Assembly: GCA_905478995.1 (NCBI GenBank)
Contig: CAJQKT010000008.1
Location: 1 to 61,236 of the forward strand
Direction of reading: 5' to 3'
DNA length: 61,236 nucleotides
Source: an uncultured Pseudomonadales bacterium
Lineage (GTDB): Bacteria; Pseudomonadota; Gammaproteobacteria; Pseudomonadales; UBA7434
Positions 1-61,236 of this stretch are shown here, one piece after another (position 1 is the stretch's first letter; every line of letters begins with the position of its first letter). The notes under the pieces were generated by a model that was given only the letters and a program-made list of their open reading frames with translations, had not been told where the DNA came from and made no database searches. A program made the translations under genes and the position numbers.

Positions 1-1469
1 TCGCGCTCATCTTCATAGCGCACAATACTCGCTGTTTTGCCCTGATAACCAATACGGTTTAACTGTATCTGCGCTTGAAGAATATCTCTGGGTGTGGGCA
101 TAGAAAACATAATCAGCCCCACACCGCTAAGATCTATATGCGACCAAAATTCAGGCGCCTCAGCGTCACCGAAAATAACATAGCGTCCGGCTTGCGCATG
201 ATCCGCAACGCGCTGCCTGTCGACATCAATACCACAGACTTTTTGCTGCAAATCATCTTGCAGTGCATCGTATGCCCCAGTGCCCACTCGCCCCATTCCG
301 ATAACTAATGTCGGTGCGTCTTTAGGTTGTGAAAACTGATCTTCAAGCAAAATTCGAGGACTTTCAAAACGCTTGAGCACATCACTTAAACGACCATACA
401 AATAGTGTGACCGTGTATTAAGAATGCTCGAAAAAACGAACGACAGTGACATACTTAACGCCATGATCACCAACCATTCTTTATCTAGTAGTCCCTGCGA
501 AACACTAATTGAACAAACAATTAATCCAAACTCACTATAATTTGCTAGGCTCAGCGAGGCTAAAAAAGCACTGCGTCGACGCAAGCGCAGACCACTCAGC
601 CAGAAAAAAAACAAAACGGCTTTAACCGGTAGCGCAATCGCCATAATAAGAGCCACCCCTAACATATCGATAGTTGGAAGCGCAGTGAAACCAATTGCAA
701 GAAAAAAGGCTATTAAAAATAAGTCTTTAAAGCCCAATAAAGATTTAGCTAACTCCGCAGACTTTTTGTGGGTACTTAACAACACTGCAAAAATTAACGC
801 ACCTAGGTGGGCCTTCAAACCCACCAGCTCAAATAATTGCCCGCCGGCAAAGGCTAGAAAGATACCTGCCAAAGGCAACAATTCGCCATGCCCACAACGC
901 TCCAGCAGGTGATGCAACAGTGGCCGAGCCAGCGGCAACGCCAACAAACACAATGCCCACCATGAAGGATTGAGATCCGAGGCTAGCGAAACAAAAATAA
1001 CGGCCAAAATATCCTGTACGATCAATATTCCTATAGCAACTTGGCCATGTCGCGCGCGCATCTCACCATTATCTTCAAGCACTTTTACAGCGATCACTGT
1101 ACTACTAAAACTTACCGCAAAACCGATAACAGCAGCACTGACTAGGTCGATACCCATAAAATAGCTAAGGCCTAAAAAACCTAAAAACAGAGAATTAATT
1201 ATGGTCAGGCCGGTTATCATGCCCATATGACCCAAGGTCGATGCCCAGACTTCTGGCTTGAACAAGTTTTTTACATTGAGCTTCAAACCGATGGTAAAAA
1301 GCAGTAGTGTGACGCCCAATTCCCCTAACGCCTCTAGTGAGGGGTCTGGTTCGACACCGAGTAGATGCAAGCCAAAGCCAGCCGCCAGATAGCCGACTAA
1401 CGGCGGTAAACTAAGCTGCTTGGCTAAAAAACCAAAGCCAAAGGCAACGAATACCCAAAGATAATCCAT
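1..1469 (-). CDS. CPA2 cation:proton antiporter with TrkA-N domain (KefB/YbaL-like), C-terminus cut off
   Basis: This is a membrane monovalent cation/proton antiporter of the CPA2 (KefB/YbaL) type, expected in the inner membrane for K+ or Na+ efflux and pH balance. Reading starts at the ATG ending at 1469 (MDYLWVFVAFGFGFLAKQ) and stays open to the window edge. It shows many hydrophobic segments over about residues 1-370, then a Rossmann TrkA-N start (VIGMGRVGTG, about residue 390) typical of nucleotide-gated members. About 489 residues are visible and the end lies outside the window. The family is clear, but the transported ion is not. The nearest gene on the same strand is ppc, about 350 bases upstream, so it probably has its own promoter. 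Confidence 0.88.
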   Translation of the reverse strand, partial: MDYLWVFVAFGFGFLAKQLSLPPLVGYLAAGFGLHLLGVEPDPSLEALGELGVTLLLFTIGLKLNVKNLFKPEVWASTLGHMGMITGLTIINSLFLGFLGLSYFMGIDLVSAAVIGFAVSFSSTVIAVKVLEDNGEMRARHGQVAIGILIVQDILAVIFVSLASDLNPSWWALCLLALPLARPLLHHLLERCGHGELLPLAGIFLAFAGGQLFELVGLKAHLGALIFAVLLSTHKKSAELAKSLLGFKDLFLIAFFLAIGFTALPTIDMLGVALIMAIALPVKAVLFFFWLSGLRLRRRSAFLASLSLANYSEFGLIVCSISVSQGLLDKEWLVIMALSMSLSFVFSSILNTRSHYLYGRLSDVLKRFESPRILLEDQFSQPKDAPTLVIGMGRVGTGAYDALQDDLQQKVCGIDVDRQRVADHAQAGRYVIFGDAEAPEFWSHIDLSGVGLIMFSMPTPRDILQAQIQLNRIGYQGKTASIVRYEDER

Positions 1470-1622
1470 AGCGTCTCAATAAAAATTTATTTATGTTATG
1501 CACACTTTATACCTGCCACGATATAGATCAACTAAAAAATGACCCCGCTCATTCTCACCAGCCATAACCATTAATCATTGATATCTTTAATAAGCTCGCG
1601 TGGCAGCTTGCCCTGCAGCAGT

Positions 1623-1820
1623 TCAATTATGAAGGCACGCCGCAACTAAGATTACAGGCAGCACGCCAGCACCTATGAAGCTGCCATCTTTGGGGGCGAT
1701 GTTGGGAAAGGGCAAATATTGAGGCGTGGTAATAAAACTATCTAGAGGGACTTTGTGGGATTCGGTCACTGGAATACCACGAGCGCCTAGCGTCACTCTT
1801 GCGTTAAACGCATTCAGCAA
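1623..1820 (-). CDS. Small unrecognised ORF after ppc, possibly not a real gene
   Basis: A 65-codon reading frame begins at a TTG directly after the ppc stop and ends before the antiporter. I recognise no family. The product has a mildly hydrophobic end (GAGVLPVILVAACLHN), no ribosome binding site is evident, and codon use is not distinctive. In the next frame, just downstream (about 1580-1650), a short peptide ending ELIKDIND looks like the tail of another protein. The stretch could therefore be a frameshifted gene remnant. The rest of the ppc-antiporter gap shows nothing I can name. Confidence 0.15.
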   Translation of the reverse strand: MLNAFNARVTLGARGIPVTESHKVPLDSFITTPQYLPFPNIAPKDGSFIGAGVLPVILVAACLHN

Positions 1821-1822
1821 CC

Positions 1823-4450
1823 TTAACCGGTATTGCGCATACCTGCGGCTATGCCAGCAACAGTAACCATAATTGCTTCCGCCATCAACGCATCTTCGGC
1901 TTGCCTGTTACGCAACAATAACTCGACCTGTAAAATATTGAGTGGATCGGTATAAATATTTCGCAACCCAATAGTCTCCATTGCCCAGGGCTGATTTTCT
2001 AATAGCTCTTCAGAACCGATAAGAGAAAGCACCGTAGTGACATCTTTTGCTAACTGCCCGCGCAACTCATGGCCTATATGCTGATTTTCCTCTGCCACCA
2101 GTCGGCTATCGTAATAAAGCGACAGCGCCATATCAGCCTTGGCAAAAACCATCTCTAGCATGGACAATCGCGTATCAAAAAAAGGCCAATGCTCACGCAT
2201 ACTTTGCAGCAAGTCACCATGACCGGCATCCAACTCACCCTGAATAGCCTGCCCCGCACCCAGCCAGGCCGGCAACATTAAACGGTTTTGACTCCACGCA
2301 AATATCCACGGGATCGCGCGCAAGCTTTTAATACCACCTTTGTTACCCCGCCGCGCTGGTCGCGACCCAATAGGCAAGCGCGAAAGTTCAGGCTCTGGTG
2401 TAGCCTGACGAAAATAGTCAACGAAATTGGGATGACGCTGAACAATATCGCGGTAGTGCTCGCAACTTTTTTGCGATAAGTCGTTCATTACCTGGCGCCA
2501 TTCTTTTTTGGCTTTAGGCGGCTCTAAGAGATTGGCTTGCAAAATAGCGCTGCTATAGAGCGCCAACGTTTTTGTCGCTATAGATGGCTGACCCAGCTTA
2601 GTGCGAATCATTTCGCCTTGCTCGGTGACTCTCAATCCACCTTGCAACGTGCCCGGAGGCTGCGATAGCAACGCCGCATGCGCAGGCGCACCACCTCGCC
2701 CAATAGTGCCGCCACGACCATGAAATAACGTTAAATTGACGTCAAACTCTTCACAAACGGTCAGAATATTTTCTTGCGCACAATACTGACCCCAAGCAGC
2801 AGCCATAACACCAGCATCTTTGGCTGAATCGGAATACCCGATCATCACCATCAGCTGCTGTGCAATATATTGCCGGTACCATGAGTTTTCAAGCAGCTGA
2901 TTCACAACCGCAGGTGCATTGGTTAGATCGTCTAGCGTTTCAAACAGCGGAGCCACCGGCAGTCGCTCAGAACAGCCGCTTTCTTTGAGCAGAAGCTCCA
3001 CAGCCAATACGTCAGAGGGCTGGCTAGCCATTGAGATGACATAAGCACCGAAAGCTGTAGCGGGATGTTCCGCGACCAATGCACACGTAGCTAACAACTC
3101 TTGGCTGTCTTCACTAGGCTGCCAACGACGCGGAATCAAAGGACGATTGCTTTTCAACTCAGCATAGAGAAAAGCCTGACGATCAGCCTCGCTCCAATCT
3201 AAATAATCGCCAAGGCCCAGATGCTGGGTCAACTCTGAAAAGAATGCACTATGCACGCCAGCCTCTTGGCGAATATCGTGACGCACCAAGTGCAAGCCAA
3301 AACAACGCACACGTCGCAACACATCAAGCAGTGCACCATTTGCAATAACCGACATACCACTAGCAATTAACGATTCGTAACAAATCAGCAGTGGCTGCCA
3401 CAAATCATCTAACGTTTCTATAATGCCCTCGTTTGCGGAGGCTTGATGATTTAAACGCTGCTTTAAATTTCGCAACGTTTTCTTCAATCGCAGACGCAGC
3501 TCACGCAGCAACACTCGGTAAGGCTCACGCGCATTATTTGTGAGTGACTCCAATCTAGCATCGCAAGCAGACATCGATAACTCTTCGATTAAACTATTAA
3601 TGTCTCTGTAGTAAAGATCAGCCGCCTGCCAGCGGCTTAAGAGCAAAACCTCACGGGTAACTTTAGCGGTTACATTAGGATTACCATCACGGTCACCACC
3701 CATCCATGAGCTAAACGCCACGGGTGATGCAGTTAAAGGCAATGAGGCCCCGGTTGCTTTACGCAAAGAGCCATCTAACCTTCTCAAATAATTGGGCACT
3801 GCGATCCACAGCGAATTTTCTACTACTGCAAAGCCACCTTTGGCCTCGGCGATGGGCGTAGGGCGCTGCTCTCGAAATTCTTGGCTATACCAGATTTGAC
3901 TAACTAACTCTTTAAGACGCGTACGAATACTAATTTCTTCACGCTCAGTTCGACCCTGTAATTCTAATTGACCCAGTAAATCATTAATTGCATCATATTT
4001 ATGCATCAGCGTGCGACGCACAACTTCGGTGGGGTGCGCAGTAAGTACCAGTTCAATACGAAGAGAATCGACCGCGCCATTAAGTTGCTGTTGAGAGACG
4101 CCGCTTTCCACTAATTGGGTGAAAACAGTGTCTAATGTGTTCGTTGCCGAAAACTCATCATCCATTTGGCGCGACACCGCATGGTGCTGCTCAGCAATAT
4201 TAGCAAGATTAAGAAATTGAGTGAAAGCGCGCGCCACGGGCAACAGCTGGCCTTTATCCAGCGTGTTGAGCAGCTCTTGCAAACTCCGATGGTCACGCTC
4301 ACTGCCATCGTGAGCCGATTTAGAGAGTTGGCGAATATTTTCAACGTTGTCAAAAAATGGCTGGCCCTCAGCCTCGGCAATAACTTCACCCAAAAGACGC
4401 CCCAGCAAACTGACATTGCGACGCAAGGAAAGATATTTATCACTACTCAT
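1823..4450 (-). CDS. ppc: Phosphoenolpyruvate carboxylase
   Basis: This cytosolic enzyme makes oxaloacetate from phosphoenolpyruvate and bicarbonate, refilling the citric acid cycle. The protein has 875 residues, near the E. coli length (883). It carries the family's catalytic segments: LVLTAHPTE with the first histidine, SWMGGDRDGNPNVT, MIGYSDSAKDAG, LFHGRGGTIGRGGAP with the second histidine, and the conserved C-terminus GIAAGMRNTG. The ATG ending at 4450 is preferred because MSSDKYLSLRRNVSLLG aligns with the usual N-terminus. Upstream in-frame starts (ATG 4483, TTG 4489) would add 11-13 odd residues. No strong Shine-Dalgarno is visible at any of them. It lies 114 bases downstream of the GAPDH gene on the same strand. 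Confidence 0.97.
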   Translation of the reverse strand: MSSDKYLSLRRNVSLLGRLLGEVIAEAEGQPFFDNVENIRQLSKSAHDGSERDHRSLQELLNTLDKGQLLPVARAFTQFLNLANIAEQHHAVSRQMDDEFSATNTLDTVFTQLVESGVSQQQLNGAVDSLRIELVLTAHPTEVVRRTLMHKYDAINDLLGQLELQGRTEREEISIRTRLKELVSQIWYSQEFREQRPTPIAEAKGGFAVVENSLWIAVPNYLRRLDGSLRKATGASLPLTASPVAFSSWMGGDRDGNPNVTAKVTREVLLLSRWQAADLYYRDINSLIEELSMSACDARLESLTNNAREPYRVLLRELRLRLKKTLRNLKQRLNHQASANEGIIETLDDLWQPLLICYESLIASGMSVIANGALLDVLRRVRCFGLHLVRHDIRQEAGVHSAFFSELTQHLGLGDYLDWSEADRQAFLYAELKSNRPLIPRRWQPSEDSQELLATCALVAEHPATAFGAYVISMASQPSDVLAVELLLKESGCSERLPVAPLFETLDDLTNAPAVVNQLLENSWYRQYIAQQLMVMIGYSDSAKDAGVMAAAWGQYCAQENILTVCEEFDVNLTLFHGRGGTIGRGGAPAHAALLSQPPGTLQGGLRVTEQGEMIRTKLGQPSIATKTLALYSSAILQANLLEPPKAKKEWRQVMNDLSQKSCEHYRDIVQRHPNFVDYFRQATPEPELSRLPIGSRPARRGNKGGIKSLRAIPWIFAWSQNRLMLPAWLGAGQAIQGELDAGHGDLLQSMREHWPFFDTRLSMLEMVFAKADMALSLYYDSRLVAEENQHIGHELRGQLAKDVTTVLSLIGSEELLENQPWAMETIGLRNIYTDPLNILQVELLLRNRQAEDALMAEAIMVTVAGIAAGMRNTG

Positions 4451-4564
4451 ATCAAAGTCTACACAGTGTGGGAGGGAACCCATGGACAACAGTAAAGATT
4501 GGCAAACAAACCCGCTTAAGCAGCCTACGAAAAAATTGAACGTCTCGCAGGCTACCTAGTTACT

Positions 4565-5566
4565 CTACGACCATTGGGCAAGCTTCTGCAGCAGATCACA
4601 CACTCGGCTCGAATAGCCCCATTCGTTATCATACCAATTAAGCACTCGAACATAATGCCCGCCGGTCACGCCCGTAAAGCCCGAGTCATAAATTGATGAA
4701 TGCGAATTACCAATAATGTCTGAAGACACAATAGGCTTGTCAGTAAACTGCAAGATTCCACGCATTGCTTCAGTTTCAGAAGCCGCTCGCACTACGTCGT
4801 GCACATCCTGATAGCTAACGTTTTTAGCGAGCTTTGCAAACAAATCAACGACCGATCCGTCCGGTACGGGGACGCGCGCCGCAATGCCGTGTAACTTACC
4901 TTGCAAGTCTGGCAACACTTCACCGACAGCTTTAGCAGCGCCCGTTGAAGTGGGGATGATATTTTCTGCAGCCGCCCTACTTCTGCGCCAATCCGAATGT
5001 GGCACGTCGGCCAGGCGCTGATCGTTGGTATAAGCGTGCACCGTGTTAATCACACCCTCTTTTATGCCAAAGGCCTCATGCAAAACTTTGGCCATTGGCG
5101 CTAAACAGTTGGTTGTGCAGCTCGCATTGGATATGACCTTATGTTCGGGCAACAAGCCGGCGTCATTCACGCCGAGTACCACCGTATAGTCAATCGGCTC
5201 AGCTGCAGGAACTGTCAGGATAACCCGCTTAGCGCCAGCGCTGATGTGCTGCTGTAATTGGGCCATTTTGCGGAAAACACCCGTAGACTCCACAACAGCA
5301 TCGACACCCATATCAGCCCAAGGTAAGTCAGCTGGATTTTTTTCGTTAAGCAATTTAACGCGACTATTAGGCGTAATAAAATGACCATCTTGCAAGGTCA
5401 AGCTTTTGCCAAAACCGCCCATAACCGTATCGTAACTCAATAAATAACGTAAAGCGTCTGGATCAAAAAGGTCATTAATAGCAACGACATCGATACCATC
5501 TATGTCATCAAGTATTCTGAAGACCGCGCGACCAATTCGTCCGAATCCGTTTATAGCAACTTTCAT
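4565..5566 (-). CDS. Type I glyceraldehyde-3-phosphate dehydrogenase (GapB/Epd-like)
   Basis: This NAD(P)-dependent enzyme of central carbon metabolism has 333 residues. The N-terminal nucleotide fold is GFGRIGRAVFRIL. The active-site motif SNASCTTNC places the catalytic cysteine at residue 150, and the paired histidine is His177 (TVHAYTNDQ). The C-terminus has the canonical WYDNEWGYSSR. The VHAYTNDQ form and the genomic setting fit the GapB/Gap2-like branch, so it may work in gluconeogenesis or act on erythrose 4-phosphate. Substrate cannot be settled from sequence. The start overlaps the upstream gene's stop (TAATG) and is preceded by the strong site GGGGAGG, so the two genes should be translationally coupled. 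Confidence 0.93.
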   Translation of the reverse strand: MKVAINGFGRIGRAVFRILDDIDGIDVVAINDLFDPDALRYLLSYDTVMGGFGKSLTLQDGHFITPNSRVKLLNEKNPADLPWADMGVDAVVESTGVFRKMAQLQQHISAGAKRVILTVPAAEPIDYTVVLGVNDAGLLPEHKVISNASCTTNCLAPMAKVLHEAFGIKEGVINTVHAYTNDQRLADVPHSDWRRSRAAAENIIPTSTGAAKAVGEVLPDLQGKLHGIAARVPVPDGSVVDLFAKLAKNVSYQDVHDVVRAASETEAMRGILQFTDKPIVSSDIIGNSHSSIYDSGFTGVTGGHYVRVLNWYDNEWGYSSRVCDLLQKLAQWS

Positions 5567-6588
5567 TACGCGACCTCCCCTTTACTTTCCAGTGTTGAAT
5601 ACAGGCGCACAACATCAAGCAGGCGCGCTGCGTGGCCAATATTTTCATACCAACTCAGCGTCTTAATCGTTTGAGTACCGGCTTTGACCGTGCCCTTAGT
5701 ATCAAAAAGCAGCGATAACGAGCTGCCAATAACATCGGATGACACGATAGGATCGTCGGTAAAACCAACAATGCCAGGATAATCTTCAGCTGCGGAACGC
5801 ATCGCGTCGTTGACATCCTCAATCCCAACCTTGGCATCCTTCATGACAATATTCGTGTCGAGTAGGCAGCCCTCATGAATAGGAACGTTTAGCACATAGG
5901 TTAATACCTTGTCGCTCATCTCAGGCAAAATTTCATGCAGCCACAAATGGGCCTCGTGGGTGTTAGGGATGATATTCTCAGCCGCCGATCGGCTGCGCCT
6001 AAAATCACTGCCCGCGTAATCTTGTAGCGCTTGATCACTGGTGTAAGCATGCACACTGGTCATGCTGGCGCATTCAATTTCAAAACGGCTAGAAAGAATT
6101 TTGAGTAACAGGCACAGCGCGCTTGAAGTGGCCGAACCCGCCGAAATCATGCGATCAGAAACCATAGCCGCTTGATCATTGACGCCTGGCACAATAATGC
6201 GATCAATCGAATCAACCGGTAGTGAGCGCAAAATAACGCGTGGCGCGCCATTGTCTAGATGCGCTTGCATGTCGCGAGCTTCACGGTATTTGCCCGTGGC
6301 ATCGATAACAACGTCAACACCATAGATATCCCAAGGCATAGCCTCTGGGCGATCTATATGAATTAAACGCGACTTAAACCGAGGATTGACTAAAAAATTG
6401 CCTTCAAGCGTGTGCCGCTCGCTTTCTTTAATTTCGGAACACAGCAAATAATGTAAAATCTTAGGCGCACCGATATCGGCAATCGCAACGATTTCTATGT
6501 CATCACTGCGTGATGCAAGTTCATATAACTGTCGGCCAGTTTGACCAAAGCCCATCAGGCCCACCCGAATTGGTTGGCTGTTTGCCAC
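5566..6588 (-). CDS. GAPDH homologue lacking the catalytic cysteine (predicted pseudoenzyme)
   Basis: This 340-residue protein has the full GAPDH fold but a damaged active site. Where the partner has SNASCTTNC, this one reads SAGSATSSA, so the nucleophilic cysteine is alanine (residue 153). The histidine of VHAYTSDQ (residue 180) is kept. GFGRIGR is GFGQTGR, the TGAAKAVG substrate loop is THEAHLWL, and WYDNEWGYS is WYENIGHAA. The GTG start at 6588 is chosen because AGAGGTGA sits four bases before it; an upstream ATG (6624) has no such site. It is the first gene of a two-gene unit with the intact GAPDH. I infer a regulatory subunit, a scaffold or a different chemistry, not phosphorylating GAPDH activity. 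Length and reading frame are intact, so it does not look like a decaying gene. Confidence 0.85.
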   Translation of the reverse strand: MANSQPIRVGLMGFGQTGRQLYELASRSDDIEIVAIADIGAPKILHYLLCSEIKESERHTLEGNFLVNPRFKSRLIHIDRPEAMPWDIYGVDVVIDATGKYREARDMQAHLDNGAPRVILRSLPVDSIDRIIVPGVNDQAAMVSDRMISAGSATSSALCLLLKILSSRFEIECASMTSVHAYTSDQALQDYAGSDFRRSRSAAENIIPNTHEAHLWLHEILPEMSDKVLTYVLNVPIHEGCLLDTNIVMKDAKVGIEDVNDAMRSAAEDYPGIVGFTDDPIVSSDVIGSSLSLLFDTKGTVKAGTQTIKTLSWYENIGHAARLLDVVRLYSTLESKGEVA

Positions 6589-7268
6589 AATATCACCTCT
6601 TTTTTCGTTTAAATCATCACGCAACTGCGATATTTATGCGTGCTGTAACCGCTTATTCAGCGGGCTTGTAAAAATCTGACCGCGATGGCAGCCGCATTTT
6701 CGACGGATGCTTCGCTGTCCAGCGCGCCGGCATGAAAGCAATGCAATGGCCAACGCACAAGCACCTGAAAATATACTGGGTGTTAAAAACACATCGCCGC
6801 GGCACTACAAAAACTGCTAGCGCACTTCTGCATGTACATTTAAAAATTTAACTGTGTATGTTGTGTCACAAGCTGAGTCAAAAGGCGTCTGGACGCCGCG
6901 CAAAGTGACCGCAGGCTGGCCATTCAACGCTCTCACTTTTTTCTCAAAGAACAGCGTGATGACTCAGCAATTTTTCCTCGAAGGCGCTTCCATTTGAGGA
7001 TGCCAATTCTACTCTATTGTGACGATCAAAAGCGGTGACACCTGAGTGCCCTCTATCGCATTTTTAGGACGCAATAGCGGTTCGATGCACTTGCATCCAA
7101 TAATGTCTGCGTTTTTAACAATGGGCGCATGAATCAACAGCCATACTCACTCTTGCAAACATCACGCATTACATCGCTTTTCTTTCAATTTTAACGGCTC
7201 AGCGAAAAAAATGCTCACTTACTCTGTATCAAAACGTGGCTAAAACCTTATCATTTACACCACGCACA
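6589..7268. other. 680-base gene-free region between the GAPDH pair and pgm
   Basis: No convincing reading frame is present on either strand. The region should hold the promoter and leader for the GAPDH pair and the 3' end of the pgm transcript. It contains the nested inverted-repeat element listed at 6872-6968 and a short hairpin (CCGCT/AGCGG, about 6649-6663). A weak dyad lies near 7053-7077. I found no obvious intrinsic terminator for pgm. Confidence 0.5.
6872..6968. ncRNA. Candidate structured RNA or leader: nested inverted repeats
   Basis: GCTGAGTCA (6872-6880) and TGACTCAGC (6960-6968) are perfect complements closing a 79-base interior. Inside are a tight hairpin GGCGT-CTGG-ACGCC (6884-6897) and a second stem AAAGTGA (6902-6908) with TCACTTT (6933-6939). 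Together they would form a three-way-junction fold. On the plus strand the closing arm is followed by AATTTTT, as at an intrinsic terminator. On the minus strand it would sit about 280-380 bases upstream of the GAPDH pair, as a leader element. It matches no riboswitch class I can name, and the strand is undecided. Confidence 0.35.
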
Positions 7269-9312
<2,044 letters not shown>

Positions 9313-10440
9313 ATGAAAATAAAAGCAGCCATACTCAATGAAATAGGCGCCCAAGCACCCTACATTGATTCCAAACCACTGCGCATTGAAGAAATCGAAT
9401 TGCAGCCTCCCGCAGCGGGTGAAGTGCTAGTCAAAATCGCAGCGGCCGGCCTTTGTCACTCAGATCTTTCGGTTATTGATGGCAACAGGGCACGCCCAAC
9501 GCCCATGGTGCTTGGCCATGAAGCCTCCGGCATCGTAGAAGCCCTCGGGCCGTATGTGAATGACTTGCAAGTGGGCGATCACGTCGTTATGGTTTTTGTA
9601 CCTAGCTGCGGCCACTGCTTGCCGTGCTGTGAAGGCCGACCGGCACTATGCGAGCCAGGCGCAGAAGCCAACACCGCAGGCACACTGATTTCTGGCGAGC
9701 GCCGCCTATTACGCAATCAACAAAGCCTACACCATCACCTGGGTGTTTCAGCATTTGCAGAATATGCCACCGTATCGCGCAACTCTCTGATTAAAATTGA
9801 TAAAGACTTACCCCTAGATCAAGCAGCCTTATTTGGCTGCGCAGTGCTCACGGGTGTGGGCGCTGTAGTTAATACAGCTAAAATAGAGCCCGGTTCCACG
9901 GTGGCGGTGGTTGGCTTGGGCGGCGTGGGCTTGGCCTCTTTACTAGGCGCCAAAATGGCCGGTGCTAGTCGCATTGTTGCTGTCGACCTAGACGATACTA
10001 AATTAGCCCTGGCCAAAAAACTGGGCGCAACCGATTGTTACAACGCTAGGTCGCCCGACTGCGTGGCCGAAATTCGTGAGGCCACGCAGGGCGGCCTTAA
10101 TTATGCGTTTGAATTAGCCGGAGCCATTCCGGCATTTGAAACGGCCTACAATATCACTCGGCGCGGCGGCACGACGGTTACTGCAGGCCTACCTCATCCT
10201 GACAAAACTATGGCGCTAGCGCCAACTCGATTAGTGGCCGAAGAGCGCACCATCAAAGGTAGCTATATAGGAACGAGCGTGCCGGTGCGCGATCTGCCGC
10301 GATACATTTCGATGTTCCGGCAAGGTAAGCTAGCAGTCGACAAATTGTTAACTGGTCGCCTCAAATTTGAAGATATCAATGAAGGCTTTGATCAAATGGC
10401 ACAAGGTAAAGCCGTTAGACAGGTGATCACCTTCGATTAA
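9313..10440 (+). CDS. Zinc-dependent medium-chain alcohol dehydrogenase
   Basis: This is a cytosolic NAD(P)-dependent oxidoreductase of the zinc MDR family, 375 residues long. Catalytic zinc ligands are visible in GLCHSD (cysteine), LGHEASG (histidine-glutamate) and FGCAVLTGVGAV (cysteine). A four-cysteine structural-zinc lobe is present (CGHCLPCCEGRPALC). The cofactor fold is VGLGGVGLASLLGAK, and the aspartate in VAVDLD suggests NAD preference. The layout is closest to class III-like and aryl- or aliphatic-alcohol dehydrogenases. The substrate is unknown: the glutathione-dependent formaldehyde dehydrogenase signature is not evident. It is followed after 61 bases by the mtfA-like gene on the same strand. 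Confidence 0.88.
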   Translation: MKIKAAILNEIGAQAPYIDSKPLRIEEIELQPPAAGEVLVKIAAAGLCHSDLSVIDGNRARPTPMVLGHEASGIVEALGPYVNDLQVGDHVVMVFVPSCGHCLPCCEGRPALCEPGAEANTAGTLISGERRLLRNQQSLHHHLGVSAFAEYATVSRNSLIKIDKDLPLDQAALFGCAVLTGVGAVVNTAKIEPGSTVAVVGLGGVGLASLLGAKMAGASRIVAVDLDDTKLALAKKLGATDCYNARSPDCVAEIREATQGGLNYAFELAGAIPAFETAYNITRRGGTTVTAGLPHPDKTMALAPTRLVAEERTIKGSYIGTSVPVRDLPRYISMFRQGKLAVDKLLTGRLKFEDINEGFDQMAQGKAVRQVITFD

Positions 10441-10501
10441 GCACTCAATCTATTAATATTTAAGCAGTTTTTTACGTGCAACAATAATAGGTAGCAAGCC
10501 C

Positions 10502-11329
10502 ATGTCCCTAGCTGTTTATAGTGTAATGGTTGCCGTCGCCTTGATCGGCTATGTACTGTGGCGACAGTTGCGCAAAGTATGGCTGCAACGACGGCGCGCG
10601 CATCTATATGCCAGCCCCTTTAACGCAAATTGGCAAGCCATTCTCGAGCAACATGTTGCGCTGTACTCACGCCTCCCAGCCGCACTACGAGACAAACTAC
10701 ATGGACATATCAATTATTTTTTAGCCGATAAACAATTGATTGGGCGCAACGGACAAGTCATCACTGATGAGATAAAACTGATTGTCGCAGCCAACGCTTG
10801 CTTACTAGTCATACATCGTAATGATGCGATTTTTCCTGGATTTAAAACGGTCCTCATCTACCCAGACACCTATGTTGCTAAGCAGGTTTCAATCGAGAGC
10901 GGCGTCACGGTCAGCAAAAACAGCGTTCGGGCGGGCGAGTCATGGCACGGCGGCCCTATTGTCTTATCTTGGAGTGATGTGATGCGCGGCTCACTCGATG
11001 GCGAGGATGGGCATAATGTTGTACTGCATGAATTTGCACACAAGCTGGATGAAGAAAACCTCACCACCAATGGCATGCCCATACTACGCAACCGCGATCA
11101 GTATGCCAGCTGGGTTGAAGTATTGAACAAAGAATATGAAGCGTTTTTAAGCCGGGTAGACCGCAAAAAGAATAAAGTAATTGACGAATACGGCGCAGTG
11201 TCGCCGCCAGAATTCTTTGCTGTAGCCACAGAATCTTTTTTTGAGAAAGGGCCCGCCATGGCCGCGCGCCTACCTGGTTTGTATAAGCAATTGCAGGACT
11301 ACTACCGCGTTGATCCAGCTAGCTGGTAG
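10502..11329 (+). CDS. mtfA: MtfA family zinc peptidase
   Basis: This 275-residue protein begins with one membrane-spanning segment (VMVAVALIGYVLW), followed by the MtfA/YeeI domain. The zinc-binding HEFAHKLD sits near residue 180, and the downstream glutamate-containing segment FFAVATESFFEKGPAM is conserved. In E. coli MtfA is a soluble aminopeptidase that binds the glucose regulator Mlc (DgsA). Here the N-terminal anchor suggests a membrane-tethered form, as in many other proteobacteria, and the link to Mlc is unproven. It runs with the alcohol dehydrogenase gene and converges on purA. Confidence 0.85.
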   Translation: MSLAVYSVMVAVALIGYVLWRQLRKVWLQRRRAHLYASPFNANWQAILEQHVALYSRLPAALRDKLHGHINYFLADKQLIGRNGQVITDEIKLIVAANACLLVIHRNDAIFPGFKTVLIYPDTYVAKQVSIESGVTVSKNSVRAGESWHGGPIVLSWSDVMRGSLDGEDGHNVVLHEFAHKLDEENLTTNGMPILRNRDQYASWVEVLNKEYEAFLSRVDRKKNKVIDEYGAVSPPEFFAVATESFFEKGPAMAARLPGLYKQLQDYYRVDPASW

Positions 11330-11408
11330 CGCTGCCAACTCGGCAAAAATAGGGCTACTTTACATTCTGAAACGCCTTGCCAAAAAACCAGCGCACTGCT
11401 TATAAAAA

Positions 11409-12740
<1,332 letters not shown>

Positions 12741-14054
12741 TTATCGAACGACCCAACCATCACTGGTAGACACCAGCCGCTGCTGGTAATGGTCGAGCTG
12801 CTGCGCCTGCACATTCACAACTATTTTACCCTGAGCACGCAGTGCCTGTACTTCTTCCCACAATGCTGCGTCATGAATAATTGGCGCTGCAATTGCCTGA
12901 ATTTTTTCAACGACGCCATCAGCATTTTCGCCATCACTTGGGCTAAGGCCAGCTGATTCGTCACCATATATAAAGTTGATCAGTGTTTTTACATCAGTAT
13001 TAAAACCCGTAGCCGGTCGCGCTGCGCCAAATACCTGCCCTACATCATCATAACGGCCACCGTTGGCTAGTGCAGAGCCATGCCCGTCGGCATAGGCTGC
13101 AAATACCAAACCTGTGTGATAGGCATAACCGCGCAACTCAGTGAGGTCGAAGTAAATACCCACTTCAGGAAAGCGCAGCGCAATTACATCAGCCACCCCT
13201 GCTAGCTCGTCAAGCGCACCAGTAATTTTTTTTGCGATGTCGATAGTTTCAATGCCTGCAGCAGCCGAGCTTTGATAGAGCGCCTCGAGACCCTGCAATA
13301 ATTTACGCGCATCATCCAACACATGCCGGTCGCCGCACAACAACGGAAGCTGGCAAATAATTTCAACTAGCTGCTTGTCAGTAATGAGCTTGGGCGCCAA
13401 CTCACGCAACTCAGTCACCGATTTTCTTTGCAACGCATCTTCAATGAGCACCTTGGCATCATCATGCAATGAAGGCTGCAGGCTATCTATGACCGCAAGT
13501 ACCGTGCGATAAATACCCACATGACCTAAATCGAGCGTTAACCGATGCAGCCCCTTGCCGCCGTTGCCTGGGCCACGGGCATAGCGAGTATCCACCGCCT
13601 GCAACATAGCCAACATGAGTGAAATAATTTCGATGTCGGCGTCCAATCCTGCATCGCCATAGAGCTCTGCACCAGCCTGCATCGGGCAGCGTGATGCTAG
13701 CGGCGCACTAGGGCGGGTATGCAAAACACTACCGGCATAACAAAGTCGATTAGTGCCGGTGGCACGCATACTATGCGCGTCAATTCTGGCTGTTTGGGGC
13801 GTGATGTCGGCTCGTATTGCCATCGGCTTACCGCTAAGCTGATCGGTCAAGCGAAAACTTTGATGAGCAACATCATCGCCCATGCCGATCAACAATGAAT
13901 CGGTAAACTCCACCAGCGGCGGCACAACCAATTGATATCCCCACGTCTTGTATAAGTCGAGAATATCACGGCGCACCTGCTCAGCTACCGCGGCTTGCTG
14001 CGGCAATAACTCATCAACCCCTTCGGGTAATAACCATCGATCCTGGCTCGTCAT
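12741..14054 (-). CDS. hisZ: ATP phosphoribosyltransferase regulatory subunit
   Basis: HisZ is a histidyl-tRNA-synthetase-like protein that forms a complex with short-form HisG and makes histidine synthesis feedback-sensitive. The 437 residues keep the class II synthetase motifs in altered form: motif 2-like RADITPQTARIDA, and LCYAGSVLHTRP. The segment ELRGYAYHTGLVFAAYADGHGSALANGGRYD (non-contiguous key residues YHTG and GGRYD) is typical of HisZ. No tRNA anticodon domain follows. Together with its place before purA and after the DUF2065 gene, this separates it from hisS. No hisG is in the window. Confidence 0.95.
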   Translation of the reverse strand: MTSQDRWLLPEGVDELLPQQAAVAEQVRRDILDLYKTWGYQLVVPPLVEFTDSLLIGMGDDVAHQSFRLTDQLSGKPMAIRADITPQTARIDAHSMRATGTNRLCYAGSVLHTRPSAPLASRCPMQAGAELYGDAGLDADIEIISLMLAMLQAVDTRYARGPGNGGKGLHRLTLDLGHVGIYRTVLAVIDSLQPSLHDDAKVLIEDALQRKSVTELRELAPKLITDKQLVEIICQLPLLCGDRHVLDDARKLLQGLEALYQSSAAAGIETIDIAKKITGALDELAGVADVIALRFPEVGIYFDLTELRGYAYHTGLVFAAYADGHGSALANGGRYDDVGQVFGAARPATGFNTDVKTLINFIYGDESAGLSPSDGENADGVVEKIQAIAAPIIHDAALWEEVQALRAQGKIVVNVQAQQLDHYQQRLVSTSDGWVVR

Positions 14055-14075
14055 GTTGCAACCTGACTATATAAA

Positions 14076-14261
14076 CTAGTTTAAAACGTACAGTAACCCT
14101 ACCCCAATGAGCATACTAACAAATCCGGCCATGCGGATCTGACGCTCTTGAAGGGCAAGTAAACTTTGCATTGTCTGACGCCAGAGTCGTGGCGAAAGGA
14201 ATGGCAGCATGCCCTCTAGCACGAGGACCAAACAAGCGGCAACAATCAATTCTTGTAACAT
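14076..14261 (-). CDS. Small inner-membrane protein, DUF2065 (YjeT-like)
   Basis: This 61-residue protein has two hydrophobic segments (LIVAACLVLVLEGMLPFL and MLIGVGLLYVL) separated by a short charged linker (QERQIRMAG). That is the hairpin pattern of the YjeT/DUF2065 family, usually encoded between hflC and hisZ or purA. Function is unknown. The ATG at 14261 matches the family's usual start; an in-frame ATG 33 bases upstream would add a charged extension absent from relatives. It is separated from hflC by a strong terminator, so it probably belongs with hisZ-purA. Confidence 0.8.
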   Translation of the reverse strand: MLQELIVAACLVLVLEGMLPFLSPRLWRQTMQSLLALQERQIRMAGFVSMLIGVGLLYVLN

Positions 14262-14358
14262 AGCGTTCTCGTCATGAAAGCTGGCTGCGTCCAACTCTCG
14301 CTAGTTTACCTATCTTGGCGGCCGGATGCTGCCGCACAAATCACCTTTAATCAAACGT

Positions 14359-14386
14359 AAAAAAGCCGGGCAGTCTGCCCGGCTTT
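14359..14386 (-). terminator. Rho-independent terminator after hflC
   Basis: A perfect 11-bp stem with a three-base loop (14362-14386, core GCCGGGCA/TGCCCGGC) is followed on the minus strand by six T residues (14364-14359, overlapping the stem base). It lies about 20 bases after the hflC stop. Confidence 0.92.
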
Positions 14387-14406
14387 AGAAGTTTGCTTAG
14401 TTGGCG

Positions 14407-15279
14407 CTATTTACCATCAATATTGTTCAAATAGCGGAAGAAATCACTATCTGGATCGACCAGTAAAATATCACCTTTGTTCGAGAAAGAAGTCTTATAG
14501 GCATTCAAACGGCGCGTAAATGCATAAAACTCGCTATCTTTGTTATAAGCATCAGCATAAATAGCCGCGCCCTTAGCATCGCCAGCACCGCGCGTTTCTT
14601 CAGCCTCGCGGTAAGCTTCAGCCTCTAACACAACCTTTTCGCGGTCGGCGTCTGCCCTGATTTTTTCAGCCAATTCCAAGCCCTCAGAGCGATATTGACG
14701 GGCTTCTTTTTCTCGGTTGGTCCGCATCCGATCAAATACCGCCGAACGAACTTCTTGCGGGATATCGATACGCTTAACCCGCACATCGATAATCTCTACC
14801 CCTAACTCTTTACGCGTAGATTCATCGAGACCCTTGGTCAAATCAGCCATCATCTGATCACGTTCACCCGAGACAACTTCATGCAGCGTGCGCTTGCCGA
14901 TTTCGTTACGCAAATTATCGTTAACCCTGTTAGCAAGCAACACTTTAGCCTGCTCTTCATTGGCACTCGTGGACTTGTAGTAAGTGCCCACATCGTACAC
15001 ACGCCATTTTACATAGGAATCAACTTCAAGCCGCTTTTCTTCTTGCGTATAAAAGCTTGCAGGCTTTGCATCAAAAGTTAGCAAACGACGATCAACCTTA
15101 CGGATATCATCAGCGAACGGGATCTTAAAGTGCAAACCAGGCTCGATTCCTGACTCAACCAATTCACCAAAACGCAACTTAATAGCCGTTTCAGTTTCGA
15201 TGATCCGATAAACAGAACTGGAAATAGCCAGTAATATAAGCGCTATGATGAGCGCCAACATGGGTAGTCTATTTGACAT
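14407..15279 (-). CDS. hflC: HflC, membrane protease regulator
   Basis: HflC with HflK forms the large inner-membrane SPFH complex that surrounds and restrains the FtsH protease. The 290 residues begin with a transmembrane anchor (LALIIALILLAISSSVY), then the band-7/SPFH domain with KLRFGELVESGIEPGLHFKIP near residues 35-55. A long charged helix rich in Ala, Glu and Arg follows (REKEARQYRSEGLELAEKIR). The start overlaps the hflK stop (TAATG) and has GGAGG just before it, indicating translational coupling and equal production of the two subunits. Confidence 0.97.
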   Translation of the reverse strand: MSNRLPMLALIIALILLAISSSVYRIIETETAIKLRFGELVESGIEPGLHFKIPFADDIRKVDRRLLTFDAKPASFYTQEEKRLEVDSYVKWRVYDVGTYYKSTSANEEQAKVLLANRVNDNLRNEIGKRTLHEVVSGERDQMMADLTKGLDESTRKELGVEIIDVRVKRIDIPQEVRSAVFDRMRTNREKEARQYRSEGLELAEKIRADADREKVVLEAEAYREAEETRGAGDAKGAAIYADAYNKDSEFYAFTRRLNAYKTSFSNKGDILLVDPDSDFFRYLNNIDGK

Positions 15280-16460
15280 TATCGACCCTCCGAGCGGGTA
15301 GTTCGCGACTGTTCACGCCGCAGTTGATCGAGCACTTCGCGTGCAATTTTGCCGGCAAGATCAGGCTCTGCAGATGCCGCGCGACTCGATGCGGCACTTT
15401 GTGAAACCAATTTATCGAGAGGCAAATACATCATGTTATTGCCCCCTTCAATATCGACCAAAACCTTAGATGAATTACTCATGACGGTTTCCATGGCATC
15501 TAAGTACAGACGCTCTCGCGTTACCTCCGGTGCCTTGCGGTACTCGGCATAAAGTAGCTCAAAGCGCTCAGCATTACCCATAGCCTCGGCAATGACTCTA
15601 TCGCGATAACCAACGGCTTCTTGTAAGATTCGCTGCGACTTACCACGAGCCTCAGGAACGATTCCATTAGCGTAAGCCTGCGCTTCATTAACAAAGCGCT
15701 CTTTATCTTCCTTCGCCGCAATAACATCATCAAAGGCCGACTTAACTGCCGTGGGCGGCTCAGCCTTCAATAGGTTAACGGTAGTAATAGCAATGCCTGT
15801 TTCATACAAATCGAGGTAGGTCTGCAAGCGAACTTTAGTTTCTTGCGCCATGACTTGGCGTCCCTCAGACAAAACGGCGCTCGACTTAGTACTACCAACC
15901 ACGTGCCGCAAAGCGCTATCCGTAGCATGGCGCAAGCTCGTGATGGGATCGCGCACATTGAGTACGAATGCTTTAGGATCAGGAATATTGTATTGCACCG
16001 AGATGGGCACTTCGACAATATTCTCATCTTCAGTCAGCATTAACCCACGCGCAGAATAATCCTGCTCTTGGGTAACCAAGACTGTGAAGCGCTGATCAAT
16101 AATAACTGGGTTCCAATGCAAGCCCGGCCCTAAAGTTTCATGGTACTTACCTAATCGCAAAATGACGGCGCGCTCTTTTTCATCAACCTGATAAACACCG
16201 GCGAACAGCCAAACGACCAAAAGAACCGCAACCAGCAGCCCAACCAATCCCGCAGATAATTGTGGCGCTCCAGACTTACCCGAGCCACCGCCAGAGCCAC
16301 CGCGCTTACCACCAAAGATACCCCGCAGTTGATCGCGCATCTTATTCAGCGCCTCATCTAAATCGGGTGGACCCTGATCCGGACTGCTCCAGGGATCTCC
16401 TTTACGTCGATCGTCATCGCGATCATCACCGGAGTTTAATACCGGTATATTACGAGCCAT
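15279..16460 (-). CDS. hflK: HflK, membrane protease regulator
   Basis: This is the partner subunit of HflC, 393 residues. It has a cytoplasmic Gly/Pro/Asp-rich N-terminus (including GGKRGGSGGGSGKSG), one transmembrane helix (GLVGLLVAVLLVVWLFAGVY) and an SPFH domain starting VDEKERAVILRLGKYHETLGPGLHW. The coiled coil contains KEDKERFVNEAQAYANGIVPEARG in part, and the tail is basic (RREQSRTTRSEGR). The glycine-rich N-terminus and DPWSSPDQGPPDLDEAL are typical of HflK. About 240 bases separate it from hflX upstream. Confidence 0.97.
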   Translation of the reverse strand: MARNIPVLNSGDDRDDDRRKGDPWSSPDQGPPDLDEALNKMRDQLRGIFGGKRGGSGGGSGKSGAPQLSAGLVGLLVAVLLVVWLFAGVYQVDEKERAVILRLGKYHETLGPGLHWNPVIIDQRFTVLVTQEQDYSARGLMLTEDENIVEVPISVQYNIPDPKAFVLNVRDPITSLRHATDSALRHVVGSTKSSAVLSEGRQVMAQETKVRLQTYLDLYETGIAITTVNLLKAEPPTAVKSAFDDVIAAKEDKERFVNEAQAYANGIVPEARGKSQRILQEAVGYRDRVIAEAMGNAERFELLYAEYRKAPEVTRERLYLDAMETVMSNSSKVLVDIEGGNNMMYLPLDKLVSQSAASSRAASAEPDLAGKIAREVLDQLRREQSRTTRSEGR

Positions 16461-16604
16461 CAGCTACCCCACATTGATTCAATCAATTTAAAACAATAAA
16501 ATTAAAAACTGTTGGTTTCCAGTGACGCCAAATCACGCGACACAACCAACAATATGACTTTTGCCACTCAGCGCTCAATCACGACACGCCATCTGCGTGC
16601 CCAA

Positions 16605-16633
16605 TGCCGGTGATTGTAGCAAAAACACCGGCA
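16605..16633. repeat. Inverted repeat in the hflX-hflK gap
   Basis: TGCCGGTG (16605-16612) and CACCGGCA (16626-16633) are perfect 8-bp arms around a 13-base spacer. There is no T-tract, so it is more likely an operator or a processing/stability hairpin than a terminator. Confidence 0.4.
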
Positions 16634-16664
16634 GTTATTTAGAATAACCACCCTTGAATCTTCA

Positions 16665-16687
16665 CAAAACACGGCAACAAATGCCGT
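16665..16687 (-). terminator. Weak terminator-like hairpin after hflX
   Basis: ACGGCA (16671-16676) and TGCCGT (16682-16687) can pair around a five-base loop. On the minus strand a GTTTTG stretch follows. It lies 14 bases after the hflX stop. The stem is short and the T-run only four bases, so read-through into hflK is plausible. Confidence 0.35.
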
Positions 16688-16700
16688 AACCTCGTGAAAG

Positions 16701-18068
16701 CTATTTACCGGGCGGCCAACTGATTCCAGCCTCCTCGAGCAATCGCTGCAAGGCGCTGGCTCGGTGGCAAATAACTAATTCATAGCCGCCATCGTCATCT
16801 ATCTGCTCAGACTGCACAGCACCCTCAGCATACAATTTGGCACGTAAGCGCGCCTGCGCAGCAGCCAGCTGTAAAGTGCCACGCCATATGTTGGCGTCAA
16901 GCGAACCGGCAATACGCGTTAATAATTCTGACATACCCGCACCGGTATGCGCCGACAACCAAATCTTACGCGATCTTAAATCCTCATCCGACCATTCATC
17001 AACAACCTCGTTAAGCGGCGCCGCTCCGGACAATAAATCGACTTTATTCATCACCTGAATACGCGGCAGGTCCATCGCGCCAATCTCTGCCAAAACCTCC
17101 TCTACCGCATCAATTTGGCCCTGCATATCAGCTGCCGATGCATCGATAACATGCAACAGTAAATCAGCTTGGGCAGCTTCTTCTAATGTCGCCTTGAAGG
17201 CATCCACTAGCTGGTGCGGTAAATCACTCACAAAGCCGACCGTATCGGCCAAAATAATTTTGCCAAATGAAGGCAGATCAAACGAACGCATGGTGGTATC
17301 GAGCGTGGCAAATAACTGGTCTTTAACCAGTACGCCGGCTGAAGTTACCGCATTAAATAATGTTGACTTGCCCGCATTGGTATAACCCACCAAAGCAATT
17401 GTCGGCAGTTCAGCACGAGAGCGAGCGCGACGACCTTGATCATGCTGAGCATTAACCTTTGCCAAGCGACGCTTTATAGCAGTAATACGCACTTGCAGCA
17501 GACGTCGATCAGTTTCAAGCTGAGACTCGCCTGGGCCGCGGATGCCAATACCGCCTTGCTGGCGCTCAAGGTGAGTCCAGCCGCGCACTAAACGGGTAGA
17601 TATATGTTCCAGCTGTGCCAGCTCAACCTGCAACTTGCCAATATGGCTGCGTGCGCGCTGAGCAAAAATATCAAGAATAAGACCTGTGCGATCAATGACT
17701 TTACATTCGAGCTCTTTTTCCAAGTTGCGCTCTTGCGAGGGACTCAGCGTGTGATTAAACAACGCTACATCAATATCATTGGCTTTAACTAATTCAGCCA
17801 ACTCATCAACCTTGCCCGAACCAATCAATAGTCGCGGTGACGGGTCCTTGCGCTGCATACTCTCTAGATAAATAGGGCTAATGCCTGCTGCGCGCACAAG
17901 ATCAACAAATTCATCAACGGAACTGTCACCAGAGGCGAGGCGCCCAGACTCATCATTTGAGCCGCTCGCCACCGCGCGCTTGGCTGCAGAATGCCTCTTA
18001 AATGAACCCGTGAATGAGCAATGGACCAGCAGCGCTCGCTCGCCGGCCTCTGGCCGATCAAAGAACAA
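16701..18068 (-). CDS. hflX: Ribosome-associated GTPase HflX
   Basis: HflX binds the ribosome and helps split or rescue stalled 70S particles, notably under heat stress. The 455 residues have the glycine-rich N-terminal HflX domain ([17 protein letters not shown]), a coiled linker ([18 protein letters not shown]) and an Obg-type G domain with GYTNAGKST (G1), DTVGF (G3) and NKVDLL (G4). No ATG lies near the conserved start. A TTG at 18068 gives [11 protein letters not shown], matching relatives, with GAGG six bases before it; a TTG at 18074 would place that site directly against the start. It follows hfq as in most gammaproteobacteria. Confidence 0.95.
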
Positions 18069-18207
18069 CGGCAACCTCGCACGTGAGAGGTAAAAGTCTT
18101 ATCGTCAACATAAACCCTGCCTTATCAATGGTACCTGCAGCAACCTGCAGACGTATTTGCACCGCAGCTCGCACTAGCCTGCCAAGTAACCATCGCTCAG
18201 TGAGGGC

Positions 18208-18465
18208 TTACTCGCTATCGTCGGATTCTTCTTCGTCACCTGGATGCTGCATTGGCAGGCGTACATTGCGGCCTGGCACTACCGTAGAAACGGCATGCTT
18301 GTAGACCATCTGGCTAACAGTATTTTTTAATAAAATAACAAACTGATCAAAAGACTCGATTTGCCCTTGGAGCTTTATTCCATTAACCAAGTAAATAGAA
18401 ACTGGGACGCGCTCTTTGCGCAATAAGTTCAGGTAAGGGTCCTGCAACGTTTGTCCTTTGGACAT
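18208..18465 (-). CDS. hfq: RNA chaperone Hfq
   Basis: Hfq is the Sm-like hexameric RNA chaperone that pairs small RNAs with messengers. The 85 residues include the N-terminal [19 protein letters not shown] with the proximal-face glutamine, the Sm1 region [17 protein letters not shown] and the Sm2 motif YKHAVST. The C-terminal tail is acidic (DEEESDDSE), as in Pseudomonas-type short Hfq. The gene sits between miaA and hflX in standard order, 317 bases after miaA. Confidence 0.98.
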
Positions 18466-18782
18466 GGTGGATCTCCCAAAAATAGTGGGGTTTAAGAAAT
18501 TGTCCGAAATAACACCGGACCAATAGTTTGCTCCCAGTTTGCCTTGACAACAATCGTCTGGACCAACACAGTCCGGCTACTTATTTGATGCTTATTACAC
18601 TCAGCCATTAACCACTGCCCATTTTAAATAGCCAGCGGTTAAGACACGATGCAGCAAAAACATAAAACTCTGGAAAAATACAGCCGTACGACTATGACAA
18701 AAGAGGACCTAGTATGACAACAGCAGACCTAGCTTCGTCATTTCGCATGCTGATGTAATCATTATACACATAGACAGCGCGT
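18466..18782. other. Intergenic region between miaA and hfq
   Basis: This 317-base gap has no reading frame. It should carry an hfq promoter on the minus strand, though I cannot place one confidently. It contains the tandem 20-base imperfect repeat listed separately. Confidence 0.5.
18693..18732. repeat. Two adjacent 20-base imperfect direct repeats upstream of hfq
   Basis: TATGACAAAAGAGGACCTAG (18693-18712) is followed at once by TATGACAACAGCAGACCTAG (18713-18732), differing at three positions. On the minus strand each contains TTGTCATA, so they could be paired binding sites or a duplicated -35-like element about 230-270 bases upstream of hfq. Confidence 0.5.
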
Positions 18783-19763
18783 TCACCGAACTAGTTCACG
18801 CAGTAGTCGGTCAATTTTTGACAAATTAGCGGCATCAATCCCATTACATGCCCCTGCCTCATTGAAGTCGACTTCGAGCTTATTTAACTCTGGCCACTTC
18901 CTCAACCAAGTAAACTGCCGCTTGGCCAACTGACGCGTAGCAGCGATCCCACTTGCGCGCATTTGCTCGCGATCAATACGCCCCTCAAGATAAAGCCATA
19001 GCTGACGATAGCCCACTGCTCGCATCGATGGCATCGTTTCAGTGAGAACATACTGCCTTTGCAAATGCTCCAGCTCGTCGACAAAGCCCCCGGCCAACAT
19101 TTGATCAAAGCGCAATTCAATACGCTGATGTAATTGGGCTCGGTCGCTAGGCCACAGACCTAGCTGCACCACTTTATAGGGTAATTCGCTCACCGCTTGC
19201 TGCGCCTGCAACACTGACATCGGCTGGCCGCTCACGTAATAAACTTCTAGCGCTCTCTGTATACGCTGGGAATGATTCGGATGTAACTGCGCAGCCATAT
19301 CAGGATCAATCAGTCGCAATTTTTCATGCATCGCCGGCCAACCTATCTGCGCAGCCTCATCGAGCACCCGCTGACGCACATCCTCTTGAGTGGCCGGTAA
19401 GTCAGCCAAACCCTCAAGCAGCGCCTTAAAATACAGCATCGTTCCACCCACCAAGAGCGGGATATTACCCCGCGACGTTATCTCAGCCATCTCAGACAGC
19501 GCATCGCGTCTAAAATCAGCCGCTGAATAGCCTTCATCAGGGTTACGTATATTGATAAGCGCGTGCGGCAGCCGATTTAAAAAGTCAGCATCGGGCTTGG
19601 CCGTGCCTATATCCATACCACGATACACGAGCGCCGAATCGACACTAACAACTTCGAAAGAGGCTCGCTCAGCAAGGCTAAGAGCCAAGTCTGTTTTTCC
19701 GCTGGCCGTTGGGCCCAACAAAAAAACCGCCGGCGGCTTGTCGAGGTCGTTAGTACGCGGCAT
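18783..19763 (-). CDS. miaA: tRNA dimethylallyltransferase
   Basis: MiaA adds a dimethylallyl group to A37 of tRNAs that read codons beginning with U. The 326-residue protein has the P-loop LLGPTASGKTDLAL, DSALVYRGMDIGTAKP, LVGGTMLYFKALLEGL and the basic C-terminal RQLAKRQFTWLRKWPE. The ATG at 19763 is taken as the start since the P-loop then begins near residue 15, as usual. A GTG at 19808 would overlap mutL and add 15 residues, and neither has a clear Shine-Dalgarno. It sits between mutL and hfq. Confidence 0.96.
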   Translation of the reverse strand: MPRTNDLDKPPAVFLLGPTASGKTDLALSLAERASFEVVSVDSALVYRGMDIGTAKPDADFLNRLPHALINIRNPDEGYSAADFRRDALSEMAEITSRGNIPLLVGGTMLYFKALLEGLADLPATQEDVRQRVLDEAAQIGWPAMHEKLRLIDPDMAAQLHPNHSQRIQRALEVYYVSGQPMSVLQAQQAVSELPYKVVQLGLWPSDRAQLHQRIELRFDQMLAGGFVDELEHLQRQYVLTETMPSMRAVGYRQLWLYLEGRIDREQMRASGIAATRQLAKRQFTWLRKWPELNKLEVDFNEAGACNGIDAANLSKIDRLLRELVR

Positions 19764-19797
19764 AAACAATGAATTCGCATTTTTCAAAATAGCGCAC

Positions 19798-21672
19798 TCA
19801 GCGACCACGCAAAAACAGTTTATCGAGCTCAGCCAAACTCATAGCGGTCCAAGTGGGGCGGCCATGATTGCACTGCCCGCTTCGCTCCGTTGCCTCCATG
19901 TCGCGTAACAATGCATTCATTTCGGGAATGGTCAAACGTCGATTAGCACGCACTGACCCGTGGCAAGCCATGGTCGATAAAATATCATCCATGCTATTGG
20001 CAATACGCTCGCTACTACCATGTTCAAGTAAATCTGCAATCACATCACGCAACAACTGTTCGGTATTGGCATCAGACAACATAACCGGCATTTCACGCAC
20101 AATAATACTTTCATCACCCATCCTCTGCAGAGCAAAGCCAAGTCGATGAAAAACATCGGCGTGCAATTCCGCGCAATCAGCTTCTTTACGGCTCACTTGC
20201 AGTGACTGCGGCACGAGTAACGGTTGCGACTGCAATGTTGATTCTTGATGAGCAGTTTTCATTCGCTCATAAATAATTCGCTCATGCGCCGCATGCATAT
20301 CGACGACTATAAGCCCCTCAATATTTTCAGCCAAAATATAGACGCCTTTTAATTGCGCCAAGGCATAACCTAACGGTGGCACTTGCTCGGCGTCAAGACC
20401 GCCATCAACACTAGCAACATCATCCAGACCGCCATTCGCATCAGAACCACTAAACAGGCGCTGTAATGCCGAGTGCTGCCGATCGCCAGAAGCCGAACTA
20501 TAGCCGCCGCTCCCTTGCCTAAAAGGCGCATAACCGGGATTAGCCGCTTCGCCTAAATTCAAACCAGACTGGGCATAAGAGCCTGCCGCTGCATTATTGA
20601 CTGGCCAGCCACCTGCAATGCTCGACGAAGCATCGCCTTGTTGAGCATTATCAAGAACACTCTCGGGGCGAACATCAGCCAGCGTTTTATGTAGGTTGCG
20701 ATAAATGAAATCATGCACACGGCGACTGTCGCGAAACCGCACTTCATGCTTGGCAGGGTGTACGTTCACATCCACGTCGGCAGGGTCTAACGTTAAATAA
20801 AGCACGAAGGCCGGCTGCCGCCCATGAAACAATACATCTCGGTAGGCCTGCCGCACGGCATGACCAATAATTTTATCTTTAACCACGCGGCCATTAACAA
20901 AAAAATACTGCATGTCGGCTTGGCTGCGTGAAAATTCAGGCTTCGCAATCCATCCCTGTAACTGATAACCGTCTCGCTCGATAACTAGATGCAACGCACT
21001 GTCAATAAATGGCTGACCCAACAACTTAGCCAAACGCTGCTCTTGATCCAGCCGCTCGCTGCACGCGCGCAAAGCATAAATTGCCTTGCCGTTATGAATG
21101 AGTTCGAAAGCACTGTCAAAAGCTGCCAGCGCATTGCGTCGAAAAACCTCTTCCAAATGGTTATACTCGGTTTTTTCAGTACGCAAAAACTTACGCCGCG
21201 CAGGCGTATTAAAAAACAAATCTTTCACTTCTACTGTCGTACCTCGCGGCCGAGCAACGGGCTTTAACGCTACATCCATTTCTCGCCCCGAAGATATCGC
21301 CTCCCAAGCTTGCGAGGCGATGTCGGTGGCATTGCTCATAAGCCGCAAGCGCGACACTGAACTAATGCTGGCCAACGCCTCGCCTCTAAAACCCAGCGTT
21401 GCCACCGCATCAAGATCGTCAAGTTCAACTATTTTGCTGGTGGCATGCGAATCAAGCGCCAACGCCATATCATCGCTCGCAATGCCATTACCGTTGTCGC
21501 GCACCAGCACCCGCTTGGTACCGCCAGCATCGATCTCGACTTCTATTTTTGACGCTTTGGCATCAAGACTATTTTCAATTAATTCTTTGAGCACCGATGC
21601 CGGGCGGTCTACCACCTCACCAGCAGCAATTTGATTAGCCAAACGCGTACCGAGTTTTTGTATTTTTGCCAT
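19798..21672 (-). CDS. mutL: DNA mismatch repair protein MutL
   Basis: MutL links MutS mismatch recognition to strand removal. The 624 residues have the GHKL ATPase N-terminus ([28 protein letters not shown]), the transducer domain with VNGRVVKDK and [13 protein letters not shown], a low-complexity linker near residues 340-420 and a dimerisation domain. [12 protein letters not shown] in the C-terminal domain matches the DQHA-x2-E-x4-E metal motif of MutL endonucleases, apart from Met for Gln. CNHGRPT near the end is also kept. This suggests nicking activity, unlike E. coli MutL, and fits a MutH-less lineage. Confidence 0.97.
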
Positions 21673-21691
21673 GTGCCAGTAACCAAATTGT

Positions 21692-23092
21692 TCAGGTGCG
21701 AGGTGGGATTTTTATAACTTGTCCAATACGGATCTTGTCATTTTTAAGTTTATTGTAGCGACGTAATTCTGCCAGGGAAACAGAATTCTTCATCGCCACT
21801 TCAGACAAAGTATCGCCGCGCTGTATTTTGTAGGTTGAACTCTTTCGTTTAGCGTAGTCTGTGCTTTTGGTGGGTTTGTTTTTCTGCCAATAGACCCAGG
21901 TCCCTTCAGTGGCATACTTTGCATAGTAGTCGACCACACCATTAACAATAGCTCGACTCAAATTTCTTTGATGCGATCGAGAAGCAAGTCGCTTCGCCTC
22001 TTTGGCGTTTGATATAAAGCCCGTTTCAATTAAAACCGATGGAATGTCGGGCGACTTTAATACAGCAAAGCCAGCATGCTCAACGTTTTTCTTATGCAGC
22101 TTTACAAGCCCGCCAAGCCCACCAAGAATATGCTGTGCAACTCGCTTACTAGAATCGCGCGTAGCCTGCATACTCATATCCAGCAAAACACTGGTAAGCA
22201 AATCATCTTTATCGGATAAATCAACACCACCGATGCGGTCAGCTTTATTTTCAGAATCCGCCAAAAAACGTGCTGAAGTACTAGAGGCACCATTCTTTGA
22301 CAAGGTATACACCGAGCTTCCGCTGACTCTTTTATCGGTAAACGCATCAGCATGAATTGAAATAAACAAATCAGCGCGATGCTGCCTGGCAATAGCTTGC
22401 CGCTTACTCAAGCCCACATAATAATCGCCATCACGAACGAGTACCGCGCGATATCCCTGCCGAGCATCAAATAATTTTTTTGTTTCACGTGCGATAGCCA
22501 ACACGACATTTTTCTCAAGTACGCGCCTTGGCCCAAGCGCGCCAGGATCCTCACCACCGTGTCCTGCATCGACAGCAATAATCAAATCGCGCTGCCCCTG
22601 CTCACGATCGGCCACTTTAACGACCACTGATTCTGACTTTGATTTTGACTCTGGATCATAGAGATCAATAACCACTCGATGACTATATTGGCTATTGGCC
22701 ACCAGTGAAAAGGTTTTAGGCTGCACTTTACTGCGCATATCAAAAACAACACGATAGCCACCGCCGGCTTTGACAGCACCCCGAATTTTTTTGATCGGCG
22801 AATTTTGCAGATCAACTTCGCTCCAACTAACACCTCGCAAATTAATCGCCCCCGCATCGTTGTGCAAATCAACGACGATACGATCAGGCTTGGGCAAACT
22901 AAAAACTTTGTGAGTGATAGGTGCAGACAGGTCGAAGACTACGCGAGTATGATCAGGCGCGCGCCAAACGCGAACCGCCTCAAGCTGAGCAGCGCTGTCA
23001 GCTATGGCAGGCAGCGCCATTCCAGAGAGCAGCCCAACCAACAGCAGAGGCGCCTGCAAAACAAAAATAAAATATTGGATATAGGCCATCAT
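21692..23092 (-). CDS. amiC: N-acetylmuramoyl-L-alanine amidase with AMIN and LysM domains
   Basis: This periplasmic amidase cuts the peptide from muramic acid during daughter-cell separation. The 466 residues run: signal peptide ([22 protein letters not shown]), AMIN domain ([19 protein letters not shown]), zinc Amidase_3 domain ([36 protein letters not shown] with the catalytic glutamate) and a C-terminal LysM ([19 protein letters not shown]). The layout suits the AmiB/AmiC group between tsaE and mutL. The ATG at 23092 overlaps the tsaE stop by four bases (ATGA), so translation is coupled. The gene name is assigned by domain order and could equally be amiB. Confidence 0.93.
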
Positions 23093-23625
23093 TGGCACAT
23101 TTGAACCTTCAATTTTTTTAAAATAGTTGTGCCCCGCGGCGAGTCAGCCTGACAAACAATTTTTCGACCGTCGGGAAATGCATAACTCACGTCATCACCG
23201 GCATTATCGTTTTGATTCTCAGAAAAATAATCACTCAAAGACAGCGTCAGGTCGGGTTCGGGCGCAACACCTTCGCCACGCTCGGGCCACTCAAACAAAC
23301 AAACGGCGGCAGGCTGTGAAAAATAGTCATCGACACCCAAAAATTCTAGCTCCTGGGCATCCGTTAAGCGGTATAAATCAAAGTGATAAATGGATCGGCC
23401 CGCAATGGTATAAGGTTCTACCAGGGTATAGGTGGGACTTTTAACTGCACCGATATGACCGAAGCCCTGCACAATGCCGCGGCACAAGGTTGTCTTGCCA
23501 GCACCCAAATCACCACATAGATAAAGCGTGGCCGCATCCTCAGCAATTGCGTTAGAAATGCACCGACCAAATGCGATCGTAGCCTGCTCGTTAAGCATAA
23601 TGTGCTCTAACTGTTGCCCGATCAT
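23089..23625 (-). CDS. tsaE: tRNA threonylcarbamoyladenosine biosynthesis ATPase TsaE
   Basis: TsaE is the small ATPase that works with TsaB-TsaD to make the t6A37 modification on ANN-reading tRNAs. The 178 residues carry the P-loop CGDLGAGKTTLCRG, the switch KSPTYTLVEPY and HFDLYRL. The C-terminus is some 20 residues longer than the E. coli protein (153), with an acidic insert (SENQNDNAGDDVS). GGAGA precedes the ATG. It overlaps amiC by four bases and follows nnr by 19. Confidence 0.95.
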   Translation of the reverse strand: MIGQQLEHIMLNEQATIAFGRCISNAIAEDAATLYLCGDLGAGKTTLCRGIVQGFGHIGAVKSPTYTLVEPYTIAGRSIYHFDLYRLTDAQELEFLGVDDYFSQPAAVCLFEWPERGEGVAPEPDLTLSLSDYFSENQNDNAGDDVSYAFPDGRKIVCQADSPRGTTILKKLKVQMCQ

Positions 23626-23644
23626 ATGTCTCCACTCACACCCG

Positions 23645-25219
23645 TCATATCAATCGATTCAGTAACAGTGTTAACTGCCCAGTTAAATCACCCGCCACCA
23701 TACCGCGACTGCCATGACTTGCAACCCACTGATCAGCTGCCGCTCCATGCAAGCACACGCCTAACTCGGCTGCCACGCCGGTCGATAAGCCCTGAGCTAA
23801 CAAAGCACCAATCACGCCACTCAATACATCGCCCGTGCCTGCGGTAGCCAAAGCCTGATTACCATAACCGCACAAGCAGGTTCGATGCAGCGATGCGACG
23901 ATAGTTCCCGGCCCCTTCAAAACGATGGTTTTTTGGTAACGCTCTAATAAAGTAGCCGCTGCGATGAATCGGTCCGTGACCTGCCTGGACGGCGACATTG
24001 GGTCGGATGAATCTAACAAACGTCGCGCCTCCCCAGTATGTGGCGTCAGAACCGCGTCAGCCACTGGCATTAATGATGGGTAGCGAGCGACTAAATTAAG
24101 CGCATCGGCATCGATCACAAACGGTGTTTTATGATTTTTACAACGTTGTAGCAGTTGCCCAGACCAGGCACTCTGACCCAGTCCTGGCCCTATAACCACA
24201 GCGGTCGCATGCTCAAGTAATGCATCCAGATCAGCTGTTTTTTCAATGCCATGCACCATTAACTCAGGTTGCGCAGCCACAATGGCCGCCACGTGCTCAG
24301 GACGCGTAGCCACACTGACCAAGCCTGCGCCGCAACGCAGTGCATTACGCGCCGCCAAAAGTGGCGCGCCGGGCATGCCATAATCACCGCCAACAACTAA
24401 CAGATGCCCTGAACGGTTTTTATAATGATTACCCAGCCGCGCGGGCAGCGCTGCAGCAAGCTGCTCCAACTTCGCCAGATAAACGATGGCTGCTGCATCG
24501 GCACCACCACGATGCTCCACCTCTAATGCAGTAAAAACCAGCTCGCCGACATGACAAGCCGCATCGCTGGTCAGCAAGCCTCGCTTCAAACCAATAAAGC
24601 TTATGGTAAGCGCAGCCTCTATAGCCACGCTACCCACCACGTTGCCCGTATCACTGCACAGACCGGAAGGCAGATCAACGGAAATGATCGGCACAGCAGC
24701 TGCGTTCATGCGCGCAATAACGTCAGCGCAATCAGCACGCAACTCGCCGGTGAGCCCCGTGCCTAGCAAAGCATCGACAATTAACTCGCTGCTGGCAAAG
24801 TCAAACGAGTCTACCTCTGCCAGTGCAACCGGCTGAATACCATCGGCAATCAAAGCCTGGCGCGCGGTCGCCGCATCACCGACCAGCGACTGACCTAACT
24901 CCAGCACCGTAACGCCAATGCCTCGCTCATGCGCTAAACGGGCAAATAAATAGCCGTCACCACCATTATTACCGCCGCCACAGCACACCAACACACTTTT
25001 ACAGCTCGGCCAGCGACACTGTAATTCAGCCAAAACCGCGGCGGCAGCTCGGCGCATTAACACAATACCCGGAGTCCCTGCGGCAATAGCTCGACGGTCT
25101 AACACACGAACCTGCGCAGCGGTGTACAACTCATCAGGTAAGGCTGCCACCGTCGCTGCTCGCTCAGCGCAGCATCGACGCAATCGATTGCGAGGGGTAT
25201 TGATGGTTGATGCGTCCAC
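23645..25219 (-). CDS. nnr: Bifunctional NAD(P)H-hydrate epimerase and ADP-dependent dehydratase
   Basis: This enzyme repairs damaged NADH and NADPH hydrates: the N-terminal YjeF_N domain epimerises R- to S-hydrate and the C-terminal domain removes water using ADP. The 524 residues show the epimerase signature CCGGGNNGGDGYLFARLA (about residues 82-100) and SVDLPSGLCSDTG, then VIGPGLG, FVIDADALNL, LTPHTGEARRLL and AGTGDVLSGVIGALLAQG of the dehydratase. The start is GTG (25219) with GGAGG six bases before it. The gene heads the nnr-tsaE-amiC-mutL run and is divergent from queG. Confidence 0.96.
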   Translation of the reverse strand: MDASTINTPRNRLRRCCAERAATVAALPDELYTAAQVRVLDRRAIAAGTPGIVLMRRAAAAVLAELQCRWPSCKSVLVCCGGGNNGGDGYLFARLAHERGIGVTVLELGQSLVGDAATARQALIADGIQPVALAEVDSFDFASSELIVDALLGTGLTGELRADCADVIARMNAAAVPIISVDLPSGLCSDTGNVVGSVAIEAALTISFIGLKRGLLTSDAACHVGELVFTALEVEHRGGADAAAIVYLAKLEQLAAALPARLGNHYKNRSGHLLVVGGDYGMPGAPLLAARNALRCGAGLVSVATRPEHVAAIVAAQPELMVHGIEKTADLDALLEHATAVVIGPGLGQSAWSGQLLQRCKNHKTPFVIDADALNLVARYPSLMPVADAVLTPHTGEARRLLDSSDPMSPSRQVTDRFIAAATLLERYQKTIVLKGPGTIVASLHRTCLCGYGNQALATAGTGDVLSGVIGALLAQGLSTGVAAELGVCLHGAAADQWVASHGSRGMVAGDLTGQLTLLLNRLI

Positions 25220-25462
25220 TATAATCCTCCGCTTTAAGGTCGATTGCCCGTCAATTTAAACAGTGCCGCAGGCAAACTTGCATTACAAGGTGCGCCACTT
25301 AGCCAAGCGCTGGCTGAATTTTTTACATTGCGTGAGCTATTGGTGCAACTAGTTACAAACAATGCCTGTTAAAACGCTATTATACGAGCCATGCTCAACT
25401 CAACTCACGGTTTATTTGTGTGAAAGAAATGCCAATCTATCGACCCACAACACCTTTTGCCA

Positions 25463-26521
25463 ATGTCTGATCAAACCGACAGCATGAGCGAGCTTGCCGA
25501 GCTGATAAAGCACTGGGGCAAAGAGCTGGGCTTTCAACAAGTTGGTATATGCCGGCCATCACCGGAGCGGCATGCCGAGTATTATCAACAGTGGTTGGAT
25601 AATGGCTACCATGGTGAAATGGATTACATGCGCAGCCGAGCCGCCTTACGACTGGACCCGCTAGAGCTTCACCCGAAAACTCGCAGCATTATTGCAGTAC
25701 GCATGGACTACTTGCCGCCCGACGTCGACACGGTGAAAATTCTTGACCACCCTACGCGCGCCTATATCTCTCGCTACGCGCTTGGCCGTGACTACCATAA
25801 AACGCTGCGCAAACGCCTAGCGATGCTAGCGGACAAAATTAGCGCTCACGCCGGGCCCGCAAGCCAACGGCCCTTTGTTGATAGCGCCCCTGTGCTCGAG
25901 CGCGCTTGCGCCGAGCGAGCAGGCCTAGGCTGGATTGGCAAAAACACCATGCTGATCAACCCCAAAGCTGGCTCTTGGTTTTTTCTTGGCGAGCTGTTTA
26001 CCGAATTAGAGCTACCTGTCGATCCACCCCACACCGAAAAACATTGCGGCAGCTGCAAAGCCTGCCTAGACATTTGCCCCACACAAGCGTTTGCAGGACC
26101 CTTTGAGTTGGATGCACGCAAATGTATTTCGTATTTAACTATCGAATTAAATGGCGCTATCCCTAAACAATTTCGCAAAGCAATAGGTAATCGAGTATTT
26201 GGCTGCGATGACTGTCAACTTATTTGCCCGTGGAATAAATTCGCCAAACCCACCGACGAACAAGATTTCAAACCTCGTCACGGACTCGACAGTGCCGAGC
26301 TCGTCGATTTATTTATGTGGGATGAAGAAACATTTAGCCGAAACACTCAAGGCTCACCCATTAAACGGATAGGCTACGAGCGGTGGTTGCGAAATTTAGC
26401 GATTGGACTGGGCAACGGCCAGCGCTGCGAGAAAGTCACAGCAGCCTTGCAGGCGCGGTTGAATTTTTCGCCGTTAGTGCATGAACATGTGCAGTGGGCA
26501 CTCAAGCAATTAAACGCATAA
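25463..26521 (+). CDS. queG: Epoxyqueuosine reductase
   Basis: QueG is the cobalamin- and iron-sulfur-dependent enzyme that makes queuosine in tRNA from epoxyqueuosine. The 352 residues include the catalytic-site region CRPSPERHAEYYQQWLDNGY with key Tyr/Glu residues, the B12-binding VDSAPVLERACAERAGLGW in part, and two 4Fe-4S clusters (CGSCKACLDICPTQAF and CDDCQLICPWNK). The ATG at 25463 is chosen over an in-frame TTG six bases upstream. It is divergent from nnr and converges on hemY with only nine bases between the stops. Confidence 0.96.
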   Translation: MSDQTDSMSELAELIKHWGKELGFQQVGICRPSPERHAEYYQQWLDNGYHGEMDYMRSRAALRLDPLELHPKTRSIIAVRMDYLPPDVDTVKILDHPTRAYISRYALGRDYHKTLRKRLAMLADKISAHAGPASQRPFVDSAPVLERACAERAGLGWIGKNTMLINPKAGSWFFLGELFTELELPVDPPHTEKHCGSCKACLDICPTQAFAGPFELDARKCISYLTIELNGAIPKQFRKAIGNRVFGCDDCQLICPWNKFAKPTDEQDFKPRHGLDSAELVDLFMWDEETFSRNTQGSPIKRIGYERWLRNLAIGLGNGQRCEKVTAALQARLNFSPLVHEHVQWALKQLNA

Positions 26522-26530
26522 ATAAAAACT

Positions 26531-27787
26531 CTATGCCGATGCCGATGCCGATGCCGATGCCGATGCCGATGCCGATGCCAATAATAATGGCCGATCAGCG
26601 CCAATTTGCAGTGCCGCGCCGCAAGCATAGGCGTCGGCGCTGGCACGATAATCGCCTTTAACCGCATACACACTCGCAAGCTCGGCATAAGTTACAGCCT
26701 GCTTTTGCAAGGCAAGACTTTGCAGCAGGTATTCCTGCGCCTGATCGAGCCTATCTAAACGCATACAAATCCGTGCCAAAGCTATTAACAAGGCTGGATC
26801 GCTGGCTTGCGTTGTAAGCAATTTACTAGCATAAGCTAACTGCTTATCAGGCTTTTCGGCCAGGGCGCGGCCATAAATTTCAATAAGACTTGAGTCATAA
26901 TCACGATGCAACTGATGGCGCAGTAGCGCCTCAGCTTCGACCAAGTGCTCCAGCTTAATTAGCTGACCTGCATAATCAGCAACAATGACCGCACGTTTTT
27001 TCAATGCCGAAGGCAGCTGCTTCCAACCGTTAGTTAAACCTTCATAACCGCCTTTATTACATGCCGACGCAAGCAACTCATGGCAAGCTAAGCGCTCGAT
27101 CTCGGCGACTTCAGCATCATTAAACACCTTGCCGTGCGCCTGATATATACTCGGCAAAAGAGCGATCAAACTAGACCAATCGTTAAGCTCGCTATAAACG
27201 CGCGCGAGCAATTTAAGAACAACTGAGTGGTTGCTGGCACGCTTTTTTACACGCAACAAAGTAGCCAATGCCTGCTCATATTGACAGCTCTGTATTTGCA
27301 ATTCGGCCTGCGTGAGGCCAATCGCCACATCCGCGCCTTGAGTTGAAAGTTCGGCTTGCTTTAAAAAATTGTCGACCGCTTTCGTATCACCTAACGCCGA
27401 GCTTGCTCTTGCCGCAAACAGATAATTAATGAGGGGGGTCGAGGAATCGTCGGCTGCTTTAGCCAGCGAACGACGGGAAAAATCCCAGCGCCCCTCAATA
27501 AAAGCGATCAGCCCTTGCGTGGTTCGGCTGAGCCCTTTTTGCTGCCGCTGCCGCACTGCCCAACCCACTACACTGCGCCGAGTATCCAACAATAGCCGCA
27601 GCATGCCTATAGTGAAATAAAAGCAAACACACAGTGCGAGCACCAGCAACAAACCCACCAAAAACGGCATCTCGATTGTATAACCTGCCAGTGCGACCAA
27701 CACATAACCGTCACCACTTTCAAGCAAGGTAAAGCTCGCCACCATAGCGAGCAATGTCACGACAAAAACCACAAAGAGACTTCTCAT
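26531..27787 (-). CDS. hemY: HemY family heme-biosynthesis-associated membrane protein
   Basis: HemY is an inner-membrane protein of unclear biochemical role, always next to hemX in proteobacteria. This is not the oxygen-dependent protoporphyrinogen oxidase of the same name. The 418 residues have two N-terminal membrane segments (LFVVFVVTLLAMVASFTLL, then VGLLLVLALCVCFYFTIGML) and TPR-like helical repeats in the rest (for example LDQAQEYLLQSLALQKQAVTYAEL, key residues A and L). The last 15 residues are pure Ala-Ser alternation, encoded by a hexanucleotide repeat. The start overlaps the hemX stop (ATGA). Confidence 0.92.
   Translation of the reverse strand: MRSLFVVFVVTLLAMVASFTLLESGDGYVLVALAGYTIEMPFLVGLLLVLALCVCFYFTIGMLRLLLDTRRSVVGWAVRQRQQKGLSRTTQGLIAFIEGRWDFSRRSLAKAADDSSTPLINYLFAARASSALGDTKAVDNFLKQAELSTQGADVAIGLTQAELQIQSCQYEQALATLLRVKKRASNHSVVLKLLARVYSELNDWSSLIALLPSIYQAHGKVFNDAEVAEIERLACHELLASACNKGGYEGLTNGWKQLPSALKKRAVIVADYAGQLIKLEHLVEAEALLRHQLHRDYDSSLIEIYGRALAEKPDKQLAYASKLLTTQASDPALLIALARICMRLDRLDQAQEYLLQSLALQKQAVTYAELASVYAVKGDYRASADAYACGAALQIGADRPLLLASASASASASASASA
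26534..26579. repeat. Hexanucleotide microsatellite at the 3' end of hemY
   Basis: The unit TGCCGA is repeated seven and two-thirds times without error, immediately inside the hemY stop codon. On the coding strand it reads GCATCG, so each unit adds one Ala-Ser pair and length changes keep the frame. Confidence 0.97.
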
Positions 27788-29052
27788 GGTGCTTTGCCTG
27801 CGCCTTGATTAAGCCGATCCTGCTCGGCAAAAACCGCCTTAATTGCTATTAACGAATCACTCACATCAGGATAATCGGCAGTTACTTTCACTGCAGCTAA
27901 TGCAGCCAGCTCAGAGACCATTTGCTGATTGGCCGCTTGCTCTAGCGGAAAATGATTTTCGAGTAAGCTAACGGCTTCAGTTAGGCTCTCACGATAAGGT
28001 ATCGCGCGTCCGTCGAGCAGGGCAAGCTGCGCTTGATTGATGAGAAGACGTAAGTTGTTGCGTAAATAGTATTGCTGTTCGGGTGGCAGTAGCGGCTTAA
28101 TATCTGAGCCGCGTTGCTGAATCACAACCAAGCTTTTCAGTTCAGCCCATGTTGATTGAGCGATCTCCTGCAACCGCGCAAGCCAAGACTCCGTCAAGCT
28201 TACTGGTGCGGCAAGCTCGCTCGCACCAGCGAGATTATGGATAGGCGGTGCCGGCTGCGAAGTGAATTCTGGAACCCGCAACAGTAGAAGTTTATCAATC
28301 TGCCGAGCCTGCGCAGCTAATTTTAAAAACACACCGTCGAGATCAAGCTCACCCACCATAGCAATCGCTGCACTGTCATTAGCGATAGCTTCACGCAGAG
28401 TAAACAGCTGGGGATTACCAAGCTCCAGCACTATTTGATCGGCAGCTTGCAACAGATTTAAGGCCGTTTGGGCATCTTTAGAAATGAGGATACGCTGGTT
28501 AGCCAAACGTAATAAATATTCAACTTCGGCAAGTCGCCAGTCATCGGTGGTGGTTGCCGTTAATGATAATAACCGGCGTGTATGCCCATCAAGAACGGCA
28601 TTAGCGTCACTCAAAGCCTGCTGCAGTCTATTCTCAGCTTGAGTGCGGGCATTACGCTCGGCAGCAAGACTATTTTTTGCGTCATCTAACGCGCGTTGAA
28701 ATGTTTGAATGTGCTCATAATTAGTTTCAGCCATAATGCTCAAAGAGCGATCGCGCTCTTGCTGCTGCATCAACATCCAACCAAGATAGGCCGAACAACT
28801 GATTGCTGCCAAACCAAAAAGTAACGCCAAGCTCGCCAGTATGCGACCAGCGCCGGTCTTGCTTGCGCTAGAACTAACATCTTTACTTTGCCGCAAGCTA
28901 TTATCATGAGTGCTGATGGACGAATCACTCTCCGCAACAATTTGACTCTCATTGGCAATATTGGCTTCTGGATCCTCAACGCCAGCACTGTGCTCACCTT
29001 GAATAGGCTCAGGGTCTTGGCTGGAAGGCTGGTCATCTTTACTATTAGTCAT
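27784..29052 (-). CDS. hemX: HemX, uroporphyrinogen-III C-methyltransferase-like membrane protein
   Basis: HemX proteins are annotated as uroporphyrinogen-III methyltransferases, but they lack that catalytic fold and are probably structural partners in heme synthesis. The 422 residues have an acidic, Ser/Glu-rich cytoplasmic N-terminus, one transmembrane helix (GRILASLALLFGLAAISCSAYLGWML, key segment LALLFGLAAISC), a long coiled coil (ALDDAKNSLAAERNARTQAE) and a periplasmic helical domain with the family motif WRLAEVEYLLRLANQRI. It overlaps hemY by four bases and follows hemD by 142 bases. Confidence 0.93.
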   Translation of the reverse strand: MTNSKDDQPSSQDPEPIQGEHSAGVEDPEANIANESQIVAESDSSISTHDNSLRQSKDVSSSASKTGAGRILASLALLFGLAAISCSAYLGWMLMQQQERDRSLSIMAETNYEHIQTFQRALDDAKNSLAAERNARTQAENRLQQALSDANAVLDGHTRRLLSLTATTTDDWRLAEVEYLLRLANQRILISKDAQTALNLLQAADQIVLELGNPQLFTLREAIANDSAAIAMVGELDLDGVFLKLAAQARQIDKLLLLRVPEFTSQPAPPIHNLAGASELAAPVSLTESWLARLQEIAQSTWAELKSLVVIQQRGSDIKPLLPPEQQYYLRNNLRLLINQAQLALLDGRAIPYRESLTEAVSLLENHFPLEQAANQQMVSELAALAAVKVTADYPDVSDSLIAIKAVFAEQDRLNQGAGKAP

Positions 29053-29194
29053 AAGTTAGGCGCATTCAGGTTGAGGTGATTCCATGCCATGGAGGCCAAC
29101 ATAAAGCCGCATCGATGCGCTAGATCTATAAGCATAAAGGTTGCGGCACTCATTGCGGCGCTGCGGCCACTAACAGTTTACAACGTCTTGAATA

Positions 29195-30067
29195 CTACAA
29201 CGACCTAAGCGCATGTAAAAATGCATCTTGCGAAGCATTTCCAGCAACGTGCACCTGGCGCAAACCCGCCTGGCGCGCTTGCTGAGCGACACGCTCCGTC
29301 GGCACAATGGCGAGCACATCTTGTATCGCCGGCTGACACTCACTTTGCTGAGCATACCAACAAAAATTGTTAACCGTTTCAGCACTGGCGAACAGCATAA
29401 CCCGTTCGGCCCCAATCAGCGCAGCCCCACTGTGCTGCTCGGTATTAGGCGGGCGTGACGGGGATGCTGATGGCAGACTTAAAAATTGGTCGATTTTTGC
29501 GCAAAACTCAGTATTACTGTAGCTCGGCCGCACTCGACGATACGTTTCAACCCGAGTCACTTTAGCAGCGCGTGCCACCAGGGCATGTTCGATTAATTGC
29601 CGGCCATCGATACCACTAAACAAATAGATATGGCGCCCCGCCAACGGCATGTCCTCTAATCGTTCCAGCAAAGCCTCACTATCGTGGGGCGGCGCGCCAT
29701 CGCCTGAAGTCGCAGCAGACCCATCGAGTAATGGCCAACCCTGCTCTGCAATCGCTGCGGTAGTCGCTGGACCGATCGCTATGCACTTGAGCTGACTCGG
29801 CCACGGTATGCTCGCGTTGGCCAATACCGATGCGGCACAACTCACCGCATTAGTGCTGACAAAAATAGCCAAGTCAATATGAGTCAAATCATGCAGCAGT
29901 GAAACCAACGGTATCAGCTCAAGGGGCTCTGACTGACAAGCAATCTCCAACATAGGTAACTCAAACGCTGTCCAGCCGTCGTCCTCAATTGCTTTGACTA
30001 ATGGCTTGGCCTGAAGGCTCGGGCGCGTCACCAAGACACGCCGCGCGCTGGCCAATGCAAGGCTCAC
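29195..30067 (-). CDS. hemD: Uroporphyrinogen-III synthase
   Basis: HemD closes and rearranges hydroxymethylbilane to uroporphyrinogen III. The family is poorly conserved, but the 290 residues show the N-terminal VLVTRPSLQAKPLVKAIE, the motif IFVSTNAVSCAASVL, IAIGPATTAAIAEQG and a C-terminal IVPTERVAQQARQAGL. The start is GTG, overlapping the hemC stop (GTGA). A Pro/Ser-rich stretch near residue 195 (LPSASPSRPPNTEQHSG) makes it slightly longer than E. coli HemD (246). Confidence 0.93.
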   Translation of the reverse strand: MSLALASARRVLVTRPSLQAKPLVKAIEDDGWTAFELPMLEIACQSEPLELIPLVSLLHDLTHIDLAIFVSTNAVSCAASVLANASIPWPSQLKCIAIGPATTAAIAEQGWPLLDGSAATSGDGAPPHDSEALLERLEDMPLAGRHIYLFSGIDGRQLIEHALVARAAKVTRVETYRRVRPSYSNTEFCAKIDQFLSLPSASPSRPPNTEQHSGAALIGAERVMLFASAETVNNFCWYAQQSECQPAIQDVLAIVPTERVAQQARQAGLRQVHVAGNASQDAFLHALRSL

Positions 30068-31071
30068 TCGCGGGCCTCTGCTAGCAGCTCACTGGCACCC
30101 GCCGCCACGAGCTGTTCGGCCACCGACACACCCAGCGCATCGGCCAGCTCTATCTGATCTGACAAATCGTCGCCGCCAACATTGATGCCAGTAATACCAC
30201 TTGCAGATAGTAAGCGCTTGCCATCAACCGAGCCAACTCGGCCCTCGAGAGTCAAATGCGAAGATGATAGCTGTGCAAATGCCGCTATCGGAACTTGGCA
30301 GCCACCTTGTAAATGACGATTAAGTGCCCGCTCAGCAAGCACGCAGAGCGTGGTCGAACGGTCTTGCAGGCAAGCAAACTTGGCCTGCGTTGCTGGGTCA
30401 TTACCGCGATATTCAATGGATAATGCACCCTGGGCCACCGCTGGCAGCATCAACTCCACCGGAAACAAGCCACTGATGCGAGAAGCAAATCCCAGCCGCT
30501 GCAAGCCCGCAGCAGCCAACACAATGGCGTCATACTGCCCGTCATCAAGCTTGGCCAGCCGAGTATTGACGTTGCCACGCAAGTCGCGACAATCAAGGTC
30601 TGGCCGAGCATGTTTTAGCTGACTTAAGCGCCGTAAACTAGAGGTTCCTACAATCGCCCCCAACGGTAGCTGATCGATACAGGTTCCTTGGATGGGCAGG
30701 GCGCGGCTCGGCAGGGTTGGTTCTGAGCTTGGCAAAACCAATGCATCACGAGGCTCAGCCCTGGGTCCACAAATAAACAGCTCCAAGCCATCGGGAAGCA
30801 ATGCGGGCATATCTTTAGTTGAGTGGACGGCAATATCAGCTCGGCCATCGAGCAAGGCCACCTCCAGCTCTTTAACAAACAAACCTTTGCCGCCCACCTT
30901 GGCTAGCGGTGAATCAAGGATTTGATCGCCCTTAGTCGTCATGCCTAGCAGCTCGACCTGCAAATCGGGCCAGCGCTCAATTAAACGATCGCGCACAAAT
31001 TCAGCCTGCCACATCGCTAATGGACTTTCGCGGGTGGCGATGGTTAAGGTCTTGTAGGTGGGTTCAGTCAC
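30064..31071 (-). CDS. hemC: Hydroxymethylbilane synthase (porphobilinogen deaminase)
   Basis: HemC joins four porphobilinogens into hydroxymethylbilane on a covalently bound dipyrromethane. The 335 residues have IATRESPLAMWQAEFV, KVGGKGLFVKELE, DIAVHSTKDMP with the catalytic aspartate, GTSSLRRLSQL, DLRGNVNTRL and the cofactor cysteine in GGCQVPIAAFA. Between ALVL and LPLGAIVGTSSLRR there are about 20 residues (SSEPTLPSRALPIQGTCIDQ) where E. coli has a much shorter loop. The start is GTG and the gene is first of hemC-hemD-hemX-hemY. Confidence 0.97.
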   Translation of the reverse strand: MTEPTYKTLTIATRESPLAMWQAEFVRDRLIERWPDLQVELLGMTTKGDQILDSPLAKVGGKGLFVKELEVALLDGRADIAVHSTKDMPALLPDGLELFICGPRAEPRDALVLPSSEPTLPSRALPIQGTCIDQLPLGAIVGTSSLRRLSQLKHARPDLDCRDLRGNVNTRLAKLDDGQYDAIVLAAAGLQRLGFASRISGLFPVELMLPAVAQGALSIEYRGNDPATQAKFACLQDRSTTLCVLAERALNRHLQGGCQVPIAAFAQLSSSHLTLEGRVGSVDGKRLLSASGITGINVGGDDLSDQIELADALGVSVAEQLVAAGASELLAEARE

Positions 31072-31304
31072 TATTGGATCATTCCTGTAAGCTAGGCACC
31101 GATGAGTTTATCCAGCTACGGCAGCGCTTGCTGGTAAAAGCCGCATCATAGAATAAGCCTGTGTAAAAGTCGTGAGCCGAGCGGAAAAACTTGCCACGTA
31201 CCCGTCAGTGAGATCCATCATCGGGTAGCCCCACCCCAAGCGCATGCGACGAATGAATGTTGATAGCGGCATTGATTGACCGCTCTGCGCTGCAACCCCA
31301 GGCT

Positions 31305-32135
31305 TTATTTAGCACGCAAGACCCGTCTGATTTCAGCGGCATGGCGCCGCGATACCAAAGGCGTGATTTCAACCCCGGCCAGTCGAACCTGCCATTGCGG
31401 CGATGCTTTTGACACCGCGCCAGTGGCCAACACGGCAGTGGCAGTGCGAGGCTCCACCACCTTCTCTAAACCCATTAAATGAGGGATAGCCACCAGAGCA
31501 TTACGATGCACCCGTACAAAATAATCGGCGTACTCAGCCTCTAGGCTACGCAAGCTTTGATCAAGAATGATTTCTCGCCCTTCTATATAAGCGCTGACAT
31601 ATTTGCTATCGGCCATCAACACACGAATATCCGTTAGCTTGATTCGCTCTTCGCCGCGTGATGTTTTAACCATCAAAAAAGCATCGGCTAAATTACGCGA
31701 TGCGGCGGCGCCCAATGCCAACGCGGTATTATGTAAAGCGGCAAACTGCACGCGATTAACGACACCGGCCCTGGCCAAAGCGCGCGCCAAATGATCTTGC
31801 TTGATAGGCTTGAGCAAGTAATCAATGGCATTGCTTTCAAAGGCTGATAGCGCATGTTCATCGTAAGCCGTGCAGAAAATTACCGCTGGAGGTCGCTCGA
31901 GCGAAGTCAGCGCACGCGCAGCCTGTAAACCATCAATACCCGGCATCCGGATATCCATTAAAACAATATCCGGTGTATGTTCTTCACACGCTTGTAATGC
32001 TTGGTCGCCATTGCCAGCCACCGCAATCACGGTATATCCAGCGAGATCTTCAACCATAGCTTGCAGGCGCAAGCGAGCCGGAGGCTCATCATCGACCACT
32101 AGCACCCGAGCCAGTTGTGCGCGCGATTTAACCAT
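31305..32135 (-). CDS. algR: LytTR-family response regulator AlgR
   Basis: This 276-residue regulator has a receiver domain with the phosphorylation aspartate in DIVLMDIRMPGIDG and the lysine in YLLKPIKQDHL, a linker and a C-terminal LytTR DNA-binding domain (YVSAYIEGREIILDQSLRSLE, key residues FVRVHRNALV). It pairs with the adjacent algZ-type kinase. In Pseudomonas AlgR controls alginate, type IV pili and virulence genes, but here the targets are unknown. The position between hemC and algZ is the same as in Pseudomonas. The N-terminus is about eight residues longer than typical AlgR. Confidence 0.92.
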   Translation of the reverse strand: MVKSRAQLARVLVVDDEPPARLRLQAMVEDLAGYTVIAVAGNGDQALQACEEHTPDIVLMDIRMPGIDGLQAARALTSLERPPAVIFCTAYDEHALSAFESNAIDYLLKPIKQDHLARALARAGVVNRVQFAALHNTALALGAAASRNLADAFLMVKTSRGEERIKLTDIRVLMADSKYVSAYIEGREIILDQSLRSLEAEYADYFVRVHRNALVAIPHLMGLEKVVEPRTATAVLATGAVSKASPQWQVRLAGVEITPLVSRRHAAEIRRVLRAK

Positions 32136-32201
32136 TAGCAGCCAGCTTCGCTGTGTGATTGGCCTCAGCAGGGCCTTGTGTTGTTGTCATAGTCACCGCA
32201 T

Positions 32202-33284
32202 TTAATGAACGTGGAGGGGGATCGAAAGTGTGGCAATAAATTCATGCTCGCTTTGGGTTAAATCAAGGCTCGACACGTTGCGCCCAGAAGCCGAATCGCG
32301 GAACAAGCTCGCTAAGCGGGCGCGAATATTATCCAGCGCCAAGCCATTATGCTGGCCGTCCTGCCGGCTCGACTCACTATTTTTATGCATGCCAACCAGC
32401 TCTTGCGGAACAAGCGGGTTCGTAACGGTAAACATAACCACGTCGTGATTTCTGTGCGCCGCCACGCGCACTACGCCACCTTTTGGTAGCTTCTCAATGC
32501 CGTGGTAAATTGCGTTTTCAAGCAGCGGCTGCAGCACCAATGGTGGCAACATCAGCTCACTCGGAACATCGGCAACCTCCCACCGCAGTTGCAAACGCTC
32601 GCCAAGACGCAATTGCTCGATGCGCGCATAGGCCTGGCAAATCTCTAGCTCTTGCTGCCAATCGCCTAGCAACTGGCGACTCGACAAAGTAGCCCGCATG
32701 AGTGCCGCTAAATCCTCAACCGCCTTCTCGGCCTCGGTTGGCGCAAAACGAATTAAACTGGCGATCGTGTTCATACTGTTAAACAAAAAGTGGGGGCGTA
32801 TTCTTGCATGCAAGGCATCTAACTTGGCGCTATTGGTGGCGCTTTGCTCCAGCAACCATTGCTGCTGAATATACAAATAGCGCAGGGCAATAGCTGCAAT
32901 AACGGCAATAATCAGCACATCGCGGAATAACCATTGGGCAGACCATCCGTCCCAACTGAGCCCATAATAAATCCACTGCGCCAACCCATTTGTGGCCATC
33001 ACAACCAACAAAATGACCGCAAAGCTGGCCAAGATTGCCTGGGGCATTGCCAGACGATTAATCAAATTGCGCAAGTTGCACAACCCGGCAAGCGACAACA
33101 TGCCTATCCACTGGCTATATAGCGATAATAGCGATAACAACTCCCAATTGAACTGCGCCAGTGCGCCAAGACTCAGCACATAAATAATAACCAATAGCTG
33201 AGTGACCGCCAGTATGGATAACACAACGGGCAGCCGGCACAAATCGGGTATCAGTGGGTGGGGCTGTTCGATTGGCAAGCTCAT
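32202..33284 (-). CDS. algZ: LytS-type sensor histidine kinase AlgZ (FimS)
   Basis: This is the probable partner kinase of AlgR, in the inner membrane. The 360 residues start with several hydrophobic helices (to about residue 145) and no large periplasmic domain. The His_kinase motif ARIRPHFLFNSMNTIASLIR follows, where the histidine before FLFN is the predicted phospho-site. The ATPase domain has PPLVLQPLLENAIYHGIE (N box) and GLALDNIRARL (G box). It ends 66 bases before algR and is divergent from argH. Confidence 0.9.
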   Translation of the reverse strand: MSLPIEQPHPLIPDLCRLPVVLSILAVTQLLVIIYVLSLGALAQFNWELLSLLSLYSQWIGMLSLAGLCNLRNLINRLAMPQAILASFAVILLVVMATNGLAQWIYYGLSWDGWSAQWLFRDVLIIAVIAAIALRYLYIQQQWLLEQSATNSAKLDALHARIRPHFLFNSMNTIASLIRFAPTEAEKAVEDLAALMRATLSSRQLLGDWQQELEICQAYARIEQLRLGERLQLRWEVADVPSELMLPPLVLQPLLENAIYHGIEKLPKGGVVRVAAHRNHDVVMFTVTNPLVPQELVGMHKNSESSRQDGQHNGLALDNIRARLASLFRDSASGRNVSSLDLTQSEHEFIATLSIPLHVH

Positions 33285-33594
33285 AGTGTAGTGAGGATAC
33301 TATTAAAACCTTGGGTATATGGAAAAAACTGGCTTCTATGCTCAGCAAGTATTGATCATGGCTACTGATCGTTCGGTGGGAAATTAGGCCAAATACCGGT
33401 AAATTGATCCACCATCTCGACTCAGCTGCTTTGTCATCTTTAAAGATGACTGGTTTAAGTGTAGCGAGAATACGAAATGGCGGTAATCTGTTGGCCGACG
33501 ATACTATCGCCGTAGTTCACACATTTTCAATCAGATATACTAATGGCTGTAAAATAGCTGTAACTCACCCATTGGATACCAACTCAATCACCTC
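33285..33594. other. Divergent intergenic region between algZ and argH
   Basis: This 310-base gap has no real reading frame. It should hold promoters for both directions, and it contains the perfect 18-bp palindrome at 33433-33450. Confidence 0.5.
33433..33450. promoter_or_regulatory. Perfect 18-bp palindrome, candidate operator
   Basis: GTCATCTTTAAAGATGAC reads the same on both strands, with no spacer. It sits about 145 bases upstream of argH and 150 upstream of algZ, a fitting place for a dimeric regulator acting on one or both. I cannot name the protein that binds it. Confidence 0.5.
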
Positions 33595-35019
33595 ATGAAT
33601 AAAAAAAATGACCTGCCAACATCCTCATCCACGCCAGCCAATGGCTCACTATGGGGTGGCCGCTTTCAAGAACCCACCGATGCATTTGTAGAACGTTTTA
33701 ATGCCTCTGTCAGTTTTGACCAACGACTCTATGCCCAAGACATTAACGGCTCTATTGCGCATGCCGAAATGCTCGCCGCAACCCATGTCTTAACTGATGA
33801 AGAGGCTTTGCAAATTACCACAGGGCTGCTTGCCATTAAGTCTGACATAGAAGCTGGCGATTTCATTTGGCTGCAAGCACGCGAAGATGTGCATATGAAT
33901 ATAGAGGCCGCCCTAACAGAAAAAATTGGCGATGTTGGCAAAAAACTTCACACTGGACGCAGCCGTAACGACCAGGTGGCAACCGATATCAGGCTCTACA
34001 TGCGTGATGCAATTGATGCAATTAATGTGAAATTACATAGGCTCCAAGCCGGTATTATCGAACTCGCCAAAAATGAAGCCGCTACTATTATGCCGGGCTT
34101 CACCCACTTGCAAATCGCTCAACCGGTTACTTTTGGACATCACTTACTAGCCTGGAATGAAATGCTTGAGCGTGACTATACCCGCCTATGTGACTGCCGA
34201 GCGCGACTCAACGTATGTCCATTAGGCGCAGCAGCTCTAGCGGGCACAACATTCCCTATAGACCGAGAGCTTACCGCCAAAAAACTTGGCTTTGATCGCC
34301 CATCAAACAATTCGTTAGATTCTGTTAGCGATCGCGACTTTGCCATTGAATTTAGCGCCTGCGCCAGCATCACCATGATGCATCTCTCACGCTTTGCCGA
34401 AGAAATGATACTATGGACCTCGAGTCAGTTTGACTTTATTGAGTTGCCCGATCGCTTTTGCACAGGCTCATCAATTATGCCGCAAAAGAAAAATCCCGAT
34501 GTGCCAGAATTAGTGCGCGGTAAAACGGGACGTGTCTATGGCCACTTAATGGGGCTGCTGACATTAATGAAATCGCAGCCGCTGGCCTACAACAAAGATA
34601 ATCAAGAAGATAAGGAACCCCTATTTGATTCAGTCGATACCCTGCTCGACTGCCTGCATGCCTACGCAGATATGGTTCCGGCTATTGTAGCTAAGCGTGA
34701 CAATATGCGTGCAGCAGCAGCGAAAGGTTTTGCCACAGCAACTGATTTGGCTGATTACTTAGTACGCAAAGGCATCGCTTTTCGCGATTCTCATGCCGTT
34801 GTGGGACAAGCGGTAGCCCAGTGCGTAGCACGTGACATCGACCTGCCCGAGCTCAGCCTCCATGAGCTGCAAGCGCTGTGCCCCTCAATCGAAGACGATG
34901 TTTTCGGCGTGCTGACGCTTGACGGATCGGTAGCCGCTCGCGATCACCTGGGCGGCACAGCGCCTAGGCGCGTACTTGAAGCGGCCAACAAGGCTGGCCA
35001 AAATCTGTCGACCCGATAA
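33595..35019 (+). CDS. argH: Argininosuccinate lyase
   Basis: ArgH splits argininosuccinate to arginine and fumarate, the last step of arginine synthesis. The 474 residues belong to the fumarase/aspartase superfamily: [37 protein letters not shown], the catalytic flexible loop [20 protein letters not shown] and [16 protein letters not shown] short Thr/Ser/Pro N-terminal extension precedes [19 protein letters not shown]. It is followed by a clear terminator. Confidence 0.98.
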
Positions 35020-35068
35020 AACAACTGGTATTTGCGCAGCAATCTAAATGCACCCGCATGAACTAGAC

Positions 35069-35094
35069 GGGCTGGCTACATCCAGCCCTCTTTT
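35069..35094 (+). terminator. Rho-independent terminator after argH
   Basis: GGGCTGG (35069-35075) pairs with CCAGCCC (35082-35088) around a six-base loop, followed by TCTTTT. It lies 50 bases after the argH stop. Confidence 0.9.
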
Positions 35095-35166
35095 AGTTGC
35101 CTATATTTGGCAAAATTATAGCTCTCCGAGCAAGCGATAAGAGACTGCGCTGACTATACTCAAGGT

Positions 35167-38100
35167 ATGCCGCTTACCCCCACCCATCCAGATTCTGCCA
35201 CTGATTCGCAACGGAGCCATTTGCCCATTGACGAGCAGGACATTCAGGTAGGCCTTGACCGAATTAATCTCACCGAACTACGCACTCGTTTTCTAAGTAT
35301 CAATGACACTCGATCAGAGCGCCTGCGCGAGGGGCTGCTGCCCACTCAAGGTATATTTTTAGATTTATTACCACTGCTTTTCCATATCAATAATCCAGCG
35401 CTGCCAGGGTATTATTCATCGGCGACACCCGCGGGCATTCGCAACTTTAAAGTTGCACGCGAGCATATCAAGGCCGCACGCAGCTTGGCAAAATCGTTTT
35501 CTCTTCAACGAGACCCCCATGCAGAAGCGGCAATTAGCGCCATCTATCTGATGGGCAGCTGCGGCAGTCTGGCACACAACAATCGCAGCGATCTAGACAT
35601 TTGGGTCTGCCCAACTACAGAGCTCGAAGGGGAGGCACTAGATGCGCTGACAAAAAAATGCAATTCTATTACTGCATGGGCTGCCACGCTATGCTTAGAA
35701 GTCCATTTTTTTGTCATGCATGATGAAGCGTTTCGTCACCAACGCCGCGCAGCAATGGACAAAGAGGACTGTGGTCGCACCCAGCATTTTTTGTTGCTCG
35801 ACGAATTTTATCGCACAGCTATGCTGGTAGCCGGCTCAACGCCTTTATGGTGGTTTGTGCCGCAGTCATTTGATGCTGATTACAACACCTATACCAACAC
35901 CCTATTGAAAAAACGCTATGTTGATGAGTTAGCTAATATCGATTTTGGATCTGCTAATAACATTCCCTTTAGCGAATATATTAGTGCCGGCATATGGCAG
36001 TTATACAAGGGCATTGAGTCGCCCTATAAAGCGCTCTTAAAACTATTACTCATCGAAACCTATGCCGCGAAATCTTCCGATGAGTATTTGAGTGGCGCGT
36101 TTAAACGGCGTGTTTATGAAGGCGGCTACACCATTGACGAACTCGACCCCTATCTGCAAGTGTTTAGAAGAGTCGAAAATTATTTGCTACAAAACAACGA
36201 AACGGCCCGCCTTGAACTAGCACGACGGTGCCTCTATTTTAAAGTAGGTATCAAATTAAGCTGCGCACCAGATGAAGCCACGCCGATAGATGAGCTGGGT
36301 AAACGTTTAAACCAGCCTAAATACTGGCGACGCAATTTAATGCACAAACTTGTGGCCGAATGGGGCTGGCGTCGACCGCAGCTGCTTAAGCTTGATCAGC
36401 GCGAGAACTGGCCTTTCAACGAAGTAAGAACGGAGCAACAGTTACTCATTAAAGAATTAATCGGTAGTTATAGGCTCTTAACTAACTTAGTTAAGCAGCA
36501 GCGCCTTACTGATGTAGAAAAACCAGCAACAATGTCGAGTCAAGATTCGCTTGATCTTAATATTTTAGGCCGGCAGCTTTATGCGATGTTTGAGCAAAAG
36601 CCACACAAGGTACCGCGTATTACTTCTGCAGTAACAGACTCCACTGCACAAGAGTTAATTTACTTAAAACAAGAAGCCAACCCCGACGGCAAACCGATTT
36701 GGGTGGCAGAAACTATTGGTATACACCGAGAAAGTATTCGAGAAGTCATCAAAAAATCTGAAAGCCCTGCCGAAATTCTTGTCTGGTGCATTACCAATGG
36801 GCTGGCCACTAATTCCACCCGGTTTAAAATTGATGCCGGCGAACACGATTTGACGGAGTATGAAGTTCGCCAACTCGCCACTTCATTAATCAATCAACTG
36901 CCCGTGCGCAAATCAACGCTACATAACCTGCAGTTAAAAACCGACTTCGCCAAGCCTGCGCGCATCACAAAAAATATTTTTATTGCTAACTGCGGCATCG
37001 ACCCACTCAAAAGCCAAAAAAATCACGGCGCAGTGCGCATTAGCAATAAAGCTGACCCGTTAGCTTACAGTGGTATTGAAGAAAATTTAATCGCAAGCAT
37101 TACGCTGATTACAGTTAATAGCTGGCAAGAGACTTTTTGCTATCACTTTACTGGAGCCGAGACGCTCAACGAATGTCTTGTGCACTTTTTTGCGATGGAT
37201 GAGCGCACTAAATCGCCGCCACAGTCAACAACAACTCCCGCTCATCATGGTGTCAATAACGCGCCGACTCGGAGCGTTCTTTGCGCATGTTCAAGTCAGC
37301 CAAGGCCCATTGCAAACAGATTGAGTGATCTGCTTGACAGCATAGAGGCCTGCTATTTTCAAAGCGCAAGCGAAGCCACACCTAACCTACAAAATGAAAC
37401 GCGAAACGCGCGAGGCTATGTATTCCAATCGGCCAAAGGCTTCCATATTTTTTCTTGGCAACACCAACGTCCGCTCATTAGCTTGATGGAATCTGAAAAC
37501 CAGCTGCTTGAGCACTTGAGTCAACCCAATAGCACCAGCCCAGTAACCATTGATAGCTATGCACTTCAAGATCACCCCTTGAGTACCGTCTGCCGACTGT
37601 TAGAAGTGGGCAGGCGCGACAGTATTCAATCAGGCCAGCAAAATCGTATTCGGGTGTTTTATGAGGCAGACAATGGATATGCAAACACTTACTTAACTGA
37701 TCAGAACAATGCATTATGTTTTGCACGCATTCCTTATGAGAGCACTCGAGCCCTCATTTTGCCGCTGCGACAATTTATTGAAAGCAGTTCTTTAAGGCAT
37801 GCTGCAAGCGCCTCAATTGACGTGAATAGCATGATGGCAGGCCATGACATTCCCGATATCGAGTTTTTTTTATTACAGAAAAGTGGTTCGAACTATACCG
37901 CCGTGCAAGTGCCTACCGAAGCGAACATCAGTGCTCGCTATGTCCCTATTAAGGCAGTAGGTGCGTTAAACGCGGCGGGAGATATCGACTGGATCATTCA
38001 CTGCAATGATGAATTATTTGAGCAGTCAGTACTTGGCGAGCAGCTGTTTCCCGAAGTTGCCGCCGCTATCAAGCGATTTCGCACATCTGATCATTCGGAC

Positions 38101-38232
38101 TATCGTTGCTACATCAATGATATTGAGGTTGAGCAAACCAATAATAGTGCTATGACTTTAGCGCACGACTTCTATTACAAAAATCAGTTAGAAGAGGCCC
38201 TCAACTTGGCCTTTACGCAACTGCACTCATAA
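35167..38232 (+). CDS. cyaA: Class I adenylate cyclase
   Basis: CyaA makes cyclic AMP, the signal for CRP/Vfr-type regulators. The 1021-residue protein has the class I N-terminal catalytic domain: nucleotidyltransferase motif YLMGSCGSLAHNNRSDLDIW (about residues 135-155), with the metal-binding aspartates in SDLDIW, and FFVMHDEAFR. The C-terminal regulatory half is divergent, as usual. The length exceeds E. coli CyaA (848) and my recollection of Pseudomonas forms (about 950). No cyaY lies beside it, although Pseudomonas relatives usually have one there. Confidence 0.96.
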   Translation: MPLTPTHPDSATDSQRSHLPIDEQDIQVGLDRINLTELRTRFLSINDTRSERLREGLLPTQGIFLDLLPLLFHINNPALPGYYSSATPAGIRNFKVAREHIKAARSLAKSFSLQRDPHAEAAISAIYLMGSCGSLAHNNRSDLDIWVCPTTELEGEALDALTKKCNSITAWAATLCLEVHFFVMHDEAFRHQRRAAMDKEDCGRTQHFLLLDEFYRTAMLVAGSTPLWWFVPQSFDADYNTYTNTLLKKRYVDELANIDFGSANNIPFSEYISAGIWQLYKGIESPYKALLKLLLIETYAAKSSDEYLSGAFKRRVYEGGYTIDELDPYLQVFRRVENYLLQNNETARLELARRCLYFKVGIKLSCAPDEATPIDELGKRLNQPKYWRRNLMHKLVAEWGWRRPQLLKLDQRENWPFNEVRTEQQLLIKELIGSYRLLTNLVKQQRLTDVEKPATMSSQDSLDLNILGRQLYAMFEQKPHKVPRITSAVTDSTAQELIYLKQEANPDGKPIWVAETIGIHRESIREVIKKSESPAEILVWCITNGLATNSTRFKIDAGEHDLTEYEVRQLATSLINQLPVRKSTLHNLQLKTDFAKPARITKNIFIANCGIDPLKSQKNHGAVRISNKADPLAYSGIEENLIASITLITVNSWQETFCYHFTGAETLNECLVHFFAMDERTKSPPQSTTTPAHHGVNNAPTRSVLCACSSQPRPIANRLSDLLDSIEACYFQSASEATPNLQNETRNARGYVFQSAKGFHIFSWQHQRPLISLMESENQLLEHLSQPNSTSPVTIDSYALQDHPLSTVCRLLEVGRRDSIQSGQQNRIRVFYEADNGYANTYLTDQNNALCFARIPYESTRALILPLRQFIESSSLRHAASASIDVNSMMAGHDIPDIEFFLLQKSGSNYTAVQVPTEANISARYVPIKAVGALNAAGDIDWIIHCNDELFEQSVLGEQLFPEVAAAIKRFRTSDHSDYRCYINDIEVEQTNNSAMTLAHDFYYKNQLEEALNLAFTQLHS

Positions 38233-38398
38233 GACAAAATACCAGCCACGTAACGTGCTTTTTCCTAGGGCTTACCTGCCTCACTGGCTATAATTACCGC
38301 AAGAATGGTTGGCCGAAGCAATATAGGCAACTTTTCAGTGGTCACAGCAACATGATCCCATTATCCTCGCCGACCATTGGCTCGATTAATCACTGCAG

Positions 38399-38650
38399 AT
38401 GACTATGTCAGATCCTATGCATTACCGTATGACCGCTACAATGCGAACACTTACAGAGCCTCGCAGTGCTAGTCTGAGCAAAGTTATCGCTGCCGGCCTG
38501 TTACTGATTCTGCCAATAATTCAAGGCTGCGGGCAAACAGGGGCGCTGTACCTGCCCACAACGCCTGAAGGAAGCGACGCGAACAATAGCAATGCTCCAG
38601 CAGAATCAAAAAACAACAGCAATAACGTAAATAGAAGCGACAAAACGTAA
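38399..38650 (+). CDS. lptM: LptM (LppL/YifL) small lipoprotein
   Basis: This outer-membrane-directed lipoprotein helps mature the LptD lipopolysaccharide translocon in E. coli. The 83-residue frame has a hydrophobic signal (VIAAGLLLILPIIQG), lipobox IIQGC and the family signature CGQTGALYLP right after the modified cysteine, then an Asn/Ser-rich tail. The true start is uncertain: ATGs at 38399, 38405, 38417, 38429 and 38441 are all in frame and none has a good ribosome site. The last would give the most usual signal-peptide length. It precedes lysA by two bases, as in Pseudomonas. Confidence 0.88.
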   Translation: MTMSDPMHYRMTATMRTLTEPRSASLSKVIAAGLLLILPIIQGCGQTGALYLPTTPEGSDANNSNAPAESKNNSNNVNRSDKT

Positions 38651-38652
38651 CC

Positions 38653-39909
38653 ATGACCGAACCGCACTACCTAAACAATCAATTGATGATTGAAGACGTT
38701 TCACTCAGCCAGCTAGCAAAAGAAGTGGGTACGCCGTGTTATGTCTATTCACGCAGCGAGCTTGAACGTAACTACCTGGCCTATCGTCACGCACTCGATG
38801 CATTTGACTCACAGCGACACAAAGTTTGCTTTGCGGTCAAAGCTAATTCAAATATTGGTGTTTTAAGTGTACTGGCTAATTTAGGCAGTGGCTTTGATAT
38901 TGTTTCAATTGGCGAATTAGAGCGGGTACTGCTTGCGGGTGGCGACCCCAGCCAGATCGTTTTTTCCGGAGTAGCCAAACTCCGTAACGAAATTGAACGT
39001 GCGCTAGATGTAGGCATTCACTGCTTTAACGTCGAATCAGAAACAGAACTGCAACGGCTTGCCAGTATCGCTGAAGAAAAAAATTGCATTGCGCCTATAT
39101 CGATCCGCGTCAATCCCGATGTTGATGCCGAAACACATCCGTATATTTCAACCGGTCTCAAAGAGAATAAATTTGGCATCAATATTGACCAAGCCCTAGA
39201 CATTTATCTGCGCGCTCAGCAATGTAGCAGCATACGCATCATAGGCATTGACTGTCATATAGGTTCACAGCTCACAACGACGGCACCATTTATCGATGCC
39301 TTGCAGCGTGTATTGACGCTCGTTGATCAGCTCGAAGCCAATGGCATCACACTCGAGCATATCGATGTAGGCGGCGGACTCGGAGTGACCTATCAACAAG
39401 AGCAACCACCTACGCCTGGAGACTATGTACAGCAACTCATGCAAGTACTGGGTGACCGTCCACAAACGTTGTTAATGGAGCCGGGGCGATCAATTGCAGC
39501 TAATGCAGGCGTTTTACTCACTCGCGTTGACACGATCAAGACGAGTGACGATCGCCACTTTGCTATTGTTGATGCCGCCATGAACGATATGATACGCCCA
39601 GCTTTGTATAGCGCCTGGATGGATATTGTCCCCTTGCAAGCCAATAGCTCTGCGCAGTCTCACGAGTATGATATTGTGGGGCCTGTTTGTGAAACCGGCG
39701 ATTTTCTAGGTAAGCAACGCACATTGGCAATTGCCGAGGGCGACCTACTCTCAGTTAACTCAGCTGGAGCCTACGGGTTTGTCATGTCTTCAAACTATAA
39801 TTCTCGTGTACGCGCAGCCGAAGTTATGGTTCAAGGTGCCAGCTATCAAATTGTTCGCCAACGAGAAACTCTAGAAGATTTAGTCAAAGGAGAAAGCATC
39901 GTAAGCTAG
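38653..39909 (+). CDS. lysA: Diaminopimelate decarboxylase
   Basis: LysA removes a carboxyl group from meso-diaminopimelate to give lysine, using pyridoxal phosphate. The 418 residues show the PLP lysine in CFAVKANSNIGVL (near residue 60), GSGFDIVSIGEL, the histidine of IDCHIGSQL, the glycine-rich phosphate loop IDVGGGLGVTY, the substrate motif EPGRSIAANAG and the second-subunit catalytic GPVCETGDFLG. It directly follows lptM and precedes dapF, whose product is its substrate. Confidence 0.98.
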   Translation: MTEPHYLNNQLMIEDVSLSQLAKEVGTPCYVYSRSELERNYLAYRHALDAFDSQRHKVCFAVKANSNIGVLSVLANLGSGFDIVSIGELERVLLAGGDPSQIVFSGVAKLRNEIERALDVGIHCFNVESETELQRLASIAEEKNCIAPISIRVNPDVDAETHPYISTGLKENKFGINIDQALDIYLRAQQCSSIRIIGIDCHIGSQLTTTAPFIDALQRVLTLVDQLEANGITLEHIDVGGGLGVTYQQEQPPTPGDYVQQLMQVLGDRPQTLLMEPGRSIAANAGVLLTRVDTIKTSDDRHFAIVDAAMNDMIRPALYSAWMDIVPLQANSSAQSHEYDIVGPVCETGDFLGKQRTLAIAEGDLLSVNSAGAYGFVMSSNYNSRVRAAEVMVQGASYQIVRQRETLEDLVKGESIVS

Positions 39910-39975
39910 ATATAAACGTTGAGGCGCTTTAGTTAGGCCAGCCACATTCAAACAAATATCTTCTTATAAACTATC

Positions 39976-40806
39976 ATGCAACTTCGCTTTACTAAAATGC
40001 ACGGCTTAGGCAATGATTTTGTTGTAGTTGATTCGCTATCGCAAGATATTAACCTGTCGAGCGAGCTCGTTAGTTTTCTTGCTGATCGTCACCACGGTGT
40101 AGGCTGTGACCAAGTGTTACTGATTGAGCCACCCACACAACCAGACATCGATTTTAATTATCGTATTTTTAATGCTGATGGTAGTGAAGTTGAGCAGTGC
40201 GGCAATGGCGCGCGATGCTTAGGAAAATACGTGGCGGATAAACGCCTAACTGGCAAACGCAATATCCGCGTAGCCACAATGAATAGCTGCATGCACGTCG
40301 AAATCCTCGACGGCAATTTAGTACGAGTCGACATGGGGTTGCCAACTTTCGATCCCCTAAAAATTCCGTTTAAAGCTGAACGACAAAGCGACCGCTATAC
40401 AATAGAGCACGCATTGGGCACCAACGAATTTGGGGTTGTCTCAATGGGCAACCCGCATGCGGTCTTAGTCGTAGATGATATTCAATCCGCACCGGTTGCC
40501 CAGCTAGGCCCTCTTATCGAGCAACATGCGCAATTTCCTGCACGAGTCAATGTAGGATTTATGGAAGTCGTATCCGATGCCGTTATCAAGTTGCGCGTCT
40601 TCGAACGTGGCGTTGGCGAAACACTCGCTTGTGGCACCGGGGCATGCGCCGCGGTCGTTGTTGGACAATTACAAGGCTTGTTAGACAAAGAAGTAACCGT
40701 ACAACTCACTGGCGGCGAACTCAATATTCAATGCTTCGACAAAGACTCGCCTGTTTTGATGTCCGGTGAGGCAATTAAAGTATTCGACGGAAAAATCAGA
40801 CTATGA
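39976..40806 (+). CDS. dapF: Diaminopimelate epimerase
   Basis: DapF interconverts LL- and meso-diaminopimelate for lysine and cell-wall synthesis. The 276 residues keep both catalytic cysteines, in EQCGNGARCLGKY and ETLACGTGACAAVV, and the conserved start FTKMHGLGNDFVVVD. It overlaps the DUF484 gene by four bases (ATGA). Confidence 0.98.
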   Translation: MQLRFTKMHGLGNDFVVVDSLSQDINLSSELVSFLADRHHGVGCDQVLLIEPPTQPDIDFNYRIFNADGSEVEQCGNGARCLGKYVADKRLTGKRNIRVATMNSCMHVEILDGNLVRVDMGLPTFDPLKIPFKAERQSDRYTIEHALGTNEFGVVSMGNPHAVLVVDDIQSAPVAQLGPLIEQHAQFPARVNVGFMEVVSDAVIKLRVFERGVGETLACGTGACAAVVVGQLQGLLDKEVTVQLTGGELNIQCFDKDSPVLMSGEAIKVFDGKIRL

Positions 40807-41573
40807 CTTCGGTAACAGCACCACCACGCACGAACTCCCAAGTGAACCGCAATTCAGGTGAAGCCTCTAATGACATTACTGAACAGCAAGTAGTTAGTTT
40901 TCTCAAAAAGACGCCTGAATTTTTTCGTCAAAATCCAGAAATCCTCGCCAATATGTCTCTACCCCATGGCAGTGGCAACGCTGTGTCGCTGGTCGAGCGA
41001 CAAGTAGCAATATTGCGCGAAAGAAGTATGCAAGCTCGGCACAAAATGAGCGAGCTGGTTGATAACGCTAAAGATAATGATGACTTATTTAATAAGACTC
41101 AGGCTCTCGTGGTTGACCTATTAAAAGCTTCTACTATCGATGAATTGTTCGAAATAACGCATACGCATTTCAGCGACTATTTTTCCGTCGAAAGGACAAG
41201 CATTCTGATTATTGCTCCGGCGTTAGAAACACTAGCGGGTGAAATCTCACAACCATTTATACGCAGCGAAGCTCATGCCCAAGAAAAAATCGCCAGTGTG
41301 CTCTGTGCCGACGCCACGCTATGTGGTGTTTTGCGTGACACCGAATCTGAGTTTCTTTTTTCTTCATCAAACGAAGTCGGCTCCGCCGCAGTGGCCACAT
41401 GTGAAATCAATACCGATACGCCAAGTACACTAATACTCGCTGTAGCTCACAAAAATACCGATCATTACAACCAGCATACAGGCACGCTCTTTATCGACTA
41501 TATTGCACAATTTTTACAAATCAAAATCGATCAATTAATCAAAAAAAACGCTAATCCAGAGACTGGCCAGTAG
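40803..41573 (+). CDS. DUF484 family protein (GAF-like)
   Basis: This 256-residue member of the DUF484/YigA family is encoded between dapF and xerC across gammaproteobacteria. The N-terminal motif VVSFLKKTPEFFRQNPEILA is followed by LPHGSGNAVSLVERQVAILRER, a coiled coil, and a C-terminal GAF-like sensor fold (LFEITHTHFSDYF, LFIDYIAQFLQIKI). The role is not established; the constant pairing with xerC suggests a link to chromosome dimer resolution. It is translationally coupled to dapF. Confidence 0.9.
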   Translation: MTSVTAPPRTNSQVNRNSGEASNDITEQQVVSFLKKTPEFFRQNPEILANMSLPHGSGNAVSLVERQVAILRERSMQARHKMSELVDNAKDNDDLFNKTQALVVDLLKASTIDELFEITHTHFSDYFSVERTSILIIAPALETLAGEISQPFIRSEAHAQEKIASVLCADATLCGVLRDTESEFLFSSSNEVGSAAVATCEINTDTPSTLILAVAHKNTDHYNQHTGTLFIDYIAQFLQIKIDQLIKKNANPETGQ

Positions 41574-41639
41574 ATAAAAAAGTAGTTCGGCGTAGCTGAT
41601 CCTCGGCAACCCAATCATTAACTAGGCGCGTCAATTAGT

Positions 41640-42662
41640 ATGCCACAACTTGCCTTTGACACTGCGATTAACCAGTTCATTGACCACCTCAAAGTGGTTC
41701 GGCGCCTGTCTCCACATACTCAAGCAGCCTATCGACGTGACTTACAACAGTTTTTTTCGTTTTGCCAACAGGGAAAAATCAATCATCCAAACGCTTTAGA
41801 TGACTCGACTAAACCCATTGCTGTAGCAGACATTGATGCCGTGCTGGTACGCGGGTTTATCAACACCCTGCGCATGAAGGATATGGCAACGGCGTCGGTA
41901 CATCGCAAGCTATCCAGCATTCGCTCTTTTTTTCAATACTACCTAGAATTCTGTGCCAGCAGCTTAGAAAAAGTCGATCCAACACAGAGCATAAAGGCGC
42001 CAAAGACTGCAAAAAAATTGCCGGTAGTGCTCGACGTTGATCAGATCAGCCAACTTTTAGACCAGACATCAGGTAACGATTTTTTAGCGCTACGTGACAA
42101 CGCAATATTGGAAGTGTTTTATTCCGCAGGCCTACGTCTCGCCGAAGTAGCCTCGCTAGATATTGGCAGTATAGATTTGCAGAGCAAGCAGGTAAAAGTG
42201 ACAGGGAAAGGGAGCAAGCAGCGGGTACTCCCTCTAGGCTCAAAGGCACTGCAGGCTGTTATCCGTTGGCTACCGGCTCGCAATACTATTGCACAACAAA
42301 ACAATCACGCATTATTTATTGGTCAACACGGTAAACGGCTTAGTCATCGGTCAGTGCAACTGCGCTTAAAAAAGGCGGCGCAAACACTCGACCATGCTCA
42401 AAATTTGCATCCACATATGTTGCGCCACTCGTTTGCTAGCCACATGCTGGAATCAAGCGGTGACTTGCGTGCCGTGCAGGAGCTACTAGGGCACGCCAAC
42501 CTTTCAACGACACAAATATATACCCATCTTGATTTTCAACAACTCGCAGAAGTTTATGATCAAGCCCATCCTAAGGCACTGCGAAAATCCAAGCCGTCTA
42601 AAGCTCAAACATCGCCTCAACGACTAGTAAAGCCAGCGCCGACTGAGCCCAACACAACATAA
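41640..42662 (+). CDS. xerC: Tyrosine recombinase XerC
   Basis: XerC with XerD resolves chromosome dimers at dif sites. The 340 residues have the N-terminal SAM-like core-binding domain (HLKVVRRLSPHTQAAYRRDL) and the catalytic domain with Arg in SAGLRLAEVASL, Lys in KVTGKGSKQRVLPL, HMLRHSFASHML, the second His in ELLGHANLSTTQIYTH and the nucleophile Tyr in IYTHLD. A basic C-terminal tail of about 30 residues rich in Lys, Pro and Thr goes beyond the usual 298-residue length. No dif-like site was searched for reliably. Confidence 0.97.
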   Translation: MPQLAFDTAINQFIDHLKVVRRLSPHTQAAYRRDLQQFFSFCQQGKINHPNALDDSTKPIAVADIDAVLVRGFINTLRMKDMATASVHRKLSSIRSFFQYYLEFCASSLEKVDPTQSIKAPKTAKKLPVVLDVDQISQLLDQTSGNDFLALRDNAILEVFYSAGLRLAEVASLDIGSIDLQSKQVKVTGKGSKQRVLPLGSKALQAVIRWLPARNTIAQQNNHALFIGQHGKRLSHRSVQLRLKKAAQTLDHAQNLHPHMLRHSFASHMLESSGDLRAVQELLGHANLSTTQIYTHLDFQQLAEVYDQAHPKALRKSKPSKAQTSPQRLVKPAPTEPNTT

Positions 42663-42689
42663 ATTAATCACTACAACCATAAGCATGCC

Positions 42690-43478
42690 ATGCCAAAAAA
42701 TCAGATCCTGGAACCTATCAAAATAATCACCTTTGACCTAGATGATACGCTATGGCCGATTCGCCCAGTTATTGAGCGTGCCGAAACAAAGACGTATCGC
42801 TGGCTCACAGAAAATGCGCCACAAATAACGGATCAATTTAGCCAGAGTGATATGCTTGCCTTTAAATTGGCGCTCATGCGAAAAGATTCATCCTTACGCC
42901 ATCGCATCAGCGATATGCGACGCAACGGTTATCGCGAGCTAGCTTTAGCCAGTGGCTACACACCCAGCGAAGCAAGCAAGTTGGCCTCACAGGCGTTCGA
43001 GACCTTTATTGAGCTTCGACAACAAGTCAACTGTTTTGCTGGGGTTGAAGCAATGCTAGAAGAGCTTGCAAAAAATTATATGCTCGGAGCTCTGACAAAT
43101 GGCAATGCCAACCTAAAGAAGATACCTATTGGGCGACATTTTGATTTTTCAATTTCAGCCGAATCAGTCAATGCTAGTAAACCAGATCAAAAAATATTTA
43201 ACGCTGCGTTAGAGCAGGCAAGTCTTTTTAACGGATCAATGGTGCAGCCAAACGAAGTAGTACATGTAGGAGATGACCTCCACACCGACGTTGGAGGGGC
43301 AATGCAAGCCGGATTTTATACCGTATGGCTGCGGGCGAAGCCTGACGAAATGCAAGATTATCTTAAGTATGGCGACGAAGAAGCGTCAACAGTAGCACCT
43401 ACCATCACTCCGCATGCGACGATCGACACCATTACTGCATTACCCAAAGCACTAAGCGGCATTCAATACAGCCAATAA
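42690..43478 (+). CDS. HAD-family phosphatase (YigB-like)
   Basis: This 262-residue haloacid-dehalogenase hydrolase has motif I FDLDDTLWPIRP with the two aspartates, motif II LGALTNGNANL, motif III lysine in NASKPDQKIF and motif IV HVGDDLHTDVGGAMQAG. In E. coli the YigB relative dephosphorylates FMN, so a role in riboflavin synthesis is possible. It lies 27 bases after xerC, as in E. coli and Pseudomonas. Confidence 0.92.
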   Translation: MPKNQILEPIKIITFDLDDTLWPIRPVIERAETKTYRWLTENAPQITDQFSQSDMLAFKLALMRKDSSLRHRISDMRRNGYRELALASGYTPSEASKLASQAFETFIELRQQVNCFAGVEAMLEELAKNYMLGALTNGNANLKKIPIGRHFDFSISAESVNASKPDQKIFNAALEQASLFNGSMVQPNEVVHVGDDLHTDVGGAMQAGFYTVWLRAKPDEMQDYLKYGDEEASTVAPTITPHATIDTITALPKALSGIQYSQ

Positions 43479-43556
43479 AAACCTCTGCTCATACTGTATT
43501 GGTGCGCTCAGCCTTAACATTACACTTTGGTGCGTGAGCGGTGGCCTCTTTACTTA

Positions 43557-44099
43557 TTAAATAGGCCGACTGCCGTAATTACTCTCAGGTTTTCTTGGTG
43601 GATCAGCCATAACATTAGGCTTCACATTAACGATAGCCCCACCCATTCGTAAAAATTTTTCAACTTCCGTTTCTAGCTCTGTACGAACTCGCTCTCGACT
43701 CGCGACATTGCGCGTCTCAGCAACTTCATCTTTTGAACCAATAAAAGTAAGGTCTACACTAACTTTCTTTTGGTAATCCACTGGCTCAGATTTCGATTTG
43801 TTAGATCGAGCCTTGACTGATGGTTTAGCTCGATTAGATTTAGCAGTTGTCGCTGATTTTTTTGTCACAGCGACTTCTGTCTTCTCAGATAATTTTTTAG
43901 GCGAGGTCGCTTTCGCGCCAACCTTGGTAGCAGAAGACTTTTTCTCTATCGGTTTTTTGGCAGCCACAGACTTAGCTTTGACCGCTTTACTTTTCAACGG
44001 CGTTTTAGCGGCCGGCTTTTTCTTGGCGGTCGCACTTTTAACGCGTGTGGTTGGAGACGGTGATTTGACAACGGCTTTTTTACTCACAACTATACTCAC
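43557..44099 (-). CDS. SutA-like RNA polymerase-binding protein with histone-H1-like N-terminus
   Basis: The end of this 180-residue protein, MGGAIVNVKPNVMADPPRKPESNYGSRPI (key residues GG, PNV, ADPP, KP, YGSRPI), closely resembles the C-terminus I recall for Pseudomonas SutA, a slow-growth regulator that binds RNA polymerase. SutA has an acidic N-terminus. Here the first 110 residues are instead Lys/Ala/Ser/Pro-rich (AKKKPAAKTPLKSKAVKAK), like histone H1 or AlgP. The mid region KKVSVDLTFIGSKDEVAET is unrecognised. Start is GTG at 44099 or GTG at 44087; neither has a good ribosome site. Nearby glnK-amtB-ubiK-yifB is the SutA neighbourhood in Pseudomonas as I remember it. Confidence 0.72.
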   Translation of the reverse strand: MSIVVSKKAVVKSPSPTTRVKSATAKKKPAAKTPLKSKAVKAKSVAAKKPIEKKSSATKVGAKATSPKKLSEKTEVAVTKKSATTAKSNRAKPSVKARSNKSKSEPVDYQKKVSVDLTFIGSKDEVAETRNVASRERVRTELETEVEKFLRMGGAIVNVKPNVMADPPRKPESNYGSRPI

Positions 44100-44617
44100 T
44101 ATTTTGTCAGGAAAACGCTTAAAGCGAACGTGTTTCAGCTAGCCTCACCCGCTTCTTCAAGTCAAACAATCAGACTTTAGAAAGAACATAATTTGAACGG
44201 CTGAGCGCTACCTTTTTCGAAGTAAGTATAGTTATAGCTAAATTCTGAGAAACCGCCATCAAAGAAAAAGTTAAAAAAAAATTACTGCAGGCCCAGTTCA
44301 CAAAAAAAATAAAAAGCACCAGATGTTGTGGGGTTAGGCATGCAAGAGCACAAGCAAATTTGAAAGTACTGTAAAAAGACCGAAGTACAAAGCAAAGTAC
44401 GTGAGTACAACTTTTAAGCAAAAGGAAGTGTTTGCTCCGGCCATACTCAATGGCCAAGAGGCAAAAATAACCAGGCAAACAAAAGCACATGCCGAAGCAG
44501 ATTAATCAATACCAATGTGCTAATGAACTTGCAGCCACCTCGGACGAGGCCGCTGGGTTAATTGCATCTTATGTTGCGCCGATTGCACGGCGCGAACAAC
44601 AGATACGGCAAGCGGTG
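44100..44617. other. 518-base gene-poor region between the sutA-like gene and glnK
   Basis: The stretch is A/T-rich and has no reading frame I believe in. A 106-codon minus-strand frame (44170-44490) and an 87-codon plus-strand frame running into glnK antisense look accidental. It should hold the promoter of the sutA-like gene. Four copies of a (A/G)AGTAC hexamer cluster at 44364-44408. Confidence 0.5.
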
Positions 44618-44974
<357 letters not shown>

Positions 44975-45122
44975 CTATAATGGGGCAAAACTTTTCAAAT
45001 AAGTTTTAATTGATTTAACTTAGCTCGACTAACGCCGAGTAGGGTACTAATGGCGCTAATAGCCATAATTTGTAAAGGTACTGCTTTGCCCTAATGATAG
45101 CAAGTATTGTTTAGTGCGCCGC

Positions 45123-45137
45123 GCACAAATTCGGTGC
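45123..45137 (-). promoter_or_regulatory. NtrC-like binding dyad upstream of the distal glnK
   Basis: GCACAAATTCGGTGC matches the NtrC dyad GCACC-N5-GGTGC at nine of ten defined positions. It is about 170 bases upstream of the distal glnK start, right beside the amtB terminator. I could not find a convincing -24/-12 promoter between it and the gene. Confidence 0.45.
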
Positions 45138-45162
45138 AAAAAAAAGGGCGCCAAAGGCGCCC
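45138..45162 (-). terminator. Rho-independent terminator after amtB
   Basis: GGGCGCC (45146-45152) and GGCGCCC (45156-45162) form a stem with an AAA loop, and eight T residues follow on the minus strand (45145-45138). It begins 19 bases after the amtB stop and separates amtB from the distal glnK. Confidence 0.92.
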
Positions 45163-45180
45163 CGAAACGTTACATATTAA

Positions 45181-46443
45181 TTAACCTTTAGAGCTTGCAA
45201 ACTCAGGATAAGCCTCCATCCCACATTCCGAGAGATCGACGCCGTCGTACTCTTCTTGTTCACTCACTCGGATGCCCATAATAGCCTTAATAGCCAGCCA
45301 AACAATCAAGCTTGTCACAAAGACCCAGACGAAGATTGCTAACAATCCAACGATCTGCCCGCCAAAACTTGCGTCGCCAAAAATGGCCACTGCCAACACA
45401 CCCCAGATACCAACCGTACCGTGGACTGAAATAGCGCCAACAGGATCATCTATTTTGATTTTGTCCAGGAGCACGATACTTAGTACAACTAAGACTCCGC
45501 CAATCGCACCTATGATGGTAGACATTAGGGCAGATTGAGATGCCGGATCAGCTGTAATCGCCACCAAACCTGCCAAAGCGCCGTTAAGTGCCATGGTCAA
45601 ATCTGCCTTGCCGAACATCAAGCGCGCAAGAATCAAAGCCGCAATTAATCCGCCAGAGGCAGCAGCATTCGTATTCATAAACACGTTGGCCACTTCGTTC
45701 GCAACTTCAATACCACCAAGCTTGAGCGTTGAGCCACCGTTAAAGCCGAACCAGCCCATCCACAGGATGAAGGTACCCAGCGTAGCCAGCGGTAAATTAG
45801 CACCCGGTATCGCCTGAGCGCTGCCATCCTTGCCATACTTACCTTTACGTGCACCCAGTACAAGTACACCCGCTAATGCCGCTGCTGCACCTGCCATATG
45901 AACAATACCAGAACCAGCATAATCGCTGTAATCAAGGGCACCCAAGAACGGCACATCTTTGCCACCCCAAGTCCAACCGCCTTCGATAGGATAAATAAAG
46001 CCCGTCATAACAACAGCAAACAGTAGGAATGCCCAGAGCTTCATTCGCTCCGCTACAGCGCCAGACACGATTGACATGGCCGTTGCAACAAATACAACTT
46101 GGAAAAAGAAGTCTGATGCACCGGAATACACCGAATCACCGTCAAAACCATTTTCAGCTGATGCCGCAAGTACCGCTGCTTTGTCGAGGCTACCAGTCGT
46201 GTCAACGCCTGATAAGAAGAAGCCACCGTCATACATAAACTGATAACCGCAAACCATATACATGGTACTAGCGATCGCGAAAAGTGAAATATTTTTGGTA
46301 AGAATTTCGGTCGTATTCTTCGAGCGAACCAAACCGGCTTCAAGCATGGCAAAGCCCGCTGCCATCCACATTACTAACGCACCACAAATCAAAAAGTAGA
46401 AAGTGTCTAGTGCGTATTGGAGTTCAAAAATTTGATTTTCCAT
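45181..46443 (-). CDS. amtB: Ammonium transporter
   Basis: This is an inner-membrane Amt/Rh/MEP ammonium channel of 420 residues with about 11 membrane helices. Both pore histidines are visible, in GSGIVHMAGAAAAL and GAISVHGTVGIWG, as is the conserved MWMAAGFAMLEAGLVRSKNTTEIL (key LEAGL and RSKN). The start ATG at 46443 has TGAGGT eight bases before it; a frame extension of five codons lacks support. It has no cleaved signal peptide like that of E. coli AmtB. P-II genes on both sides fit GlnK-dependent gating. Confidence 0.96.
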   Translation of the reverse strand: MENQIFELQYALDTFYFLICGALVMWMAAGFAMLEAGLVRSKNTTEILTKNISLFAIASTMYMVCGYQFMYDGGFFLSGVDTTGSLDKAAVLAASAENGFDGDSVYSGASDFFFQVVFVATAMSIVSGAVAERMKLWAFLLFAVVMTGFIYPIEGGWTWGGKDVPFLGALDYSDYAGSGIVHMAGAAAALAGVLVLGARKGKYGKDGSAQAIPGANLPLATLGTFILWMGWFGFNGGSTLKLGGIEVANEVANVFMNTNAAASGGLIAALILARLMFGKADLTMALNGALAGLVAITADPASQSALMSTIIGAIGGVLVVLSIVLLDKIKIDDPVGAISVHGTVGIWGVLAVAIFGDASFGGQIVGLLAIFVWVFVTSLIVWLAIKAIMGIRVSEQEEYDGVDLSECGMEAYPEFASSKG

Positions 46444-46504
46444 TACTGTATACCTCAATGTTCTAATAAATTAACCGGCCACCAATAGTTTGGTATGCTC
46501 GGAC

Positions 46505-46930
<426 letters not shown>

Positions 46931-47022
46931 TCATAAATAACTATTTAAAACAGTGGGTTATAGTATTTTTCGGATAAAAAAAGACAGTCGGCGAGGTGTT
47001 CAGAGCACACATTAGCGCGCGC

Positions 47023-47039
47023 CGCACCGCGATGGTGCG
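47023..47039 (-). promoter_or_regulatory. NtrC binding site upstream of glnK-amtB
   Basis: CGCACCGCGATGGTGCG contains the full GCACC-N5-GGTGC dyad of NtrC enhancer sites. It lies about 110 bases upstream of the -12 element, the usual enhancer distance. Confidence 0.8.
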
Positions 47040-47085
47040 AACCGGTACGATTACATCAAGGTAGCCGAGCCACCCGCTTGAACAC

Positions 47086-47388
47086 TTGCCGCCCGAGCAT
47101 GGCTGTTGGATAATCAAAGATCACCATGTAAGGAACTCAGTCATCGATACGCCGACAATTACCAGCTTTATCAAACAAGCATCGGAACTCTTACCGGGGC
47201 ATGCCGCGAACTTAAAGAAAGATTTTGAACGCAATTTGCGCCCAATTATTGAGAGCAAGCTCGCTGAGCTGAACCTAGTTACGCGTGATGACTTTGAGCA
47301 ACAGTTGCGGCTGCTTGAAAGACTAGAATCTCAAGTTACTCAACTTGAGGCACAGTTAGCCTCTTTTAAAAAACCACCGTCCGACTAG
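47086..47388 (+). CDS. ubiK: Ubiquinone biosynthesis accessory factor UbiK (start uncertain)
   Basis: UbiK is a small coiled-coil protein that works with UbiJ in the soluble ubiquinone-synthesis complex. The homologous part, IDTPTITSFIKQASELLPG, then LAELNLVTRDDFEQQLRLLERLESQVTQLEAQL (key LVTRDDF), matches DUF526/YqiC along its length. The frame opens at TTG 47086, giving 18 residues with no counterpart in relatives and no ribosome site. The homology starts at an ATC codon (47143) with AAGGA eight bases before it. I therefore suspect AUC initiation or a sequence error. The neighbourhood glnK-amtB/ubiK/yifB is usual in Pseudomonas. Confidence 0.82.
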   Translation: MPPEHGCWIIKDHHVRNSVIDTPTITSFIKQASELLPGHAANLKKDFERNLRPIIESKLAELNLVTRDDFEQQLRLLERLESQVTQLEAQLASFKKPPSD

Positions 47389-47516
47389 GCCCAATACCCA
47401 CCAACCTAGTAAGCGCTATCACTCTGCAGCAACAGATAGTCATTCATTAAAAAATCAGGTAACCGCAGCAAGAACAGCTTTCATAAAAAACCACTCATTT
47501 ATCAAGGACGATAAAC

Positions 47517-49055
47517 ATGGCACTCGCACTCACCCTATCTCGGGCCAACCAAGGCATTGATGCACCACTTGTCAGCGTCGAAACTCATCTATCTAACGGC
47601 CTGCCGGCTTTTACCATCGTTGGTCTCCCAGAGGCTGCCGTTAAAGAAAGTCGCGACCGTGTAAGAAGCGCGATCATTAATTCCCATTTTGAATTTCCCT
47701 CTCGACGTATTACCATCAACTTGGCACCAGCCGACCTCCCCAAGCAAGGCAGTCGGTTTGATCTTGCCATTGCGCTGGGCATTCTTGCCGCGTCAGGCCA
47801 ATTACCCAAAGATAAGCTCCGGCAATATGAATTTATAGGAGAGCTGTCATTATCTGGCGAGTTACGCCACGTACGCGGTCTGCTACCAGCGTTGTTAAAA
47901 ACCGATAAAGCACGCACGATGATCGTACCGCTTGCCAATCAAGCTGAAGCGAGCCTTCCCATTAATTCGGCAGCGATCGTCGCCACGCACATTCTTCAAG
48001 TTTGTGCTCATTTAAATGGCAGTGCCGAAATCGCGCCGCTTAAAAAGATTGAGCCGCCCAGTCGAGATCGGTTAGAACAAGATCTCGCCGATGTCGCGGG
48101 GCAGCCCCAAGCAAGAAGGGCTTTAGAAATTGCGGCAGCCGGGGGACATAACTTACTATTTAGCGGCCCTCCGGGAACCGGCAAAACTATGCTTGCATCC
48201 CGCCTTGGCTCTCTATTACCGCCGCTAAGTGAAAAATTTTCAATTGAAGTCGCAGCGATTCAATCATTGGCGGGAAAAGTGGTCGATGGCAGCAGCTGGG
48301 GGCGGCGACCTTTTCGCAGGCCGCATCACACGGCCTCTGCAGTAGCGTTAGTAGGCGGCGGTAGCAACCCTCGCCCCGGTGAAATATCACTGGCTCATCG
48401 CGGCATTCTTTTTTTAGACGAGCTTCCAGAATTTGACAGAAAAGTGCTTGAAGTATTGCGCGAACCGCTCGAGTCCGGCTCAATCACTATTTCTCGGGCT
48501 GCGCAACAAGTAGAGTACCCCGCAAAATTTCAACTAGTAGCGGCCATGAATCCTTGTCCGTGCGGATTTTTTGGCGATACCCGACAAAGTTGCAGCTGCT
48601 CATCGGCGCAGTTACAACGCTACAAAGCCAAGCTTTCAGGGCCACTACTAGATCGCATTGATATGCACGTCAATGTCAGCCGCCTACCCACACATATGCT
48701 GCTCAATAACGAAACGGCGAAAAGCATAGAAACAAGCTCAGCCGTTAGAAAAAGAGTGATCCGAGCGCAAGAAATACAATTCAGTCATCGTAAGAAAATG
48801 AATGCCAATCTTCAAGCTAGTGAATTAATAGATGCGCAATGGATCGAGCCAGAAGCTCTAGATTGGCTGAGTAGCGCAATTGAAAAGCTTGGCCAATCAG
48901 CTCGAGCATTTCACCGAATTCTACGCGTTGCAAGAACCATTGCCGATTTAGAAATTGAAAAGTCCGCGCCCACAAATCGATTATCGCAGCTGAGAGTAAA
49001 CACTGCACACATAAAAGAGGCGCTGGCCTTCCGACAATTTACGGACAGGCAATAA
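47517..49055 (+). CDS. YifB/ComM family AAA+ ATPase (Mg chelatase-like)
   Basis: This 512-residue protein has the N-terminal ChlI/Lon-like domain (FTIVGLPEAAVKESRDRVRSAI), the Walker A GPPGTGKT, Walker B ILFLDELPEF, the sensor region AMNPCPCGFFGD with a cysteine cluster, and the Mg_chelatase_C region near the end. In naturally competent relatives ComM is a helicase that drives branch migration during transformation. It does not make chlorophyll. AAGGACG lies seven bases before the ATG. Confidence 0.94.
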   Translation: MALALTLSRANQGIDAPLVSVETHLSNGLPAFTIVGLPEAAVKESRDRVRSAIINSHFEFPSRRITINLAPADLPKQGSRFDLAIALGILAASGQLPKDKLRQYEFIGELSLSGELRHVRGLLPALLKTDKARTMIVPLANQAEASLPINSAAIVATHILQVCAHLNGSAEIAPLKKIEPPSRDRLEQDLADVAGQPQARRALEIAAAGGHNLLFSGPPGTGKTMLASRLGSLLPPLSEKFSIEVAAIQSLAGKVVDGSSWGRRPFRRPHHTASAVALVGGGSNPRPGEISLAHRGILFLDELPEFDRKVLEVLREPLESGSITISRAAQQVEYPAKFQLVAAMNPCPCGFFGDTRQSCSCSSAQLQRYKAKLSGPLLDRIDMHVNVSRLPTHMLLNNETAKSIETSSAVRKRVIRAQEIQFSHRKKMNANLQASELIDAQWIEPEALDWLSSAIEKLGQSARAFHRILRVARTIADLEIEKSAPTNRLSQLRVNTAHIKEALAFRQFTDRQ

Positions 49056-49169
49056 GGATAACGTGCTAATTATAATGACCCGTGCTGAAATATATCACGG
49101 TATTGTAAACCAATAAAATGACACTCAGCGCACAAATATTAAGTTGCACTATACAAGTGCCTTTCTTTT

Positions 49170-50060
49170 CTAGCTATTACTTATAAACCAGCTAATGATC
49201 AACGAATTTACCTCGACAGGATTTTCTTGATGGACAAAATGTCCCGCGCCATCAATCCGTTCAACTCGAAAACCGCGAGGATAATCTTTAGCTAACACGG
49301 TATAGTCGAATACTCTTGTATCAACACAGCCATCATTGGCACCTGTTATAGCTAAGTTAGGCACCAAAATTTTTTTTATATCACTCATCAACGAGTGTCG
49401 AAAACCAAGTATTAGAGGTAAAGAAGCATTTTGTCGATAATAACTAAGCATGGCCTTAACAACGCCCGGCTGCGAAAATGTTTCACACAGGTCACTCCAC
49501 TGCGCATTCGTAAGCACTTGATCGGGAGACCAACGCCGCCTCAAAAAACGGATGAATTGCCAATCTCCTTGGCGTATTAAATAATCAGACAAAACCGGTA
49601 TTTGATTAAAGAACATATACCAAGAATTTAAAATCTGCAGCGGCACGCCCGCCAAACCTTCCCGAATAAATCGTGCAGGATGCGGCACTGCCATAGTGGT
49701 CAACGATAGAAACCGGTCTGGCGCGATTGCCGACGCCGCATACGCAATTGCAGCCCCCCAGTCGTGACCAACTAGATGTACTTTATCGAGATGCAACTCA
49801 TCTAGCCATGCAAAAACATCTTGCGCTAGACTTGCCAAATGATAATCAGCATCAGCAGTAATAGACGAAGGCTCATAACCGCGCAAGGCGGGGATTAATA
49901 CGCGATAACCTGCGGCAACAAAGTCGTCAATTTGAAGGTAGAAGGAATTAGCATTGTCTGGAAAGCCATGCAAGCACAGCACCACTGACCCACTGTTATC
50001 CTGGCCATAAAAACGAGCACTAAATTTTCGCGCTCCATTGTGCAGTGTTATTGCTTCCAC
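49170..50060 (-). CDS. Alpha/beta hydrolase, epoxide-hydrolase-like
   Basis: This 296-residue hydrolase has the oxyanion motif LCLHGFPDNANSF, the nucleophile elbow LVGHDWGAAIAYA, where aspartate is the likely nucleophile as in epoxide hydrolases and haloalkane dehalogenases, the acid in ITGANDGCVD and the histidine in GAGHFVHQENP. The cap region is about residues 130-220. The substrate is unknown. The start is GTG at 50060, 65 bases after the MDR reductase stop on the same strand, so the two could be co-transcribed. Confidence 0.85.
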   Translation of the reverse strand: MEAITLHNGARKFSARFYGQDNSGSVVLCLHGFPDNANSFYLQIDDFVAAGYRVLIPALRGYEPSSITADADYHLASLAQDVFAWLDELHLDKVHLVGHDWGAAIAYAASAIAPDRFLSLTTMAVPHPARFIREGLAGVPLQILNSWYMFFNQIPVLSDYLIRQGDWQFIRFLRRRWSPDQVLTNAQWSDLCETFSQPGVVKAMLSYYRQNASLPLILGFRHSLMSDIKKILVPNLAITGANDGCVDTRVFDYTVLAKDYPRGFRVERIDGAGHFVHQENPVEVNSLIISWFISNS

Positions 50061-50125
50061 AGCTTGCCGTAATCCTAATCAAAACTAACCGGCTAAAAAA
50101 CGCCCTGCTAATGTTGCAAAGAAAA

Positions 50126-51244
50126 TTATTTATTAGGATTAATTAAAAACTTTTGGCCGGTCTGCTTGGCGTTGTACTTTAAAATAGCGGCCGGTTCCAT
50201 TGCCTCGTCCAAGCTCAATGTGTCGGTAAAATCAATAGCAAAGGTCGTTTGAATTTCATCTGCTACACGTTTATGTAACTCCGCCACACGCTCAGGAGAC
50301 ACTTTTCCTAAAAACTGCATCAGCAAGAAGCCGCCAATACCCCACGACATACCGTAAGCACGATTTAAAGTGGTAGGAGCCATCGCTAAGCCGCCGTAAA
50401 TATAGACCTGCTTATGCATGGGCGAACCATAGGTGTTAAAACCAACAGCGTCTTTACTGCCGTTAGATTCCATCGCTGTGAGTATATCGCTAGCAAGCTC
50501 ACCGCCACCAATTGCGTCAAACGCCAGAGTAGCGCCCGTTTCTTCGATGGCTTTGGCAAGGTCTTGCTTATAAGTGTCGCTCGAGGAATTAACTACATGG
50601 ACAGCACCTATACCTTTGAGTAATTCAACTTGCTCTTCTTTACGCACAATATTGACCAACGGAACATTTTCAGCCAAGCAAATTTTCACCAACATTTGTC
50701 CAAGGCTCGAGGCGGCAGCAGTATGCACAAGCGCAGCATGACCTTCCATGCGCATGGTATCGACCATACCCAATGCGGTGAGTGGATTAACGAATGATGA
50801 TGCCGCCTGCGCCGCTGCAGTGCCTTCATTATGAACGATGCACATCTGTACGGGTACAGTACAATATTCTGCGTAAGTAGCGCCCGACAGCACACCGACA
50901 GTTTTTCCCAGCAGCGCTTTTGCCGCTGGACTATCGCCTGCCTCAACCACGACACCTGCGCCTTCGTTACCCACGGGCAAAACCATATCTAAGCGCGACT
51001 TTAAGCGCGATAAAATCGCTGGATGTACCGGAGCCGTTAATAAACTGCCGTCTTCCGACAAGCTAGCCGATGTCAGATCAGCGGGGCCAAACATCGGCCA
51101 CATGTCCGACGGATTAATCGGCGCCGCTTCAATTTTTACCACTACTTCATGGGGTTTTGGAGCCGATCTGTCGACAGTGCGCAACGAAAACTCTAATTGC
51201 CCCGCTGAAGTGATGTTTGAAAAAAGCTGTTTTGATTGGCTCAT
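50126..51244 (-). CDS. Zinc-independent MDR-family oxidoreductase (quinone or enoyl reductase-like)
   Basis: This 372-residue member of the medium-chain dehydrogenase/reductase superfamily has the GroES-like front VVVKIEAAPINPSDMWPMFG, GNEGAGVVVEAGD, and a nucleotide fold whose glycine motif is modified (AALVHTAAASSLGQMLVKI). There is no zinc ligand set, so it belongs with quinone oxidoreductases or enoyl reductases. FDAIGGGELASDIL is kept. The specific substrate cannot be read from sequence. Confidence 0.82.
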   Translation of the reverse strand: MSQSKQLFSNITSAGQLEFSLRTVDRSAPKPHEVVVKIEAAPINPSDMWPMFGPADLTSASLSEDGSLLTAPVHPAILSRLKSRLDMVLPVGNEGAGVVVEAGDSPAAKALLGKTVGVLSGATYAEYCTVPVQMCIVHNEGTAAAQAASSFVNPLTALGMVDTMRMEGHAALVHTAAASSLGQMLVKICLAENVPLVNIVRKEEQVELLKGIGAVHVVNSSSDTYKQDLAKAIEETGATLAFDAIGGGELASDILTAMESNGSKDAVGFNTYGSPMHKQVYIYGGLAMAPTTLNRAYGMSWGIGGFLLMQFLGKVSPERVAELHKRVADEIQTTFAIDFTDTLSLDEAMEPAAILKYNAKQTGQKFLINPNK

Positions 51245-51346
51245 GATAAATTAAATCCTGCAGTGGGCGAATAGAATGCGATAAATTGGGCGCTGATTCT
51301 ATCATCGGCTGGCGCTTCTATATAATCAATTCTTTGTAATGCTCGG

Positions 51347-52102
51347 CTACAAATCACCCCAGCGATTTTGCAATAAACTCAATGCAACCATAGGAGCAGT
51401 TTCAGTGCGGAGAATGCGCGCACCCAATCGCACACAAACAAAACCCGCCTCGGCCGCCGCTGCAATCTCACCTTCCTCAAAGCCACCCTCAGGCCCCACA
51501 AGCACACACGCTCTAGAAGGCGCAGCAACAAACTGTTGAGAAAAATCGTTAAATGCAGTCCCCGTCGGTTGCATTGTTAAACGCGCCTCACTGGGAGATA
51601 AAGCAGGGAGATTGTCCAACCACTCACTCAACAGTAAAGGCGAATTGAGCTGAGGAAGAATGGTCCGACCAGACTGCTCACAAGCGCCAATTAAAACTGC
51701 CTGCCAATGAGCCAATTTTTTTTCTGCGCGACCAGAGTTAAGCTTGACCTCAACGCGCCGAGTCAGCAGCGGTTGGATTTCGCTAACTCCAAGCTCCGTG
51801 GCCTTTTGCATGACCCAGTCCATACGATCACCTTTCGAAATAGCAATCGCAAGCGTCGTATGTAACGGTGATTCTACACTTTTGGCCAGTGGCCGACGGG
51901 CCTGAACGGTTACCGCCACCGCCCTACGTGAGACGGCAGTGACAACGGCATCAAATTCGTTAGCTTTGCCATCAAACAAAACGAGTGCTGAGCCGACAGT
52001 CACACGAAGAACATGGATAAGATAATGATTGTTACGCGTCTCAAGTTCCGTCTCAAGACCATCGACAAGCATTTGCGAACAAAAGAGTCTAATTTGGCGC
52101 AT
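51347..52102 (-). CDS. rsmE: 16S rRNA m3U1498 methyltransferase RsmE
   Basis: RsmE methylates N3 of U1498 in the decoding region of 16S rRNA. The 251 residues have the N-terminal PUA-like domain (RNNHYLIHVLRVTVGSALVLFDG, key HVLR) and the SPOUT knot: KGDRMDWVMQKATELGVSEI, LVGPEGGFEEGEI and LGARILRTETAPM. It follows metF by eight bases and probably shares its transcript. Confidence 0.96.
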   Translation of the reverse strand: MRQIRLFCSQMLVDGLETELETRNNHYLIHVLRVTVGSALVLFDGKANEFDAVVTAVSRRAVAVTVQARRPLAKSVESPLHTTLAIAISKGDRMDWVMQKATELGVSEIQPLLTRRVEVKLNSGRAEKKLAHWQAVLIGACEQSGRTILPQLNSPLLLSEWLDNLPALSPSEARLTMQPTGTAFNDFSQQFVAAPSRACVLVGPEGGFEEGEIAAAAEAGFVCVRLGARILRTETAPMVALSLLQNRWGDL

Positions 52103-52110
52103 AGTCGGCG

Positions 52111-52959
52111 TTATATCTTTTCAATCCCTAAGTTTTTGCAAATCGCCTCAACTGGACCAGACTGATTCATAGTGTAAAAATGCAGACCTGGAGCACCTAA
52201 AACAATAAGCTTTTCGCATAACTCCGTCACGAATTCACTACAAAACTCTTTACAGCCTTGCGCATCATCCTTTAACGCTTCAATACGGTAATCAAGCCAA
52301 CGCGGAATATCCGCTCCACAGTTCGCCGAGAAACGCTTGAGGTTACTGAAATTGGTAATCGGCATAACACCGGGATAAATAGGGTGATCAATACCTGCCT
52401 TTGCACAGCATTCCATAAACTGTTCGTAGGCATCGGCGTTATAAAAATATTGTGTGATGGCGCTGTTGGCACCAGCCGAAAATTTATTTTTCAAAAAACC
52501 AACATCACTATCGTAAGATTCTGCTTCAGGATGAATCTCAGGATAAGCGGCCACAGCAATATGAAAAGTATCGCCGTAATGCTGGCGAATAAACTCTACT
52601 AACTCGTTAGCATGAACCAAACGCGAACCATCGCCATAGCCCGATGGTAAGTCGCCGCGCAATGCAACAATACGCCTCACACCAGACTCAGCATACTGAT
52701 CAATAAGCTGCTTAATGCTAGCTTCGCTGTCACCACCAAATGACAAATGCGGTGCAATATCACAGCCTGCATGCAAGCCGTCCAACACGACGGTTTTAGT
52801 ATTGTCCCGAGTTGATCCACCGGCACCATAAGTAACCGAAAAAAAATCGGGGCCAAGCTGTTGTAGACGATCTCGCGTGGACTGAAGATTTTTAGCACCG
52901 ACATCAGTTTTGGGCGGGAAAAACTCAAAACTGAGTCGATGTTGTTTGGTTAAAGCCAT
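52111..52959 (-). CDS. metF: 5,10-Methylenetetrahydrofolate reductase
   Basis: MetF makes 5-methyltetrahydrofolate, the methyl donor for methionine synthesis, with FAD. The 282-residue TIM-barrel shows FEFFPPKT with the catalytic glutamate, SVTYGAGGSTRD, ALRGDLPSGYGDG, the substrate-facing FSAGANSAITQYFYNAD, and the C-terminal PGLHFYTMNQS. It lies 38 bases after ahcY and completes the local SAM-cycle cluster. Confidence 0.97.
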   Translation of the reverse strand: MALTKQHRLSFEFFPPKTDVGAKNLQSTRDRLQQLGPDFFSVTYGAGGSTRDNTKTVVLDGLHAGCDIAPHLSFGGDSEASIKQLIDQYAESGVRRIVALRGDLPSGYGDGSRLVHANELVEFIRQHYGDTFHIAVAAYPEIHPEAESYDSDVGFLKNKFSAGANSAITQYFYNADAYEQFMECCAKAGIDHPIYPGVMPITNFSNLKRFSANCGADIPRWLDYRIEALKDDAQGCKEFCSEFVTELCEKLIVLGAPGLHFYTMNQSGPVEAICKNLGIEKI

Positions 52960-52997
52960 AAAAATATCTCGTTAAAGCGAAGTAAAAATACTAATCA

Positions 52998-54377
52998 TTA
53001 ATATTTGTACTGCTCTACTTTGAACGGACCTTCAACCTTAACGTTGATATACTTAGCCTGTTCATCGGTGAGGCGCGTGATAACACCACCAAAACCACGC
53101 ACCATATGCTCAGCAACCTCTTCGTCAAGTTTTTTAGGTAGTACTTCAAGCGTGATTGATCGATTTTCTTGATCGGCAGATTTTTGCCCGAACAAATAAA
53201 TCTGTGCCAAAACCTGGTTGGCAAACGAACCATCCATAATGCGCGACGGATGACCTGTTGCATTACCTAAGTTCACTAGACGGCCCTCAGAAAGCAAAAT
53301 TAAATAATCAAGGGGATCGCCACCGCGGTGTATTTTATGAACCTGAGGCTTAACTTCTTCCCATCTCCAGTTTTCACGCATGTAAGCAGTATCAATTTCA
53401 TTATCAAAGTGGCCAATATTACAAACTACCGCGCCATTTTTTAGGCTTTGTAAAACTGCCGAATCACAAACGTTATAGTTGCCCGTAGACGTCACCACCA
53501 AGTCAGTATTTTGTAACAGTGCTGTGTTGGCGTCCTTTGCGTCGCCTGTATTAATACCGTCGTTGTAAGGTGAAACTACTTCGAAGCCGTCCATGCACGC
53601 CTGCATCGCACAAATCGGGTCAATTTCAGAAATTCGGACAATCATGCCCTCTTGTCTGAGCGATTGCGCAGAACCTTTACCGACATCACCGTAGCCAATC
53701 ACTAATGCTTTTTTACCTGATAGCAAATGGTCGGTGCCACGCTTGATCGCGTCATTGAGCGAGTGACGACAGCCATATTTGTTATCGTTTTTAGCTTTAG
53801 TCACCGAATCGTTGACATTGATTGCCGGTACTTTTAACTCACCGCTCTCAAGCATTTCTTGTAAACGATGAACGCCAGTAGTGGTTTCTTCAGTGATGCC
53901 ATGAATTTTATCCAGCATGGCAGGATATTTATCATGTAATATTTGAGTCAGGTCGCCGCCGTCATCCAGTACCATATTAGCCGCCCAAGGCTGGCCATTT
54001 TTTAGAATAGTTTGCTCAATACACCATTCATACTCTTCTTCAGTTTCACCTTTCCATGCATAAACGGCCACGCCCGTTGCAGCGATAGCCGCGGCAGCGT
54101 GATCTTGCGTTGAAAATATATTGCATGATGACCAGCGCACTTCTGCGCCTAAGGCGTTTAGCGTTTCAATTAACACACCTGTTTGAATAGTCATGTGGAT
54201 ACAGCCTAAAATTTTTGCTCCCTTTAGAGGCTGCTCATCTGCATATTTAACTCGCAAAGCCATAAGAGCTGGCATTTCGGTTTCTGCAATATCAAGCTCC
54301 TTTCGGCCCCACTCGGCAAGACTGAAATCGGCAACTTTATAATCTGGCGTTGAATTAATAGACTGTACTTGGCTCAT
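52998..54377 (-). CDS. ahcY: S-adenosylhomocysteine hydrolase
   Basis: AhcY splits S-adenosylhomocysteine to homocysteine and adenosine, relieving inhibition of methyltransferases. The 459 residues show [39 protein letters not shown]-like [19 protein letters not shown] with the NAD-side lysine, the NAD fold [23 protein letters not shown] and the C-terminal [11 protein letters not shown]. The C-terminus ends in KYKY-type VEQYKY. It is 69 bases downstream of metK on the same strand. I see no SAH riboswitch before it. Confidence 0.98.
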
Positions 54378-54446
54378 AATTTTTTCCTACTGTTAGATAA
54401 ATTCTACTGTCACTGAAGTTTTCTACTAAATTAATTTAACGTTCCC

Positions 54447-55658
54447 CTAACCCACTATCGCAAGTAATGCATCGACCTTGTCGGTTTTTTCCCACGTAAA
54501 TGCGGTGAACGTGTCTGATTTATTATTTCCATTTTCTTCCCATGTATATGTATGTTCAAACGGCTGACGACCAAAATGCCCATAAGCCGCCGTGAGTTGA
54601 TACATAGGGTGCTGCAAATCCAAAGTGCTAGTGATTGCATAAGGGCGCAAATCGAATGTTTTTCGAATGGCTGCAATTAAAACGTCGTCGCCCACTTTGC
54701 CTGTTCCAAAAGTATTAACAGATATTGACGTTGGCTCAGCGACGCCAATTGCATAAGACACCTGAATTTCACAACGATCAGCAAGCCCTGCCGCCACAAC
54801 ATTTTTAGCCACATAACGGCCTGCATAAGCCGCCGAGCGATCAACCTTAGAGGGGTCTTTACCCGAAAACGCACCGCCGCCATGACGAGCCATACCACCA
54901 TAAGTGTCAACAATAATTTTTCGCCCAGTTAAGCCACAGTCACCCACTGGCCCGCCAATCACAAAGTTACCGGTCGGATTAATATGATACTGGGTGTCCG
55001 CATGCAGCCATTCAGCCGGCAAAACTGGCAAAATCACGTGCTCTTTAACGGCTGCCTGTAAGTCATGCAAATCAATCTCAGGATCATGCTGCGTAGACAA
55101 CACTACTGCATCAATAGCTACCGGCACACCATTTTCATAACGCAAGGTGACCTGGCTTTTAGCATCCGGGCGCAGCCATGGCAATACACCTTGTTTGCGT
55201 AACTCAGCCTGCTTTTCAACTAACCTATGCGAATAGTGGATCGGCGCAGGCATCAACATATCGGTCTCGTTAGTTGCATAACCAAACATCAAGCCTTGGT
55301 CACCGGCGCCTTGATCTTCTGGCTTTGCTCGATCGACCCCCTGATTGATGTCAGGTGATTGCTTACCTATAGCGTTAAGCACAGCGCAACTAGCGCCATC
55401 AAAGCCGACCTTTGAACTGTTATAGCCAATGCCTGTAATAACATTGCGAATGATATCCTCAAGGTCGACGTAGCAGGTGGTAGTCAGTTCACCGGCGACA
55501 ATCGCCATGCCGGTTTTAACCAATGTTTCAACGGCAACACGTGCATCAACATCGCGGGCAATAATGGCGTCAAGGACTGCATCAGATATTTGATCGGCTA
55601 ATTTGTCGGGGTGCCCCTCTGAAACAGACTCCGATGTAAAGACATTATATTCGCTCAT
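54447..55658 (-). CDS. metK: S-adenosylmethionine synthetase
   Basis: MetK makes S-adenosylmethionine from methionine and ATP. The 403 residues include [20 protein letters not shown], the methionine-loop region [22 protein letters not shown], the P-loop-like [18 protein letters not shown] and the C-terminal [20 protein letters not shown] lies before the ATG. The leader contains a 26-base tandem duplication, and the gene is downstream of the SahR-like regulator. Confidence 0.98.
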
Positions 55659-55727
55659 AAAAAATTCCTACCCACTCCATTGTGATCAAAAATATCAAAA
55701 AATTATTGAGGCTTCCTAGCTCAAGCC

Positions 55728-55779
55728 AGGGCTTTAACTAGCAACTCATTATTAGGGCTTTAACTAGCAACTCATTATT
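55728..55779. repeat. Perfect 26-base tandem duplication in the metK leader
   Basis: Two identical copies abut at 55728-55753 and 55754-55779. Read on the minus strand each contains ATGAGTTGCTAG, a three-codon Met-Ser-Cys frame, and a TAATAATG. The copies sit about 70-120 bases before the metK start. A small GC hairpin (GGCTT/AAGCC, about 55710-55727) followed by TCAATAATTTTTT lies between them and metK. Confidence 0.9.
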
Positions 55780-55805
55780 AAGGTATGTATTGACTATAAA
55801 TCTCA

Positions 55806-56852
55806 TCAATTCTTTATATAGGCATGGATTTGTATGCGAAATCCATTACGCAGAGCCGTATAACTGCCCGCAACTCGTGTCAGCCCGGCCATCTCGGCCC
55901 ATTGGGCCAGCTGCACTTCCTGAAAACCTAACCAAACATCTCCCGCGGCTTCTCTAACCCAGCTCTGATCGTGTTGACATAATTCTGAAACAATAAATAT
56001 TCCTGCCACAGCCAGCAGCTCCGCTGCCTCTTGAAAAATTAGCTGCGGCTTTACATTGTGATGTAACACCATGTTGGCAACAATGCAGTTCGCTTTGCGA
56101 GCTGAAACAGCCCCACCGGTATTGAGCTGCCGAGTAAGATCAAGTAAGTCTGTGGTGGTGCCATGAATAAAACCGATATTGCCCAAATTTTTGCGCGTTG
56201 CTGTACGACGACAACGCTCAAGCATAGACTCAGCGTTGTCCAATGCAATAACGTGCTCAAAACGCTGCGCAAGATCGGCCAAGTACGTGCCTTCACCGGG
56301 CCCAATCTCAATGGCCTGTTTATACGAGAGTGGTTGTTGAGGCACCTGTAATAAAGTATCAATTAATTCATTGAGCGCATCACGATACTCATCGATGGGC
56401 GCAATCAAGTCCTGCTGAGCCTTAAACTGCTCACTGTGCTCGGCAAAAAACTTTAAAGAGCATTCACTGCGATGCTGCTGCGCCCGGTCTACGGCATGCT
56501 GCATAACTGAATCGAGCGGCTGAGCGTCGATGCTCGCGAACAACTGACTCACTAGTGCCTCGTTATTGCTTACTGCTGGCAGCGCTCGCCGATAAAAAAT
56601 GGCGTTACCTTCGCGCCGAGTAGTCACCAAGCCCGCTAGGGCCAACACCTTTAAGTGGTGGCTCATCGCCGATTGTTTGATTGCAAAAAGGTTACAAAGC
56701 TCCAGCACACCGTAAGAATCGTGTTGCAGCACTTGTAAAATGTTCAAGCGCAGACCATCGGCACTAGCCTTGAGCAAAGCCTCAACGCCAGCCATTCCTA
56801 CCCGATCCATTCCGCTTACGGGCGCTTTTTTAATTGCTGATGAGGCCATCAT
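55806..56852 (-). CDS. ArsR-family regulator fused to a SAM-dependent methyltransferase domain (SahR-like)
   Basis: This 348-residue protein has a winged-helix ArsR domain near residues 25-95 (LELCNLFAIKQSAMSHHLKVL and TRREGNAIFYRR) and then a class I methyltransferase fold with motif I AIEIGPGEGTYLADLA near residue 180, VIALDNAESML and VANMVLHH. This matches the SahR group described for proteobacteria, which senses S-adenosylhomocysteine and represses SAM-cycle genes. It sits just upstream of metK-ahcY-metF on the same strand. Two ATGs in a row open the frame. Whether the methyltransferase part is catalytic or only a ligand sensor is unknown. Confidence 0.85.
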   Translation of the reverse strand: MMASSAIKKAPVSGMDRVGMAGVEALLKASADGLRLNILQVLQHDSYGVLELCNLFAIKQSAMSHHLKVLALAGLVTTRREGNAIFYRRALPAVSNNEALVSQLFASIDAQPLDSVMQHAVDRAQQHRSECSLKFFAEHSEQFKAQQDLIAPIDEYRDALNELIDTLLQVPQQPLSYKQAIEIGPGEGTYLADLAQRFEHVIALDNAESMLERCRRTATRKNLGNIGFIHGTTTDLLDLTRQLNTGGAVSARKANCIVANMVLHHNVKPQLIFQEAAELLAVAGIFIVSELCQHDQSWVREAAGDVWLGFQEVQLAQWAEMAGLTRVAGSYTALRNGFRIQIHAYIKN

Positions 56853-57250
56853 AGAGACCCGAATACTCGGCTAACCCTTTAATAATTGTTTACGATAATC
56901 AAGACGCACAACGCTTGACGGGCATAAAAACCAACTTATGTTGATATAGAGTAGCGAAGTGTAAACGCTTCGCTACTCTATATCAATAGTAATCAATATA
57001 AATATAAAATCGTGCAATAACAATAGCCTGAAATGAAATAAGTAAGCTGGCAGGGGCTGTTTTTAGAGGCGGAGGGCCAAAACATCTTGCAATGGCAGCA
57101 AAATCGAGGGGATTTGAAACGACCGAATTAACAAAAAGAGAGGGGCAAGAAAAAAGTCTATATTTATTAAATAGTTATGGTCGATCAAGCCGATATTTCA
57201 AGGGCTTGCTCAATAGCTGAAAGAGCATGGCACCCTGCTCAGGTATAAAG
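56853..57250. other. Intergenic region upstream of the SahR-like gene
   Basis: This 398-base gap lies between the CheW-like stop and the SahR-like start. It has no convincing reading frame. It holds a long perfect palindrome (listed at 56941-56986) and should contain the regulator's promoter. I see no strong terminator after the CheW-like gene. Confidence 0.5.
56941..56986. promoter_or_regulatory. Perfect inverted repeat with 19-bp arms, candidate operator
   Basis: TTGATATAGAGTAGCGAAG (56941-56959) and its exact complement (56968-56986) flank an eight-base spacer, TGTAAACG. It ends about 88 bases upstream of the SahR-like start. A/T-rich outer halves (TTGATATAGAG/CTCTATATCAA) resemble ArsR-type operator halves. 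No T-tract follows on either strand, so a terminator is unlikely. I infer an autoregulatory operator. Confidence 0.6.
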
Positions 57251-57730
57251 CTAGCGATGTAAAATAAACGTTTGCAAGTGCTGCTCGACCCAGTTGACAT
57301 TAGGAATGCCGGCCGTTTTTTGATCAAGCATCACCGACATCACTTCAGCTCGGCCGCGAGGCCGCCCTTCGTAGGGCTTAATTTGATCGTCGGTGATGTC
57401 CAGGATCGTGGGCCGACCACTCACGACCACTGCGTACTGGGGTAAATGCCCATGCCCCAAGGTGCTCTCAACAATTGCAACGTGCTGCACTAAGGCCGCG
57501 GGCACGGCCATTGAGCCATTGAGAGCCTCGAAGCTAATCAGTGGCACCGCTTGGCCTCGCCACTGTATGTAGCCTACAAACCACTCTGGCGATTCAACCT
57601 TAACCTCGATATCACTGGGTTCAAAAATTTCAGCGATCATCACATCAGGCAGCAGCAGGTGATCGGTCTGCAACGGCAATAACATCACAGTGAGGTTAAA
57701 CAAAGAATGATCTTGCTGGAGTGCTTCCAT
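57251..57730 (-). CDS. CheW-like coupling protein (ChpC-like)
   Basis: This 159-residue single CheW domain protein (LPLQTDHLLLPDVMIAEIFEP, WFVGYIQWRGQAVPLISFEAL) would couple a receptor to the ChpA kinase. In Pseudomonas ChpC follows chpA and chpB; here it follows the ChpA-like gene directly, 73 bases away. ChpC is the likely orthologue but PilI-like proteins are similar. The glycine-rich CheW core is partly degenerate. Confidence 0.8.
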   Translation of the reverse strand: MEALQQDHSLFNLTVMLLPLQTDHLLLPDVMIAEIFEPSDIEVKVESPEWFVGYIQWRGQAVPLISFEALNGSMAVPAALVQHVAIVESTLGHGHLPQYAVVVSGRPTILDITDDQIKPYEGRPRGRAEVMSVMLDQKTAGIPNVNWVEQHLQTFILHR

Positions 57731-57803
57731 TAAATAAGAACCTTTACCTTTAAGAATGTTCGTTTTGCCGATTTAAAAAGACGCGCGGCCATAATAAAAA
57801 ACA

Positions 57804-60800
57804 TCAACAACTAACGGCCGTAGAGCCAGCTTTGTCGGGAAGAAACTCGCTGATAGTACTAATTAAATGGCTATCTTGGTATGGCTTGCCTAAAAAGCCA
57901 TTTGCGCCTAGCCCAATGGCCCGCTCGCGATGCTTGTCGCCGGTGCGTGATGAAATCATAACAATGGGCATCGATGCCAAACGCTCTTCGTGCCTTACCC
58001 GAGTGACTACCTCGAAGCCATCGAGTCGCGGCATCTCAATGTCGAGCAGCATAATATCGGGCGTTATCCCTTCCAATTTCTCGATTGCATCCAGCCCATC
58101 TTTTGCGGTGATGACCTCAAAGCCCTGCCGCTCAAGTAAGCGGGTAGTCACTTTACGTACCGTAACCGAATCATCGACGACCATAACCAAAGTGCAATCA
58201 CGCTCTGCAGGCTGCGCAATTAAGCTGCTAACACCATCAATGGACCACTTCGCAGCATTACGCGCCAATGCGGCCAAATCGGCAATCATGACGACGCTAC
58301 CATCGCCCAGCACAGTCGCGCCCGAAATACCCTCGATGTTGGATAGTTGCGGACCTAAACTCTTTACGACAATTTCGCGACTTCCTAAGAGCCGGTCAAC
58401 CTGAAACGCAACCAGCTTATCGCCCGAGCGCACGAGTAAAACGGGCAATGCACCCACCATATCAGCGCTGTACTGGGGCTCACTGCCATTGACCAATGAA
58501 CCTAGGTAGCGAAAATCGTAACGCTGACCTGCATACATAAAATCAATAGCGGAGTCGCCATAGTACTCTTCTAACTCGTACGGACTCACTCGCACGATGC
58601 CCTCAATCGAATCTAACGGCACCGCAAGCGTTTCGCCACCAGCACCGACTAACAGGGCACGATTCATCGATACTGTGAACGGCAACCTAAAGATGAACGT
58701 CGTGCCTTTGCCTTGCTCAGACAGCAGCTCTAGCGTACCGCCAAGATCATGAATTTCTTTTTGCACAACATCCATGCCGACTCCGCGACCAGAAATCTGT
58801 GTAATTTTAGCTGCAGTGCTAAAGCCTGCCGACATAATAAACTGCTTAATTTCATCATCCGAAAGCTCATCGCCTTTTTTTATTAAGCTTAAAGCCAAAG
58901 CTTTTTTCTTAACGGCATCAACATCAATGCCTTTCCCGTCATCACTTAATCTAATAACAACATCGCCACCCTCGCGATTAATATCGAGATGGATAGAGCC
59001 GCTCTCAGGCTTGCCCGATTTTTTTCGATCCGCTGTAGTTTCAATGCCGTGATCGATGGCATTGCGTATCACATGTTCAAGGGGAACGGCCATGCGCTCA
59101 ATGACCGATCGGTCTAGCTCTCCTTCGGCGCTACCAATAGTAAAGCTCACTGGCTTATCAAGCTCGCCACTCACCTGCCGTATAGTTCTTCGTAAGCGCG
59201 GCACAATGGCCCGAGACAACGGCACGGTACGTGTGCGCATCAAGCCCTCTTGCATCTCGGTATTAACGCGCGCCTGCTGAAGCAATAATGTTTCAATGTC
59301 TCGAGTTTTATCTTTCAGTGTTATCTTCAGATCTTTCAGATCAGAAGCCGACTCCACTAATGATTTGGAAATCTGCTGGAACTGAGAATAACGGTCCATT
59401 TCTAACGGATCAAATTCATCGAGGCCTTCAATTTCGACTTGCTCCTGACGAAAACTAATTTGCGCTTCGGTCTCTATTTCTAACCTTCTTAACTGTTCTT
59501 TTAGCCTCTCAACGGTCGCATCAATTTCATCAATAGAACGCGTAAATTCATTCGTTTTTTCCTCCATGAGTGACCGAGAAATACTGGTTTCGCCTGCTAA
59601 GTTAACTAACTTTTCAAGCAATTGAGCATCGACTTTAACGGTCTCTGAGACGCGCTTCTCTTCTTCAGGCCCAGACTCGGCATTCCTATGGCCCACCAAT
59701 TGAATTTTTTCACGCCGGGTTACATTAGCAAAATGCGTAATCAAATCAGCAAGAAAATGGCTGACCTTTTTGAAAAAGTTGGCGTCGATTTTTATACGTT
59801 GATTACTGGCCGATTCTAAAAGCGATTCAAACTCATGACAAATATCGCCCACATCCTCTAGACCCGCCATACGCGCACCACCTTTGATAGTGTGCAATGG
59901 TCGCAATAGACTCTCAAGATAGGATAATTCATTTTGGTCATTAAGCCATTCGCCAACACTGGCCTCAAGCTCTTCAATAAGATCTTGTGACTCTTCAAGG
60001 AAAATAGCTACAATTTCATCATCCATGAACTCAATATTTGATTTACTTGCAGTATCCTCAGCCTGCTTACTCGATGCAGCAATACGCTGTGCCAAAGCCT
60101 CATCGGATTTGACTAAACCCAGCAGCTCGTCTGTTGTAGCTACTGCCACCACCGCTTGCCCTGCCGCGAGACAGTCCAGCATATCTTCAAGATCTAAATG
60201 CGCTTGCATTAAAGTGCTATAAAAATGGTAGTGCAGCCCAACAACAGCACTGCATTGATACGACACCAGCATCGCCTCAACCAATTCTTTAATCGGTTGA
60301 ATAGCAGCGCCTGCATCCGCAATGGATTCAAGCCCAGCAATTAACGTATCAAATTGTGTCGGTACACTTGCCTGCGAGCGCCAAGCTCGCAAGAATTGGC
60401 GCCCATCAACAATTAAACCACTGAGCGCAAGTAGGCCGCTATGATCTTCAGCATCGATAGTGGTGTTTGATGCCGCGAGTGTTCTCTCAAGCTCAACATG
60501 ATAGTCCTCATCGAGTTGCTCGGTTAGCTCGATAGTATCTGGGGTGCCTGCTAGGAAATTCATAAGCCATTGAGAAGTGCGGATCAAAAGGCTGTGCTGA
60601 TTCGCATGGCTTGAGTTACTGCCGCCCATATGCGCAACCAATAAATTAGCTGACTCCATGATATTTGCAACTGGTTGAATTTCGGCAATTCGAGAGCCGC
60701 CCACCAAAGTATGAAATGCTCGCTTAACACGCTCGCTAGGCACGACATTCGCGTCTTCACTAAGGCTATCGGTATATTCAGTAATAACCGCTAACTGCAG

Positions 60801-61236
60801 AGCCGCTTCTTCAAAGAAAATATCGCGCAGGGTATAGTGGGAATCACGTGTGTTGCTATCGACCTCATTTGACGTCACTTCAACTACAGGAATAACGCCA
60901 GCCTCTTCTTTAATTGTTTCTTCATGAGCTTCTTGCTCTTGCACTTCTTGCTCATTGATTTGAGTGCTATCTTCATCGCTGGCTTTATCTGGATGAGTCG
61001 CGCGCTCGTCTTGCGCGATGGCGTCTTGCGTAATGACATCCTGACTAGTGGCTTCGAACCTATTCGTTTCAGGCATAGTCGTTTCAGGCATAGTCGTTTC
61101 ACGCATAGCCGTTTCAGGCATAGCCGTTTCAAGCATAGTCGCTTCAGTCATAGTCGCAGCAAGCTGCACAGCGCTTAATAACTGCATAGACTCGCCAATT
61201 ATTACTTGGGCATTCGAATCAGCAGTTAATAATTCA
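57804..61236 (-). CDS. chpA: ChpA-like hybrid histidine kinase/response regulator, N-terminus beyond the window
   Basis: This is a CheA-type kinase of the Pil-Chp twitching and surface-sensing pathway. About 1143 residues are visible, and the frame is still open at the right edge. Domains in order: a repetitive Met-Pro-Glu-Thr linker and acidic segment, an Hpt with His in RAFHTLVGGSRI (codon near 60711), a degenerate region, a second Hpt with PLHTIKGGARMAG (59892-59894), coiled coil, HATPase with HVIRNAIDHGIE and DDGKGID, CheW domain, and a receiver with Asp in IMLLDIEMPRLDG and KPYQ. Several more Hpt domains are expected upstream, as in Pseudomonas ChpA. No chpB methylesterase follows. Confidence 0.88.
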   Translation of the reverse strand, partial: ELLTADSNAQVIIGESMQLLSAVQLAATMTEATMLETAMPETAMRETTMPETTMPETNRFEATSQDVITQDAIAQDERATHPDKASDEDSTQINEQEVQEQEAHEETIKEEAGVIPVVEVTSNEVDSNTRDSHYTLRDIFFEEAALQLAVITEYTDSLSEDANVVPSERVKRAFHTLVGGSRIAEIQPVANIMESANLLVAHMGGSNSSHANQHSLLIRTSQWLMNFLAGTPDTIELTEQLDEDYHVELERTLAASNTTIDAEDHSGLLALSGLIVDGRQFLRAWRSQASVPTQFDTLIAGLESIADAGAAIQPIKELVEAMLVSYQCSAVVGLHYHFYSTLMQAHLDLEDMLDCLAAGQAVVAVATTDELLGLVKSDEALAQRIAASSKQAEDTASKSNIEFMDDEIVAIFLEESQDLIEELEASVGEWLNDQNELSYLESLLRPLHTIKGGARMAGLEDVGDICHEFESLLESASNQRIKIDANFFKKVSHFLADLITHFANVTRREKIQLVGHRNAESGPEEEKRVSETVKVDAQLLEKLVNLAGETSISRSLMEEKTNEFTRSIDEIDATVERLKEQLRRLEIETEAQISFRQEQVEIEGLDEFDPLEMDRYSQFQQISKSLVESASDLKDLKITLKDKTRDIETLLLQQARVNTEMQEGLMRTRTVPLSRAIVPRLRRTIRQVSGELDKPVSFTIGSAEGELDRSVIERMAVPLEHVIRNAIDHGIETTADRKKSGKPESGSIHLDINREGGDVVIRLSDDGKGIDVDAVKKKALALSLIKKGDELSDDEIKQFIMSAGFSTAAKITQISGRGVGMDVVQKEIHDLGGTLELLSEQGKGTTFIFRLPFTVSMNRALLVGAGGETLAVPLDSIEGIVRVSPYELEEYYGDSAIDFMYAGQRYDFRYLGSLVNGSEPQYSADMVGALPVLLVRSGDKLVAFQVDRLLGSREIVVKSLGPQLSNIEGISGATVLGDGSVVMIADLAALARNAAKWSIDGVSSLIAQPAERDCTLVMVVDDSVTVRKVTTRLLERQGFEVITAKDGLDAIEKLEGITPDIMLLDIEMPRLDGFEVVTRVRHEERLASMPIVMISSRTGDKHRERAIGLGANGFLGKPYQDSHLISTISEFLPDKAGSTAVSC
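61066..61155. repeat. Six copies of a 15-base in-frame repeat in chpA
   Basis: The unit GTTTCAGGCATAGTC is repeated six times end to end (61066-61155), the first two exact and the others with one to three changes. On the coding strand it gives a Met-(Pro/Arg/Leu)-Glu-Thr-(Ala/Thr) pentapeptide. Because the unit is a multiple of three, copy number can vary without breaking the protein. Confidence 0.95.

Follow-up and report, generated by a model that had tools for sequence, protein, structure and literature searches.

What a strongly basic, histone H1-like arm may do on a protein that otherwise resembles SutA, a factor binding RNA polymerase, is the question raised by a gene of an uncultured Pseudomonadales bacterium (lineage UBA7434, assembly GCA_905478995.1). 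The window analysed here is a stretch of 61,236 nucleotides of contig CAJQKT010000008.1, and its genome is referred to as G000. SutA has been described as acidic and largely unstructured (PMC8632087, PMC9300723). An arm of the opposite charge on the docking domain of such a protein would offer another way of acting on transcription in slow growth.

The minus-strand open frame at 43557-44099 is a single frame, of 180 aa counted from the first GTG. The second GTG of the frame is codon 5, at 44087, and the conserved start thus lies four codons inside the 180-aa reading. In all eight members of the genus that start with GTG, the window included, a GAGAGT-like hexamer was found exactly 6 bases 5′ of this GTG (the window and G007 have GTGAGT, G009 has GCGAGT and G002 has GAGAGA), and the other four members start with ATG. 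Since the first GTG falls within the hexamer aligned with the GAGAGT of the relatives, the start was placed at 44087, giving 176 aa, and the start of the longest open frame at 44099 was dropped. The lysine-rich region is by this alignment of hexamer and GTG in the eight members in frame with both the RNA-polymerase-binding domain (RBD) and the start of the relatives, as the initial annotation requires. A scan of positions 43400-44700 detected two promoter-like sites on the plus strand, with 1.5 expected by chance, and neither a promoter-like site on the sutA (minus) strand nor a terminator. A plasmid search at the protein level gave no match. The gene and its parts are as follows.

43557-44087, minus strand: sutA ortholog, 176 aa, GTG start set by the start and hexamer of the relatives; Pfam and PDB matches
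44094-44099, minus strand: GTGAGT, ribosome-binding-like hexamer belonging to the GTG at 44087 and including the first GTG; from comparison with relatives
43755-44087, minus strand: H1-like N-terminal arm, 111 aa, net +28; from composition and the comparison of G000 with G007
43707-43754, minus strand: conserved segment DLTFIGSKDEVAETRN between arm and RBD; from conservation in genus and order
43599-43703, minus strand: SutA RBD, PF20661; Pfam match, predicted helix
43560-43598, minus strand: C-terminal tail PRKPESNYGSRPI; from conservation in genus and order

The C-terminal part was recognised by the Pfam SutA-RBD profile PF20661 with 33.7 bits in the 180-aa and 33.8 bits in the 176-aa reading (cut-off 29.3), and the only solved chain matched was P. 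aeruginosa SutA (PDB 7f0r chain G; E 1.5e-10, covering residues 128-180 in the numbering of the 180-aa protein). The profile search thereby upheld the SutA-type C-terminus proposed from the sequence alone; the likeness had been placed in the last 30 residues and is real, but it extends over about 53 residues of the window protein. With the whole-length SutA model of NCBIfam, NF041490, the C-terminal part alone aligned (50.7 bits for 180 aa, 50.8 for 176 aa) and the cut-off of 145 was missed. This model is narrow, because just one of eight scanned proteins passed it, the Pseudomonas-like L190 (176.6); the long-armed L037 of the same genus scored 50.7, and L043 of the genus together with L080, L091, L144 and L151 of the order 58.7-80.2.

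Ten residues of the docking interface, listed from PMC9300723, were read off the alignment with 7f0r chain G. Six were identical (R64, L67, F74, L75, G78 and G79) and four were conservatively changed (K60R, M71V, V81I and I84V). On the polymerase side, beta S59 and E73, near the docking residues, are unchanged in the beta subunit of the host genome (residue numbers follow chain 7xya_C and are taken to be native). The host genome also contains RpoS (447.9 bits, cut-off 378.7), and sigma-S is the main target of P. aeruginosa SutA (PMC9300723). An AlphaFold2 model of the core, built on an alignment of 59 SutA cores (mean pLDDT 73.8, pTM 0.39), predicts a single long helix in the RBD, at core residues 21-40, which correspond to P. 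aeruginosa SutA 57-76 and the helix of the solved structure, and an extra 4-residue helix at 7-10. The part DLxFIGSKDE of the DLTFIGSKDEVAETRN segment is invariant in all 12 genus members, and the segment falls partly where SutA has its wedge loop, P. aeruginosa residues 54-57 aligning with TRNV. A GS[KR][DE]E-like segment before the RBD is common to 38 of 150 loci in the order. The form FIGSKDE/FLGSRDE before the RBD was observed in several short-armed families (compared were window 43707-43754, L080, L087, L091 and L123). In the PRKPESNYGSRPI tail 11 of 13 columns are invariant among the 12 genus members, and its Y, G, R and last I are invariant or nearly so across 59 sequences of the order. 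Judged from the conserved residues, it is well supported that the RBD helix and the following strand of the window protein should dock on the beta protrusion, as in P. aeruginosa SutA.

The surroundings of the gene identify it further. The flanking genes in the window, all named by recognition and not by family search, are these.

41640-42662: XerC-like gene, before the HAD-like gene
42690-43478, plus strand: HAD-like gene, convergent with sutA
44618-44956, minus strand: GlnK/P-II-like gene
45181-46458: AmtB-like gene, after the GlnK/P-II-like gene

All 12 sutA loci of the genus have the XerC-like and HAD-like genes on one side and the GlnK-like gene on the other, and the window gene is by its position the sutA ortholog within the genus. 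For loci of other genera, most of them covered by roughly 1 kb per side, both flanks were present in 19 of 138 loci, at least one in 81 and neither in 57. The single AmtB-like gene at 45181-46458 adjoining sutA is itself flanked by two GlnK-like genes, at 44618-44956 and 46505-46843, the names again resting on recognition.

The arm preceding the DLTFIG motif (DLxFIG) comprises 111 aa with 30 Lys, 3 Arg and 5 acidic residues, giving the net charge of +28, and further contains 27 Ser+Thr, 17 Ala and 8 Pro. The initial annotation spoke of about 110 residues rich in Lys, Ala and Pro; length, lysine content and H1-like character agree with this, but Ser+Thr and Ala exceed Pro. Among the 77 open frames of at least 100 codons within the window, which served as the chance comparison, the most basic 60-residue stretch of the arm has the most Lys (16) and is second by net charge (18). 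First by charge is the candidate frame 541-909 on the plus strand, whose very basic 60-residue stretch has a net charge of +20 with 13 Lys. The richest 60 residues inside the 176-aa protein hold 19 Lys.

In G007, the closest relative compared, the arm is of equal length, with dN 0.09 and dS 0.18 relative to the window, against dN 0.007 and dS 0.22 in the core. The resulting dN/dS is about 0.5 for the arm and 0.03 for the core; taken by itself, the shortfall of dN relative to dS in the arm does not reach significance (p = 0.06). Basic residues were kept at 31 of 33 arm positions versus 60 of 78 for the others (Fisher, one-sided p = 0.025, two-sided p = 0.034). The arm is therefore taken to be translated, fast-changing and charge-keeping, on account of the open frame, its equal length in G007 and the preferential retention of basic residues. 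A polymerase-binding-type tail carrying a basic arm, as originally read, is thus borne out at the level of sequence by the RBD match, the retained docking residues and the charge of the arm.

The proteins most useful for comparison are SutA itself, the Pseudomonas proteins AlgP and PhaF, and the histone H1-like families. The RBD of P. aeruginosa SutA docks on the beta protrusion and its wedge loop enters the gap between protrusion and lobe, while its acidic arm was inferred to be pulled into the main cleft, which is positively charged; activation requires the D/E-rich arm and ceases once the N-terminal domain is deleted (PMC9300723). The window protein shares with it the RBD helix and strand, the docking residues and the YGSRPI tail (PF20661, NF041490, 7f0r), and differs in an arm of +28 over 111 residues, whereas P. 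aeruginosa SutA has 23 D/E in 55 residues (PMC9300723). AlgP and PhaF likewise have a disordered arm of the Lys/Ala/Pro type joined to another domain (PMC9239181), but their arm is C-terminal and that of the window protein N-terminal, and at the other end PhaF binds PHA granules and AlgP is of unassigned function, whereas the window protein has a domain predicted to dock on RNA polymerase. Binding to DNA is described for KPAA peptides and for a fragment of the AlgP arm; PhaF is believed to anchor granules to the chromosome, and the authors of that paper speculate the same of AlgP (PMC9239181). With the H1-like families HC2 (PF07382) and NF038053 the arm shares composition, but the window protein had no match to HC2 and reached on NF038053 17.2 bits against a cut-off of 80 in the 180-aa reading, with no match up to E 0.01 in the 176-aa reading. 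The ortholog L037 is also below both cut-offs (HC2 20 versus 40, NF038053 38.1 versus 80). The HC2 and NF038053 families are not known to have an RBD. A basic-armed SutA was not encountered in the titles and abstract beginnings of the papers listed by full-text searches on SutA, a scope that does not include the two founding SutA papers, and a literature search on lysine-rich tails with nucleoid and sigma factor found nothing.

We propose, with a probability of about 0.5, that this SutA ortholog is a flexible tether with its RBD on the beta protrusion and its arm non-specifically on DNA. That a basic-armed SutA exists is an observation; the tether is a plausible mechanism for it, starting from orthology, a conserved docking surface and a translated basic arm, as read from the sequences. 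The docking half of the proposal is well supported by the residues described above, and the RBD would accordingly sit on the beta protrusion of RNA polymerase. For the DNA-binding half we infer that the H1-like arm is disordered and would bind DNA by charge and without sequence preference, as the KPAA-type arms of AlgP and PhaF are reported or believed to do. During slow growth such a tether could raise the local DNA concentration or keep polymerase at the nucleoid; actual docking, binding to DNA, an effect on transcription and its timing in slow growth are all expected on this proposal, by inference. An arm of +28 would be repelled by the main cleft of the polymerase and attracted to DNA, closing the route of the acidic arm. 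Because a basic arm should be unable to take that route, any opening of the lobe would be left to the conserved DLxFIGSKDExAETRN segment at the place of the wedge loop. Since P. aeruginosa SutA no longer activates once its N-terminal domain is removed (PMC9300723), an ortholog that has no acidic arm may lack activating power altogether.

The arms of the 12 genus members, with lengths and charges from hand-chosen starts, vary widely.

G010: 174 aa, net +48
G009: 153 aa, net +56
G000 (window): 111 aa, net +28
G007: 111 aa, net +27
G003: 82 aa, net +21
G002: 25 aa, net +5
G011: 25 aa, net +5
G004: 22 aa, net +3
G005, G006, G001, G008: 16 aa each, net +2 to +4

Length ranges from 16 to 174 aa and is at most 25 aa in seven of the 12 species, so a long SutA arm is dispensable; what the genus conserves is the docking core, to which the basic arm is an optional addition. 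In a tree of five flanking proteins of this one locus, rooted on two Oleispira-type loci, the long arms fall into two non-sister groups (G000, G007 and G009; G010 and G003) with support of 81-100 for the separating branches; not every genome contributes all the genes, the branch to the outgroup is long, and the tree gives no number of arm gains. Diverged repeats of 12-15 bases occur in L037 and L039, whose arms are the longest.

These observations favour the main rival of the tether, that the arm is a weakly constrained low-complexity extension with nothing specific to do, grown from a short basic N-terminus by the duplication of short Lys-containing units, and that the function of SutA lies in the shared core. 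The range of lengths within one genus and the two non-sister groups would both be expected of it, as would the repeats, those of 15-30 bases in the paralog L033 included, and the arm dN/dS of about 0.5; the seven species that lack a long arm are the strongest counter to the tether. We nevertheless consider such an extension rather unlikely. The window's own arm, scanned for tandem repeats, contains none, Lys/Arg has been kept preferentially between the window and G007, and each of the five long basic arms includes just 1-5 acidic residues.

A second family of proteins also speaks against an extension without a role. The host genome encodes three RBD proteins, and the second, L033 (G000 contig 18, 75145-78216, with its arm and RBD spanning locus positions 763-1641), has a different C-terminus type, here called class B. 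Its arm of about 240 residues has a net charge near +69, and the protein passes both HC2 (66.7 versus 40) and SutA-RBD (33.5 versus 29.3), the HC2 score being from L033 alone among the class B proteins. The class B paralog was found in seven of the 12 genus genomes, and in six of these seven it is long-armed (154-245 aa, net +45 to +69), the exception being G010 (40 aa, +11). Judged from sequence, H1-like arms sit on two proteins with an RNA-polymerase-docking domain in this genus. An order-wide class B search matched 226 of 390 genomes, some through other RBD classes. Among the matches listed outside the genus the open frames were of at most 166 aa, apart from one of 540 with an 11-residue arm, and no long-armed class B paralog was seen among them. 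All 76 scanned loci gave a row, and outside the seven genus loci the highest net charge was +13 (L003, of a third class, start doubtful).

The arms of the two proteins show no correlation in length (long SutA arm and short class B arm in G010, the reverse in G002 and G005), and in all seven genomes with both proteins at least one of the two arms is at least 82 aa. In five of the 12 genus genomes, among them G004 (97% complete) and G008 (91%), no long-armed RBD protein of either kind was found, so even members of this genus can do without H1-like RBD arms. Weak matches to the class B profile in G001 and G008 (3.1e-7 and 8.5e-7) were taken to be the third RBD class. That class (L032; L049, L012 and L015) has the RBD near the start and a YDDFGEPLRW-like conserved C-terminal motif. 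The SutA-RBD had at least one match at E 0.001 in 120 of 145 order genomes; it is multicopy in many of them (G135 and G044 were noted), with up to 11 matches in G135.

The origin of the arm may be approached from its relatives in the order. A genus-core profile matched 164 of 390 genomes, and 150 SutA loci were analysed (12 of the genus, 18 others and 120 further regions, the remaining weaker matches being left out). Net charge before the RBD ranged from -24 to +54; 64 loci were at -5 or lower, 81 from -4 to +5 and five above +5, and all five belong to the genus of the window. Next highest was +5, in L081 and in L139 (start doubtful). Starts followed a fixed rule (the first ATG in the open frame, else the first GTG), which leaves room for error in single arms: that of L039 is too short and those of L040, L041 and L139 are probably too long. 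Pseudomonas-like loci, recognised by sequence, stand at the acidic end (about -19 to -24) with -19 to -23. A reversal of charge, as first described, therefore holds relative to these, but the nearest relatives of the window protein are near neutral. The further claim that the basic arm replaced an acidic one did not stand, and a direct swap was rejected, given that near-neutral arms are the commonest in the order and that an acidic arm, sought in all 12 genus members, was found in none. For the same reasons the likely history is that this genus lengthened the N-terminus of a SutA that had been short and near neutral, not that an acidic arm was exchanged. The basic-armed variant is unusual within the order. 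In a sample of the class, the 59-sequence profile matched three of 369 genomes at E 1e-8, the window's own included and all of the same order, and no SutA was found outside the order in this sample; PMC9300723 mentions SutA in Alteromonadales.

GlnK and AmtB sense and import nitrogen, and the adjacency of sutA to GlnK/AmtB-like genes lends some colour to another reading, in which the arm binds a different polyanion such as polyphosphate or RNA and would bring polymerase to granules or condensates when cells starve. Under nitrogen starvation AlgP, whose KPAA-armed protein has a net charge of +55, is found with polyphosphate granules (PMC9239181). We regard this reading as unlikely: the GlnK neighbourhood is also found at short-armed orthologs, and composition cannot tell DNA from other polyanions.

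Also conceivable is that the basic arm turns SutA into an inhibitor or hibernation clamp, the opposite of its role in P. aeruginosa, by wrapping DNA next to the polymerase and slowing escape or silencing. H1-like proteins compact DNA, which would suit such a clamp, and the D/E-rich arm needed for activation in P. aeruginosa (PMC9300723) is absent from all 12 genus members. The core is unchanged in orthologs whose arms have only 16 residues, however, so inhibition need not be the role of the core, and we hold the clamp to be quite improbable.

That the frame is open by chance, or that the assembly fused a Lys-rich gene to a SutA tail, has next to no probability, for although the genus genomes are drafts and the related records mostly metagenome assemblies, the same joint and an equal arm length occur in G007, different long arms occupy the same place in G009, G010 and G003, and the flanking genes are conserved; misannotation or a frame error is likewise ruled out by the starts of the relatives, the conserved flanks, the substitution pattern and the in-frame arm.

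Returning to the tether, a wider reading may be offered tentatively, as possible but somewhat doubtful: that this genus has built linker-histone-like arms on both SutA and an RBD paralog, making up a class of polymerase-to-nucleoid tethers, and that arm charge is an evolvable dial, in so far as one docking module carries by lineage a DNA-like acidic arm, a short neutral arm or a DNA-binding arm. Orthologs with a shared docking core and arms of net -24 to +54 amount to a natural experiment separating the roles of core and arm. If the arm binds DNA, the coupling between polymerase and nucleoid would be unlike that of sigma factors, of secondary-channel factors and of the acidic SutA.
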